Shown piece after piece: positions 1 to 64,000 of a stretch of DNA of 64,000 bases (its first letter is position 1; the number at the start of each line of letters is the position of its first letter). The notes beneath the pieces are model-generated. The model had not been told where the DNA came from. It did not search any database and was given only the letters and a program-made list of their open reading frames with translations. Origin of the DNA: Candidatus Yaniella excrementigallinarum. Lineage in GTDB: Bacteria; Actinomycetota; Actinomycetes; Actinomycetales; Micrococcaceae. The translations under genes and the position numbers were made by a program. The stretch is taken from assembly GCA_019113675.1 (NCBI GenBank), contig DXHA01000010.1, forward strand, positions 1 through 64,000. The letters run 5' to 3'.

Positions 1-34
1 GTTGATGAAGATAACTGTGCGACAATACTGAGAT

Positions 35-727
35 GTGATGGAACAAGATTCAACAACTCCCGCTGCTACACGTCGTCAACGCATTATACGCGGGATCACT
101 ATTGTTACTGTAGTTGCGGTCCTTGTCGGTCTTGGGACCTGGGTAGCGTCCAGTTTTATCAAAAGTAGTGACGGCGTTACTCCCGCCGACAGTGAACTTA
201 CCGCAGCTCAGCATACAAGTTATTTGGTCCGGTCACTTCGGATTGCAGCTGCTTCGGATGCTAAACCGCATATTGAGTCAGTGTCAGACACTGTCGATGG
301 TTCCGATACATTGGAATGTGGCAGCAGGTTTTCTATTGGATTACAACACGCTGTGGGCCAATTTTATTCCATTGCATATCTGTCTACGGTTGCTGGCTCG
401 CGCTCTACCGACACGGAAAGTTGGAGCACCCAACAGTCCCAAGCTGATGATGGCGCTTTAGCATTACAACAGTTATTTCCAGACGAATGTTCGCCAAAAA
501 TACCGGTAACATTCGACCTGAACGACGCGATTCGGTTTTCTGACGAAATCAGTATCCGTCAAACACTGTTACTGTCTGACGAGCTTGTCGAAGAATGGTC
601 ACAACTGTATTTACTTGCTGAGACTGCCGAGCAGCGACAAATAGCGTTAGCTGGGCTGTGGCAAGTCCTGACCTGGGAGTCTTCTGCTTCCCCGGGTTAT
701 TCCCCGCTTACATTTAACCAATATTGA
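35..727 (+). CDS. Hypothetical protein with one N-terminal TM/signal anchor and an extracellular domain
   Basis: 230-aa ORF; N-terminal hydrophobic segment (ITIVTVVAVLVGLGTWVASSF); C-terminal domain with two Cys (LECGSR, PDECSP), loosely like other secreted sensor-type actinobacterial proteins. Confidence 0.6.
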   Translation: MMEQDSTTPAATRRQRIIRGITIVTVVAVLVGLGTWVASSFIKSSDGVTPADSELTAAQHTSYLVRSLRIAAASDAKPHIESVSDTVDGSDTLECGSRFSIGLQHAVGQFYSIAYLSTVAGSRSTDTESWSTQQSQADDGALALQQLFPDECSPKIPVTFDLNDAIRFSDEISIRQTLLLSDELVEEWSQLYLLAETAEQRQIALAGLWQVLTWESSASPGYSPLTFNQY

Positions 728-766
728 CGACGGTGGCCAACGCCGTGCCGCATTGGCCACCGTCGT
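727..766. terminator. Putative intrinsic (bidirectional) terminator hairpin between convergent genes
   Basis: 14-bp perfect inverted repeat acgacggtggccaa...ttggccaccgtcgt between the + ORF stop and the proS stop; weak T-tract. Confidence 0.55.
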
Positions 767-775
767 GATCGTCTC

Positions 776-2590
776 TTAGTCGGCAAAGTCCTGATAGCTT
801 CGCACCAGATCTACAATATGATCGATAGCATCCTCGACCGGTATATCTTCTCTGGTGTTGGCCTGTCTGTCCTTTAGCTCCAATGTGCCTTTAGCTAACC
901 CACGACCAACAATAAGGTGCAGTGGAACACCGATCAGCTCAGCATCCGAGAATTTCACTCCCGCTTGAGCTTTACGGCGGTCATCATAGAGTACTTCAAC
1001 TCCAGCGGCCTCGAGTTTATTTGCTATATCTTCTGCGGTGTTGAAAATTTCCTCATCTTTGCCGGTGGCTACTATATGGACGTGCGCAGGTGCCACGTTC
1101 ATAGGCCAGATCAGGCCCTTGTCGTCGTGGTGAGCTTCGGCAAGTGCCGCTACTGCTCGAGATACCCCGATGCCATAAGAGCCCATTGTTACTACAACTT
1201 GTTTGCCATGTTCATCTAAGACTTTCAAATCAAGGGCCTCTGCATATTTCCGCCCCAACTGGAAAATGTGGCCCATTTCCATACCACGGCGGGTGGCTAG
1301 CGGACCTGACCCATCCGGAGCTGGGTCCCCATCGCGCACAGCAGTTGCTTCAATGACGCCGTCCCAAGTGAAGTCACGTCCGGCAATCAGGCCAAAAACG
1401 TGTTGTTGATCCACGTTAGCACCGGTAACCCAACTAGACCCTGGGACGATTCGAGGATCGACAAAAAACGGGATACCGGTTTTAGATTCGGTACCTAGTA
1501 TTTGGACAGCACTGCCATTTGTAAGCAATGTGGGGCCGATATATCCAGGTACAAGACCGGCATGACTAGCAATGTCCGCTTCGGTAGCCGGTTCAATCTC
1601 CGGCTCACCGGGTACGTCAAGGGCCTCGGCAATAGAAGCTTCGAGCCGTTTGATATCGACGTCACGGTCACCGGGTACAGCTACCACAAACAACTTACGC
1701 TCATCGCCATCAAGCACAGCTGTCAGTACCACACATTTTAGGGTCTCAGCTGCTTGCCAGTTACCCTCGGCTTTCGGGGCTAGCTTATTGGCAACGTCGA
1801 CTAGCGCAGCAATAGTGGTCGAGACCGGAGTGTCTTTCACCTCAGCAGGAGGCGCATCTGCATAATCGATAGCTTCTGGGACCACGGTCTCAACGGCTTC
1901 AACGTTGGCACGGTATCCACCGGGAGATTCGACAAATGTGTCTTCACCAGCAGGTGAGGGATGTAAAAATTCTTCTGAGCGAGACCCACCCATGGCGCCT
2001 GCCGTAGCACGAACTGCTACAACGTCTAGACCTAATCGTTGGAAGATCCGTATATAGGCTTGCCGATGTTTATCGTATGCTTCGTCAAGGCCTTCGTCGT
2101 CGACGGTAAATGAGTAGGAGTCTTTCATGATGAACTCCCGGACGCGTAGCAGTCCAGCCCGTGGACGGGCCTCGTCCCGGTATTTGGTTTGAATTTGGTA
2201 CAAATATACCGGTAAGTCTTTATACGATGAGAAGTGGTCTTTGACCAGTAACGTAAAAAGCTCTTCGTGTGTCGGTGCCAATAGAAAATCAGCACCAGAA
2301 CGGTCTTGGAGCCGGAAAATACCGTCGCCATAATCTTCCCATCGACCAGTAGCTTCATAGGGTTCTTTGGGCAAGAGCGCCGGGAAGTGAACTTCTTGTC
2401 CACCAATGGCGTTCATTTCTTCACGAACGATGGTTTCGACCTTATTTTTTACCCGTAAGCCCAGCGGTAACCAGGTGTATCCGCCCGGTGCCGCCCGGCG
2501 GATATAGCCAGCCCTAACTAACAGTTTATGGCTAGCGACTTCCGCATCGGCAGGATCGTCGCGCAAGGTGCGGAGGAATAAGGTAGACAT
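776..2590 (-). CDS. proS: Proline--tRNA ligase (bacterial type with editing insertion)
   Basis: [32 protein letters not shown]...[29 protein letters not shown] motifs; the ORF extends to 2602 but MSTLF is the likely start. Confidence 0.96.
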
Positions 2591-2646
2591 GCGCAAAGGC
2601 ACTCGGGACTCCGTTCGTCAACAGGATCTAGGGAACTGGAGATATT

Positions 2647-3282
2647 CTACCGCAGCATCTCATTCAACTGGTCGGTAAGTGTCAACGACAACGCAACATC
2701 CGATGGTGGAGTGGAAGACGAAGCTATCACTATGTTGTCATCGCGCACGATTACCACCAATGTAGACGCATCACTGTCGTCTGGCCGCTCAATATCGATT
2801 TCAAAAGCTTCATCCGTGTGGTGTGTCAGATTCTGAGTTTCGGAATCGACAGCTGAACAGGTTTCTAGCAACTCTTCGATATCTGTGGTGAAGGCTTTAG
2901 CTTCAGTATCGTCATTAAATTCAAAAGCTGACAACGATTCGTCTTGGTTTTCCTCACTATCATCCGCCGTTACCGAACCAAAGCCGGCTGCTTCCGGGTC
3001 GTGGTTGGCAAGTACCGGACAGTCATCGTCATTTTCGGTTTCGTCTGGTAAAAACAACTGGTTGAATGCTTTTAGCGCGTCGTTGCCGGTCGGTAGATCT
3101 TCTGGCGCAGGGTGCTGAAGCACTTGGGCGATATTTGAAGCTAAAGCTTCATCAGTCAGTGCAGTGGGAGACGTTGTCGGGTTATCCGTTGAGCTGGCCC
3201 TGGGCTGCGATGGTGCTGGCTGGTCTGTACATCCGGTCAAAATCAACGCCAAGATCAGGGCGAAGATAGGTATTTTTTTCAT
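2647..3282 (-). CDS. Putative secreted lipoprotein
   Basis: Lipobox LILTGC near the N-terminus; Ser/Thr/Pro linker; conserved-looking Cys pair. Confidence 0.65.
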   Translation of the reverse strand: MKKIPIFALILALILTGCTDQPAPSQPRASSTDNPTTSPTALTDEALASNIAQVLQHPAPEDLPTGNDALKAFNQLFLPDETENDDDCPVLANHDPEAAGFGSVTADDSEENQDESLSAFEFNDDTEAKAFTTDIEELLETCSAVDSETQNLTHHTDEAFEIDIERPDDSDASTLVVIVRDDNIVIASSSTPPSDVALSLTLTDQLNEMLR

Positions 3283-4091
3283 CGTTGTTCCTGAACCGCT
3301 TCCCTAATTTCCGTCAGGGTCTCAGCGGCGGCATCTAGTCCATCATCGGGTTCTACTTGTATCCAGTAAACTTCAGTGTCAAAGCGGGCAATAACCGTTG
3401 CGGAGGTGACTGCGATGTTCTTAGCTTCGGGTTCTGGAACGTCATTTGGCGAAATGACATAGTCGGGTAAGGCACCTGAATCCGGGACGGCTGTATCATC
3501 AACTTTGAATTCTCCAGATAGCTCGCCGGCAGAAGTCAATACGAGGTCTTGGTCAGCGTTGAGTAAAGACTCCGACGCAGTGACATCATCTGAGTCGGTG
3601 AAAGTGTGCGCGGTATATTGCAGTGTGAGCGCGTTAGTATCGTCAATGGTTAAATCCACCGAAGAACAATCTGACCATGCCCGTGTGCGCTCGTTAAAGT
3701 ATTCGGTGGCTTGTTGAGCGGTTTCGAATCCGGCGGTGACCACAGTCTGGGCGGAATGGGAATCGTTAGATGTTTCAGAGACATAACCTATCGCGACGTC
3801 GTTGGTCGTGTAGAACTTTTCATCCACGGTACCTGCACACTCTTTCGGATTTGGTGAGTACTGAGACAGTGCGGCATCAGCCGTCTGTAAGGTTTCTACG
3901 GCCGGCACGCCGGTGGAGATGATTGTATCCTCAGGCATGACTGTTTTTATTGCTTGGTGATACAGCGTTTGTACTGGAACCTCAACTTCAGGTGGTGGCG
4001 TGACCACAACGGAAGACTCTTCACGCGGCTTTTCGGTACAGCCGGCGAATACCAGCGCACCCATGGCTATCAGCGCCAAGTATTTGCGCAT
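3279..4091 (-). CDS. Putative lipoprotein, PknH sensor-domain-like
   Basis: Lipobox ALVFAGC; about 220-aa extracellular domain with two Cys; 4-bp overlap with the downstream lipoprotein gene. Confidence 0.6.
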   Translation of the reverse strand: MRKYLALIAMGALVFAGCTEKPREESSVVVTPPPEVEVPVQTLYHQAIKTVMPEDTIISTGVPAVETLQTADAALSQYSPNPKECAGTVDEKFYTTNDVAIGYVSETSNDSHSAQTVVTAGFETAQQATEYFNERTRAWSDCSSVDLTIDDTNALTLQYTAHTFTDSDDVTASESLLNADQDLVLTSAGELSGEFKVDDTAVPDSGALPDYVISPNDVPEPEAKNIAVTSATVIARFDTEVYWIQVEPDDGLDAAAETLTEIREAVQEQR

Positions 4092-4112
4092 GCGTCCTTC
4101 CTCAAACAGTAG

Positions 4113-5024
4113 TTAAAATAATACGGTAGCGAAGTGGTCAACGGTATCGAAGCCAACCCGTTGGTAAGTTCTGATCGCCGCGGTATTAAAATCATTAACG
4201 TAGAGAGACACCACCGGGGCCAGGGTAAGCGCATAATTGACGACGGCAGCCATTCCGGGGGCCGCGCGGCCTAGCCCACGAGATTCTGGCGGGATCCAAA
4301 CACCCTGAATTTGCACGGCACGGTCAGTAACAATGCCAAAATCTGCTTTGAATGTCACATTGCGCTGCCCCGGCTCGATCATGGTGTGGCCTCGGGCGAT
4401 AAGTTGGCGCACTCGGAGCCGGTACCCATTGGAGCCGTCGGCCACAGGTGAGTAACCAAGTTCCTCGGTGAACATCGCCACAGAAGCGGGTAGTACAGCG
4501 TCGTAGTCGGCTTCGATGGCCAGCCGAACACTGGGATTGGGCGTAATGGCTGCTTGGTCAGTTATGGTCATAAAAGGCTGGTCTTGGCGGACATCGCGAG
4601 CTGACTGAGGCCCATGCTGTAGTACTTCCCAGATACCCATCACCGCAGATTGTGGCCCGAATATTGAACCAAAATGCTCGTTCAATGCCGAAAGTGCTTG
4701 GCCAAAATACGCGCCGTGTTCGGTGTCATTGGTCACTGGCACTATATTAGCTCCTGCCCAGCAAGCAGCTACCAAGGTGCCGGGTTGATTCAGGTCAAAA
4801 ATGCCCAGAAAAATACCGCGGGCAAAGCCTCCGATGGGCCCGGCACGGCGGCCGGTATCCAAAATGGACTGTACATATGCGTTCGTGACTGGATCTTGCG
4901 CAACCAGCTGGCCCAGCGCGGTGGTGTCCGAATTTGCGAGAATTCGAACGGTGTCGCCGGTTGCCGCTGCCACAGCCTCTTCAGCGTCCAGCAGCCAGCG
5001 CAGGGTACGGGTCAGGTGCCGCAA
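4113..5024 (-). CDS. GNAT-family N-acetyltransferase (DUF4081-type N-terminus)
   Basis: IQGVWIPPESRGLGRAAPGMAAVV...SLYVNDFNTAAIRTYQRVGF; the family typically found next to proS in actinobacteria. Confidence 0.8.
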   Translation of the reverse strand: MRHLTRTLRWLLDAEEAVAAATGDTVRILANSDTTALGQLVAQDPVTNAYVQSILDTGRRAGPIGGFARGIFLGIFDLNQPGTLVAACWAGANIVPVTNDTEHGAYFGQALSALNEHFGSIFGPQSAVMGIWEVLQHGPQSARDVRQDQPFMTITDQAAITPNPSVRLAIEADYDAVLPASVAMFTEELGYSPVADGSNGYRLRVRQLIARGHTMIEPGQRNVTFKADFGIVTDRAVQIQGVWIPPESRGLGRAAPGMAAVVNYALTLAPVVSLYVNDFNTAAIRTYQRVGFDTVDHFATVLF

Positions 5025-5038
5025 GGTTACTCTTTCGT

Positions 5039-6373
5039 TTAGAACAGTGTAATCGGTTTGATGATATCGGCGAGGATCAATAATACTCCCATAGTTAATA
5101 ATAGGCTGAAGACCACAATCGTGAGCGGGAACATTTTCGCAATATCAAACGGACCCGGGTCTGGTTTGCCTCGTAGTTTTGCCCAGCCACGACGGATCGC
5201 CTCCCATAGACCACCTAGAACATGGCCCCCATCAAGTGGGAGGAGTGGAATAAGGTTGAATACCATAAGGGCGACGTTGAGTCCTGCCAATAGTGATAAA
5301 AGCAGTGCGCCACGATCAGCAAGGGGAATATCTTGTTGTGCTGCAGCTTCGCCGGCAATGCGTCCAACGCCAACTACCGAAACCGGTCCAGTAGGGTCGC
5401 GTTCGGCATCGGTGACTAGTACTTTGGCTGTGTCCCAGAGTTTGGCTGGTAGCACCGTGATAATTGAAAACGTTCCAGAAATTTGGTCACCCAGCACACC
5501 GAAGGCTGCAGTTACCGGTTTGCGTTGGTTTTCCACCTGTGAGGACATCCCGATAAAGCCCACCGGTTTGGTGACTACTGTTCCAGTACTATCGGTTATT
5601 GGTTGATCGAAACGGTCCAATACGGGCCGTTCAGTACGTACCGGTGTGATTTGTGTTTCGTGGACTTCACCGTCGCGCAGATACGTGATGGCAGTTTCGG
5701 TATTTGCACGTCGTTGGATAATCGATGACAGTTCATCCCAGTCTGCAACTGGTTGATGGTTGAACTCTGTTATGACATCTCCTGGCCGCAACCCTGCTTC
5801 CCATGCCGGAGATGGTTGGTCATCGGGTTCGCATTCGGCATCTAGGCCAGCAGCATCAGTTGTTTCTGTCATACATTCAAAAACGTCGCTGACCTTGGTG
5901 GTGGGGGTGGCTACCCCAACTGAGGTGACCAGGATGGCGGTGATTACTAAGGCGATGATCAAGTTCATGAACGGGCCGCCGAGCATAATAATGATGCGTT
6001 TCCATACTGGCAAGGAAATGAAGGTTCTGCCCGTGTCATGTTCGGTCAGCTCGGCTGCGGCATCTTCACGTGCTTGTCGGGCTATGGTTTGAAAATATTG
6101 CCGCCGGGCTTTTGATGGTTGGTCCCCAGGTTTATTAGGCGGCAACATACCGATCATGGATACGAAACCACCTAATGGGACGGCTTTGATACCGTATTCG
6201 GTTTCGCCTTTTTTCTTGGACCATATGGTTTTGCCGAAACCGATCATGTATTGGGTTACCCGCACGTTAAAGAGTTTGGCCGGTACCAAATGGCCTATTT
6301 CGTGCAACGCTATGGATAGGGCAATCCCAACCACCATGATGAGAACGCCGGCTAGGGCAAAAACGAAAGTCAT
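5039..6373 (-). CDS. Membrane-embedded site-2 metalloprotease (RseP/Rip1 type, M50)
   Basis: HEIGHLVPAK (HExxH); PDZ region (AGLRPGDVITEFN); NLIPLLPLDGGHV C-terminal motif. Confidence 0.92.
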   Translation of the reverse strand: MTFVFALAGVLIMVVGIALSIALHEIGHLVPAKLFNVRVTQYMIGFGKTIWSKKKGETEYGIKAVPLGGFVSMIGMLPPNKPGDQPSKARRQYFQTIARQAREDAAAELTEHDTGRTFISLPVWKRIIIMLGGPFMNLIIALVITAILVTSVGVATPTTKVSDVFECMTETTDAAGLDAECEPDDQPSPAWEAGLRPGDVITEFNHQPVADWDELSSIIQRRANTETAITYLRDGEVHETQITPVRTERPVLDRFDQPITDSTGTVVTKPVGFIGMSSQVENQRKPVTAAFGVLGDQISGTFSIITVLPAKLWDTAKVLVTDAERDPTGPVSVVGVGRIAGEAAAQQDIPLADRGALLLSLLAGLNVALMVFNLIPLLPLDGGHVLGGLWEAIRRGWAKLRGKPDPGPFDIAKMFPLTIVVFSLLLTMGVLLILADIIKPITLF

Positions 6374-6380
6374 GGGAGTC

Positions 6381-6944
6381 CTAGTCGAGCACGACGAGCA
6401 GTTCGATGACGGCCTGCAAGAATGCGTCTACTTGTGCCTCATCGTAGCCATGGGGTCCTTTTTGTCCGCTGAATGTCACGTTGCGGACATCTTGGAGACG
6501 GACATGGTCTTCGTCTTGAAGATGACTATTAATTCGGGCCATGCAGACGTCAACTTCATCCATGTCATAGCCTGGTACTCCGGTGGCTGCTGGCCGAAAT
6601 TTCTCGTGGCGTGGACGCTCCAGGCGGCCCATTAACTCTTCTAAATGACTGATGAGCTTCAGGTCCCAGGTCTGTTGACCGTGGGTAGCGATATATTCAT
6701 CCCGTTCTGCTTTACGTAGTGCGTCTTCAAGGCGTTCCAACACTTCGTCTACCTGGTCGGTGCGGTAACCTCCACGTACTAGGTCGAAGGTTTTTGCCTG
6801 AACAATATCAGCGCTGATGCCGGTGTCAGTTTCGTACGCTTGACGTGCGGCAGCGATAAATTCATCAACTTGCGCGTTGTGATATCCATAGTCGCGTTTT
6901 GCGACGCTATTAAACGGTGAGGTCGTGTGAGTCTTCGATGACAC
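6381..6944 (-). CDS. DivIVA-domain repeat protein
   Basis: Repeated GY(x)nQVDEF(I/L)-like motifs (DYGYHNAQVDEFI, GGYRTDQVDEVL, GYDMDEVDVCM, GYDEAQVDAFL). Confidence 0.8.
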   Translation of the reverse strand: MSSKTHTTSPFNSVAKRDYGYHNAQVDEFIAAARQAYETDTGISADIVQAKTFDLVRGGYRTDQVDEVLERLEDALRKAERDEYIATHGQQTWDLKLISHLEELMGRLERPRHEKFRPAATGVPGYDMDEVDVCMARINSHLQDEDHVRLQDVRNVTFSGQKGPHGYDEAQVDAFLQAVIELLVVLD

Positions 6945-6961
6945 AGTGCTTCCTTTGACGT

Positions 6962-8146
6962 TTAGCCCATGATTAGTGGCAGTACGACCACAAAGAGGGT
7001 GTAGCCTACGGGGATGGCGAATACGATCGAGTCTAGCCGGTCCATTACACCGCCGTGTCCCGGCAGGGTGTTGCCCATATCCTTGACATTAAAGTCACGT
7101 TTTACCATCGAGGCAGCAAAATCTCCGGCAGTCGCAGCCAGCATGACAACGGTTCCAATAATGATGCCGACCCACCAGTCATACTCAAGTTTGTAGTGGG
7201 TTACCACCACCGAGACAATAATGGCTCCCAATAATGACCCGAAGAAACCTTCCCAGGATTTCTTTGGTGAAATTTTAGGGGCCATCCGATGCTTACCAAG
7301 CGTGGCGCCAACGATATATCCGAAGGTATCTGAGGCTACTATGCCTAAAACGGTGATTACTACAAGCCAGGCACCGTCTTCAACGTGCAACAGCGTGATA
7401 CCAAAAGAGAGGAAAAACGGTAACCACAAGATCGCCAGTATGGTGGTTGCCATAGACGAAACCGGTTTATCAGGCTCGCCAACTGCCGTCCAAAATACAG
7501 TCAATAAAATACTGCCAAATAAGGCAAATACCATCGCGTCGACGCCGCCGAACCACGCAGCAACAGGAATACCTAACCCAGCGACCCAGGCGGGTGTTAA
7601 GGCCAGATAAATATTTTTAGTTTTGACAACTTGTGCCAGTTCCCAAATACCCAGGGGAACCAGCACAGCAATAAATATGGCTAGTACGATGGGGTAGAAA
7701 AATATACCGACGACGGCTGATCCGAGCAAAATAAGGCCTACAAGAATAGCCGCCGGAAGGTTTCGCCCAGCCCGCGGTTCCGGCTGAGTGGCCTCTTGGG
7801 CGGGCTGTGGCTCGGGAGTATGAACGGGCTGTTCATCAATCTGTGTGACCGTTAGAACAGTAGTTTCTTCGGGGTCCAGATCAGAAGCAGGATCAGACCC
7901 AAAATCCAGGTCTTCAGTTGCGCTATTTTCTCCATCATACGGTGTTGACTCGGGTTGCAACTGCTGGCTTTTTTGGCGCGCGGTTTTTCTGGCAAGCACC
8001 TTTTCCTGGGCGGCTTCAAGCGCCCGCCGTTCGCGCCGAGTTTGGGGCACGATCATGCCGGTATCGGGATCACGGACAGGATCGGGGAAACCCTCCAGCT
8101 GTTCAATTACCGGTAACTTTTCGGATTCTGGGTCTGATTTGGACAT
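6962..8146 (-). CDS. cdsA: Phosphatidate cytidylyltransferase
   Basis: Multi-TM protein ending in the CdsA signature KDMGNTLPGHGGVMDRLDS. Confidence 0.94.
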   Translation of the reverse strand: MSKSDPESEKLPVIEQLEGFPDPVRDPDTGMIVPQTRRERRALEAAQEKVLARKTARQKSQQLQPESTPYDGENSATEDLDFGSDPASDLDPEETTVLTVTQIDEQPVHTPEPQPAQEATQPEPRAGRNLPAAILVGLILLGSAVVGIFFYPIVLAIFIAVLVPLGIWELAQVVKTKNIYLALTPAWVAGLGIPVAAWFGGVDAMVFALFGSILLTVFWTAVGEPDKPVSSMATTILAILWLPFFLSFGITLLHVEDGAWLVVITVLGIVASDTFGYIVGATLGKHRMAPKISPKKSWEGFFGSLLGAIIVSVVVTHYKLEYDWWVGIIIGTVVMLAATAGDFAASMVKRDFNVKDMGNTLPGHGGVMDRLDSIVFAIPVGYTLFVVVLPLIMG

Positions 8147-8166
8147 GTGAGCTTAGGCTGCGACGC

Positions 8167-8724
8167 CTAGACCTCCAGGAGTTCGTCTTCTTTGTTTTTC
8201 GCCATTTCGTCGATCTGATCAACGTATTTGCGCGTCAGTTCGTCAAGTTCTTTTTCTGCCCGATGGCCTTCGTCCTTGCCGATATCTCCGTCATCTACCA
8301 TTTTGTCGATGGTTTCTTTAGCGTTACGTCGCGAGTTTCGTACCGACACGCGGTGATCTTCGGCCTTAGATTTAATCAGTTTGACGTATTCTTGACGACG
8401 CTCCTTGGTCAGTTCTGGCATGACCACCCGGATCACTTTGCCATCATTGGACGGGTTGGCACCAATTTCCGAAGACGACAAGGCAATTTCGATATCACGT
8501 AATGCGTTGATATCAAATGGTGAGATCAAAATGGTACGGGCATCTTGGACGGCAAACGACGCCAGTTGCTGCAGTGGAGTTGGGCTGCCGTAGTAGTCGA
8601 CCAATACTTTTGCGTATAGTCCAGGGTTAGCGCGCCCGGTCCGAACAGCCGCGAAATCTTCACGGGTAGCCTCTAGCGTGCGTTCCATCGCCTTTTTGGC
8701 GTCTGATAATGCAGATGTGGTCAC
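8167..8724 (-). CDS. frr: Ribosome recycling factor
   Basis: 185 aa; MERTLEATREDFAAVRTGRANPGL...LTKERRQEYVKL...VRNSRRNAKETI. Confidence 0.97.
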   Translation of the reverse strand: MTTSALSDAKKAMERTLEATREDFAAVRTGRANPGLYAKVLVDYYGSPTPLQQLASFAVQDARTILISPFDINALRDIEIALSSSEIGANPSNDGKVIRVVMPELTKERRQEYVKLIKSKAEDHRVSVRNSRRNAKETIDKMVDDGDIGKDEGHRAEKELDELTRKYVDQIDEMAKNKEDELLEV

Positions 8725-8788
8725 AGTTTCTCCTTATATAAAATCTTGGGTGTGCAACTAAGTCTAAAACAGACACGGGGACGTGTTA

Positions 8789-9565
8789 TTAGGGGGTGAC
8801 AACTGTGCCACTGGAATCACCTAGTAATGCGCTGGTTACGTTGCCGTCGCCTTCCATACCGAATACCAACATATCTAAGTGATTGTCTTTACACATCGTC
8901 ATTGCCGTAAGGTCCATGACGCGAATATTTTTTACGATTGCCTCGTCATAAGTAAGATGTGTAAATTTTTGGGCAGCGTTATCCAGTTTTGGATCCGATG
9001 TGTAGACACCATCCACTCCAGATTTTGCCATGAGTACCTGGTCAGCTCGAATTTCTAAAGCTCGTTGTGCCGCCACGGTGTCTGTGGAGAAGTATGGGAG
9101 TCCAGTTCCGGCGCCAAAAATGACCACACGATTTTTTTCCATATGGCGAATGGCACGCTGTGGAATGTAGGGTTCGGCGACTTGTGACATGTGAATAGCC
9201 GACTGCACACGTGTGTCCACGCCCGCCTGCATAAGAAAATCTTGTAATGCTAAAGCATTCATGACAGTGCCTAGCATACCCATGTAATCAGCTCGGCGAC
9301 GGTCCATACCATTGTTGGATAGTTCGGCTCCGCGGAAGAAATTGCCACCACCGACAACGATCGAGATTTCGACTTTGCCGGCTGCCTCAGCAATTTGCTG
9401 GGCTACTGAACGTACGGTATCTGGATCGATCCCGATGGAGCCGCCACCAAAGACTTCACCGGAAAGTTTGAGTAGTACTCGACGACGGGTGAAGCCATCG
9501 AGCTGTGAATTTCTTGGGCCGTCTTGTAATCCGCCTGGAATGTTTATGGCTGGAGTGTCTGACAA
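8789..9565 (-). CDS. pyrH: UMP kinase
   Basis: [14 protein letters not shown]...[10 protein letters not shown]...[16 protein letters not shown]. Confidence 0.96.
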
Positions 9566-9603
9566 GTCAATGCTCCTGGTTGTGCTGATGGGACGCGGGG
9601 CAT

Positions 9604-9640
9604 AAAAATGGGGTGATCACCGTTTGTGGTGATCACCCCC
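9604..9640 (-). terminator. Rho-independent terminator downstream of rpsB-tsf
   Basis: 12-bp perfect stem ggggtgatcacc/ggtgatcacccc with a T-run on the minus strand (CCCCATTTTTA). Confidence 0.85.
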
Positions 9641-9708
9641 TAGTGTTAGGTAGAAACGATGCTGTATATACCTAGCTCACCATGACACGGTCGGTGTCGG
9701 TGAATTCA

Positions 9709-10545
9709 TTAGGCTCCAACACGGAAGCGTGCAAATGACACAGCCTTCGTGCCAGCTTCTTCAAGAACAGCTCCGACAGTAGTCTTGGTGTCCTTAGCAA
9801 AGGGCTGGTCCAGCAGGGCCACTTCTTTGAAGTATCCAGTCAAACGACCTTCAATAATGTTCTGCATAGCGCGTTCGGGTTTGCCTTCAGCACGAGCAGT
9901 TTCTTCAGCAATACGACGCTCATTGGCAACGGTGTCTTCTGGAACTTCATCACGGCTGAGGTAGGTTGGGCTCATCGCAGCGATATGGACAGCAACATCG
10001 TGGGCAGCTGTTTGAGCTGTTTCAGTATCGGCATCAACTGCAAATAAAACGCCAACTTGGGCCGGTAGATCAGCTGAGGTGCGGTGTAGATACGAGTCTA
10101 CATAGGCACCATCCAGGCGTGCTAGACGACGGACCTCTACCTTTTCACCTAACAGTGCACCTTCTTCTTTGACGTATTCGCCCAGTGGGTTGCCGTTGTA
10201 ATCGACAGCCAGCAGATCGTCCAGATTTTGTGCACCAGAGGCTACTGCGACTTCTAAAACGGTGTTGCCAAGTTCAACGAATTTATCGGACTTTGCAACG
10301 AAGTCTGTTTCAGAGTTAATTTCAATCATTACGCCGACGCCATCTTTGACAGTAGCTGTGATCAGACCTTCAGCAGCTGCACGATCTTCACGTTTGGCTG
10401 CACCCTGGAGGCCTTTGACACGAATAATTTCCATGGCTTTCTGAACGTCGCCATCAGCTTCGTCCAAGGCCTTTTTGACGTCCATCATGCCAGCACCGGT
10501 ACGTTCACGCAGTGCCTGGATGTCTTTGACTGTGTAATTGGCCAT
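9709..10545 (-). CDS. tsf: Elongation factor Ts
   Basis: ALRERTGAGMMDVKKALDEADGD...INSETDFVAKSDKF. Confidence 0.97.
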   Translation of the reverse strand: MANYTVKDIQALRERTGAGMMDVKKALDEADGDVQKAMEIIRVKGLQGAAKREDRAAAEGLITATVKDGVGVMIEINSETDFVAKSDKFVELGNTVLEVAVASGAQNLDDLLAVDYNGNPLGEYVKEEGALLGEKVEVRRLARLDGAYVDSYLHRTSADLPAQVGVLFAVDADTETAQTAAHDVAVHIAAMSPTYLSRDEVPEDTVANERRIAEETARAEGKPERAMQNIIEGRLTGYFKEVALLDQPFAKDTKTTVGAVLEEAGTKAVSFARFRVGA

Positions 10546-10619
10546 TACAGATATCCCATTCCTTGGATGTTCGTTGCGGGGATCACCCGCGAATCAAAAA
10601 CGAAACGTGGTTGTGTGGT

Positions 10620-11501
10620 TTAGTATTTTTCCTTGGCTGCTGGCTGCTCGCCTTCTGGCGAGGCCTCGACCTGCTCTGAAGTATCTACAGCCGCTTCAGT
10701 AGCTGGGGCAGCGGTGTCATCAACAGACTCTTGAGTCTGACCAGATTCCAACAGTTCACGTTCCCACTCAGCCATTGGCTCTTCGGTTGTGCCAGCTGCG
10801 GTTTTGCCCTGATTGCGGGCCATCAAGCCATCAGCCACAGCATCAGCGATCACACGGGTCAGCAACGCAACTGAACGAATGGCGTCGTCGTTACCTGGAA
10901 TTGGATAGGTAACTTCGTCTGGGTCAGCGTTGGTGTCTAGAATGGCAACTACAGGGATACCCAGCTTATTGGCCTCGTCTATGGCCAAGTGCTCTTTCTT
11001 CGTGTCGATGATCCACACAGCAGAAGGCGTCCGATTCATATTGCGGATACCACCAAGGTTTGACCGCAATTTTTCTAGTTCGCGTTCCAGCAGCAGCAGT
11101 TCTTTCTTGGTTCGTCCTGAACCCGCTACATCCTCGTAGTCAATTTCTTCGAGTTCTTTCATACGCTCGACGCGCTTTGATACTGTTGCAAAGTTGGTCA
11201 GCATACCACCCAACCAGCGATGGTTTACGTATGGCATGCCGACACGAGTGGCTTGCTCAGCGATAGCTTCTTGGGCCTGTTTTTTGGTACCCACAAAAAG
11301 AATGTTGCCACCGTGTGCGACGGTTTCTTTGACAAACTCATAAGCACGATCGATAAATGACAGGGATTGCTGTAGATCGATAATGTAAATGCCGTTGCGT
11401 TCGGTAAAGATGAAGCGTTTCATCTTTGGGTTCCAACGACGAGTCTGGTGGCCAAAGTGGACCCCAGAATCCAGCATTTCGCGCATAGTTACGACGGACA
11501 T
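10620..11501 (-). CDS. rpsB: 30S ribosomal protein S2
   Basis: [40 protein letters not shown]; likely start ATG (MSVVTM) internal to the longer ORF (to 11528), preceded by GGAG. Confidence 0.96.
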
Positions 11502-11514
11502 TGTCGCTCCTTCA

Positions 11515-11540
11515 AGGTTATTCCGCATGCGGAGTAACCT
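11515..11540 (-). promoter_or_regulatory. Hairpin immediately upstream of the rpsB ribosome-binding site (candidate leader regulatory element)
   Basis: Minus-strand AGGTTAcTCCGC-AT-GCGGAaTAACCT, 12-bp arms with one internal mismatch, followed by TGAAGGAGCGACAATG. Confidence 0.5.
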
Positions 11541-11932
11541 TCTAGTTATCGGTTAGTTTATATAGCTGGTTCTCCCAGCTGCCTAGCATGAGAGCGAATA
11601 CTTCGGAGTACACCGCTGACCAGAACATTCTGGACCGATGGGTGACGCTGCAACACTGGGCTGCACTCTTCACGCGCGTAGTCAATTCCGTACCTACAAC
11701 AAGTAGGCACACAATCGCTTCACCCAGTGTACCCTATTGTGCAAGTTTTATTGCACCCATTGTGTCGTCGAACACACCACAATGAAGAAGCTTCCTAAGG
11801 CCATTTTTCTAAGACACCACATGCAAAATGCTTTACTCTGCCGACCAAATCCGACTGCACCACCCGGACACGTTTTACACAGAAATCATGGCACAGTGAG
11901 TTTTCCACGCTTGTTCTGGAATCGTTCCAAAA

Positions 11933-12571
11933 GTGGCTATAGTATCCCATTCTAGGGATATGCCGCATCAGTTCTCACCAGCTACCTCCCTATCGAGTTG
12001 TTTAACAACTAAGCTTCTGGTTCTTCTTGGTATCCCAGTATTATTCGTTGCCATTGCGCTGGGGCCACTTTCTGTGACGCATGCGCGCACGCACAGCTAT
12101 GCTGCACAAAGTATCGCGGATTGGCTTCCACCAATACAAAACGCCACTGAAGCTGACCTAGTGCAAATGTTTATACCACCCGATATGCCTTGGTCATCGG
12201 CGCATCGAGGAATAGATATTCGTGCCGGTGGTGCAGATGTGCTAGCACCAAATGGTGGCGAAGTGACGTTTGTTGGTGTGGTTGTAGATCGTCCCGTCAT
12301 CAGTATTCAGCATTCCAACGGGCTTATAACGTCGTTGGAACCTGTCGAATCGGAACTGGAGGTGGGTGATAAGGTGGCCGCCGGCCAAACTATCGGCTCA
12401 ATCTCTGATGACGCTTCTCACTGTGACGCCCAGTGCGTGCACTGGGGTGTCCGTATGCCAGATGCATGGAAAATCGGTTCTACCCTTAGAGACTTATATA
12501 TAGATCCCGCTTTTTTGTTGGGTTGGAGCGAACCTTCTATTTTGTGGCCTGTGCATTCTGACCCAACCTGA
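11933..12571 (+). CDS. M23/LytM-like peptidoglycan hydrolase-domain protein
   Basis: HRGIDIRAGGADVLAPNGGEV...VGDKVAAGQTIGSI...CVHWGVR; N-terminal signal/TM segment. Confidence 0.8.
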   Translation: MAIVSHSRDMPHQFSPATSLSSCLTTKLLVLLGIPVLFVAIALGPLSVTHARTHSYAAQSIADWLPPIQNATEADLVQMFIPPDMPWSSAHRGIDIRAGGADVLAPNGGEVTFVGVVVDRPVISIQHSNGLITSLEPVESELEVGDKVAAGQTIGSISDDASHCDAQCVHWGVRMPDAWKIGSTLRDLYIDPAFLLGWSEPSILWPVHSDPT

Positions 12572-12580
12572 CTCAGCGTC

Positions 12581-13699
12581 CTAAGCTTTTCGGCGGCTTC
12601 GACGCAAATGAATCTCCTCAGCGAGTTTCAGCAGCTCTAGTGCAGAATCAGACCATCTGGACCTGTTGGCCTGTCTCGCAGCACAGTTCGAGGCCCAAAT
12701 AAAAGTTCTATTGTCTTCCAAAGCCATTACACAATCGGCCAGTTGTCGATCAGCGGCCCCAGAAGCAATATTGACAAACTGTGCTCCGGGGTTATGTTGG
12801 CCAGCTACTTCTTGAAATATTTCCAGATCAGAAACAACCACCGGTGTTCCCTCAGCCATCGCTTCAACAAGAGGTAGCCCATAGCCCTCCGAACGCGACA
12901 TTGTCACAAGTGCGGTCGCTGAGCGGAGCAGATGACGATATTCCACATCGTCAATTCCGTTATGAAATTGAAGTTGTGTGGATCCTACGCCTTGTAACTG
13001 TGCCACGCTTACTAGCTCATCACGACGACTTGCTGATATTGGCGAACATAAATGCAGGCGGTACCCTGGCAAATACTGCAAAGCACTGATAAGCGTTTCT
13101 ACATTTTTATACTCCATAAAGGAGCCCATATAAATCAGTGTTTTGTCGCGAAACCCGGCCGGATCACGTGGGCTGGCCTCAGGGGATGCATTAGCTATGA
13201 CACGAACAGGCCTTCTGGTTAGACGGTGTTTTCTAATGAGCCGCTGTGATGTCCTCGACACAGTGGCTACAGCATCGGCGCCGTTGAGCAGCATACGTTG
13301 CGGTAGATAGGTTAAGTGATATAAGTACCACAACCCACGTATAGCCTGCGGCAAATCGCGTGGCGGAGTCCTATGTTGATAATAAATCAGGTCATGTAAC
13401 GTGAGAATGAGTCCAAAATTGCGACCGACCGAGCCGATGGTTTGCATCGGGGAAAATACGACATCCGGTTTAAAATGGTTTAAGGTTAGGGCCGATAACG
13501 GCTCTCGGGCAGAAGTCGGTGCATGAAATTCCACCGCATCGACATTGTCAGGTAGCAAGTCGCGCTGAGCATTGTTATGTATGATCACCGTGGGATCGCT
13601 CATAGCTGCTACCGCATGAATCAGCGAGTAGCTGTAACGTGAGATGCCATCATGGTAGTCGGTTCTGAGATAACGACCATCCATGAATAAACGCATCAT
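12581..13699 (-). CDS. Glycosyltransferase family 4 protein
   Basis: TLIYMGSFMEYKNVETLISAL...LVTMSRSEGYGLPLVEAMAEGTPVVVSD. Confidence 0.88.
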   Translation of the reverse strand: MMRLFMDGRYLRTDYHDGISRYSYSLIHAVAAMSDPTVIIHNNAQRDLLPDNVDAVEFHAPTSAREPLSALTLNHFKPDVVFSPMQTIGSVGRNFGLILTLHDLIYYQHRTPPRDLPQAIRGLWYLYHLTYLPQRMLLNGADAVATVSRTSQRLIRKHRLTRRPVRVIANASPEASPRDPAGFRDKTLIYMGSFMEYKNVETLISALQYLPGYRLHLCSPISASRRDELVSVAQLQGVGSTQLQFHNGIDDVEYRHLLRSATALVTMSRSEGYGLPLVEAMAEGTPVVVSDLEIFQEVAGQHNPGAQFVNIASGAADRQLADCVMALEDNRTFIWASNCAARQANRSRWSDSALELLKLAEEIHLRRSRRKA

Positions 13700-13748
13700 T
13701 ACTCCCCCGGCACGGATTATCCCACCGATAATTCAGTGAGCTAATTGG

Positions 13749-13822
13749 TAGGGTGTGCGGGACTTGAACCCGCGACCAAAGGATTATGAGTCCTCTGCTC
13801 TAACCGACTGAGCTAACACCCC
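13749..13822 (-). tRNA. tRNA with CAU anticodon (elongator tRNA-Met most likely; tRNA-Ile2 cannot be excluded)
   Basis: Minus strand GGGGTGTTAGCTCAGTCGGTTAGAGCAGAGGACTCATAATCCTTTGGTCGCGGGTTCAAGTCCCGCACACCCTA followed by CCA; cloverleaf folds by eye. Confidence 0.92.
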
Positions 13823-13889
13823 TCAGATGTCCTCACATTACCTTGCTGGGATACACCAAGGTGCACTGTGAATGACACAGTCTCATAGT

Positions 13890-15104
13890 CTAACGCAGCT
13901 GAGCATCGGAAACCATCACTGCTACTTCATCTGACGTGGCACCACCGTACATTTTGAAAATGATATCCATGATTTTCTCGTGGGCATGTGCAGACGCGAA
14001 TTTATGGGACGCTTGCCCCATGGCATGGCGTTCCTCAGAAGTGGCGCCTAAAACGGTATCGATTTTTTGCGCCATATCTGCCGGGTTGTTAGGTTCAAAT
14101 AGGTAGCCATTAACCCCTTCTGCCACTAGGTGCGGCAATGCAAGCGCATTAGCCAGCACGACCGGTGTAGAAGCGCTCATGGCTTCAAGCGAGGCCAACG
14201 ACTGCAGTTCCGCAGTACAGGGCTGAGTAAATATATCAGCCCGAAGATACGCTTCACGCAGGTCGCTTTCTGAGACTAGGCCTCGAAACACAACCCGATC
14301 TGCGATTCCCAATTCTTCTGCTAACCGATGCAGATAGTCGCGTTGCTCGCCGTCGCCAATGATTTCAGCATGAACATCTAAACTAGTCATCGTTAGAGCA
14401 TGTAACAAGACGTGCACGTTTTTTTCGACGGCTAAGCGGCCAACAAATAGGACTGTTGGGTGTGAATGTGCAGGAATCTGTTCACCGTCGCGTAATTCAT
14501 ATTTCGCTACGTCAATACCGTTGGAAACAGGTACTACATAGTTTAGGTTCGCCTTTTGGTTCATGTTTTGGGCAGACAGCGGTGTCGGCGTCGTAATGAC
14601 ATTTGCTTTTCGCATAAGACGACCCATGTCATACCATGATCGCCGGGACACAAAGTTTTTGAAGAATTGCGGGCCTGGGATGAACGGATCTAAGTTCTCC
14701 GGCATGAAATGATTAGTACAGATCAATCGGATACGTCGACGCTCTGCTGCAGTAATCGCAGCATCCCCAACCATGTAATGGCACTGGGCATGCACAACGT
14801 CTGGGGATAGTTCAACCAATAAGTCATCGACAGCCCGGTTGGCATACCAAGGCATGACAAGACGGTAGTACTCATGGGTGGGTGCCGCATAGGAACGTAA
14901 CCGATGTACAGTGGCCTCTTCGTGAAATTCGATCGTGCTTGGGCCTGAAGTGTAGTGCGGGGAAACCACATGCACATCATAGCCAGAAGCCGTGAGCTTA
15001 ATGGCAAGACGATGGCAGGATTTTGCTGCACCGTTTACGTGTGGTGGGTAAGTATCAGCCGCTATCAGCACTCGTGGCGGCGAGCTTTTGCTATCAGACA
15101 CCAC
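13890..15104 (-). CDS. Glycosyltransferase family 4 (group 1) protein
   Basis: RVLIAADTYPPHVNGAAKSCHRLA...PTVLFVGRLAVEKNVHVLLHAL...SLASLEAMSASTPVVLANALALPHLV. Confidence 0.9.
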   Translation of the reverse strand: MVSDSKSSPPRVLIAADTYPPHVNGAAKSCHRLAIKLTASGYDVHVVSPHYTSGPSTIEFHEEATVHRLRSYAAPTHEYYRLVMPWYANRAVDDLLVELSPDVVHAQCHYMVGDAAITAAERRRIRLICTNHFMPENLDPFIPGPQFFKNFVSRRSWYDMGRLMRKANVITTPTPLSAQNMNQKANLNYVVPVSNGIDVAKYELRDGEQIPAHSHPTVLFVGRLAVEKNVHVLLHALTMTSLDVHAEIIGDGEQRDYLHRLAEELGIADRVVFRGLVSESDLREAYLRADIFTQPCTAELQSLASLEAMSASTPVVLANALALPHLVAEGVNGYLFEPNNPADMAQKIDTVLGATSEERHAMGQASHKFASAHAHEKIMDIIFKMYGGATSDEVAVMVSDAQLR

Positions 15105-15179
15105 AGCATAACTCCTAAAGGCTCAAAACATAAAGATGGCCATAAATCACAATGACATTATCATCTTGCGCGGATGTAT

Positions 15180-15866
15180 CTATATAGCCTCAAAAAATTC
15201 TGCCCGATCTGCTTTATTGCGTGGCTGCAACCCTACCTGTCGCATTTGGTCCGCGTTCCGAATACCTTGCCTCAGGTAATCAGAGCTGGCAATAATATGG
15301 CCTCCGGCCCCGATTGCCAGTACTCCTACAGCAATAGGATGCCAGACATACGAGCTCATAAAAGGTGCTTCCGCGAGCAAAAGCAACGGGATGCCTATCA
15401 TAAGTGCAATTGTTCGGGCTTTGCCCAGGATAGTAACTTCCATTTGAGGGTTACCTGCGTAAATAAGCGCCATACATCCTGCTAATACAAGGTCTGGTAC
15501 GACTAACGCAAAAACCAACCAGAATGGAGCTAGTCCGGACATAGCCACGCTGATTACAACAACCCAAAGTGAAAGCCTATCCGCCAGTGGATCTAGCCAC
15601 TTTCCAACGGTAGACCCCTGTTTCAGTTTGCGCGCTAGGAACCCATCAATCCAATCGGTCGAGAATAAGACAACAAGAATAATGAGTGCATTGCCGTAAT
15701 CATCTCTGAACATGAGCCAAACAAACACTGGGACCAACAAAAACCTAATCAATGTCACTAGGTTTGGAATAGTTAGCCAATCATTGCCCACAGTGAGTCC
15801 AGCATCGTCATTCGGCTCTGGATTCACTGGTCGGTTCATGTCAACCTCACTGTGGGGTTTGCCCAT
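15180..15866 (-). CDS. CDP-alcohol phosphatidyltransferase family protein (PgsA-like)
   Basis: CDP-alcohol motif variant STDWIDGFLARKLKQGSTVGKWLDPLADRL (DG...AR...G...D...D). Confidence 0.9.
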   Translation of the reverse strand: MGKPHSEVDMNRPVNPEPNDDAGLTVGNDWLTIPNLVTLIRFLLVPVFVWLMFRDDYGNALIILVVLFSTDWIDGFLARKLKQGSTVGKWLDPLADRLSLWVVVISVAMSGLAPFWLVFALVVPDLVLAGCMALIYAGNPQMEVTILGKARTIALMIGIPLLLLAEAPFMSSYVWHPIAVGVLAIGAGGHIIASSDYLRQGIRNADQMRQVGLQPRNKADRAEFFEAI

Positions 15867-15880
15867 ATATCAACAAAGAC

Positions 15881-16768
15881 CTACCGGCGTCGCAGCCGAC
15901 GCAAAAGCACTGCAGCGGTAGTTACCGAAGCGCCAAGTACGGTCAGGGGCTGCCAACGATCTTTTACGTATTCGACACCATCATTAACTTTTTCGCCAGC
16001 GCGCGCGGCAGAGTGATGTGGCGCCAATGGCGATGTGGCGTTTTCAACATTATCTCGGGCAATGTTGCCGGTCGCATGACGTTTGAACGTGTTGAACTGC
16101 CCCCGAAAATCTGTTTTCTCGTCAACACCGGAACGAATATCGCCTAGATGGCGACGACGCAATTCCATCCGATGAAGGATTTGTGCTTCCGTGGGTTCGG
16201 TTTTGGGTAACGACTCTGCTGCTTCACCGCGACGTACTGCACGCTTCTGTTCTTTCTTAGCGCGCTTAGCTTCCTCTTGACGACGTTGCTTCTCAACCAG
16301 TTTTTGCTGTCGACGTTCTTCTTCGAGTCGGTCAAATTCCACCGGGTCAAAGGCGTTGCCCTTTAGGACATAGCCTACGTCATGTTTAACTCCTCGAATA
16401 ATTTCTGGAGGCAATAGTGGGAAACCAGTGCGCACGACCATGGCGCCCACAACAAGTAAGACAAGCATCACAACAAAGGCACCTAAAGCTACCCATAAGG
16501 CTGTCTGCCATAACGGCACCTCAGCTATAAAAGCACCAACCAAAGCGATCACTAGTGCAATAAATGTGATCGAGCCAAAAAGTAAGCCAATGACGGCAAT
16601 ACCGACACCTGTGCCGGCACGGATACCTTTCGTCTTGAGTTGAGTACTCAACAGCGACAGATTATCGGTCAGCTGTTTCGGGACCAACCGGAAAAGGGTT
16701 GTCAGCAGGTCAAGCAGCGAACTCATCCGAGTTTTAGTCGTCACCTGTGGTGAACCGTTGGTGGTCAT
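15881..16768 (-). CDS. Actinobacterial holin-like/DUF3618-type membrane protein
   Basis: Two adjacent TM segments (GVGIAVIGLLFGSITFIALVIALVGAFI / TALWVALGAFVVMLVLLVVGAMVV), charged middle, C-terminal TM with RRLRRR tail. Confidence 0.6.
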   Translation of the reverse strand: MTTNGSPQVTTKTRMSSLLDLLTTLFRLVPKQLTDNLSLLSTQLKTKGIRAGTGVGIAVIGLLFGSITFIALVIALVGAFIAEVPLWQTALWVALGAFVVMLVLLVVGAMVVRTGFPLLPPEIIRGVKHDVGYVLKGNAFDPVEFDRLEEERRQQKLVEKQRRQEEAKRAKKEQKRAVRRGEAAESLPKTEPTEAQILHRMELRRRHLGDIRSGVDEKTDFRGQFNTFKRHATGNIARDNVENATSPLAPHHSAARAGEKVNDGVEYVKDRWQPLTVLGASVTTAAVLLRRLRRR

Positions 16769-16959
16769 TAGTCACTACCTTCGTACGTGTGATGTGGTTG
16801 AATCTTTGTTGCTATCTTTGACCAGTATAAACCGGACGATAACTATCTTGATACGTGGTCTAGTTTATTAGCCTGATACTTCCAGTTGGGCAGTGCAACC
16901 TTTGAAGTTCGAATCTGGATTTTCTCTAATCCAAGGAACCGGATTGCCGATGTAGAAGC

Positions 16960-17256
16960 CTAGAAATCTGAAGATTGAATGATCCGCATTTTCGATGATA
17001 ACAAGTCGATTTCAGGTCTTCTGGCAACAAATTCCTCAATTTTAGTAAGCGTCTCTTCCACGTGTGAGCGATCACTACTCACCAGTGAAATTCCTATGAC
17101 GGTACGACGATGAAGTTGGGCGTCTTCCACCTCAGCTGCAAACACTTGGAAGTGTCTACGAATGTCGGCGATGATTGGCCGCACTACCGAACGTTTTGCC
17201 TTCAACGAGTGCACATCACCGAGCAGGATATCGAATTCGTTCCAGCCAATCCACAT
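16960..17256 (-). CDS. DUF503 family protein (YlxP-like)
   Basis: MWIGWNEFDILLGDVHSLKAKRSVVRPIIADIRRHFQVFAAEVEDAQLHRRTVIGISLVSSD. Confidence 0.85.
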   Translation of the reverse strand: MWIGWNEFDILLGDVHSLKAKRSVVRPIIADIRRHFQVFAAEVEDAQLHRRTVIGISLVSSDRSHVEETLTKIEEFVARRPEIDLLSSKMRIIQSSDF

Positions 17257-17570
17257 ACATACACTTTCACTTACATACTCTGATTGAGCAAGCACTAAGG
17301 ATTTTGTTCACACAAAATATGCTGGACGACACGCCAAATTTACTAAAAATTCCATCATAATTTCATGAACACTGTCATGGAATTCTTTGTTATCCCCTAT
17401 CCCTGTTAAACGCTAGCCAATTGCAGCGATTCAGACGTGGCATCGCAGTACACTTCCATCTTTAAAACACCAGAATTGAGCCGAAAGCCCACCACGTTGA
17501 ATCCTCGCGGCCCGGATATACAAGGCGACATTGCAACGATGAGCCCCCACAAAGTCTCTAACCAGGCAGT

Positions 17571-17598
17571 AAAAAAGCCCCGTCCATCTGGACGGGGC
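17571..17598 (-). terminator. Rho-independent terminator downstream of tRNA-Asn
   Basis: Minus strand GCCCCGTCCAGATGGACGGGGCTTTTTT: 9-bp stem plus a run of six T. Confidence 0.92.
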
Positions 17599-17605
17599 TA
17601 ATCCG

Positions 17606-17677
17606 CTCCCCCAACTGGATTCGAACCAGTAACCACTCGATTAACAGTCGAGTGCTCTGCCGTTGAGCTATGGGGGA
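17606..17677 (-). tRNA. tRNA-Asn(GTT)
   Basis: Minus strand TCCCCCATAGCTCAACGGCAGAGCACTCGACTGTTAATCGAGTGGTTACTGGTTCGAATCCAGTTGGGGGAG; anticodon loop CTGTTAA. Confidence 0.96.
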
Positions 17678-17880
17678 AGGCAACAAAAGAATACTATAGC
17701 AGACCTTTTTCTAGATTGTCTAATCAACGAATTCAGCTCAAATCTTTGCTCCTCGATCACTCATAGCTGGGTGCAAACCATGCCATGTGGTCAGTAGAGT
17801 TGGTAACCAGTTGGACCTCTTCAGGGCCATCTTGAAAAACCGATAGAACGAAAAGCTGAACGAACGTAAGGAGTTAAGCC

Positions 17881-18240
17881 GTGTTTAAGAAAACCGATTC
17901 TAACCGTTCCAAGCTATACACCGGTCTCGTGGGCGTGGCTGCTCTAGCCCTCTTCACTGCTTGCGGCGGAGATGACGAGCCTCAGGAGCAAGAACCTGCG
18001 GAACCAGATATGGAACAGAGCGACCCGGCCCAAGAAGACACCGGGGATAATGGGGACGATATGGAAGACGACCCCATGGGCGAAGATCCTGAAGGTGACG
18101 ATCCTGCAGACGAGGACACCAATGAAGACCCGATGGATCAGGACACCGATGACGACGACGCCGATATCGAAGGTGCTGGCGAAGATAATGCCACTTCTCT
18201 TGTGGGATTAGCTGGCAATGCTGTGTCCTGGGCTATCTAA
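17881..18240 (+). CDS. Small, extremely acidic putative lipoprotein
   Basis: SD aaggag upstream; lipobox ALFTACGG; Asp/Glu-dominated body. Confidence 0.65.
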   Translation: MFKKTDSNRSKLYTGLVGVAALALFTACGGDDEPQEQEPAEPDMEQSDPAQEDTGDNGDDMEDDPMGEDPEGDDPADEDTNEDPMDQDTDDDDADIEGAGEDNATSLVGLAGNAVSWAI

Positions 18241-18318
18241 GTTAGCCACCAACAGGTTTCTTACTCGTTGAAACTCCACTTCACACCCTGAGGTCCAGCC
18301 AATAACTTACTTGGCGTG

Positions 18319-18373
18319 ACGGCGTTTCCTGCCCCGGACTACTTATTAGTCGATAGGACGCAGGAAACGCCGT
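18319..18373. repeat. 13-bp perfect inverted repeat bracketing the dnaG stop codon
   Basis: acggcgtttcctg (18319-18331) and caggaaacgccgt (18361-18373), with nested gacta/tagtc in the loop. Confidence 0.75.
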
Positions 18374-20211
18374 TGGTTTTCCAACTCGACGAGTCGCTGC
18401 TGGATGGTCTGAAAACCTTCGGGATCCTGTTGTGCATCCCACCGTTGTAGTCTGCCAATTAGGTCGGCTTTTTGCTCCGTAATTTGCATTTCTAGTAGAC
18501 GGTTCATGATGTCACGGCTGTAACGCATCACTTCCTCCTCACTGGATGCTGGCAAAGGCGTCACTGCAAGCTCTGTGACAAAAGAATACAGCGGCTCTGG
18601 AACTTCAGAGGTTACGTGCTGGACCCAATTGGAGGTGTCTTGCGCATTTCGAGCGGCAGCCAAAATAGCGGTCTGTATCGCACTATAGACCGGCACTTTA
18701 AACTTTGAGGTATACAACGCTCTCCATTGCTCCTGAGATAACGATTCGGGCCGTTGAAGAATAACTTCTAGAGCTTCCTTTTCCATCCGTGCCACAGGAT
18801 CACGAAGATCGGGCCGAAAATCTTGGGCATCAGCACCCTGCGACTCGTGTACCTGGTATTGCTTGTCATTAGATCTTTTGACGTCGGAAGCTTTTGGAGC
18901 CCGTTGAACGGCGCCATGAACAGCATCAATATCCATACCGATCCACCCAGCAAGCTCGCGAATATATCCGTCACGCATTAGAGGATCGCGAATTTCTTTA
19001 ACGATTGGTGCCGCGTAGTGCAGCGCCCCGGTTCGGCCCTCTACAGAATCGAGGTTGTACTCTTTCAATCGGGTTTTGATTGCGAATTCAAATAACGGCT
19101 CACGCGATTCAATAAGACGACGAACAGCATCATCACCGTAAAGCTGCCGCAAATCGTTGGGGTCTTGGCCTTCCGGCGCGACCGCTACAAAAGTCTTAGC
19201 AACGATTTGGTTATCAAATTCAAAAGCACGCATCGCTGCCTTTTGTCCCGCTACGTCACCATCAAAGGTAAAAATAATCTCGCCACCAGATCCATCGTCG
19301 GTGATGAGCCGTCGTGCAATACGAACATGCCCTTCACCAAATGCAGTCCCGCAGGTGGCTACAGCAGTAGTAATTCCAGCAAGATGCGCCGCCATGACAT
19401 CGGTATACCCTTCGACCACAACAAGCTGCCGTTGTTTTGCGATCTCATTTTTAGCCAAGTTCAGCCCGTACAATACCCGGGATTTCTTATAGAGGGTGGT
19501 TTCCGGCGTGTTCAAATATTTCGGCCCGTTGTCATCATCTGCTAACTGTCGAGCACCATAGCCAATGGTATTGCCAGTCATATCCTTTATTGGCCACATC
19601 AAACGATTCCGAAATCGATCGTAGAGACCACGCCGCCCTTCTGAAAAAAGCCCCGTTTCTTTCAGTTCCTCGACAGAAAATCCACGCTGCTGCAGATGGG
19701 AGAGCAAATTACCCCACCCAGATGGCGAATAGCCGATACCAAAATGCTTCGCATCATTTTTAGTGAAGCCTTTATTCTGCAGAAATTCCCGGCCCGCCAT
19801 GCCGGCCGGCGATTCAAGAGCTTGTTGGTAGTATTCATCAGCAATCTGGTGTGCTTGTAACAGACGTTGGCGCGTGGTCGTTGCCTCTCGGTCAGGTGCT
19901 TCACCTTCTTCAAAATCCAGCTCGACATTAGCTCGCATCGCAAGAATTTCGACCGTTTCAGTAAACGAGGTGTGTTGCAGTTCCATCAGGAATTTGATGG
20001 CATCGCCAGATTCTTGACAGCCAAAACAATGGTAAAAACCCTTCGCTGGTGTTACATGGAAGGACGGGGTGCGTTCGTCATGAAATGGACAGAGCCCTTT
20101 ATACGAACCAATACCAGCTGTTCGCAGAGAAACATGTTCTTCAACTACAGCTTTCAGATCGGTTGCCTCAAGTACCTTATCGATGGATTGTCGAGTAATG
20201 CGTCCTGCCAT
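18346..20211 (-). CDS. dnaG: DNA primase
   Basis: CPFHDERTPSFHVTPAKGFYHCFGCQESGDAIKF zinc finger; VVVEGYTDVMA TOPRIM; start at MAGRITRQSID likely. Confidence 0.96.
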   Translation of the reverse strand: MAGRITRQSIDKVLEATDLKAVVEEHVSLRTAGIGSYKGLCPFHDERTPSFHVTPAKGFYHCFGCQESGDAIKFLMELQHTSFTETVEILAMRANVELDFEEGEAPDREATTTRQRLLQAHQIADEYYQQALESPAGMAGREFLQNKGFTKNDAKHFGIGYSPSGWGNLLSHLQQRGFSVEELKETGLFSEGRRGLYDRFRNRLMWPIKDMTGNTIGYGARQLADDDNGPKYLNTPETTLYKKSRVLYGLNLAKNEIAKQRQLVVVEGYTDVMAAHLAGITTAVATCGTAFGEGHVRIARRLITDDGSGGEIIFTFDGDVAGQKAAMRAFEFDNQIVAKTFVAVAPEGQDPNDLRQLYGDDAVRRLIESREPLFEFAIKTRLKEYNLDSVEGRTGALHYAAPIVKEIRDPLMRDGYIRELAGWIGMDIDAVHGAVQRAPKASDVKRSNDKQYQVHESQGADAQDFRPDLRDPVARMEKEALEVILQRPESLSQEQWRALYTSKFKVPVYSAIQTAILAAARNAQDTSNWVQHVTSEVPEPLYSFVTELAVTPLPASSEEEVMRYSRDIMNRLLEMQITEQKADLIGRLQRWDAQQDPEGFQTIQQRLVELENQRRFLRPID

Positions 20212-20402
20212 GGTCTTCAGTCTAAACGGCATCGCCAATTTCAAGTAGGTAAACCATTCAGCCTGTGGATAACTATGACTGAGCCTGCATGCCTGATGTT
20301 ATGCAATGCTGCTATGGCTTAACGCCTGTTATATGACAATTAGTAAAACCGATATACTTACTTATGATGAACCTGCAAAATCTGCGCAAAGGACATATGC
20401 CC

Positions 20403-20987
20403 ATGTTTAACACGACCAGAACAGCCCGGCTACGTTTTTCTGTAAGTCTTGTTGGTGTCGTCGCGCTGGCCCTTTTCACCGCATGTTCGACACAAGAACC
20501 CGCACAAGATGACCCGACCGCAGATCAAGATACACAAGAGTCGCCTGCCCCTACCGGTGAAGGACCCTCCGACAACACTCCTGACGATGGCACCGACGAA
20601 GCTGCGGCAGATAACGATGAAGTCTATAAAGTCATCGATGCAGTTGAAGCTGAATACGCTGATGGAATCATCATCAGTATAGAACTAGAGAACCAAGGCT
20701 CACTTTATGATGTAGATGTCGTCTCCGACGATACCGTTGACGAACTGGACGTGACACCGGATGGGGATGTCAGTCTTGACGAAACTGAATCCGATGACGA
20801 CGATATTCGCGATGCTGAACAAGCCAATGTAACCGTCGCCGAAGCGTTAGATCAGGCCTTTGATGAACACCCTGATGCCGACTTCGACGAAATTGAGCTA
20901 GACGAAGATGACGACAATCTCCACTGGGAGGTGGAGCTCCTAGACAATAATGGTGCAGAAATTGAGCTAGAAATTTCTGCTTCATAA
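20403..20987 (+). CDS. Putative acidic lipoprotein with PepSY-like domain
   Basis: Lipobox ALFTACS; C-terminal VYKVIDAVEAEYADGIIISIELENQGSLYDVDVV... and LHWEVELLDNNGAEIELEI pattern. Confidence 0.65.
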   Translation: MFNTTRTARLRFSVSLVGVVALALFTACSTQEPAQDDPTADQDTQESPAPTGEGPSDNTPDDGTDEAAADNDEVYKVIDAVEAEYADGIIISIELENQGSLYDVDVVSDDTVDELDVTPDGDVSLDETESDDDDIRDAEQANVTVAEALDQAFDEHPDADFDEIELDEDDDNLHWEVELLDNNGAEIELEISAS

Positions 20988-21071
20988 AGTCTTGACTATA
21001 GAACATTCCACGGTTCTGCCGTCCGCGACTACATCTGGCTGAGTTCGGGTCCCTAGCCTAAAGTGGTGGTT

Positions 21072-21869
21072 ATGTCGGAAACTTCAACTTCAGCCATTCA
21101 TGCCGCCCGTGGGTTGGTTCGTGATGCACAACGTATCGCCGTGTTGACTGGGGCGGGCATGTCTGCGGAATCGGGTGTTCCCACCTATCGTGATGCGCGG
21201 ACGGGCCTTTGGGAAAAGTATTCACCGGAGCAATTGGCTACCCCTGAAGCCATGGCCAACCAGCCGGATTTAGTGTGGTCCTGGGTGCTGTATCAAGCAC
21301 GGCTGATGCGCTCCGTTGTTCCCCATGATGGCCACGTCGCTCTTGGGTCGTGGCAGCAACACCTCCAGCAAAATGGCGGCAAGCTAGACATCATTACTCA
21401 AAATATCGATGATCTTCACGAGCGCGGGGGTGCTAAAGTACTGTCGCATTTGCACGGGACAACTTTCACGTTTCGCTGTTTTGAATGCGACAGTCCAGCC
21501 GAATACGAACTAGAAGATGCCACTGATGAGCAGCTAGCCGCGACCCCGGAGCTAGATCAGCTGAAATTAGAAGATCCCCCTAAATGCACTAGTTGTTCAC
21601 ATGGATTTATTCGTCCAGATATTGTGTTGTTTGGTGAGCAGCTTCCCCAACAAGCCATGGATGATGCCCTGGATGCGGTCCGTTTGGCAGACGTGGCGCT
21701 CGTGGTAGGAACCTCCAATATCGTTCAGCCGGCGGCATCATTGCCGGTTGCTGCTTCTGCAGCTGGAGCCAAGCTGATCGAAGTTAATCCAAGCCATACC
21801 CCGCTGTCTGACGATGCTGATGTCTACATCAATGGAACCGCAAGCAGCATTTTGCCGGAGCTGTTTTAG
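21072..21869 (+). CDS. Sir2-family NAD-dependent deacylase, copy A
   Basis: GAGMSAESGVPTYRD; TQNIDDLHERGG; LHGT; CxxC...CxxC; VVGTS; ORF can extend to a GTG at 21063. Confidence 0.92.
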   Translation: MSETSTSAIHAARGLVRDAQRIAVLTGAGMSAESGVPTYRDARTGLWEKYSPEQLATPEAMANQPDLVWSWVLYQARLMRSVVPHDGHVALGSWQQHLQQNGGKLDIITQNIDDLHERGGAKVLSHLHGTTFTFRCFECDSPAEYELEDATDEQLAATPELDQLKLEDPPKCTSCSHGFIRPDIVLFGEQLPQQAMDDALDAVRLADVALVVGTSNIVQPAASLPVAASAAGAKLIEVNPSHTPLSDDADVYINGTASSILPELF

Positions 21870-22660
21870 TGCCGAATGATTGGGATAAAGCTAGCCAACT
21901 GGCTCGACAGGCTCGATCCGTTGTAGTTCTGTCGGGAGCGGGTATGTCGGCAGACTCCGGTGTCCCCACTTTCCGCGACGCTCAAAGTGGTCTATGGGAA
22001 CGTTTCAAACCCGAGCAGTTGGCCACAGAAGACGCCTTCCGGAGTAATCCATCAATGGTTTGGACCTGGTACGTCTGGCGGGCGGTACTGGTCAACAGCG
22101 TAGAACCTCATATCGGACATAATTACATTGGTGCATGGCAACGATACCTGGCTGGCATCGAAGGTTCACTGACCGTGGCCACTCAGAATGTCGACGACTT
22201 ACACGAGCGCGGTGGTGCGCAGAAAGTGCTGCATTTACACGGTTCACTACATCAATACCATTGCTTGGATTGCCACAAAGCGGCAGCCTTTGATCCGGCA
22301 CATACCGGAATACGACCCGATCAACAATTCCATCGGGATAACGTGCTCTCAGCAGTCGACTGTCCACATTGTGATTCTGGGCTACTACGTCCAGGTGTTG
22401 TCTGGTTTGGTGAAAGCCTTCCCGAGCCGGCTTTCCAAACTGCCATAGATGCACTACGTAAAGCAGATTTGGTAGTCGTGGTTGGTTCTTCCGGACTAGT
22501 ACAACCATCAGCTTCGCTGCCATTTCTAGGGCAAGACGCTGGTGCTGCGGTTCTCGAAATTAACCCAACCCCTACTGAACTGTCGAATAAAGCGGACGTA
22601 TATCTTGGGTCAACAGCAGCAATGGCAATTCCAGAAATGCTCGCTGGGCTATTGACCTAA
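21869..22660 (+). CDS. Sir2-family NAD-dependent deacylase, copy B
   Basis: GAGMSADSGVPTFRDAQSGLW; TQNVDDLHERGG; LHGS; CLDC...CPHC; GTG start overlapping the stop of copy A by 1 nt. Confidence 0.92.
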   Translation: MPNDWDKASQLARQARSVVVLSGAGMSADSGVPTFRDAQSGLWERFKPEQLATEDAFRSNPSMVWTWYVWRAVLVNSVEPHIGHNYIGAWQRYLAGIEGSLTVATQNVDDLHERGGAQKVLHLHGSLHQYHCLDCHKAAAFDPAHTGIRPDQQFHRDNVLSAVDCPHCDSGLLRPGVVWFGESLPEPAFQTAIDALRKADLVVVVGSSGLVQPSASLPFLGQDAGAAVLEINPTPTELSNKADVYLGSTAAMAIPEMLAGLLT

Positions 22661-24060
22661 AGGTACAGCCCGTGCGGCAGGGTTGTAGGCTGTGCCGTTC
22701 CACGCACTAAAGTACCGTGCCACATCAGCGCCGAATGATCTGTCAGAGCAGCTACTTGGTCAATCACGACACGTTGACGGGCCGCATCGGTACTGGCGTT
22801 CCTCCAGTCTTCAGCGTACATGGGCTCTAAGAAACGGTCTTCGGTGGCGAATAGAAAATCAACCAACTCCAACAAGATCTCCCGCTGGGCTTCATAGAGT
22901 GGCTGACGACGCTCCGATGACATCACATAGTGCGCCGCAATTCCTTTCATCGTGGCGATCTCAATCTGCGTGTTTTCCGGAATGACGACGTCAGCGGTAT
23001 GCCTGGTTAGAGGGTCATTACCGTATGCATCTCGTGTCGCTTCAAAAGCAGCAGTGGAAAACCGTCCGATGAGCTGGGATGTCATATCCTTGAGCGCGGC
23101 ATGCGCGTGACGGGCCCCGTCGGCGCTGGTCACCCAAGTTGTGGTTGCTTCCAGCCGGCCCAGAGCAGCATCAATAGCCGCCGGGTCTGTATAGGGCAGA
23201 TACCAGTGCCGAGTCGTGTCGATAACGCCTTGACGTTGGTCTGTGTCGGCAACCCAGCCTAACTGGAACATGCCAGAAACTATGCCGTCTTCCACATCGT
23301 GGACGCAGTAGGAAATATCGTCTGCCAGGTCCATAACCTGAGCTTCCATAGATAACCGTTGGGCTTCGACACCCTGGCGGAACCAACCGAAGACGGCGGC
23401 ATCGTCATCGTAGACTCCAAACTTTCGCGTTGGCTGGCCATCAGCTTGCAATGGTGCGTCTTGTTTCCGCCAGGGGTATTTTGTCGCAGCATCTAAAGTA
23501 GCGCGGGTGAGATTCAGACCGGCAGCGGCACCATCATCGGTCATTTTCTTGGGTTCAAGCCGTGATAGCAACCGTAACGTTTGAGCATTGCCTTCAAATC
23601 CGCCAACCTGGGCTGCGGCCTCATCAAGTGCCTTTTCCCCATTATGACCAAACGGTGGATGCCCCAAATCGTGTGACAGACATGCTGCATCAACGACATC
23701 TGGATCGCAACCTAAGGAGCGGCCGAATTCGCGGCCCACTTGGGCAACCTCTAATGAATGTGTCAGTCGGTTGCGGATAAAATCATCGTCACCAGGTGAC
23801 ACGACTTGGGTTTTGGCGGCGAGCCGGCGCAAGGCGGCCGAATGTAAAATGCGAGCGCGATCACGTTCAAAGTCGGACCGATAGGTTGATTTTTTAGGCT
23901 CAGGAACCCAGCGGGCCATATCCCAGACGTCATAGCCAGGTGTCTGGGTAGCTTCGCCTGCATAGGGTGGCCTGTGTTGTGGCCAAAAAAGGCTAGGTTG
24001 CTGTGGGGCTTTGGGGACTTTTGCCTTATGCCCGTTGCTTGGTTGATTGCCGCTGCTCAC
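22657..24060 (-). CDS. dgt: Deoxyguanosinetriphosphate triphosphohydrolase-like protein
   Basis: RNRLTHSLEVAQVGRE; CLSHDLGHPPFGHNGE HD motifs. Confidence 0.93.
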   Translation of the reverse strand: MSSGNQPSNGHKAKVPKAPQQPSLFWPQHRPPYAGEATQTPGYDVWDMARWVPEPKKSTYRSDFERDRARILHSAALRRLAAKTQVVSPGDDDFIRNRLTHSLEVAQVGREFGRSLGCDPDVVDAACLSHDLGHPPFGHNGEKALDEAAAQVGGFEGNAQTLRLLSRLEPKKMTDDGAAAGLNLTRATLDAATKYPWRKQDAPLQADGQPTRKFGVYDDDAAVFGWFRQGVEAQRLSMEAQVMDLADDISYCVHDVEDGIVSGMFQLGWVADTDQRQGVIDTTRHWYLPYTDPAAIDAALGRLEATTTWVTSADGARHAHAALKDMTSQLIGRFSTAAFEATRDAYGNDPLTRHTADVVIPENTQIEIATMKGIAAHYVMSSERRQPLYEAQREILLELVDFLFATEDRFLEPMYAEDWRNASTDAARQRVVIDQVAALTDHSALMWHGTLVRGTAQPTTLPHGLYL

Positions 24061-24063
24061 CCT

Positions 24064-25326
24064 TTAGCCCCCGGAAATGTCTAGCTCTGCTTCATGAATC
24101 TGAGCCCGATGTTCATCGGTGATGTCTTGGGAGTCAAGCCAGCCTTCGGGCAGGTGCGGTTTTTTCGGGGCACCAGCTCGGCCACGTGGTCCCTCAGCAT
24201 CGGCGCCAGGATAGGGCACGGTTCGATCTACGGTGGCCAAAAGTTCACGCAATTGCTCCAGTGTTTCCACGGCGGTTAATGACCGACGCATATCGCCGCC
24301 TACCGGATAGCCTTTAAAATACCATGAGACGTGTTTGCGGATGTCACGCATTGCTTTGTCTTCGTTACCGCCGAAGGTTTCGACAAGAAGTTCAGCATGG
24401 CGATAAAGTACATCGGCTACAGTGCCCTGATCGGGATGAAAACGCTGTTCGGAACCTGTAAAGGCGTTTTGCACATCACCAAATAACCAGGGGCGACCTT
24501 GACAACCGCGACCAATCACTACGCCATCGGCACCGGTATATTCGATCATGGCCATGGCGTCTTCTGCCGACCAAATGTCGCCGTTACCCAATACTGGAAC
24601 ATCTGTAATAGCTTCTTTTAACCGAGCAATCGAGTCCCAATTTGCTTGGCCGGAATAGTGTTGACGCATCGTTCTTCCGTGCAAGGCTACCGCGGACACT
24701 CCGACATCAACGGCACGACGGGCTGCTTCTAAATAGGTCAGGTGGTCTTCATCGATACCACGCCGCATTTTGATGGTCACGGGTATGTTAGCGCGTTCGG
24801 CTTCCTTCACGGCGCCCTGGATAATGGCGGTGAACAATTCAATTTTCCACGGAAGAGCCGATCCCCCACCATTGCGAGTAACCTTGGGCACTGGACAGCC
24901 AAAGTTTAAGTCCAGATGATCGGTGCGATCTTCTTCGACCAGCATGCGTACCGCTTTACGCGTATAGACCGGGTCTACCGAGTACAGTTGCACCGAGCGA
25001 GGGACCTCGTCGTCATCGTGGTCAATGATTCGCATGGACTCTGGGTGGCGTTCTACAAGGGCACGGGCCGTCACCATCTCGGAGACATAAAGCCCTCCCC
25101 CATACTCGCGGCACAAGCGCCGAAAAGCGGTGTTCGTAATGCCTGCCATGGGTGCCAGCACAACCGGAACGTCGATATCTAAGTTGCCGATCTGCAGCGG
25201 TGGCAGCTGCATGGCATTTTTCGACGGCACAGGGTGGTCTTCGCCTTGGTCTCCGGTGCCACGTTGCCGAGCGGCGAATGCAGGACCCGGTCCGGCTGTG
25301 GGTGTCTTTGTGTGAGCGGTAGTCAT
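24064..25326 (-). CDS. dusB: tRNA-dihydrouridine synthase
   Basis: VPVVLAPMAGITNTAFRRLCREYGGGLYVSEMV; LNFGCPVPKVTRNGGGSAL; GADGVVIGRGCQGRPW. Confidence 0.93.
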   Translation of the reverse strand: MTTAHTKTPTAGPGPAFAARQRGTGDQGEDHPVPSKNAMQLPPLQIGNLDIDVPVVLAPMAGITNTAFRRLCREYGGGLYVSEMVTARALVERHPESMRIIDHDDDEVPRSVQLYSVDPVYTRKAVRMLVEEDRTDHLDLNFGCPVPKVTRNGGGSALPWKIELFTAIIQGAVKEAERANIPVTIKMRRGIDEDHLTYLEAARRAVDVGVSAVALHGRTMRQHYSGQANWDSIARLKEAITDVPVLGNGDIWSAEDAMAMIEYTGADGVVIGRGCQGRPWLFGDVQNAFTGSEQRFHPDQGTVADVLYRHAELLVETFGGNEDKAMRDIRKHVSWYFKGYPVGGDMRRSLTAVETLEQLRELLATVDRTVPYPGADAEGPRGRAGAPKKPHLPEGWLDSQDITDEHRAQIHEAELDISGG

Positions 25327-25459
25327 AACAGACCTAGTATCCCAGATTCACCAACGAAACACCCAGTTCTGGCCTGAGCCTGTGGAGAAATTGCAGCCAC
25401 AAGACTCGCGAGACCGAACCCATTTGGAATATCTTTCAGATTTGAAATGTTTCTAAGTT

Positions 25460-26482
25460 ATGCAGAAAAAACTCGGATTCCTAAACTTTGGAAATTTTGG
25501 CTACAACCGGCAGACGGGGACCGTTACCGCAAAAACCGCATTCGATGACCAACTCGCGATGACGATAGCCGCTGAGGAAGAAGGTCTTGATGGTGCCTGG
25601 TTTCGTGTGCACCACTTTCAGTGGATGATTTCCTCACCGTTTCCAGTACTTGCTGCCATGGCTGCCCAAACCTCAACAATCGAACTGGGTACCGGTGTCA
25701 TTGATTTGCGTTATGAAAATCCACTCTATTTTGCTGAACAGGCCGCCACCACAGATCTCATTTCCTCTGAACGACTGCAGTTGGGGATTTCTCGTGGGTC
25801 ACCAGAAGCCGCCCTGGATGGGCAAACACAGTTCGGCTATACCCTCGAGCCCGGCCAAACTTGGAGCGATGTCGCCCAATCCCGTGGTCAGCGGATACGG
25901 CAGGCTCTTGGCGGTAATCCAGTAGCCACCGGTGACCCGAATTCTCCCTGGTCACCGGGTGGGGCAACCCAGCTGGTGACACAGCCGCAGTCCCCGACCT
26001 TACTTAATCGTCTGTGGTGGGGCTCCGGATCAGTTGCTTCCGGAAGTGTCGCGGGCGAACAAGGCTATAACTTATTGTCATCCACGCTACTGTTGCAAGA
26101 CGATGGCCGCCCATTTCATGTTCAACAAGCCGAACAGATCCGGCAATACAAACGAGCCTATGAGGCCTCCGGATTTAGCACCGGTGGCATGACCGCCGTG
26201 ACTCGTTCAATGTTTGCTATACGTTCAAGTGCCGATGAGCGATTGTTCGGGCAAGCCGGTAGTACTCTTGATCAGGCTGGCCACTTAGATGGCAGTCCGG
26301 CACGCTCAGGTCCAACGTACGTCGGCCCCGTAGAGGAACTAGCTCAGCTGCTTTCCCAAGACCAAGCAGTCGTTGATGCTGACTACGTGCTTTTTGCCAA
26401 TCCTGCACAATTGGGGCCTGAACGGAACCGGGAAATTTTTGCCGGTTGGTATGAGACGTTTAAATTGCTGGGTTGGAAATAG
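25460..26482 (+). CDS. LLM-class (bacterial luciferase-like) flavin-dependent oxidoreductase
   Basis: EEEGLDGAWFRVHHF; ELGTGVIDLRYENPLYFAEQAATTDLISSERLQLGISRGS. Confidence 0.85.
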   Translation: MQKKLGFLNFGNFGYNRQTGTVTAKTAFDDQLAMTIAAEEEGLDGAWFRVHHFQWMISSPFPVLAAMAAQTSTIELGTGVIDLRYENPLYFAEQAATTDLISSERLQLGISRGSPEAALDGQTQFGYTLEPGQTWSDVAQSRGQRIRQALGGNPVATGDPNSPWSPGGATQLVTQPQSPTLLNRLWWGSGSVASGSVAGEQGYNLLSSTLLLQDDGRPFHVQQAEQIRQYKRAYEASGFSTGGMTAVTRSMFAIRSSADERLFGQAGSTLDQAGHLDGSPARSGPTYVGPVEELAQLLSQDQAVVDADYVLFANPAQLGPERNREIFAGWYETFKLLGWK

Positions 26483-26557
26483 GGGTTAGTGCCCAATGCA
26501 GCGATGCGCTCAGCCGTACCGCATCTGCACTGATAACGACGCACATGACTAGGCACA

Positions 26558-26582
26558 TATGACAGTTGATTAGACTGTCATA
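26558..26582. promoter_or_regulatory. Candidate operator upstream of acyl-CoA synthetase
   Basis: Perfect 9-bp inverted repeat TATGACAGT-N7-ACTGTCATA located 32 bp before the 26614 ATG. Confidence 0.45.
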
Positions 26583-26613
26583 ATATTTGCAATCTTCGGG
26601 ATAAGGATGCTCA

Positions 26614-28371
26614 ATGAACGTCAGCGAACAATACCGTGCTGCCCGTGATCGTCTCATGGCGTTGGACCTGAACGAGGCAGTTGAGCAGTTCAGCTGGCCC
26701 CACCTCGAAAACTTCAATTTCGGACTTGACTGGTTTGATGTCATTGCCAAAAACCCTGACCGCTCCGATCAGCCGGCCTTGATAGTCACCGGCGATGCTG
26801 GGACTCAGATTTTGACTTTCGCGCAGCTTTCGGCCAGATCAACACAGGTCGCAGGCTGGTTGCAGTCACTTGGCGTTACCCGCGGGGATAAGTTCATGAT
26901 GATGTTGGATAACGAGGTGGAGCTATGGGAAGCTATGCTAGCTTCCATCAAAATTGGCGCCGTTATCCTGCCGACTACCGTCATGCTCGATGCCAAAGCG
27001 CTGGCTTCGCGAATCCAGCGAGCAAATGTCGACTGGATCCTGACTAACCCCCAGAATATCTACAAAATTCAGAAGCTCGCTAAATTTGGGGTTGATCCAA
27101 ATTCGCTAGGCATAGTTGTTACCGGCAAGGAAACCATTTCCAACACCTATGCATACACCGATGCTTACTCATGCAATCGGGAATTTGTCATTGATGGTCC
27201 CACCCCAGCCGACGCCGAAATGCTGGTGTATTTCACATCGGGCACCACCAGTGAACCAAAAATGGTACTGCACACCCAGCAGTCCTATTCAGTTGGGCAT
27301 TTCTCAACCCTGTACTGGCTTGGTGTAGATAGTGACGACGTGCACCTCAATATTTCTTCGCCGGGATGGGGCAAACATGCGTGGTCGTCATTTTTTGCTC
27401 CATGGATAGGTGAGGCAACTGTGTTAGCGGTCAACTATGCACGTTTTGACCCTGCCAACGTATTAGATGTGATTGCCAAATTCGAAGTGACCAGTCTTTG
27501 TGCTCCACCCACCGTCTGGCGCATGCTAGTTCACGCTGATATGGGACGGCTAAATAACCCACCGACTAATGCCCTTTCGGCGGGCGAACCGCTAAATCTC
27601 GCCACGCTGCAGCAAGTCCAACATGCTTGGGGAGTAACTATCCGAGATGGTTATGGACAAACAGAAACTACCCTTCAAATTGCCACCACACCTGGGCTTG
27701 AAGTTGCTGCCGGGGCGCTTGGCAAACCACTTCCTGGTTTTCACATTGAGCTAGTCGACGAAGTAACGGGCAAGCTTATTGACGGAGCCGGTACCGGCCA
27801 AGTCGCATTACGGCTTGGCCCCGAGCCCGTAGGGTTGACCCCTGGGTACTATTTAGATGCTGAACGCAATGTCGAAGCTTTCGGATCTGAGTTATATCTC
27901 ACCGGAGATCTCATGTCACGCGATGCAAAAGGTATTTACACATATGTCGGTCGAGCCGATGACCTATTTAAAGCCTCTGATTATAAGTTGTCACCCTTTG
28001 AATTAGAAAACGGGCTAATGGGGTACCCAGCCATCTCAGAAGTGGCAGTGGTGCCCAGTCCAGACCCGATTCGTACAGCAGTTCCCAAGGCATATGTGGT
28101 GCTTGCCCCAGGCTACTTACCAACCGCTGAAACGGCCCATGATATTTTTTCTCATGCGCGCACCACGTTGCAACCTTACGCTCGGATTCGTCGCTTGGAG
28201 TTTGTAACCGAGCTGCCGAAAACGGTGTCTGGCAAGATCCGTCGTGTGACGCTTCGACAAGACGAAATCGGCGTCCACGGCGACCAAGGCCAACATACTG
28301 CAGCTATACTAGCAAAACGCACCTCTAGTGACGGCTATGGATTCGAGTTCTCAGATGCGCAGTTCCGCTAA
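26614..28371 (+). CDS. AMP-dependent acyl-CoA synthetase (medium/branched-chain MACS/Acs-like), copy 1
   Basis: YFTSGTTSEPKMV; SSPGWGKHAWSSFFAPW; DGYGQTETT; YLTGDL; KTVSGKIRR. Confidence 0.9.
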   Translation: MNVSEQYRAARDRLMALDLNEAVEQFSWPHLENFNFGLDWFDVIAKNPDRSDQPALIVTGDAGTQILTFAQLSARSTQVAGWLQSLGVTRGDKFMMMLDNEVELWEAMLASIKIGAVILPTTVMLDAKALASRIQRANVDWILTNPQNIYKIQKLAKFGVDPNSLGIVVTGKETISNTYAYTDAYSCNREFVIDGPTPADAEMLVYFTSGTTSEPKMVLHTQQSYSVGHFSTLYWLGVDSDDVHLNISSPGWGKHAWSSFFAPWIGEATVLAVNYARFDPANVLDVIAKFEVTSLCAPPTVWRMLVHADMGRLNNPPTNALSAGEPLNLATLQQVQHAWGVTIRDGYGQTETTLQIATTPGLEVAAGALGKPLPGFHIELVDEVTGKLIDGAGTGQVALRLGPEPVGLTPGYYLDAERNVEAFGSELYLTGDLMSRDAKGIYTYVGRADDLFKASDYKLSPFELENGLMGYPAISEVAVVPSPDPIRTAVPKAYVVLAPGYLPTAETAHDIFSHARTTLQPYARIRRLEFVTELPKTVSGKIRRVTLRQDEIGVHGDQGQHTAAILAKRTSSDGYGFEFSDAQFR

Positions 28372-28381
28372 AGCAATTTGG

Positions 28382-29956
28382 TTACTTCAGCTCGCGTTTA
28401 AGAATTTTCCCCGACTGGTTTCTCGGTAGTTCTGCGACAAATTCAACCTGCCCCGGCACTTTATGACGGGCTAAATACTGACGGGTAAACTCTCGAATGT
28501 CGTTGCCGGTGACCTGTTCATAACCACTTTTAAGTACGATTACCGCGGTGACTTGCTCAATCCATTTCTCGTGAGCACGGCCCACCACAGCCACTTCAGC
28601 AACAGCTTCATGACGATAAATGGCGTCTTCGACTTCTCTGGAGGCCACCAAAATACCCCCAGTATTAATTACATCTTTGATCCGATCGACTACTTCGATG
28701 TAGCCTTGTGCATCTTTAGTCACCATGTCACCGGAGCGGAACCAGCCATCCATAAATGCTTCGGCTGTCTGCTCCGGTTTATTCCAGTACCCAGAGAATA
28801 GCTGTGGTGATCGATATTGCACTTCACCTGCTACACCCACACCACTATCTTCACCGGTAGTAGGGTCTACCACTCGCATTTGAACAGTTGAGATTGGCCG
28901 ACCCGCTGATGCTGGGCGCTCGTCATGTTCTTCTGGACGCAACACCGTACATAACGGTGCCATCTCACTTTGTCCGAAACAGTTGTAGAAGCCAATATCT
29001 GGATAGTTCGAACGTAAGCGCTGCAATACCGTAACGGGCATGATTGAAGCCCCATACTGCGCCTTAGTCAAAGTGGTTAGATCGCGCTTCTCTAAGTCCG
29101 GATGCTGTGATAATGGAACCCAAACGGTGGGCGCAAGAAATAGCGAACCAATCTTCTCGTCTTCTATGCGTTGCAGAATTTCGGGGATTTCAGGGATACG
29201 AAGCAACCGGATAGTAGCACCCAGCATCAAATATGGGTTGGTAAAGACATGCATTGCAGCAGAGTGATACAACGGCATAGCTGTTAGCGGGTTATCTTTA
29301 GCACTTAGATCCAGGGCTGGAATCGTTCCATTATAGTGTGCCAGCAACGCTCGATGCGTAAGCATTGCCCCTTTGGGGGCAGAGGTTGTCCCTGAGGTAT
29401 AAAGCAATTGAACAAGATCAGTTTCCTCAGCTGTATCCCAGTCGTCATAGGTAAGACACTCAGCAAGATCATCATCGTTTGCCAGAACATCCTGCAGATG
29501 AGCTAAGATTTCGGAAATTGCAACGACGCTGGGGCCTTTATCAACAGCGGCAACTTCTCGAACCGTATCGACGTACTCATCATCTACGATGATCGCCGAA
29601 GCTGAACTATCGGCAACGAGATACTGTAGTTCCGGCCCAGTTAGTGCAAAGTTAATCGGCACATGAACTAAACCGGCTCGTGAGGCTGCGAAGAAAAGTA
29701 TAAGAAATACATCCGAGTTCTTTCCCATGACTGCAAGCCGGTCTCCCTTATGTAACCCTAGCTGGCGCAACCTGGCTGCGGTAATGGTAATTGCTTGATC
29801 TAAGGCGGTGTAAGTCCAGCTTCGTTCGAGATACTTGAGTGCCACTTTTTCGCGCTGTGTTTCTGCGACGCGAGAAAATTGCAATGAGACCGAATTTCGC
29901 TGGCTAATGCGAATCTGTTGGTCAAGGGAGGTGGAGCCGGCATTAAACGAATTCAT
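28382..29956 (-). CDS. AMP-dependent fatty-acyl-CoA synthetase
   Basis: LLYTSGTTSAPKGAMLTH; NCFGQSEMAPL; WFRSGDM; PRNQSGKILKREL. Confidence 0.92.
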   Translation of the reverse strand: MNSFNAGSTSLDQQIRISQRNSVSLQFSRVAETQREKVALKYLERSWTYTALDQAITITAARLRQLGLHKGDRLAVMGKNSDVFLILFFAASRAGLVHVPINFALTGPELQYLVADSSASAIIVDDEYVDTVREVAAVDKGPSVVAISEILAHLQDVLANDDDLAECLTYDDWDTAEETDLVQLLYTSGTTSAPKGAMLTHRALLAHYNGTIPALDLSAKDNPLTAMPLYHSAAMHVFTNPYLMLGATIRLLRIPEIPEILQRIEDEKIGSLFLAPTVWVPLSQHPDLEKRDLTTLTKAQYGASIMPVTVLQRLRSNYPDIGFYNCFGQSEMAPLCTVLRPEEHDERPASAGRPISTVQMRVVDPTTGEDSGVGVAGEVQYRSPQLFSGYWNKPEQTAEAFMDGWFRSGDMVTKDAQGYIEVVDRIKDVINTGGILVASREVEDAIYRHEAVAEVAVVGRAHEKWIEQVTAVIVLKSGYEQVTGNDIREFTRQYLARHKVPGQVEFVAELPRNQSGKILKRELK

Positions 29957-30028
29957 AGAGAAACTCCGTCGTAGAAATTCACGTGGCTAAGCTAGAAGAA
30001 ACTGACATTTGTTACCAGGGGCCTGAAT

Positions 30029-31183
30029 TTAATTGTCCAAACGCTCAATAATGGTGACGTTAGCTTGGCCTCCACCCTCACACATCGTTTGCAGACCAAA
30101 GCGACCACCTGAGTTTTCTAGTGAATGCAGCAAGGTCGTCATCAGCCGTGCACCGGTTGCACCAATCGGGTGTCCTAAAGCAATCGCGCCACCATGCATA
30201 TTGACTTTGGACATATCAGGCCGAAGCTCTTTTTCCCAGGCAAGCACAACGGCTGCGAAAGCCTCGTTGATCTCGATAGCATCGAACTCGTTAATATCCA
30301 TGCCTGTGCGTTCAAGTGCAAAACGGGTAGCCCGAATTGGAGCTGACAACATCATCACTGGGTCATCAGCACGTGCCGAAACGTGATGAATACGCGCCCG
30401 CGGCACTAAACCATACTCTTCAACTGCCCGTTCGGACGCGATTGCTAATAATGCTGCACCGTCACTGATCTGAGAGGCAGTCGCCGGGGTATGGATACCG
30501 TTTGGACGCATGGTTTGAAGTTCACGCATTTTTGCCCGATTTGGTGTTCGAGGACCTTCATCATCACGTAACCCACCCAGTGGCAATATCTCTTCGGCAA
30601 AGAACCCGGCTTCCTGCGACGCGATGGCACGTCGGTGGGATTCTGCAGCAAACGCTTCGGCCTGATCACGGGTAATACCCCAGCGATTAGCCATCATTTC
30701 GGCCCCGTGAAACTGGGAAATCTGCTGGTCCCCATAACGGTCCGCCCAGGCCTTTGAACCCGCAAAAGGGTTGGGAAACCCCTGGTCTTGCATAATGATA
30801 TTTGCAGAGCCAATCGGGATGGTCGACATGTTCTGGACTCCACCGGCAACGACAAGGTCTGATGTACCCGACATCACCGCTTGCGCGGCATAATGCACCG
30901 CCTGCTGACCTGATCCGCACTGGCGATCGATTGTGGTTCCAGGGACGGCTTCAGAACCTCCAGCTGCTAACCAAGCGGTACGTGCTATGTCAAAAGCCTG
31001 GGGCCCGATTTGGTCAATACAGCCAAGAATAATTTCATCATATTCGGCGGTATCAATCCCAAGGCGATCGAATAATGCAGCCAGTGGTGCTGCAGCAAGA
31101 TCTGCTGGGTGTATCTGTGCCAAAGCGCCATTGCGACGTCCTACAGGGGTGCGAAGTGCATCAACAATGAATGCTTGTGACAT
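30029..31183 (-). CDS. Acetyl-CoA C-acyltransferase (thiolase)
   Basis: MSQAFIVDALRTPVGRRNGAL; DRQCGSGQQAVHYAAQ; NEAFAAV; GGAIALGHPIGATGARL; CEGGGQAN. Confidence 0.94.
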   Translation of the reverse strand: MSQAFIVDALRTPVGRRNGALAQIHPADLAAAPLAALFDRLGIDTAEYDEIILGCIDQIGPQAFDIARTAWLAAGGSEAVPGTTIDRQCGSGQQAVHYAAQAVMSGTSDLVVAGGVQNMSTIPIGSANIIMQDQGFPNPFAGSKAWADRYGDQQISQFHGAEMMANRWGITRDQAEAFAAESHRRAIASQEAGFFAEEILPLGGLRDDEGPRTPNRAKMRELQTMRPNGIHTPATASQISDGAALLAIASERAVEEYGLVPRARIHHVSARADDPVMMLSAPIRATRFALERTGMDINEFDAIEINEAFAAVVLAWEKELRPDMSKVNMHGGAIALGHPIGATGARLMTTLLHSLENSGGRFGLQTMCEGGGQANVTIIERLDN

Positions 31184-31225
31184 GAGATTCCTCCTGGACC
31201 ATCCATCCAAAGTGTAATTTTCCGA

Positions 31226-32008
31226 CTAGCGTGGACCCATTCGTAAGGCACCGTCCATTCGAACGGTATGGCCATTGATGTAATCGTGGCCAATAAGGTC
31301 CAACACCAGTTGTGCGTATTCATCTGGGCGTCCCAGGCGAGCCGGGAACGGTACCGAGGCTTCCAAGGTTTCACGAAACTCAGAGGTGATACCTGCCATC
31401 ATTGGAGTTTCCACGATGCCAGGAGCGACGGTATTGACACGGATGCCATGGGAGGCCAAGTCCCGAGCAGCCGAGATGGTAAGCGAGTGCACCCCACCTT
31501 TTGAAGCTGCATAGGCTGCTTGGCCAATTTGTCCTTCAAATGCTGCCACGGAGGCTGTGTTGATGACAATACCGCGCTGACCATCTTCATCGATAGGTTC
31601 TTGTTTGGCGATAACTTCCGCTCCCAAAGTCAACACGTTGAATGTCCCCACCAGGTTCACATTGATAACGTTTGCGAACTGTTCAAGGTCATGAGTGCCA
31701 CCTCGCGAGAGGATCCGTCCTGGCGTTGCGATACCCGCACAGTTAATTACTACTCGAAGCGGTTCGGCACCTTCAGAAACTTTCGTCATCGCCCGACGAA
31801 TCGAATCCTGGTCAGTCACGTTTACTTCTAAGTATTCCACATTCTCGATGGAATCTGCTTTGTTGATACCGTCAGCCAGGTCAAAAGCATAGACTTTCAT
31901 TCCTCTGTCGGCCAAGGCCTTTACAGTACTAGCGCCTAAACCCGATGCCCCGCCGGTAACGATGGCGGCTTGTCCTTGAATCTGCACGGGATGATCCTTT
32001 CTATACAA
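31226..32008 (-). CDS. SDR-family 3-hydroxyacyl-CoA / 2-methyl-3-hydroxybutyryl-CoA dehydrogenase-like protein
   Basis: AIVTGGASGLGASTVKAL; INTASVAAFEGQIGQAAYAASKGGV; HSD17B10-like pattern. Confidence 0.88.
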   Translation of the reverse strand: MYRKDHPVQIQGQAAIVTGGASGLGASTVKALADRGMKVYAFDLADGINKADSIENVEYLEVNVTDQDSIRRAMTKVSEGAEPLRVVINCAGIATPGRILSRGGTHDLEQFANVINVNLVGTFNVLTLGAEVIAKQEPIDEDGQRGIVINTASVAAFEGQIGQAAYAASKGGVHSLTISAARDLASHGIRVNTVAPGIVETPMMAGITSEFRETLEASVPFPARLGRPDEYAQLVLDLIGHDYINGHTVRMDGALRMGPR

Positions 32009-33203
32009 ATGCTGACACGCCAGTCACTGCGCGTGCCACGATCAGGGAATTAATTTCATAGGTTCCCTCATATGTATGGAGGGCTTCTGCGTCGGTGAAA
32101 ATCTTTGCTGCTTCGTAGGTGGAAACAATCCCATTACCACCCAAAATATTCCGAGCACGAGCCACTGAGTCGCGCAACAGCCGAGTACCCGTAGATTTGG
32201 CCATCGCCGCATGGACCATATCTACGCTTCCTGCTGTTTGTAGCCGTGCTATCTGCTGCATGAGTCCTGAACATGCAGAGGCGTTGGAAATCATTTCGGC
32301 CAGATCTTGCTGGATAAGCTGGGATTTTGCTAATGGTCGGCCAAATTGTTGACGGTCTAATGCATAATCCCGCGCTACGTCAAATGCATGTAATTGGGCA
32401 CCCAACGCTTCCCAGCCTACCCAGATACGTGAATTTCGCAGCATCTCATTTGCCGCTTCAAACTTGGCAGCCCCCGGAAGAGCATCAGCGTCACTAATTT
32501 CTACCTGATCAAAACTCAGGTCGGCATTTTGCATTACGCGCAAGCCGATTTTGTTGTTAATTTTTTCTGCGGAAACTCCCGGTAAGTCCATCTGAACAAG
32601 GAAACCTTTGATTTGCTGGTCCGCAGTGTCACGTGCCCAGACAAGAGCGAAATCAGCGAAGGTTGCAGCACCAATCCAACGCTTGTGGCCGTTAATGACC
32701 CATCCGTCTGTGATCTTAGTGGCAGTTGTCTCCATCCCCCCGGCTATATCGGACCCATGGTTTGGCTCAGTCATGGCAAAACTGCCGATGGCCTGAAAAT
32801 TGCACAATTGGTCTAGCCATCGTTGACGCTGAGTATCAGACCCCAGCTGGTCTATCATTCCTACAATGAGTTCATTATGGATGCCGACAAGCGAACATAG
32901 TGACGCATCAACACGAGCTACCTCCGCATAGACAAGTCCACGGTAAAGCCATGACCAGTCTTGTACCGCAAGCTCTCCAAGCCCTAGTTCAGCTAGCCCT
33001 GGCAACATGTCAAACGCGAACTCATCGCGGTTCCAGTACTCAATGATCTGTTTTCTGACATTGTCTTGAAGATATTGGCGAATTCTAAGGAGTTGCTGCT
33101 GCTCGTGCTCAGGCAATAAGGAGATGACGTCCAAAACATCAGCATCGGGAAATGGTGCGTGGTGAACGTTTTTGATCAACCCATTGGGTTCCACGGCTCT
33201 CAT
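32001..33203 (-). CDS. Acyl-CoA dehydrogenase family protein
   Basis: FAMTEPNHGSDIAGGMETTA; NGHKRWIGAATFADFALVWAR; ILGGNGIVSTYEAAKIFTDAEALHTYEGTYEIN (glutaryl-CoA-dehydrogenase-like C-terminus). Confidence 0.92.
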   Translation of the reverse strand: MRAVEPNGLIKNVHHAPFPDADVLDVISLLPEHEQQQLLRIRQYLQDNVRKQIIEYWNRDEFAFDMLPGLAELGLGELAVQDWSWLYRGLVYAEVARVDASLCSLVGIHNELIVGMIDQLGSDTQRQRWLDQLCNFQAIGSFAMTEPNHGSDIAGGMETTATKITDGWVINGHKRWIGAATFADFALVWARDTADQQIKGFLVQMDLPGVSAEKINNKIGLRVMQNADLSFDQVEISDADALPGAAKFEAANEMLRNSRIWVGWEALGAQLHAFDVARDYALDRQQFGRPLAKSQLIQQDLAEMISNASACSGLMQQIARLQTAGSVDMVHAAMAKSTGTRLLRDSVARARNILGGNGIVSTYEAAKIFTDAEALHTYEGTYEINSLIVARAVTGVSAFV

Positions 33204-33258
33204 ATGCGTCCTTTTCTCATTCCAAACTGTGCGGTGATGCAGCTCTCAAAGAGCCTAT

Positions 33259-33276
33259 ACTGCACAAGTGTACAGT
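33259..33276. promoter_or_regulatory. Candidate palindromic operator in the divergent ACAD/acyl-CoA-synthetase intergenic region
   Basis: ACTGCACA-AG-TGTACAGT, 7 of 8 arm positions paired. Confidence 0.35.
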
Positions 33277-33548
33277 GAAAGGCTATTCACTGAAAACCAG
33301 ATACACAACCGGATAGATATTTTGATGCACACGGCCTGTGCGAAAACTATATTAACCCAAGTCACATGGGAATATATAGCGCTTGATTCCGACTGTCGGC
33401 ACCCCACAATTCCCAAGAATCTAAACTCAAAACGCCCATCAGACACCAGTTCAAGGATGCAACTTAGTCAAATAGATGTACGCTATGTCACAGTATGGTT
33501 TATCTACTTCACCTCATGTAGCAAGCGACTTCAGTTTTAAGGAGCCTT

Positions 33549-35309
33549 ATGTCTGTTACCGATCAATTCCGGCAAGCTCGCGATGTACTACTTGCACACC
33601 GCACTGATATCGAAACAGCCCGGGAAAAATTTACCTGGCCCCGATTTGAATACTTCAACTTTGCACTGGACTGGTTTGATCAAGTTGCAGCGACTCCTGA
33701 ACGCGCAGATCAGCCTGCCCTGGTAATTCTCGAGGAAGATGGAACACGGTATTCCACGACTTACGCTCAACTAGCAAAACGGTCTTCCCAAGTTTCCAAC
33801 TGGCTACGTAACCTCGGGGTGAAACGTGGCGACGGTATCATCGTTATGTTGGATAACCAGTACGAGCTATGGGAAACTATGCTGGCTGGGTTCAAATTAG
33901 GTGCCATACTACTACCGACCACAGTAATGCTGGCACCAGAACAAATTCACGAGCGCATTGAACGTTCTCAGGCACGCTGGGTAGTAACTAACCCAGACAA
34001 CACTGAAAAGTTCGACGCGGTGCAAGGAGCATTCAGTGTTATTACCACCGGGCTTAGCCAACTGCCGGATGACTCCGTGCACCCACAGTATCTCTACACA
34101 GCTGCTGACGACGCACCGGTGGAATTTGAACCAACTGAGCCAACACCGGCCAGTGACACAGCGCTGATTTATTTCACCTCTGGCACCACTTCTCGGTCCA
34201 AAATGGTGGCACACAGTCACGCATCCTATCCAGTTGGCCATTTATCAACCCTCTACTGGATCGGTCTGGAGCCCGGAGACGTTCATCTCAATGTCGCTTC
34301 CCCTGGTTGGGCCAAACACGCTTGGTCGAACTTTTTTGCGCCGCTGATCGGGGAAGCTACGATCTTTTTGTATAACTACGTACGGTTTGATGCCAAGCAG
34401 CTAATGTCGGTCATGGACACCGAAGGCGTCACATCAATCTGTGCCCCTCCAACGGTGTGGCGAATGTTGATCCAAGCTGATCTGACCAAAATGATTAACC
34501 CACCACAAAAAGTGTTAGCAGCTGGAGAACCGCTTAATCCGGTGGTGATTAATGCCGTCAATACTGCCTGGAACGCTGACATTCGAGATGGATTTGGACA
34601 AACCGAAACGACATTGGTGATCGCAAACACTCCTGGCCAGAGCCTGAAATCGGGGTCTCTGGGCAAAGTGCTGCCCGGCTATGAAGTGGTGCTAAGCGAT
34701 CCTGCCACAGGTGAACTGATTGAAGGGGCAGGAGAAGGCGAGGTTTGCCTGCGCATTGACCCGCGACCAGTTGGACTGATGACGGAATACTATAAGGATC
34801 CTGAAAAGAACGAAACAGCGTTTTTTGGTGGCTACTACCGCACCGGTGACATCATGGAGCGAGACGAAAACGGAATCTATACCTACGTCGGACGCGCTGA
34901 TGATGTTTTCAAAGCCTCGGACTATAAACTGTCACCGTTTGAGCTGGAATCAGCAATTATCGAGCACCCTGCGGTATCAGAGGCAGCAGTCGTTCCTTCG
35001 CCTGACCCGATCCGCTTGTCGGTGCCCAAAGCATATGTAGTGTTGGCGGAGGGGCATGCTCCAGATGCGGAGACTGCTGAGAATATCTTTGCTTTTGCCG
35101 AGACCAAACTGCCACCCTATGCGAAAATTCGGCGTTTAGAATTCGCGGAACTGCCTAAAACAATCTCTGGGAAGATCCGTCGCGTTGAGCTGCGTAAAAA
35201 AGAAGCCGACTTTCATGGAGCCGATGGAGAACGTACAGAACAGTCACTGGCTGCTCGTACAACGAACGGGGGCTACGACCACGAATACTCAGCGACAGAT
35301 TTCAAATAG
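33549..35309 (+). CDS. AMP-dependent acyl-CoA synthetase (MACS/Acs-like), copy 2
   Basis: Collinear with the 26614 protein throughout (REKFTWPRFEYFNFALDWFDQVA; YFTSGTTSRSKMVAHSH; KTISGKIRR). Confidence 0.9.
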   Translation: MSVTDQFRQARDVLLAHRTDIETAREKFTWPRFEYFNFALDWFDQVAATPERADQPALVILEEDGTRYSTTYAQLAKRSSQVSNWLRNLGVKRGDGIIVMLDNQYELWETMLAGFKLGAILLPTTVMLAPEQIHERIERSQARWVVTNPDNTEKFDAVQGAFSVITTGLSQLPDDSVHPQYLYTAADDAPVEFEPTEPTPASDTALIYFTSGTTSRSKMVAHSHASYPVGHLSTLYWIGLEPGDVHLNVASPGWAKHAWSNFFAPLIGEATIFLYNYVRFDAKQLMSVMDTEGVTSICAPPTVWRMLIQADLTKMINPPQKVLAAGEPLNPVVINAVNTAWNADIRDGFGQTETTLVIANTPGQSLKSGSLGKVLPGYEVVLSDPATGELIEGAGEGEVCLRIDPRPVGLMTEYYKDPEKNETAFFGGYYRTGDIMERDENGIYTYVGRADDVFKASDYKLSPFELESAIIEHPAVSEAAVVPSPDPIRLSVPKAYVVLAEGHAPDAETAENIFAFAETKLPPYAKIRRLEFAELPKTISGKIRRVELRKKEADFHGADGERTEQSLAARTTNGGYDHEYSATDFK

Positions 35310-35356
35310 TCAGCACCCATCTTCCACTGGATAACGCTGCCCAGTAGCTAAGCACA

Positions 35357-35397
35357 ATGAAATGTGGCCCGGGATAATCCCGGGCCACATTTCATTG
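35357..35397. terminator. Bidirectional terminator hairpin between convergent genes
   Basis: 19-bp perfect inverted repeat aatgaaatgtggcccggga-taa-tcccgggccacatttcatt. Confidence 0.85.
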
Positions 35398-35411
35398 CTT
35401 CTTAGTAGAAA

Positions 35412-36185
35412 TTAACGGTCCTTGAATTCGGGCTGGCGCTTATTGGCAAAAGCATCCATTCCCTCGGACTGATCTTCAAACGCAAACAGTGCATGGAAGG
35501 TACGGCGTTCAAACAGCAAGCCTTGCTGCAGTGTTGTTTCAAAGGCTGTGTTAACGGCTTCCTTTGCTGCCATAATTGCCGGTCGCGATTTTGCAGCGAT
35601 AGTCTGCGCAATCTCCATAGCCGTATCAAAGACTTCGTCGTCGGCTACCAGACGAGCCACCAGACCGGCACGCTCGGCTTCCTCACCAGTCATCATCCGT
35701 CCAGTAAACACCATATCCATAGCTTTAGCTTTGCCAACAGCTCGCGCTAACCGCTGCGATCCGCCCATGCCAGGAATAACACCGAGATTAATTTCTGGTT
35801 GGCCAAATTGTGTTTTCGGTCCGGCGACCATCACATCGGCCATCATAGCTAGTTCGCAGCCACCGCCAAGTGCGTAGCCGTTTACAGCCGCGATGACTGG
35901 TAGTCGGATCGCAGTGAACCGGTTCCATTGTGAAAACCAGTCGGCCTGCTGCATTTCAATATAGGACTTGGAATTCATTTCTTTGATGTCAGCACCGGCA
36001 GCAAAGGCTTTTTCGTTGCCGGTCAACACAATGGCCATGATGTTTGGGTCAGCTTGGAAAGCCTCTGCAGCATCAACAACGGCATACATCACATCAACGT
36101 TGAGAGCATTAAGCGCATCTGGACGGTTCAAACGAATCACACCGATGCGATCGACCGTTTCGGTTAAAATTATTTCGGTAGACAC
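35412..36185 (-). CDS. Enoyl-CoA hydratase
   Basis: AFAAGADIKEMNSKSY; GYALGGGCELAMMADVMVAG; FGQPEINLGVIPGMGGSQRLARAVG. Confidence 0.94.
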   Translation of the reverse strand: MSTEIILTETVDRIGVIRLNRPDALNALNVDVMYAVVDAAEAFQADPNIMAIVLTGNEKAFAAGADIKEMNSKSYIEMQQADWFSQWNRFTAIRLPVIAAVNGYALGGGCELAMMADVMVAGPKTQFGQPEINLGVIPGMGGSQRLARAVGKAKAMDMVFTGRMMTGEEAERAGLVARLVADDEVFDTAMEIAQTIAAKSRPAIMAAKEAVNTAFETTLQQGLLFERRTFHALFAFEDQSEGMDAFANKRQPEFKDR

Positions 36186-36188
36186 AAA

Positions 36189-37067
36189 CTAGCCTTTCTG
36201 TTTCGTGGCGATAATGGCGGAGAAGTCTTTACCAGAAGTCTCCTCCGAGTCGAATTCAGTGTACGCACGATAGGCAGCCAAGCCGAAGTCTGCCGGTGTG
36301 TCGGTGGCTTCAATAGCTTCACGAGCAAGTGTGAGATCTTTTGCCATCAGCCCGGTAGCAAAACCTGGTCGATAATCGTTTGACGCTGGAGAGGTAGGAA
36401 CTGGACCAGGTACGGGACAGTTGGTTGTAACCGACCAGGATTGGGCAGCCGAGGTCGACATGACATCATAGAGCGCCTGATGGCTCAATCCCAGATTCTC
36501 GCCAAGGCTGAACGCTTCAGCCGTTGCTATGGTATTGATAGCCAGCGCCATGTTGTTGACGATCTTGATTGCTTGACCGCTACCAGAATCTCCGGCATGC
36601 ACAATTTGACGTCCCATGACTTCAAAAAGCGGCCGGGCTGTGTCAAAGGCTTCCTGGCTGCCACCCACCATGAAGGTTAATGCGCCTTTTTCCGCCCCCG
36701 CCGTGCCTCCTGACACTGGAGCATCTAATGCAAGATGCCCGGCATCATGCGCCATTTCTGCTGCTTGGACTGCATCATCGACGGCGATGGTCGATGAATC
36801 GATAAACAGCGTACCCGGTGCAGCTGCAGCCAATAGCCCATCACGATAAGCAGCCAGGACATGCTCGCCGGCAGGAAACATGGTGATAACCACATCAGCG
36901 TCTTCGACCGTTTTGTTGGCAGAATCCGCTGGCATCACACCATGTTCTGTGGCAGCTTGAAGGGCCGCCTCGACGACATCAAAACCGGTTACGTTATAAC
37001 CAGCATCGACTAAGTTTCGGGCCATATGAGACCCCATATTCCCAAGACCGAGAAAAGCGATTTTCAT
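36189..37067 (-). CDS. mmsB: 3-hydroxyisobutyrate dehydrogenase
   Basis: IAFLGLGNMGSHMARNLVDAGY; DAPVSGGTAGAEKGALTFMVGG; GQAIKIVNNM. Confidence 0.93.
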   Translation of the reverse strand: MKIAFLGLGNMGSHMARNLVDAGYNVTGFDVVEAALQAATEHGVMPADSANKTVEDADVVITMFPAGEHVLAAYRDGLLAAAAPGTLFIDSSTIAVDDAVQAAEMAHDAGHLALDAPVSGGTAGAEKGALTFMVGGSQEAFDTARPLFEVMGRQIVHAGDSGSGQAIKIVNNMALAINTIATAEAFSLGENLGLSHQALYDVMSTSAAQSWSVTTNCPVPGPVPTSPASNDYRPGFATGLMAKDLTLAREAIEATDTPADFGLAAYRAYTEFDSEETSGKDFSAIIATKQKG

Positions 37068-37080
37068 AATATGTCCTTAC

Positions 37081-38139
37081 TTAGTTCAAAGCCAAGTCCT
37101 CAACACCGTCAACGGGTTCAAAGAACGCCGCAACGGCTGTGTCTGTTACGTCGCTGAGGTGGGCAGGGTTCCATTGTGGGTTGCGGTCTTTATCTATAAT
37201 TTGGGCCCGAATACCTTCGGCCAAGTCATCGCCTTCTACAGCATGCATTGTAGTCCTCAAGTCTTGAACCAACACTTCGGCAAAATTAAGATCCTTAGCG
37301 CGGTTGATTGCTTCTAATGCGACCTTCAGACCCGTGGGCGAGTGTCGTTGCAAAGCTTTGAGTGCTTTTTTAGCCATCTCATTGTCTTGATCTGCAATAC
37401 TTTGGACACCGGAGATGATTTCTTCGACCGTCTCAGAGCCAAATGCGTAATTGATCCATGGGGATTCAGTGCTTAATAGCGATCCACCCGGCTGATCAAA
37501 GTCCGCAAGAGCTTCATCTACCTGGCCGGGATCGGTGATAGTTTGTAAGCGTTCGATCAATGCATTCACGTGATCATCCGGGACGTGAACGTCTGCCATA
37601 CCGGCATACACCGCATCCGGACCGGACACATGACTACCTGTCAACGCCATATATTTACCTACAGATTCCGGAGCGTTGGCCAGAAAATAGACCCCACCAA
37701 CGTCTGGGCTGAAGCCAATACCGACTTCAGGCATACCTAATTTTGTGGAATCTGTTGCTACTCGGTGTGATCCCGGCGAGGATATACCGACTCCCCCGCC
37801 CAGAACCAAACCGTTCATGATTGCGATGTACGGTTTTGGGTAATTATAGATTCGGTTATTAAGCGTGTATTCCTCGCGGAAGAAAGGAACCGCAGCCTGC
37901 AAATCATTATTGACAGCATTATCATGAATCGATACGACGTCCCCACCGGAGCACAATCCGCGATCACCTGCTCCTTGGACCAACACGGCGTGGACGTCGT
38001 CATTGGATTCAAATTCAGTTAGTGCGCGATCCAACTGGCCAATCATATCGTGGGTTAACGCGTTAACCGCTTTAGGGCGGTTCAGCGTGATCACGCCTAG
38101 GCTGCCCTCAACGGATGTCAAAATTTCATCTTGTGACAT
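37081..38139 (-). CDS. 3-hydroxyisobutyryl-CoA hydrolase
   Basis: ITLNRPKAVNALTHDMI; GDRGLCSGGDVVSIHD; GLVLGGGVGISSPGSHRVATDSTKLGMPEVGIGFSPDVGGVYFLA. Confidence 0.93.
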   Translation of the reverse strand: MSQDEILTSVEGSLGVITLNRPKAVNALTHDMIGQLDRALTEFESNDDVHAVLVQGAGDRGLCSGGDVVSIHDNAVNNDLQAAVPFFREEYTLNNRIYNYPKPYIAIMNGLVLGGGVGISSPGSHRVATDSTKLGMPEVGIGFSPDVGGVYFLANAPESVGKYMALTGSHVSGPDAVYAGMADVHVPDDHVNALIERLQTITDPGQVDEALADFDQPGGSLLSTESPWINYAFGSETVEEIISGVQSIADQDNEMAKKALKALQRHSPTGLKVALEAINRAKDLNFAEVLVQDLRTTMHAVEGDDLAEGIRAQIIDKDRNPQWNPAHLSDVTDTAVAAFFEPVDGVEDLALN

Positions 38140-38147
38140 AGATTCCT

Positions 38148-39644
38148 TTACTGCAATGGCATGACGAAGCTGGCTTCTTCTTTAACTCCGGATGGCCAGC
38201 GCGACGTTACCGTTTTCGTACGGGTCACGAACTTAAATGCGTCGGCTCCATGCTGGTTAAGATCACCAAAACCTGAGGCTTTCCACCCACCAAAAGTGTA
38301 GTAGGCAATTGGCACAGGAATGGGTACGTTGACCCCGACCATCCCGACATTCACCCGACGAGTAAATTCACGAGCTGTATCACCGTCACGAGTAAAGATA
38401 GCCACGCCATTACCGTAGATGTTTTCGGATGGTAAGGCTAAGGCCTCTTCAAAATCATCAGCTCGGACAACGGTCAATACCGGACCGAAGATTTCATCGG
38501 CATAGATAGACATTTCTTTTGATGCGTGATCGAAGATAGTTGCACCAATATAAAACCCGTCTTCGTGGCCTTCGACGGCGACACCTCTACCATCTAGGAC
38601 TAATTCGGCACCCTCATCCACACCAGCTGCTATGGCATCTTCAATGCGTTGTTTAGCTTCGGCCGTGACAACAGGCCCAAAATCCGATGTTGGATCCAGC
38701 GACGGTCCAACCTTGAGTTCTTTAGCTCTTTCGACAAGCTTATTTACCAGTGCATCGGCAGTTTTTTTACCGACGGGCACTGCCACGGATAGGGCCATGC
38801 ACCGCTCGCCCGCTGCGCCAAATGCCGCACCAATTAAAGCATCGGCGGCTTGGTCTAAATCTGCATCTGGCATGATAATGGCATGGTTTTTTGCTCCACC
38901 GAAGCACTGCGCTCGTTTGCCGTTGGATGCAGCGGTGGTATAGATCGATTGCGCAATCGGGGTGGAACCAACAAATCCAACACTTTGGACTTCTGGATGA
39001 TCTAAGAGTGCATCGACCGCGACTTTATCACCATTGACTACTTGGAACACGCCGTCTGGCAAGCCCGCGTCTTGAAAAAGTTTGGCAAGCATCAACGGCA
39101 CCGATGGGTCACGTTCGGAAGGTTTCAAGATAAAAGCGTTACCTGCTGCCAGGGCTGGTCCAGCCTGCCATAGCGGAATCATCGCTGGGAAGTTAAAGGG
39201 TGAGATTCCTACGCATACGCCAAGGGGTTGGCGCATCGAGTAAGTGTCGATGCCGGTACCGGACTGATCGGAGAATTCACCTTTCATTAAGTGTGGTGCA
39301 CCCATGCAGAACTCGATGACCTCTAGGCCTCGCTGGACATCACCTTTGGCATCATCGTAGGTTTTGCCGTGTTCGTTCGATAACGCTTTTGCCAATTCAT
39401 CCATATTTTCGTGGCATAGATCCACGAAGCGGCCAAGAATGCGGGCGCGACGTTGCGCGTTAAGCGCCGCCCATTCAATCTGAGCTTTCGCTGCAATTGC
39501 TACAGCGTCATTTACCTCAGAAACGGCTGCCAACGGTAATTTAGCGGCAACTTCTCCTTTAGCCGGGTGATACACATCAGCAAAGCGTCCTGAGGTACCT
39601 TCCACTGAGGCACCGTTTATGAAGTGCGTGAGAGTTTGTGTCAT
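38148..39644 (-). CDS. mmsA: CoA-acylating methylmalonate-semialdehyde dehydrogenase
   Basis: SVGFVGSTPIAQSIYTTAASNGKRAQCFGGAKNHAIIMPDADLD; GAAGERCMALSVAVPVG; IPVPIAYYTFGGWKASGFGD. Confidence 0.95.
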   Translation of the reverse strand: MTQTLTHFINGASVEGTSGRFADVYHPAKGEVAAKLPLAAVSEVNDAVAIAAKAQIEWAALNAQRRARILGRFVDLCHENMDELAKALSNEHGKTYDDAKGDVQRGLEVIEFCMGAPHLMKGEFSDQSGTGIDTYSMRQPLGVCVGISPFNFPAMIPLWQAGPALAAGNAFILKPSERDPSVPLMLAKLFQDAGLPDGVFQVVNGDKVAVDALLDHPEVQSVGFVGSTPIAQSIYTTAASNGKRAQCFGGAKNHAIIMPDADLDQAADALIGAAFGAAGERCMALSVAVPVGKKTADALVNKLVERAKELKVGPSLDPTSDFGPVVTAEAKQRIEDAIAAGVDEGAELVLDGRGVAVEGHEDGFYIGATIFDHASKEMSIYADEIFGPVLTVVRADDFEEALALPSENIYGNGVAIFTRDGDTAREFTRRVNVGMVGVNVPIPVPIAYYTFGGWKASGFGDLNQHGADAFKFVTRTKTVTSRWPSGVKEEASFVMPLQ

Positions 39645-39895
39645 TTATTCCCTTCCAACATGGCTCAGCCGTAGAAGATAATCCGCGGTCCACCAGTGTT
39701 TGCGTTGTTACAGCTAAGAAATTGGCTGCAACGGTTAGGCCTAATATGCCATCCTAATAGTGTCCTTGACCACACTTGAACATATTTTATTGCTAGCGTT
39801 TACTTCACAACTACTGTGCGGCTATGCACAGGTGCTGACTAGCTGTTGCGCATCGAGTGGTAGGCACTTGTCCGAGCGCAGCCTAGACTGTGGGC

Positions 39896-40585
39896 ATGTC
39901 CAATCAAGAGTTTGCTTCTGTACCAGATTCTGCACAGACCTTTTTTCTCTCCCCCACTTCCAAAGCTGGTCCTGAAGGGGAGATAAATAAGTGGCGTGCA
40001 GCTATGCAAAACCCTGAGCACTCCCAACGCTACGCCCAACGTTGGGAGCGGATTGAAGCAGCCGGCAATGATATCCATGGTGAAGCCAGAGCTATCGACG
40101 CCATGGCGCAGCGTAAATCCACTATTTTAGATGCCGGTTCGGGCAATGGACGGTTAGCCGGCTACTTAGCCCGAGCTGGACACAAGGCAATGGGAATAGA
40201 TCTTGACCCGTATTTAGTAAACGTGGCCAACACGAAATATCCCGAGGCTACCTTTGAGGTTGCAGACCTTGCCGATTTCGCTTTATACGACACCCACGGT
40301 GCGTTGAGAACTTTCGACATAGTCGTGTCGGCAGGGAATGTGCAGGCCTTCTTAGCCGCTTGGGAACGTATCCCAACGCTTCAAAATATCGCTGCCCATA
40401 TGCACGGGTCATCACGCTTCGTGACTGGTTTTCAACTGGGGCGCGGTTATTCCGCAAAGCAATTCACCACTGACGCCGAGGCTGCAGGGCTCGAAGTGTT
40501 CCAGCGGTTTGGTACCTGGCAGTTTGACCCATTTGAAGAATCCAGTGATTTTTTGTTAGCTATCCTACGATTAAAGGGCGCCTAA
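39896..40585 (+). CDS. Class I SAM-dependent methyltransferase
   Basis: TILDAGSGNGRLAGYLARAGHKAMGIDLDPYLVNVA. Confidence 0.85.
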   Translation: MSNQEFASVPDSAQTFFLSPTSKAGPEGEINKWRAAMQNPEHSQRYAQRWERIEAAGNDIHGEARAIDAMAQRKSTILDAGSGNGRLAGYLARAGHKAMGIDLDPYLVNVANTKYPEATFEVADLADFALYDTHGALRTFDIVVSAGNVQAFLAAWERIPTLQNIAAHMHGSSRFVTGFQLGRGYSAKQFTTDAEAAGLEVFQRFGTWQFDPFEESSDFLLAILRLKGA

Positions 40586-40656
40586 TTTTCTGATTCGCAG
40601 GCGCACTCGGATCATCCTAGAATCGTCCCGTCACTTCCTACCGATAGAAAGCTTCT

Positions 40657-41835
40657 GTGCCGAACGCAAATAATCTTCCCACCCCACATCGTACGCTTAC
40701 TCGCCAATTATGCGGGGTTATGTGGGTTGTTCTATTTGGGTTTGGCACGTTTTTCCTTAACTATGCAACGCTTGTGCCTGTCGGAGAGGGCATGGGATTA
40801 ACAACCGTTACTGCCGGTTCGATTTTGACCATCATGATGGTCGCGGTAGTTGGTGTGCAACCGGTTGCCTCGATATTGAACTCGCGATTCGGGCCACGTC
40901 ATGCACTTGGTATAGCCCTAATCCTACAGGGCATCAGCAATATCGTTGGATTAGTTGATGGTTCTCCAATAGCAGTTCTTTTGACAGCAAGTATTATCGG
41001 TGGTCTGGGTTTTGGCGTCCTGGTAGTTAGTGGTACTGCAGTAGTTCCTTCAACTGTCGTGCCAAGCCGGTTGGGGCGAGCACTCGGCTACTTTGGTGCT
41101 ACAACTGCCGGTGCCACAGCGCTCGGGGCCCCGACTGGTCTCTGGCTTATCGAAGTTATACCACCTGTTGGTTTGCGCTGGGTAGGTTGTGTGTTGATTG
41201 TGGTGGCATTACCTGCGTTATTGCTTATTCCCAAAACACAGCGAAGCCTAGAAAGTTCTGCATCAGAATACTCAACTGAGAACACCGGCAATTTGACGGG
41301 ACGACGCTTCAGTGGTCTTGTAATCGTCTTATTACCGGTGGCTATAGCAATGACCGCTTTTGGCTTAATTCTGGCATTTGGGCCGTTGGATAATAAAACT
41401 TCAGCCGCCGAGTTCATAGTCACCATGCAAGTACTTGCCATCATTGGGCGGTTTTTGGCCAGCTCTGCTCTGGACCACCGTACTGGTAAAAGTGTCATGG
41501 TGGGGGCTATTATCTTGGCTCTTATAGGTTTAGCCTCGACGGCGCTTTTGTCTGGCGGCTTGGAGCTTTATCTTGCAATGGTGGTATTAGGCTTCGGTAT
41601 TGGTTCGATACAAGCTGCCAGTCTTGTGTTGTGTTTTGAGCAGGCAGGTAATGCTAACCACGGCAGTGTTGCGTGGAATATGACCTTTGATATTGGTCTA
41701 GGTTTTGCGGGGTTGGTAGGCGGCTTCGGGTTCACCTATTGGGGGGCGGCTGCCACCTACGGGGTGTGCGCTACTGCTTTATTGCTAACCGGGATGTTAT
41801 TCGTGATGTATTTCCGTGGGCAACGACGGGTCTAG
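40657..41835 (+). CDS. Major facilitator superfamily transporter
   Basis: Multi-TM protein of about 12 hydrophobic segments; GTG start. Confidence 0.85.
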   Translation: MPNANNLPTPHRTLTRQLCGVMWVVLFGFGTFFLNYATLVPVGEGMGLTTVTAGSILTIMMVAVVGVQPVASILNSRFGPRHALGIALILQGISNIVGLVDGSPIAVLLTASIIGGLGFGVLVVSGTAVVPSTVVPSRLGRALGYFGATTAGATALGAPTGLWLIEVIPPVGLRWVGCVLIVVALPALLLIPKTQRSLESSASEYSTENTGNLTGRRFSGLVIVLLPVAIAMTAFGLILAFGPLDNKTSAAEFIVTMQVLAIIGRFLASSALDHRTGKSVMVGAIILALIGLASTALLSGGLELYLAMVVLGFGIGSIQAASLVLCFEQAGNANHGSVAWNMTFDIGLGFAGLVGGFGFTYWGAAATYGVCATALLLTGMLFVMYFRGQRRV

Positions 41836-41850
41836 CCCGTAAATTCGAGG

Positions 41851-42705
41851 TTATGCATCAGTAGCCCAGATGGTTGATTCGTGTTCGACTATGGCAGTGT
41901 CAGATTCAATGGCCTTGTCAACCAGTTGGTTAATCACCGTGGTTGAATTGTCTATTTCGATAGCGACACTACGATACTCTCCGGCAGTTGCTAGTAGGGC
42001 TTGCACGTGCGCGGTAGGGTCCGGATAACTCGGATCGTAACCGACTACTATGTCTACAACGTTTGGGACCGGCCCAGGATAAGCAATAAGAAAACCGGTG
42101 ATCTCCCGGTCTTGTCGTGTAACAAATGCCTGTTCTGCCCCGGTCTGCGGAGCAAGCAGTAATTGTTGAGCTTGCGTCAGGCTTAACTGAGACGGATCCC
42201 AATCGTGTGTAGCGTTGTAGTATTCGGCAACTACTTTAGATAGTTCCACTGATCCGGTAGCTATTTCTTGGACACCGATATCAGTGGGTTCATACGAGTT
42301 GGCTGCCAGGATGACCCGTTGGGAGTGTTGAATAGGCGAAAAACCCCGATGAGCCAACCATGCAGCAGTATCCGCGTCACCGGTTACTGAGCGAGTTTTC
42401 AACGCCGTTTGCTCGGGAAGATGTTCCAAAAGTCGATTGAACAGTTCCGTTGCAATACCGCGTTGGCGTTGCAGCGGGGCGGTTTCTATAAAACACCAGA
42501 GCCGTTGTGGGTGTAGAGCTTGGGTCCGAATCGCCCCGGCTGCAACCGGGATGCCATCGTCAACAGCTACTAGTCCGACGCCGAAGGGTTCCTGGGTCGA
42601 GGGTCCTAATATGGCGCGGTCGTAGTGGTGCTGCGCATTTGCTGGGTCTCCAAAGAGTTCCAGTAGACGAAGGTCATCGCCGTCTCGCCAGTCGCGGATG
42701 TGCAT
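41851..42705 (-). CDS. GNAT-family N-acetyltransferase
   Basis: CFIETAPLQRQRGIATELFNRLLEHL; adjacent to glyS. Confidence 0.75.
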   Translation of the reverse strand: MHIRDWRDGDDLRLLELFGDPANAQHHYDRAILGPSTQEPFGVGLVAVDDGIPVAAGAIRTQALHPQRLWCFIETAPLQRQRGIATELFNRLLEHLPEQTALKTRSVTGDADTAAWLAHRGFSPIQHSQRVILAANSYEPTDIGVQEIATGSVELSKVVAEYYNATHDWDPSQLSLTQAQQLLLAPQTGAEQAFVTRQDREITGFLIAYPGPVPNVVDIVVGYDPSYPDPTAHVQALLATAGEYRSVAIEIDNSTTVINQLVDKAIESDTAIVEHESTIWATDA

Positions 42706-44082
42706 CTAGACTCCCAGGTGTTCCGATAGGTAGCTTTCAACTTTGTCTAGCGAAACGCGTTCTTGTGCCATGGTGTCACGGTCTCGGACCGTGACAGCGT
42801 TATCGTCCAAAGAGTCAAAGTCAAAGGTCACGCAGTAAGGAGTTCCGATTTCATCGTGACGGCGGTAACGTCGCCCGATCGCACCGGCATCGTCGTAGTC
42901 AACGTTCCAGCGCTTACGTAAGGCGGCAGCTAGATTATTTGCTGGTTCTGCTAACTCACTCTTCTTCGACAGCGGTAAGACTGCGGCTTTCACCGGAGCC
43001 AAACGAGGATCCAAACGTAGGACAGTCCGTTTTTCGGTACCACCTTTAGTATTCGGCGCTTCGTCTTCCGAATACGCATCTACTAAGAAAGCCATAAGTG
43101 ATCTAGTCAGGCCCCACGATGGTTCGATGACGTAGGGGGTATACCGCTCACCGGTGGCCTGATCGAAGTATTGCATCTTGGTTCCAGAACCTGCTGTGTG
43201 GTTGGACAGATCGTAGTCACCGCGGTTAGCGATACCCATAAGTTCGCCCCAGTCGCCACCAGCAAAACCGAATTTGTATTCTAAATCGATAGTCACCGAA
43301 GAGTAGTGAGCCCGCTCTCCGTCTGGCACATTGTATTGACGCAAGTTATCCGGATTGATGCCTAAGTCAAAGAACCATTGTTGGGCTTGGTCTACCCAGG
43401 TTTCAAACCATTGGTCGGCGTCTGTCGGTGGGATGAAAAACTGGATTTCCATCTGTTCGAATTCACGCGTGCGGAAGATAAAGTTCCCGGGCGTGATTTC
43501 GTTACGGAAGGCCTTACCGATCTGGGCAATACCGAATGGTGGTTTTTTGCGTGATGTATTCATCACATTCAAAAAGTTCAAGTACATACCCTGGGCGGTT
43601 TCTGGTCGCAGATAGTGGAGGCCCTCTTCGTCAGCAACAGGTCCAAGGAAAGTGCGTACCAGTCCAGAAAACGTACGTGGCTCAGTCATTTTTCCGCGGG
43701 TGCCGCAGTTGGGGCAAGCAAGCTCAGAAAGTTCAGGCGTGCGCCCGTGTTTTTCTTCGAATGCTTCGACTAGGTGATCATGACGAGCCCGATGGTTACA
43801 CACGGTGCATTCGGACAGCGGATCAACGAATGTCTCGACGTGACCGGAAGCCTCCCAGACTTGGCGTGGCAGGATAATAGACGAGTCCAGCCCAACCATG
43901 TCGCCACGACCTCGAACAAAGGTATTCCACCACTGTGATTTGATGTTTTCTTTGAGTTCGACGCCTAGTGGGCCGTAGTCCCACGCCGAGCGTGAACCGC
44001 CGTAAATCTCGCCGGCTTGGAATACGAATCCGCGACGTTTTGCCAGGTTCGTAACCTGGTCGAGCGTGGACGGTTGTGCCAT
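42706..44082 (-). CDS. glyS: Glycine--tRNA ligase (single-chain alpha2 type)
   Basis: [60 protein letters not shown]. Confidence 0.96.
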
Positions 44083-44193
44083 GGAGGTATCACTTTCCGT
44101 TATCGAAGAAGTATAGATTGTTGTGATCAGGAGCTGACCTGCACCTAGTTTAGGATAGTCGAAACTTTAGCGCTGGTGGGTGACAATGGATGT

Positions 44194-44424
44194 ATGAGTT
44201 CTGCTTCTGAAACCCTCTTTATCCGTGACGAGATGATCCGACTTGGACAGGCTCTAAAGCTAGCGAACATAGTCGAAGATGGCGTGGATGCTCGCGACGT
44301 CATTATTAGTGGAGACATCTTAGTCAATGATCAAACAGAAACCCGCCGAGGACGGCAATTATTTGCCGGAGATGTGATTACCATCGCTCAGCTAGATCTT
44401 GATGTCATCATTGCCACAGAATAA
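44194..44424 (+). CDS. RNA-binding S4-domain protein (YbcJ-like)
   Basis: IRLGQALKLANIVEDGVDARDVIISGDILVNDQTETRRGRQLFAGDVI. Confidence 0.88.
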   Translation: MSSASETLFIRDEMIRLGQALKLANIVEDGVDARDVIISGDILVNDQTETRRGRQLFAGDVITIAQLDLDVIIATE

Positions 44425-44429
44425 GCAAG

Positions 44430-45086
44430 CTAGCTTCCAGACACGGTTTCGTGAACATGCTTTTCAATAAAATTCACGAGGTGACCAATTTCATCCGGGT
44501 GGATCCCGTGGCCAACTCCGTTGTAGGTACGTTCTTCAAGCTGGACTCGCGGCCGTAGCCAATTTCCGGTTTCGGCAATACGATCGCTTGATACAATCGG
44601 GTCAGCTGGATCATATCCCCAGAAAAGCGGTGGTTGTGTTTTGGCAACCTGGGCGTCGTCAAAAAGTGATTCGAGCTCTGGGGCACCTGTGGTGTCGACA
44701 ATAAATCCGGACAGCCCGATAACAGTGGTATAGGCTTCTGGGTGTATACGCATTAACGACGTTGCCATCGCCATACCTTGTGAAAACCCTAGTAGTGACA
44801 CGCTTCGGTAGTCCTTCGCCACGGATTGGACCCATTCGTCAAGTTGTATCACTGCTTTTTTAACATCATCAGCGTTGGCGTCCAGCTCAGTCGATATTGG
44901 GAACCAGCAATACCCTCCAAAATGTTCGGGCAATTTTTTTGGTGCCTGCACGCTAGCGATCGTGTATCGGTCGTCAAAGTAATTACCCAGAGGAAACAGA
45001 TCATTTTCATCTGCTCCGAATCCGTGAAGAAATACCAACAGATCGGAATCCGGGCGGGGTGCTTCGTGCGACCAGCGAATATGCAT
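44430..45086 (-). CDS. Phospholipase/carboxylesterase family alpha/beta hydrolase
   Basis: LLVFLHGFGADENDLFPLG; LLGFSQGMAMATSLM; GHGIHPDE. Confidence 0.9.
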   Translation of the reverse strand: MHIRWSHEAPRPDSDLLVFLHGFGADENDLFPLGNYFDDRYTIASVQAPKKLPEHFGGYCWFPISTELDANADDVKKAVIQLDEWVQSVAKDYRSVSLLGFSQGMAMATSLMRIHPEAYTTVIGLSGFIVDTTGAPELESLFDDAQVAKTQPPLFWGYDPADPIVSSDRIAETGNWLRPRVQLEERTYNGVGHGIHPDEIGHLVNFIEKHVHETVSGS

Positions 45087-45090
45087 ACGT

Positions 45091-46230
45091 TTAAAGTCCT
45101 AGTGTTGTTGTCATATCAGCAGCGACCTGATGAAGATCGGTCAGGAACCCGTCGTGACCGATGGGTGAATCTATCATATGTACCGGCGTTTGAGAACCAA
45201 AATCTGCAGCCAGTTGGTAGCTTTGTTCTGGAAAATACAACCTATCTGAGTTCACCGCGACAATGAAAGGTGTAGCCGTTATCCTTGCAATGGCAGTGGC
45301 TTGGCCTCCACGGGCCCGACCCACATCGTGAGACATCAGCGCTTCGGTCAGGGCGATATATGAATTGGCGTCGAATCTCGCCGCCATATCTTTAGCCTTA
45401 TAATCGAGGTAAGACTCCACTTGGTAACGGCCAGTGCGCTGGGTCATCGACGAGCCCAATGGGTTTTCATCGCCTTGAAACTTTCGACCGAAACGAGCGT
45501 TCAACTCTGGTTCAGAACGATAATTAATGTGCGCGATTCTACGTGCGATGCCCAGCCCTTGGGTAGGTTCTGGACCATCATAGTAGTCCCCGCCGTTGAA
45601 ATGCGGGTCAAGACGAATTGCTTCAACCTGCGCTTGAGCGAAAGCTATCTGTTCGGCTGTGGATTGTCCACCGCAAGCGACAACCCCAACCCCGGCAACT
45701 CTGTCAGGGTACATGATTGCCCATTCCAAGGCGCGCCCACCGCCCATAGAGCCGCCAATCACGGCGTGGAATCGTTGGATTCCCAGCAGATCAGCAAGCT
45801 TAGCTTCGGCATGCACGGAGTCCCGAAGAGTCACAAAAGGAAAGCGGGATCCATAGGGTCGCTGGTTTTTATCCAGTGACGAGGGCCCTGTAGACCCATA
45901 GCAGCCACCAATCATATTGGTGGCAATTACAAACCACTTTCTAGTGTCGATGGGTTTACCTGGGCCAACCACGTATTCCCACCAACCGGGCTCTGGTAGC
46001 TGACTGGATGAGGCAACGTGACTATCTCCCGTCAGTGCATGTTGGATAAGCACCGCATTGGATTTGTCAGCGGCAAGTGTACCCCAAGTTTCAAAAGCGA
46101 TTTCGACGTGCGGTAAATAACCGCCCGTTTCAAAATATAGTTCGCCAATATTTACTGTTTGTAGGGCAGCGTCTGCCACGTATGTAGCCGGGTCGGTCAC
46201 TGTTTCAAGATCCAATGACATGACCTTCAA
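45091..46230 (-). CDS. metX: Homoserine O-acetyltransferase
   Basis: ALTGDSHVA; NMIGGCYGSTGPSSLD; VIGGSMGGGRALEWAIMYPDRV; IGHDGFLTD. Confidence 0.95.
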   Translation of the reverse strand: MKVMSLDLETVTDPATYVADAALQTVNIGELYFETGGYLPHVEIAFETWGTLAADKSNAVLIQHALTGDSHVASSSQLPEPGWWEYVVGPGKPIDTRKWFVIATNMIGGCYGSTGPSSLDKNQRPYGSRFPFVTLRDSVHAEAKLADLLGIQRFHAVIGGSMGGGRALEWAIMYPDRVAGVGVVACGGQSTAEQIAFAQAQVEAIRLDPHFNGGDYYDGPEPTQGLGIARRIAHINYRSEPELNARFGRKFQGDENPLGSSMTQRTGRYQVESYLDYKAKDMAARFDANSYIALTEALMSHDVGRARGGQATAIARITATPFIVAVNSDRLYFPEQSYQLAADFGSQTPVHMIDSPIGHDGFLTDLHQVAADMTTTLGL

Positions 46231-46237
46231 CTCCTTG

Positions 46238-47581
46238 TTAAACCGTTGCAGCGGCTGTAAAGCCAGACTGCAGGTCGTCCAAAATGTCTGAGATATCTTC
46301 CAGGCCTACCGATAGACGCACCAGGCCTGGTTTTACACCAGCTGCTAATTGCTCAGCTTCGGAAAGCTGGGCATGGGTTGTCGTGGCTGGATGTACAACA
46401 AGTGAGCGAACATCGCCCAGATTGGCCACGAGTTTGTGCAGCGTTAGTGATTCAGCGAACTTCTGTCCTGCCTTGGCACCGCCGACGATTTCAAATGAGA
46501 CAATACCCGAGGTGCCCTGTGGCAGTAGACGCTGTGCACGCTCGTAGTACGGCGAAGATTCTAGTCCGGCATATTGCACTTTTTCGACTTGTGGATGGGC
46601 TTCTAACCATTCGGCTACACGTTGCGCGTTTGCTAGGTGGCGTTCCATTCGCAACGATAATGTTTCCAAACCCAGGTTCACCAGATATGAATTAAAGGGC
46701 GAGGCAGCATTACCCATGTCTCGTAGCAGTTGGGTACGTATGCGCATGATGTATGCCAGGTTGGCGCCCAATGGACCATGTGGCCCAAAGTCTGTACCAA
46801 AAACGACACCGTGGTAGGACTCATCAGGTTCATTGAACCAGGGGAACTTTTCTGGATTGGCTGTCCAGTCAAAATTGCCGGAGTCAACAATGACGCCGCC
46901 CATCACAGCAGCGTGACCGCTTAAGTATTTGGTGGTGGAATGCACCACGATGTCGGCGCCGTGCTCAAATGGGCGAAATACGCTTGGTGGCGTCAGCGTA
47001 GAATCAATAATTACCGGAATACCAGCATCATGGGCGATTTCAGCAACCGCAGGTAGGTCAAGAACATCGGCCTTTGGGTTCCCGAGCACTTCACCAAAGA
47101 TTGCCTTGGTGTTGGGTTTAATTGCATTGCGCCATTCATCCAAATCGTTTGGATCCTGCACAAAAATGGTCTCAATGCCTAACCGTGGAAGGGTGTGTTT
47201 GAACAGATTCTGCGTTCCGCCATATAGTGATGTCGAGACGACCACGGAATCACCCGATCCGGCAACATTGAGTACGCTCAAGGTAGTTGCAGACTGTCCG
47301 GAGGATAAAACAACAGCACCAACGCCACCTTCTAGAGCGGCAATTTTATTCTCAACGGCATCATTTGTAGGGTTTGTCAGCCGAGTGTAGATGGGCCCTA
47401 GTTCCGATAAGGCAAAACGTCCAGCGGCTGCTGAGGTATCAGGAAAGTTAAAACTTGTGGTCTGATAAATGGGAAGCTGCGTCGCCCCATAATCTGAATC
47501 CTCAACCATTCCAGAGTGGATCTGACGGGTCGTAAGTCCCCACGTGGACTGATCAGTGATATCGCGTTGTGCCAATTGCAA
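46238..47581 (-). CDS. metY: O-acetylhomoserine aminocarboxypropyltransferase
   Basis: GATQLPIYQTTSFNFPDT; STTKYLSGHAAVMGGVIVD; SLVVHPATTTHAQLS; TTG start with GGAG SD. Confidence 0.95.
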   Translation of the reverse strand: MQLAQRDITDQSTWGLTTRQIHSGMVEDSDYGATQLPIYQTTSFNFPDTSAAAGRFALSELGPIYTRLTNPTNDAVENKIAALEGGVGAVVLSSGQSATTLSVLNVAGSGDSVVVSTSLYGGTQNLFKHTLPRLGIETIFVQDPNDLDEWRNAIKPNTKAIFGEVLGNPKADVLDLPAVAEIAHDAGIPVIIDSTLTPPSVFRPFEHGADIVVHSTTKYLSGHAAVMGGVIVDSGNFDWTANPEKFPWFNEPDESYHGVVFGTDFGPHGPLGANLAYIMRIRTQLLRDMGNAASPFNSYLVNLGLETLSLRMERHLANAQRVAEWLEAHPQVEKVQYAGLESSPYYERAQRLLPQGTSGIVSFEIVGGAKAGQKFAESLTLHKLVANLGDVRSLVVHPATTTHAQLSEAEQLAAGVKPGLVRLSVGLEDISDILDDLQSGFTAAATV

Positions 47582-47647
47582 AGACTCCTTGTAAAACTAA
47601 AGGGGTCTTCTCAACGCCCGTCTACCGCGCAGGCTATATGACGTGCG

Positions 47648-47765
47648 CGAAGACCCGCGCTTGTCCCAATTTGTCATGAGACCTGGTCCTCACCCGGGGC
47701 ACCCCACCGCGGTGGAGGGTTGCCGGTCAGTAAGCCGGGGCATTACTACTGACACTCGTGACCAA
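47648..47765 (-). ncRNA. SAM-IV-type S-adenosylmethionine riboswitch
   Basis: Minus strand GGTCACGAGTGTCAGTAGTAATGCCCCGGCTTACTGACCGGCAACCCTCCACCGCGGTGGGGTGCCCCGGGTGAGGACC; SAM-I/IV core (GCCGGCAACC, GGTGCC) in the actinobacterial form, upstream of metY. Confidence 0.9.
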
Positions 47766-47908
47766 CACCCACTACTATGCCAGAAATTATGGCAAATGGC
47801 GACTGGAAATACCACACGGTGAAATCATCGTCTTGATTTCACTTCACAGCCGCGACTCAGGGGTTTTGAACCCTGCAAAACGCTAGTTACACGTTGTATT
47901 GTTGATGC

Positions 47909-49003
47909 ATGGAACAACTCGGATACTTTGATGACATCACAGCTGATGATCTGAAGGCCATGGCTGCCGCCACTGGTCCTAAGGTCAGTATTTTTCTGCC
48001 AACCGCGCCCCCACAGCACCAACCTCAGGACACCGCTACACGGGTGAAATCACTGGTCAATGAGGCCCGCCGCAAATTAGTGAATGCCGGTGTCCCAGAA
48101 TCGGATGCAAAAGACATGCTGGCGTCCTTCGATGCTATTGCTACTGATGCACCGTTCCTTCGGCAACAGGGCGAGTCTCTGGCCTTATTTGGTGCACGGG
48201 GACTCAACCTTGTTTATCGGTTGGGCGTACCCGTTGCTGAACACACGCAGGTTGCAGAACATTTTGTACTACGCCCCATTTCGGAAGCTCTTACAAAATC
48301 TCACGCCTTTTATATTTTGGGTGTGTCCAAGAACAAAGTTCGGCTCTTGGATGCCACCAAAGATTCCGTTGTCCAACTTGACTTACAAGATATTGTGCCC
48401 GCATCTTTCGAAGATGTCTTCGATACCGACGATCGTCAGGCACAGCTACAGAACCGGTCCGTCGGCACTAACGGAACGATATTCCACGGCCATGGCGGTG
48501 CTGCCGATGCCCAAACAACCGAAGCCCAACAATACCTATACGAAGTTGGGGCATCCCTGGGTGACCTACTCGGTCGGGCCCGGTCTCAACCTATGGTGCT
48601 TGCTACAGTTTCCGAAGCGGTGCCCACGTTGAAAGCCTCCTCGTCTTATCCGGTTATCGCTGAAGACTTTATTGCTGGAAATCCCGATGTGTCGTCCAAC
48701 CGCGATCTACAAACTGCCGGTTGGGAAGTAGTACGACCACGTTTTGCGTCAAATGATGACGCTGCCTTCGAACGCTTTGCTGATGTTTCGGGTACCGGCT
48801 TGGGTGAAGTCCAGCCTGACCTCATTCGTGAAGCAGCCGTTGCTGGTCGGGTGGATACGCTATTCATTAATCCGTCATTGAATGCTTCCGACGGAACAGG
48901 TGATGTCAACACCGCTATCCTGCACACCAAGCTCAATTCTGGTGACGTCGTCATTATCTCTGATGGTCGGGTTGAAAACGTTGCAGCCCTAATGCGTTAC
49001 TGA
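47909..49003 (+). CDS. Bacterial archaeo-eukaryotic release factor family 3 (baeRF3, eRF1-like) protein
   Basis: SIFLPTAPPQHQPQDTATRVKSLVNEARRKL; SHAFYILGVSKNKVRLLDAT; FHGHGGAADAQ...YLYEVGASLGDLL; C-terminal AILHTKLNSGDVVII. Confidence 0.8.
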   Translation: MEQLGYFDDITADDLKAMAAATGPKVSIFLPTAPPQHQPQDTATRVKSLVNEARRKLVNAGVPESDAKDMLASFDAIATDAPFLRQQGESLALFGARGLNLVYRLGVPVAEHTQVAEHFVLRPISEALTKSHAFYILGVSKNKVRLLDATKDSVVQLDLQDIVPASFEDVFDTDDRQAQLQNRSVGTNGTIFHGHGGAADAQTTEAQQYLYEVGASLGDLLGRARSQPMVLATVSEAVPTLKASSSYPVIAEDFIAGNPDVSSNRDLQTAGWEVVRPRFASNDDAAFERFADVSGTGLGEVQPDLIREAAVAGRVDTLFINPSLNASDGTGDVNTAILHTKLNSGDVVIISDGRVENVAALMRY

Positions 49004-49019
49004 TACTAGAGCAGCACTG

Positions 49020-49058
49020 CTAGCCCCTTGGTACCAGATACCGAGGGGCTAGTTTTTT
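49020..49058 (+). terminator. Rho-independent terminator downstream of the baeRF3 gene
   Basis: 14-bp arms ctagccccttggta/taccgaggggctag (one C-A type mismatch) followed by six T. Confidence 0.9.
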
Positions 49059-49136
49059 ATAGCAGCTTCATAAAAAGCCCAAGAAGCCGAATTTTGTGAC
49101 TTATTTCAAAATCTGACTGCAAAACATGGAAAGCTG

Positions 49137-49787
49137 ATGAATATGCGCTTGGATCACGTTTCTTATGCTGTAGGCCCCGAAGGGCTCGTCGCTACCGCTG
49201 ACAAAATGAGTCAAAAATTAGGTATCGACTGGGTTAATGGTGGTATCCACCCACGCTTCGGGACTCGTAATTTATTTTTCCCGATGGAAAACCGTCAATA
49301 CTTTGAAATAGTTGAAGTTCTAGAACACCCGGCCGCCGAAAAGGCACCATTCGGGCAGGCTGTCCGCGCCCGGTCGAGTATGGGCGGTGGCTGGATGGGC
49401 TGGGTCGTCTCTGTTGACGATATGGCCCCCTTCGAGGAGCGTCTGGATCGACGAGCGGTCCCGGGAGGGCGTACCTTTCCGGACGGGCGAACACTGGAAT
49501 GGGAGCAAATAGGGATTAAGGGACTCATCGCAGACCCACAGGTGCCATATATTCTCCGGTGGCTTGAGGGTACCGAAGCCTTGCATCCATCTCAGGCAGA
49601 GCCAGCACAGGCCGCGATCAATTCCATTACTATCGCGGGCAACCGGCCACGAGTTCGCGATTGGTTGGGACTTGGAGACACAGACGAACTCGTCGAGGAC
49701 CTTAATATCAAATATATCTCCCCGTCCGGTACACCCGGTATTGCAGAAGTAAGCTTTTCAACGCCCAAGGGTACAGTCACTATTTAA
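49137..49787 (+). CDS. VOC/glyoxalase-like domain protein
   Basis: MRLDHVSYAVGPEGLVATADKMSQKLGIDWVNGGIHPRFGTRNLFFPMENRQYFEIVEVLEHPA. Confidence 0.8.
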   Translation: MNMRLDHVSYAVGPEGLVATADKMSQKLGIDWVNGGIHPRFGTRNLFFPMENRQYFEIVEVLEHPAAEKAPFGQAVRARSSMGGGWMGWVVSVDDMAPFEERLDRRAVPGGRTFPDGRTLEWEQIGIKGLIADPQVPYILRWLEGTEALHPSQAEPAQAAINSITIAGNRPRVRDWLGLGDTDELVEDLNIKYISPSGTPGIAEVSFSTPKGTVTI

Positions 49788-49812
49788 CGCTATGCCCTGC
49801 CTGTGACCGGTA

Positions 49813-50442
49813 TTATGCATGAGCTGGCACAGTGCAGGGATCGAATACAACTCGCATCGAACTAAACCAGCCTTTACGACGGTAAACTATTAACATGGCG
49901 GCAATGAGCACCGCAGGGCCTAGCCCGGACAACATATCGATCATCGTGTCGTAATTATTTAATTGGGCTAATTCTCCCGGGCTAAAGAGATGATCGTAAG
50001 CAAACTCGCCCATCTCCCATAGCACGGCGATCAAGACCTTGATTGCTAGTAAGACAAGAACTTCAAACCACAGCGGAAACGTAATACTGTACCGTTGCGA
50101 TGTTGCGCTAAGCACGACCAAAATTATTAACGTAACAACAAACCCTGAATATAAGTGGACTAGAGTATCCCAGATCGGCCAGACATCGTAACGGTTTAAT
50201 ACCCCGCTGGTATATGGCCCAGCTAATAGCAGGAGCGCATAATGACTTTGCACTCTGATAGGAAAATATAAATTAATCCATCGGTCTATGAGGATGGGAA
50301 GAAGGATCGCGGGCAATAAAGCCGCCGGAATGATCACCAGCCCACATTTTTGTTGTGTCAGCAGTACTAGCACCGTGCCAATGAAAATCAGGAGGGATGT
50401 TCCGATGGGGAGGAAGCGCTTGGCCAGCACACGTGGGACCAT
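49813..50442 (-). CDS. Multi-TM hypothetical membrane protein (DUF2238-like)
   Basis: Several hydrophobic helices; WDTLVHLYSGF and ALLWEMGEFAYD-type motif (VLWEMGEFAYDHLF). Confidence 0.6.
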   Translation of the reverse strand: MVPRVLAKRFLPIGTSLLIFIGTVLVLLTQQKCGLVIIPAALLPAILLPILIDRWINLYFPIRVQSHYALLLLAGPYTSGVLNRYDVWPIWDTLVHLYSGFVVTLIILVVLSATSQRYSITFPLWFEVLVLLAIKVLIAVLWEMGEFAYDHLFSPGELAQLNNYDTMIDMLSGLGPAVLIAAMLIVYRRKGWFSSMRVVFDPCTVPAHA

Positions 50443-50552
50443 GTGCCCAGAGTACCGTCGGTTTTCTCACCATGTAAGGCGCGGAATATCAGCTCGGTTT
50501 CGCCTCGGACACTTAGACACAGCCGTGATATAGGCCGTTTTATACTTCAAGC

Positions 50553-51386
50553 ATGTACGCCAAGCACGCCAGTAAACTCACTCATCAATTATTGGACTCT
50601 GTTCCAGTCGATTTGGCGGCGCAGCTCCAATCCTTTGATTGGAGCCAAGCTAAAATTATCGAGCGAGGCAAAGACCATATTATTTTGATTGCAGGGCATT
50701 TAGCCGTTGCGCGATTATCACGGTTTGACGACCCCGACTTGGCGCGAAAAGTGCGCTTACTTAAACAGCTTCGTCTCCCCTGGCATGTACCCACTCCCCT
50801 GTCTCATGTAGATCAAGGGGTGCTGCAGCGCTACATTCCCGGGACTGCCCATCCACACAATTCAGGTGACGTCGCAACACTGTCCCATGTCGTAGAAGTT
50901 CTAGAGAATTATGATACTGCCGGACTGGCCCTGGCAGACCCATTTGCTCAGCGCGGCAGGTTCACCGAGGATATGTTAACCCGGCTGGATACGGTAGTAG
51001 AAAATAAGATGGCCCGTGCTATTGCCGAGCATGTCCACGGGTGGACTGACGACGGTATTGGCGCTGGGCTAGTACACGGCGACCTAGCAGGCCATAATAT
51101 GCATTGGGTAGATGGCCAGCTGATTGGCATCCTCGATTGGGATTACGCTGCGCTATGGGACACAGCATTGAACGCGACCTACCTAAGCCTCTGGCACGGT
51201 GTCCCCTTAGACGATATTAGCGCAACGCCCCATCGGGCTCGAGTATGGTCGGGAGCCCTTGGACTCTACGCCCTAGCCGATGCGCTAACCTGGGATATCT
51301 CACCGGCAGGTTGGCGGCGACTCAATAAGAAGGTTCAGCCGCGTATTCTCAAGGCCTATCACTCTTTGGCTCATTCTGAAGCTTAG
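50553..51386 (+). CDS. Aminoglycoside phosphotransferase-family (APH) kinase-like protein
   Basis: GLVHGDLAGHNMHWVDGQLIGILDWDYAALWD catalytic signature. Confidence 0.82.
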   Translation: MYAKHASKLTHQLLDSVPVDLAAQLQSFDWSQAKIIERGKDHIILIAGHLAVARLSRFDDPDLARKVRLLKQLRLPWHVPTPLSHVDQGVLQRYIPGTAHPHNSGDVATLSHVVEVLENYDTAGLALADPFAQRGRFTEDMLTRLDTVVENKMARAIAEHVHGWTDDGIGAGLVHGDLAGHNMHWVDGQLIGILDWDYAALWDTALNATYLSLWHGVPLDDISATPHRARVWSGALGLYALADALTWDISPAGWRRLNKKVQPRILKAYHSLAHSEA

Positions 51387-52450
51387 CGGAAGCGACTAAC
51401 TGCTAGGTCACGCACCGATTGTGAACTAACCCAATCTGCGGCCGAACCGTCACAAAGCAGATCAGCTCCAAGCCGGGCGAAACCCAAAGAGGTTTGAAAA
51501 CCATACCCAGATTGCCCGGCCAACCAGAAAAACCCTGGGTGCTCATCGAAACCAAGCACTGGAACACCATCAGATGACTCGGTGCGCAATCCCGTCCAAG
51601 AGCTACGCACTCCGGTGATATTTAACGTAGTATCGGCATGGATTTGGTCAATCATGGCATCAATATCTGAACGATGCGGTTGTGCATCCTCGGCAATTGA
51701 CGGCACGGAGTCCTGTGGTGAGGCCAAAATAGCCGATGAATCCTCGTACCGATAATAATATCCACCGATTTTCATTACCATGCAACGATCCGGTGCGATC
51801 GGAGTATCAGTTTCTAAAACTGCCGCGGTGCGGCGCAACGGTACAAGTCCTAGCGGGGCAATACCGAAAAGTTCGGCCACTGGGTCAGCCCATGCGCCTG
51901 CGGCATTGACCACAACCGATGCAGCACATTTACCCTGAGGTGTTCTGACCTGCCAGAGACCATCACTAAAGTGTGCATCGATTACAGGTTCGGCAAGCCG
52001 AATCGTCAGGTTTGGTGCATCTTCAATGAGCCAGTCAAGCATTGCTGACGCATCAATTCGCAGTGAACGGTCGTCCAAGGAACCGGCGGTAAATCGTTGT
52101 GGGCGCAGTTCGCTAACGGTGGCATGCAGAGTATGAAAGTCCTGTCGAAGCTGGCCCGGGAAGGCTTCAGCCTCGACTTCTTCGTCTGTTCCAACCATCA
52201 TGAACGAAGACGGCCACACTACGGGTTGGGCAAGTTCTTGCTGTTGGCGCTGAATCATGCCCACCGTAATATCGGTCAGTTCCCGTACAGCAGCCGGGCC
52301 ATACCCAAGCACCAATTGTTGGGCTGACCGGCCAGAGGTGTGATAGGCCAGCTGATCCTCGGCTTCTAGAAGGGTCACGGACTGTCCACGTTGGGACAGC
52401 TCCCTACCCAGCGATATCCCGGCAATACCGCCACCAATAATAAGAATCAC
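51383..52450 (-). CDS. FAD-dependent oxidoreductase of the DAO/D-arginine dehydrogenase type
   Basis: MILIIGGGIAGISLGRELSQRGQSVTLLEAE; VVNAAGAWADPVAELFGI; WLAGQSGYGFQTSLGFARLGADLL. Confidence 0.88.
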   Translation of the reverse strand: MILIIGGGIAGISLGRELSQRGQSVTLLEAEDQLAYHTSGRSAQQLVLGYGPAAVRELTDITVGMIQRQQQELAQPVVWPSSFMMVGTDEEVEAEAFPGQLRQDFHTLHATVSELRPQRFTAGSLDDRSLRIDASAMLDWLIEDAPNLTIRLAEPVIDAHFSDGLWQVRTPQGKCAASVVVNAAGAWADPVAELFGIAPLGLVPLRRTAAVLETDTPIAPDRCMVMKIGGYYYRYEDSSAILASPQDSVPSIAEDAQPHRSDIDAMIDQIHADTTLNITGVRSSWTGLRTESSDGVPVLGFDEHPGFFWLAGQSGYGFQTSLGFARLGADLLCDGSAADWVSSQSVRDLAVSRFR

Positions 52451-52506
52451 GTTTGAGGCCTAGCTTTAGTCGTAGACGGATCCAGATTTATATACTTCGT
52501 TGGTCT

Positions 52507-52533
52507 GCAACGGGCAGCACTGCTGCCCGTTGC
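52507..52533. terminator. Hairpin at the end of the gatCAB operon
   Basis: 12-bp perfect stem gcaacgggcagc-act-gctgcccgttgc; no strong T-run on the minus strand. Confidence 0.55.
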
Positions 52534-52546
52534 AAAACCAGAGAAT

Positions 52547-54019
52547 TTAGCCAATCTTCTCTAGGATGATTTCTCTTACGCGACCGGCATCTGCTTGGCC
52601 TTTTGTCGCTTTCATAACCGGACCAATCAACGCGCCAACTGCTTTCATGTGGCCACCTTTAATCCGTTCGACGACATCGGGGTTGGCTGCCATGGCATCT
52701 TCTACTGCCGTCGTCAGTGCTCCTTCATCGGAAACTACCGCTAGCGAACGTGCTTGGACAACTTCACTTGGACGGCCTTCCCCCTCAGCAATGTGTCCGA
52801 CGACTTGGCGTGCGATCTTGTCGTTGATGGTCTTGTCTGCAATCAGCGATTCAAGTTCCACCACGTCAGCCGGTGTGACGCCCAGGGCTTCAGGTGCGAC
52901 CCCCTTCTCATTGGCGATACGTGCGATCTCGCCCATCCACCATTTGCGAGCAGCTTCTGGAGTGGCTCCAGCGCTTACGGTGGCTTCGATTTCATCAAGT
53001 AGCCCGGCCGCAACGACGTCACGAAATTCGGTTTCACTATAGGGCCACTGCTGACGTAACCGATGGCGCCGTTGAAGCGGGTTTTCTGGCAGTTCGGCGC
53101 GCAAACGCTCTATCCAGGCCTCGTCGGTGACTACGGGCACTAGGTCCGGGTCCGGGAAGTAACGATAGTCATCGGCATCGGATTTTGGTCGGCCTGAGCG
53201 TGTCGAACGTGCCTCTTCATCCCAATGTCGTGTCTCTTGGGTGATCGTATCGCCAGCATCGAGTACTTTGGCTTGGCGGATAATTTCAGATTCCACGGCT
53301 GCAGCTACAGCACGCGTGGAGTTTACGTTTTTGGTTTCGGTACGTGTGCCGAAAGCTTGTGCACCAATGGGCATCAGCGAGACGTTGGCATCGCAACGAA
53401 TATTACCGCGTTCCATGCGGGCATCTGAGACGCCCAATGCTTTGACGATATCTCGTATAGTTGCCAAATAGGCACGCGCTAATTCCGGTGCTCGCTCTCC
53501 AGCACCGGTGATAGGCCGGGATACGATTTCTACTAGCGGTACACCTGCACGGTTGTAATCCACCAGTGAAGCCGAAGCATCGTGGATGCGTCCAGTTGAG
53601 CCAATGTGGGTGAGTTTTCCGGCGTCTTCTTCCAGGTGGGCTCGTTCAATTTCGACCCGGAAAATTTCACCATCATCAAGTTCCACATCTACATATCCGT
53701 CGTAGGCGATAGCTGGTTCAGCCTGCGAGGTTTGATAGTTTTTACCTAGATCTGGGTAAAAATATTGTTTACGTGAAAACCGCGATTCTGGCGCAATCGT
53801 ACAATTCAACGCCAATCCTAGTTTGATACCGTACTCGATACCGGTGGCATTTATCGCCGGTAATGTGCCTGGCATACCGAGATCGGACGCGGTGACATTG
53901 GAGTTAGGCTGGTCCCCAAAAGCGTTGGTCGCGGTAGAAAACATCTTGGTAGCGGTGTTGAGTTCTACGTGAACCTCAAAACCGAGGACGGGTTCATAAT
54001 TTTGCAATACGGATTTCAT
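52547..54019 (-). CDS. gatB: Asp-tRNA(Asn)/Glu-tRNA(Gln) amidotransferase subunit B
   Basis: YEPVLGFEVHVELNT; VEIERAHLEEDAGKLTHIG; VDYNRAGVPLVEIVSRP; DYRYFPDPDL; MKATKGQADAGRVREIILE. Confidence 0.95.
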   Translation of the reverse strand: MKSVLQNYEPVLGFEVHVELNTATKMFSTATNAFGDQPNSNVTASDLGMPGTLPAINATGIEYGIKLGLALNCTIAPESRFSRKQYFYPDLGKNYQTSQAEPAIAYDGYVDVELDDGEIFRVEIERAHLEEDAGKLTHIGSTGRIHDASASLVDYNRAGVPLVEIVSRPITGAGERAPELARAYLATIRDIVKALGVSDARMERGNIRCDANVSLMPIGAQAFGTRTETKNVNSTRAVAAAVESEIIRQAKVLDAGDTITQETRHWDEEARSTRSGRPKSDADDYRYFPDPDLVPVVTDEAWIERLRAELPENPLQRRHRLRQQWPYSETEFRDVVAAGLLDEIEATVSAGATPEAARKWWMGEIARIANEKGVAPEALGVTPADVVELESLIADKTINDKIARQVVGHIAEGEGRPSEVVQARSLAVVSDEGALTTAVEDAMAANPDVVERIKGGHMKAVGALIGPVMKATKGQADAGRVREIILEKIG

Positions 54020-55290
54020 TTTGTTGCTCCTGCCGTGGTTTCAACGACGGCGCTGATGCGGTAAACCAGTTCGTCTGCGTAAGTAGGTGCACAGATATGC
54101 ATACCTGCCACACTGGCAGCAGGCAGGCCGGCCAGCGATGCACCGACTCCCGGGTTGGTCGAGTCGTATTCTTCGCCCTGTTCAAGGGTTGCCGGCACAG
54201 CAATGGCATCTACGGTTTCAAAGGCTGTTTTGTAGTCGTTGATGATTTCGGTACGAACTTTTTGCGCCGGGAAGAAATGGGTATTGATCGTGCCGGCTGA
54301 CAATAGGTGGGTGCCGATAATAATGCGGCGTTTTGTCGCATACCCAAACCCGGCGCCACGTGAGGCAATAATGACGTCTTCAACGGTTGCGCCGTCTGGA
54401 GTTACCCGGTTTCCGAACCGAATGCCATCAAATTTGGCTAGGTTCGCAGAAAATTCTGCGGCACCAATAATATGAGCAGCCTGGCGAGCCTGTGTCAGCG
54501 ACTCAAGGCTAACCTGCGTGGTTTGTACACCGGCAGATTGTAGTGCGGTGACACCGTTTTGGTACTGCACCCAAGCGTCGTCGGAAACATCGGCTGGCTG
54601 GGAAAGGATGGTCCCAACGGTTAGCCCAGAGATCTCAGTTGAGTTACCAAAATCCCAGTCATGGTCCAAGCTAGTGGGATCAAGCTCATCAGGGCCCAAC
54701 AAGATCTGATGAAGAGCTAAGACATCATCGGTTGTACGGCCAATTGGGGTGACGGTATCCATAGACGACACTGCCGCAACCACACCGTACCGTGAAATAG
54801 CGCCATAGGTTGGTTTGACTGCTACTACACCGGTTTGAGCGGCAATATGTCGGGCGGTGCCGGCAGTATCGGATACAACAGCAAATGGGGCTTGGCGGTC
54901 AGCGACAGCTTGATGGGCACCAGAATCTGGTCCCATACCGAACTCAGAAACTTTGGCCTTGGCCAAAATCGGCAACCCTGCCGCCCGAAGTTTCGATACT
55001 GCAGTCGCAGCATAGGGGGCAATCCAGCCCGCCAGGTAATCAGAGCCAGCGGCAGTTGGCATAGTGTCTGTGACAAAGACATCGGAAATGACCACGGGAA
55101 CACCGGCCATTGGGTGATTATATTGGCCGGCATCAACGGCTTCTGCAACAGCTAGAGCATCCTCAGCGTTGACATAGGCGTAGGCGTCGTCGCCGGCATT
55201 CAAGTGTGCCTGGAGTAACTGCACGGCAGTCGTTTCACCAGCCCGCAGTTTTGCGGCCATATCTGTGGCGGTAAGTTGTGTGAGCTCCAT
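54016..55290 (-). CDS. gatA: GatA-like protein (amidotransferase subunit A homologue), predicted amidase-inactive
   Basis: Alignable to GatA (MAGVPVVISDVFVT; LPILAKAKVSEFGMG; VKPTYGAISRYGVVAAVSSMDTVTPIGRT; LAKFDGIRFGNRV; YATKRRIIIGTHLLSAG; AQKVRTEI) but lacks the Ser-cisSer-Lys triad; located between gatC and gatB. Confidence 0.85.
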   Translation of the reverse strand: MELTQLTATDMAAKLRAGETTAVQLLQAHLNAGDDAYAYVNAEDALAVAEAVDAGQYNHPMAGVPVVISDVFVTDTMPTAAGSDYLAGWIAPYAATAVSKLRAAGLPILAKAKVSEFGMGPDSGAHQAVADRQAPFAVVSDTAGTARHIAAQTGVVAVKPTYGAISRYGVVAAVSSMDTVTPIGRTTDDVLALHQILLGPDELDPTSLDHDWDFGNSTEISGLTVGTILSQPADVSDDAWVQYQNGVTALQSAGVQTTQVSLESLTQARQAAHIIGAAEFSANLAKFDGIRFGNRVTPDGATVEDVIIASRGAGFGYATKRRIIIGTHLLSAGTINTHFFPAQKVRTEIINDYKTAFETVDAIAVPATLEQGEEYDSTNPGVGASLAGLPAASVAGMHICAPTYADELVYRISAVVETTAGATK

Positions 55291-55556
55291 TATTCTCCAT
55301 CCAGAATTGCAGGGACCATAAATTGTCCGTCTTGGGCCTCAGGTGCCCCCGATAGCGCCTGGTCATTGGTGAGCTCATGTGCCGCAACATCAGCACGGAA
55401 CTTGTTGTTGACGGGCAGCGGATTGACGGTGGCGGACAGTTGTTCATCTGCGGTGACCGTCAGGGAGGCGATAATGGGATCGAATTCTGCTGTCAAACGT
55501 TGGCGTTCGTCCTCCGTCAATGCGATGTGGGCGGTCGCTGCTATCTTGTCAACCAT
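55290..55556 (-). CDS. gatC: Asp-tRNA(Asn)/Glu-tRNA(Gln) amidotransferase subunit C
   Basis: IAATAHIALTEDERQRLTAEFDPIIASL...LTNDQALSGAPEAQDGQFMVPAIL; TAATG overlap with gatA. Confidence 0.85.
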   Translation of the reverse strand: MVDKIAATAHIALTEDERQRLTAEFDPIIASLTVTADEQLSATVNPLPVNNKFRADVAAHELTNDQALSGAPEAQDGQFMVPAILDGE

Positions 55557-55578
55557 GAATCTCCTTTACTAGGTTTCT

Positions 55579-56081
55579 TTAGTTTAAAGGATGGACATAG
55601 ACCAAAAAGGTTTCGAGTCCTTCTTGGTGGTCCACTATGCCGGCGGTGTATAAGTTCCAGTCCCGGTCCGGTGCACGCTGGAATCCCATGGCGTGGTACA
55701 TCGTCTGGGCGGTGGTCATCGATGGCATGGTGGTAATAACTACACCCGTTCGATGCTCGGCGCGGGCAAAATCTATTACGTATTGTACGAGACTGCGGCC
55801 GATACCGTGGCCTTGAAATCCCGGTTCGACAGCCAGCATACGAAATTCCAGTTCGTTGTCGTAGGCTACTTCCGCGGCCTCTGACCCCGGTGGTGCAATG
55901 TTGAGGCTTCCCACGACCTTGCCATCGAGTTCCGCTGCATAGAGGTGCTGCGCACGGCCAGCAATATCGGTTAGCGCTGCCACATAAGGATCGGTTGGAC
56001 CAATATGGCCCGATGACACGTAGGCAGCGTAAGTCAGTTCGCGGATGGCCTGGTAGTCAGTTTCGACCGCGGGTCGGATCC

Positions 56082-56088
<7 letters not shown>
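55579..56088 (-). CDS. GNAT-family N-acetyltransferase
   Basis: EFRMLAVEPGFQGHGIGRSLVQYVIDFA. Confidence 0.85.
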
Positions 56089-60082
<3,994 letters not shown>

Positions 60083-60086
<4 letters not shown>

Positions 60087-61240
60087 TCGACCTCGATTCC
60101 GTCGCCGGCGCCGCGTAACAGCATTGAGGGATTAATCGGACCGAAGCCGCGAACAGATTGGGGTGGTTGCGGGATAAGAATATAGCGTTCGTCTTCGGCC
60201 AAGACATTGGCGGTGAGTTGATCAACTAGCACCGTACCCGGATCCGCCAAGGCGGTTAACCTCGCGGCCAGATTCACCGTGGGCCCATAGATATCGCCCA
60301 ACCGGGACAACACACGGCCCCATACCACAGAGACACGTGCTGATGGCAGTACTGGGTCGTCACTGAGCGCCTGAGAAAGTGCCAGGGCGATATCAGCGCC
60401 GGCCTCCGGGGTTTCGGCGTTGAATAACACCTCATCGCCCACGGTTTTTACCAAGTGTCCTCCACCCACAGCGATAATCTCGGCGCAGGTCTGTTCAAAG
60501 CGTTGCACCATTTGGGCTAACGTGCGCTCGCTCATGGTGCGAGATAGCGCAGTGTAGGAGACCATGTCGGCAAATCCGACGGCACGTGCTAGGGGCAGTG
60601 GTGCGTCATCCTCAGTACCATCACGGCCTTCTTCTGATGCCGCTAAACCAGCTTCAACGCGCACCGTTAGCCGCTGCAATGCAGAATTGAGTTGGCGTCG
60701 ATACGAATAATTTACAACGTCTTCCAGCGACTCGATGATCGATGGCAGCATACGGACTACTTCACGGCGGGCATCCGGATCAGAGTAGTGCTCAGTGCTG
60801 ACCTTATCCTCCACTAGCGCTTCGATCTGCCAAACCACCATGCGGTCGGTCATTTGTCCGATTGAGCGGGCAATGGAGATCGCGGTCTCCTCGTTGAGGA
60901 CGTCTTCACGGACCAGCTCAACCATGGTTGCCATGGCAGCAACGTCTTGCTGAGTGAATACCTTTTCGTTTGCTTTGATATTGGGAAAGCCCATCGCTCG
61001 CCAAATTTTGCGCGCAGACACCACTGAAATGCCAAGCTCTTTGGCAAGGTCTCTGGGCGTCAAAAGACGTGGACCACCGATCAGTTCTTCATCGAGTACC
61101 TTGATAGCTTGGGTCCAGGTTTCGGAAAAAGGTTCAGCGTCGCCGAGGTCGGCTGATGTCGGGTTACTCTGTTGAACAATATCTAAGGGTCTGGTGGGTG
61201 TGGGATCTGTGTTGTTATCACCGGTTGAATTATTACTCAC
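60083..61240 (-). CDS. Class III adenylate/guanylate cyclase with N-terminal regulatory helical domain
   Basis: VGFADMVSYTALSR; HLVKTVGDEVLF; IYGPTVNLAARLTALADPGTVLVD; N-terminal LTPRDLAKELGISVVSARKIWRAMGFP... Confidence 0.92.
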
Positions 61241-61776
61241 ATGCCCCTGCTTTCACTAAGCGAACCACTAGCATAGCGCCCATAGGAACCAACTCGTTCC
61301 ATCTCTACCAACATTTTAAATTCTGAAATCTTTGGGATATCGTGCAACACCCAGGTTTGTCCACGGGAATTCATGAGATGTAAATCGCCGGAACCGCGTC
61401 GCCGTTGGCGACGAGACTGTTGAATTTGCAACGACACCAACGAATGCAGAGCTACCCAGTGACGTTTCACAGCCAGCGCGCCTAGCTTTTGAGCTATTCG
61501 ATGGGTAGTGATCTCATAACGTGACACGAACCACTGCCACACTGGACGAAGAACGGTAAGAAACACCCCGATTGCGACGAGTCCTAAACCAATGGCGGTT
61601 AGGGTCGCAGCAAAGTCGCGCAGGAATTGTGGCAGCGCATAACTGGCAAGCACACCAGAGAAAAATCCCGTCGCCATCGCCCATAGCACCAGGTTACAGG
61701 CAGGCCTGATCAGCACTGATGGGTGCGCTCGAGTGCGCACCAGCAGGTGCTCGCCAGTCACATAATGTGAACGCAT
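61237..61776 (-). CDS. PH-domain (bPH2/YdbS-like) membrane protein
   Basis: Two TM segments followed by SRYEITTHRIAQKLGALAVKRHWVALHSLVSLQIQQSRRQRRRGSGDLHL. Confidence 0.85.
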   Translation of the reverse strand: MRSHYVTGEHLLVRTRAHPSVLIRPACNLVLWAMATGFFSGVLASYALPQFLRDFAATLTAIGLGLVAIGVFLTVLRPVWQWFVSRYEITTHRIAQKLGALAVKRHWVALHSLVSLQIQQSRRQRRRGSGDLHLMNSRGQTWVLHDIPKISEFKMLVEMERVGSYGRYASGSLSESRGM

Positions 61777-61804
61777 GGCCCTCCTCGAATTGGCTGCCGT
61801 TAGC

Positions 61805-62536
61805 TCAGGCTGGCCGCAAATGAACGATATCTGCGGCTAGAACTTCGTGATCCGTCTCGCCTTGTATTAATAGGCTACCCGTTGCCCCTAACCCCACCGC
61901 GGTGCCGATGATATCGTTCCCATCTGGCATAATTGCTCGCACGCGTTGACCCACTGTGGTCATGGTCGATTCCAGGCGTTTGGCATCCGGATTGGCAACA
62001 AACGCATCGATGGCGTCCAAAAGCTTCCTTCGAGCAGTTATCACAAAGTCTTGTGGGTCTATTCGCACGCCGTAGTCCGCCAGCGATCCCGCAGTAGTTA
62101 CCGGTGCAGCGTCGTCAAAATTGATATTTGTACCAATACCAACGACTACGGCATTCGTTTCGGGTAGCCACTGAGCCAAAATACCACAGAGTTTTCTGGT
62201 ATCCGGGCCTTGCACATCATTGGGCCATTTTACTGAAGCATCCACTCCAAGACTTCGGAACCAGTGCACTAAACCATCGGCTGCTACTAAGGTCAAAATG
62301 CCCAAAAGATCGGGATCTAGTTTGGGCCGCAGAATCAGGGACAGGGCCGCAGCGCTGCCAGGTGGCGTAGTCCAGGTGCGGTCGGCTCTGCCACGTCCGT
62401 CGGTTTGGTTACCGGTGGCAATAATCTCACCGTGAACCAAATCGTGTTGGGCAGTTATCACTGCATCTTGAGTCGATCCCACTGTGTCTAACCAATAAAC
62501 CCCTGGGGCGATTTGGTTATGTTTCACTTGCGCCAC
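61805..62536 (-). CDS. birA: Biotin--[acetyl-CoA-carboxylase] ligase
   Basis: WLDTVGSTQDAVI; GNQTDGRGRADRTWTTPPGSAAALSLIL; VKWPNDVQGPDTRKLCGIL; VVGIGTNINF. Confidence 0.94.
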   Translation of the reverse strand: MAQVKHNQIAPGVYWLDTVGSTQDAVITAQHDLVHGEIIATGNQTDGRGRADRTWTTPPGSAAALSLILRPKLDPDLLGILTLVAADGLVHWFRSLGVDASVKWPNDVQGPDTRKLCGILAQWLPETNAVVVGIGTNINFDDAAPVTTAGSLADYGVRIDPQDFVITARRKLLDAIDAFVANPDAKRLESTMTTVGQRVRAIMPDGNDIIGTAVGLGATGSLLIQGETDHEVLAADIVHLRPA

Positions 62537-62609
62537 GTACTACAACCTTCACAAAAACAACCGGTAGTATTATCCAGGATACAGGCCATACTCTACCCTG
62601 GAGGACCCG

Positions 62610-64000
62610 TTGACCAACCCCGAAAACACCGGTGAGGACCTGGGCGTTACCACCCCAGATATCACCACTACGGCCGGCAAATTAGAAGACTTTTTCCACC
62701 GTCGTGAGGCAGCCTTGCTGCCGACCGGCCAAGGACCCGTCGACCGCCAACACGCCCGGGGAAAATCTACCGCCCGCGAACGTATCGATGCGTTACTGGA
62801 TGAGGATTCCTTCGTGGAATTTGATCAACTGCGCACACACCGAACCACGGCATTTGGCATGGATGCCAAACATCCGGCAGGTGACGGCGTGGTGGCAGGT
62901 TATGGCACGATTGACGGCCGTAACGTGGCGGTCTTTGCCCAAGACTTCACGGTTTTTGGTGGTTCCTTGTCTAAGGTTAATGGGGAAAAAATCGTCAAGG
63001 CCCAAGAGTTTGCGACCACCAATGGTTTTCCATTGATTGGTATTAATGACGGTGGAGGCGCCAGGATCCAAGAGGGCGTGGATTCCTTGGCAATGTTTGC
63101 TGATATTTTCCGCAGCAACGTCATGGCCTCCGGTGTTGTACCGCAAATCTCTATCATTATGGGGCCTTCAGCCGGTGGCGCTGCCTATTCACCGGCGCTC
63201 AATGACTTTGTTGTCATGGTTGATAAGACTTCACACATGTTCATCACTGGCCCAGATGTAATCAAGTCTGTCACCGGTGAAGACGTTGACATGGAAACCC
63301 TTGGCGGCGGGCGTCAACATAATGAAACTTCTGGCACTGCTGCATACCTGGCTGCTGACGAGCAGGACGCCTTTGAATGGGTCGCTGAATTGCTGGACTA
63401 TTTGCCGGCGCACAACTTCATCACCCAAGAATCAAATTTCCAACAAGATTTGGAAACGACGGTAGAAGATCTGGCTCTTGATACCATCGTTCCAGATTCT
63501 GCCAATCAGCCTTACGACATGTTAGAAGTCATCGCCACCATCGTTGATGACGGGGCCTTGTTACAAGTTCAGGAGCGCTATGCACCCAACATTATCGTAG
63601 GATTGGGGCGCGTCGAAGGCCGTACCGTGGGGGTGGTAGCTAACCAGCCTCAACAATTGGCCGGAACATTGGACATTGCGGCATCGGAGAAAGCCGCCCG
63701 TTTTGTACGTTTCTGTGATGCTTTCAATATCCCGATTGTCACTTTGGTTGACGTACCGGGCTTTCTTCCGGGTGTGGACCAGGAGCACTCCGGTATCATC
63801 CGGCGCGGTGCAAAGCTAATTTATGCTTACGCTGAAGCCACCGTTCCCAAAATCACGGTTATTACACGTAAGGCGTTCGGTGGAGCCTATATTGTCATGG
63901 GGTCCAAGAAACTGGGAGCGGATTTCAATGCTGCCTGGCCTACAGCCCAGATCGGGGTCATGGGCGCCCAAGGTGCCGTTAACATTTTGTACCGTCGTGA
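62610..64000 (+). CDS. Acyl-CoA (propionyl-CoA-type) carboxylase beta subunit, 3' truncated by the window end
   Basis: TTG start after ggagg; continuous frame [12 protein letters not shown]...[54 protein letters not shown]...[13 protein letters not shown]...[43 protein letters not shown]; absent from the supplied ORF track (open at 3' end, TTG start). Confidence 0.95.

Follow-up and report, generated by a model that had tools for sequence, protein, structure and literature searches.

An intact gatCAB operon in Yaniella whose GatA lacks the amidase catalytic triad, and a possible role for ammonia in tRNA amidation

Can a tRNA-dependent amidotransferase serve a cell when the subunit that should release its ammonia has lost the catalytic residues for doing so? 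GatCAB has been treated as a glutamine-dependent enzyme, with the glutaminase site a fixed part of it. In the usual series of steps, GatA hydrolyses glutamine, the ammonia travels by a tunnel and GatB amidates the activated aminoacyl-tRNA (PMC4027206). The question is raised by a stretch of 64,000 nucleotides (hereafter the window) from the 2.56-Mb genome of Candidatus Yaniella excrementigallinarum, a member of the Micrococcaceae assembled into 99 contigs. Here gatC, gatA and gatB form one operon, with an AAAGGAG ribosome-binding-like site upstream of gatC and gene overlaps of TAATG and ATGA (Table 1), and an earlier note on this DNA had correctly described the operon as intact. The same note proposed that GatA is a pseudo-amidase or scaffold subunit in an otherwise intact operon, a proposal that the analysis supports; GatB is fully conserved in its motifs.

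Table 1. Features of the gatCAB region, with positions in the window
Feature	Position	Strand	Evidence or remark
FAD-dependent (DAO) oxidoreductase	51383..52450	(-)	downstream of gatB
gatB, transamidase/kinase subunit, 490 aa	52547..54019	(-)	NF004013, 792.7 bits (cut-off 653)
gatA-like gene, triad-less GatA, 424 aa	54016..55290	(-)	profile matches and alignment
codon 145 of gatA, Thr replacing the nucleophile Ser	54856..54858	(-)	Thr in 8 of 8 genus copies
codon 69 of gatA, Ser replacing the catalytic Lys	55084..55086	(-)	Ser or Ala in 8 of 8 genus copies
gatC, 88 aa	55290..55556	(-)	TIGR00135, 48.7 bits (cut-off 47.1)
GNAT acetyltransferase	55579..56088	(-)	upstream neighbour of gatCAB, ancestral ligA-gatCAB block
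inositol monophosphatase family gene	56082..57149	(-)	ancestral block
ligA (NAD-dependent DNA ligase)	57146..59353	(-)	ancestral block

The gene order from ligA to gatB (PP2C, ligA, inositol monophosphatase, GNAT, gatC, gatA, gatB) is common to other genera, where the block holds a canonical gatCAB. The linkage to ligA places the triad-less operon at the original gatCAB locus. The DAO oxidoreductase gene also lies downstream of gatB in the sister genus (G024). GatC has a shorter N-terminus than usual, 88 aa as compared to about 101, and three of its otherwise invariant positions are altered.

The GatA reading frame is uninterrupted and GatA-like, as first described; it matches Pfam Amidase at 3.5e-59 and the TIGR00132 gatA model at 255.7 bits, which is below the curated cut-off of 481 for the glutaminase equivalog. 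An AlphaFold2 model (pLDDT 83.7, pTM 0.86) has its best PDB matches among the GatA subunits of solved GatCAB complexes, with TM scores of 0.84-0.87. Thus, the GatA fold and homology are retained in a protein that is not recognized as a glutaminase.

The active site itself has been dismantled. Alignment confirms what had been read from the letters, namely that the catalytic Lys is now Ser69, that the nucleophile is now Thr145 and that the cis-Ser has been removed; the loop that carried it is indeed deleted, but the EFGMG-to-AP stretch is 23 aa shorter and not about 25 as the note had estimated. All three members of the Lys-cisSer-Ser triad are gone in the eight copies known from the genus. A Tyr pair, which we take to bind glutamine on the basis of the S. 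aureus structure, is also gone from the window GatA; its position corresponds to Tyr322/323 in the E. coprophilus canonical reading frame. The Asp that recognizes the glutamine amide (D418 in yeast; PMC4027206) is missing as well, and the Arg that holds the glutamine carboxylate (AQxxR) is kept. This pattern, in which the residues for recognizing glutamine are gone along with the triad and the Arg stays, is common to all eight genus copies. Further pieces are absent near the C-terminus. Overall, GatA keeps 89 of 143 positions that are invariant among canonical GatAs, and the losses are densest in reference residues 121-200, the active-site segment. The loss of the Tyr pair and the Asp escaped the earlier note, as did the fixation of the trait throughout the genus and the additional canonical gatCAB in four congeners.

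The triad-less GatA occurs, at 73-75% identity, in seven of the eight other genomes of the genus (Yaniella/Enteractinococcus), and the remaining genome is 71% complete. The carriers named in GTDB include Yaniella halotolerans DSM 15476, Candidatus Yaniella excrementavium, Yaniella sp. 38_S52, isolate KG10, Enteractinococcus helveticum and E. coprophilus DSM 24083; one carrier genome is a single contig and two belong to type strains. The K/S/S motifs are absent in all eight assemblies, which disposes of the possibility, raised earlier, that resequencing would restore them; an assembly or reading error is rejected, since independent assemblies, those of the two type strains among them, agree. 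In a family-profile survey of 151 Micrococcaceae genomes, the eight copies scored 839-873 bits and the next best protein, a canonical GatA, scored 320; across 397 genomes of the phylum nothing beyond the eight exceeded 294 bits. No other copy of this lineage was found in 80 GTDB relatives, the 151 Micrococcaceae or the 397 phylum genomes, with queries that target this triad-less lineage and do not reach independent triad losses in other lineages. Two matches in these searches (L145 and L150) are partial or divergent, and the patterns did not match every motif in them. The triad-less GatA is a fixed trait of the genus and turned up in no other genus. A search of the literature (openly licensed PubMed Central papers) gave no description of a GatA of this kind.

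GatB, the partner that carries out the amidation, tells a different story from GatA. It keeps 122 of 126 positions that are invariant among 27 canonical GatBs, including E15, H17, E131 and E164, which correspond to the ATP/Mg residues in solved structures; the kinase-like motifs are thus conserved, as the earlier note had claimed, and the NF004013 score is above its cut-off. It has fixed differences from the canonical protein at only three positions (E>D, L>V and K>R), and each of these changes is conservative. Within the genus the median dN/dS is about 0.11 for gatA (0.160/1.46), about 0.04 for gatB of the triad-less operon (0.063/1.62) and about 0.10 for gatC (0.096/1.0), as compared to 0.213/1.59 for the second, canonical GatB of some congeners, with dS near saturation so that all of these figures are rough. 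By these medians the GatB next to the triad-less GatA is more conserved than the second, canonical GatB, and it also changes more slowly than the triad-less GatA beside it. The triad-less gatA is under purifying selection. Relaxed evolution or pseudogenization, offered earlier as an explanation, is not what the comparison of gatA and gatB revealed, and decay of gatA is rejected: the frame is open in all eight genomes and there are no frameshifts.

Is the enzyme needed? GlnRS and AsnRS models gave no match above their curated cut-offs in the nine genus genomes, and the same models were positive in control genomes. The sub-threshold matches in the window genome are GluRS, AspRS and LysRS, and so the suggestion that the lineage had acquired GlnRS or AsnRS is rejected. 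The window genome has tRNA-Gln (CTG, TTG) and tRNA-Asn (GTT), with tRNA-Gln and tRNA-Glu genes located after gltX. The gltX and aspS genes that the earlier note wanted checked turn out to be one GluRS and an AspRS that is, by its sequence, of the non-discriminating type; it carries RRRDHGG and ARPEGSEN, in which the His and Gly are marks of a non-discriminating bacterial AspRS. With no GlnRS or AsnRS, yet with both tRNAs, a GluRS and an AspRS of this type, GatCAB is required, and both Gln-tRNA and Asn-tRNA are expected to come from it.

The number of gatCAB operons displays a more complicated pattern. A GatA above the TIGR00132 cut-off is present in five of the genus genomes (G004-G008) and absent in four (G000-G003). 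These four, which are the window genome, Y. halotolerans (G003) and two more, have only the triad-less operon and exactly one gatB each, adjoining the triad-less GatA. Genomes G004-G007 have, in addition to the triad-less operon, a canonical gatCAB away from the ancestral locus. The idea that a second active gatA lies elsewhere in the window genome was not borne out there, where no other protein exceeds the TIGR00132 cut-off and there is a single gatB, although four sister genomes do have such a gene. Five other amidases of the window genome were examined as well and none is a GatA. The neighbourhood of KG10's canonical operon is intact in Y. halotolerans and the operon itself is absent, which is a clean syntenic gap. 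Hence, the window species, Y. halotolerans and two relatives apparently have no enzyme for Gln-tRNA and Asn-tRNA other than the product of the triad-less operon.

In GatB trees the triad-less copies (100/100) and the canonical second copies (100/97) fall into two clades of their own inside the family. In the triad-less clade a long stem (0.44) leads to short tips, which means that it changed rapidly once and has been strongly conserved since. The gene neighbourhood of the second, canonical operon in KG10 (L185) differs from that in Enteractinococcus plus G006 (L187/L188/L189), and yet the copies form one clade, so this operon has either moved or been re-acquired. A tree of four flanking genes places KG10 inside the single-copy species (93/94); therefore, the canonical operon was probably either lost twice or regained in KG10.

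How might such an enzyme work? Three of the explanations offered at the outset have fallen away, namely that GlnRS or AsnRS was gained, that this genome has another active gatA and that the operon is relaxed; free or donated ammonia is left, by elimination and by precedent. We consider it likely that this is a working GatCAB with a dismantled glutaminase half, which draws its ammonia from a source other than its own GatA, probably as free NH3. Ammonia from outside is the simplest reading because the glutaminase step has no visible catalyst and the GatB step has all of its residues, strictly conserved. We predict that GluRS and the non-discriminating AspRS mischarge tRNA-Gln with Glu and tRNA-Asn with Asp, and that GatB activates the side chain in the normal way, with ATP. 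The nitrogen of the amide would be ammonia from elsewhere than GatA, presumably free cytoplasmic NH3 that enters via the gutted GatA site and the tunnel; GatA would stay as a structural subunit or scaffold, possibly an open conduit. In Enteractinococcus and KG10 the triad-less enzyme coexists with a canonical glutamine-dependent copy. What the genomes themselves display is the loss of the active site, the retention of GatB, purifying selection and the absence of alternatives, and from these we infer the activity, ammonia as the donor and its route of entry.

An AmtB-type ammonium transporter is present in seven of the genus genomes and was not detected in the other two, Y. halotolerans (100% complete) and G002 (88% complete). 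This gives no support for a high internal ammonia concentration in these two, which is a point against the ammonia reading, but overall the survey of transporters says little either way.

The strongest rival, which we nevertheless regard as improbable, is that the glutaminase has been split off, with a separate amidase docking on the complex and feeding it ammonia from glutamine in trans. The obvious candidate is a K-S-S-intact amidase (C32 in G000, 485 aa) that is common to G000, G001 and G003 at 81-82% identity, all of which are without a canonical GatA, and that is in none of G004-G007; only two other family genomes of the 101 searched have a match, at 40-45%. This protein aligns with the GatA model over its full length (338-357 bits), but it scores equally for AtzE, is below both cut-offs and is without GatA's glutamine-recognition Tyr pair and Asp. 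Furthermore, it was not found in G002 (88% complete), and in all three genomes that have it a CitMHS/ArsB-type permease gene follows (L184:935-3653 in G000; also L182 and L183), which suggests a catabolic role.

Two other alternatives strike us as decidedly less probable than a split glutaminase. If the triad-less GatCAB had been repurposed, for example for tRNA binding or regulation, with Gln-tRNA and Asn-tRNA made by an unrecognized route, one could understand why it is kept even beside a canonical gatCAB in G004-G007; however, its GatB has conserved the kinase/transamidase residues, and four genomes with tRNA-Gln and tRNA-Asn have no other GatCAB, GlnRS or AsnRS. About as improbable is a remnant site that is still a glutaminase, by a changed mechanism with Thr145 as nucleophile. 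Thr145 and the D-T-A-G ahead of it are invariant in all eight copies and the carboxylate-holding Arg is kept, but there is no Lys or cis-Ser for a proton relay, the loop is deleted, and the amide-reading Asp and the Tyr pair are gone. Finally, three of the single-operon genomes (G000, G001 and G002) are fragmented into 99-160 contigs, and a canonical gatCAB might have been missed in their gaps or the whole pattern might be an assembly artefact. We think this very unlikely: the Y. halotolerans genome is 100% complete in 6 contigs and has KG10's insertion site intact and empty, both a canonical gatA and a second gatB would have to be missing from four genomes, and eight assemblies, including the one that is a single contig, have the same triad-less GatA.

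The ammonia-fed enzyme that we favour has relatives and analogues. It is a GatCAB by its GatB, its operon and its fold, and its GatA lacks what defines the glutaminase. As in the canonical GatCABs (PDB 2df4, 3h0l and 4wj3), the genes run gatC-gatA-gatB at the family's ligA-linked locus, GatB has the active-site residues and GatA has the fold; unlike them, the window GatA is without the Lys, cis-Ser, Ser nucleophile and most glutamine-binding residues, and it is about 75-90 aa shorter than its canonical relatives. The second GatCAB of G004-G007 belongs to the same family and genus and its GatA has the full K-S-S triad, but it is off the ancestral locus, has a faster-evolving GatB and is absent from G000-G003. 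Yeast mitochondrial GatFAB transamidates with NH4Cl, and one truncation of the N-terminal domain of GatF lowers its glutaminase activity and raises its use of NH4Cl (PMC4027206); that case resembles ours in keeping ammonia-dependent transamidation when the glutaminase is impaired, except that it is a laboratory mutant with an intact triad. NAD synthetases that lack a glutaminase domain work with ammonia in vivo (PMC3376133), so that a similar choice between Gln and NH3 exists in nature. The single-domain enzymes are a functional analogy, a synthetase that takes ammonia directly, in an unrelated protein that is missing the domain, whereas our enzyme retains its glutaminase subunit in a dead form.

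In conclusion, we lean slightly towards a broader view, in which several bacteria have a natural, obligately ammonia-dependent tRNA amidotransferase as their sole source of Gln-tRNA and Asn-tRNA, with the dead GatA as a conduit or scaffold, and in which related species have an NH3-type and a Gln-type pair, like AsnA and AsnB but acting on tRNA. As half of the eight species retain a glutamine-dependent copy, there may be niches in which the triad-less enzyme is not enough. The ammonia reading can be tested now in type strains, namely Y. halotolerans DSM 15476 and E. coprophilus DSM 24083. If it is true, the complex would offer a glutaminase-free system for the study of the ammonia tunnel and of subunit coupling, translation fidelity would be linked directly to the supply of ammonia, and protein synthesis could run on ammonia-fed amidation, a new way of making Gln- and Asn-charged tRNAs.
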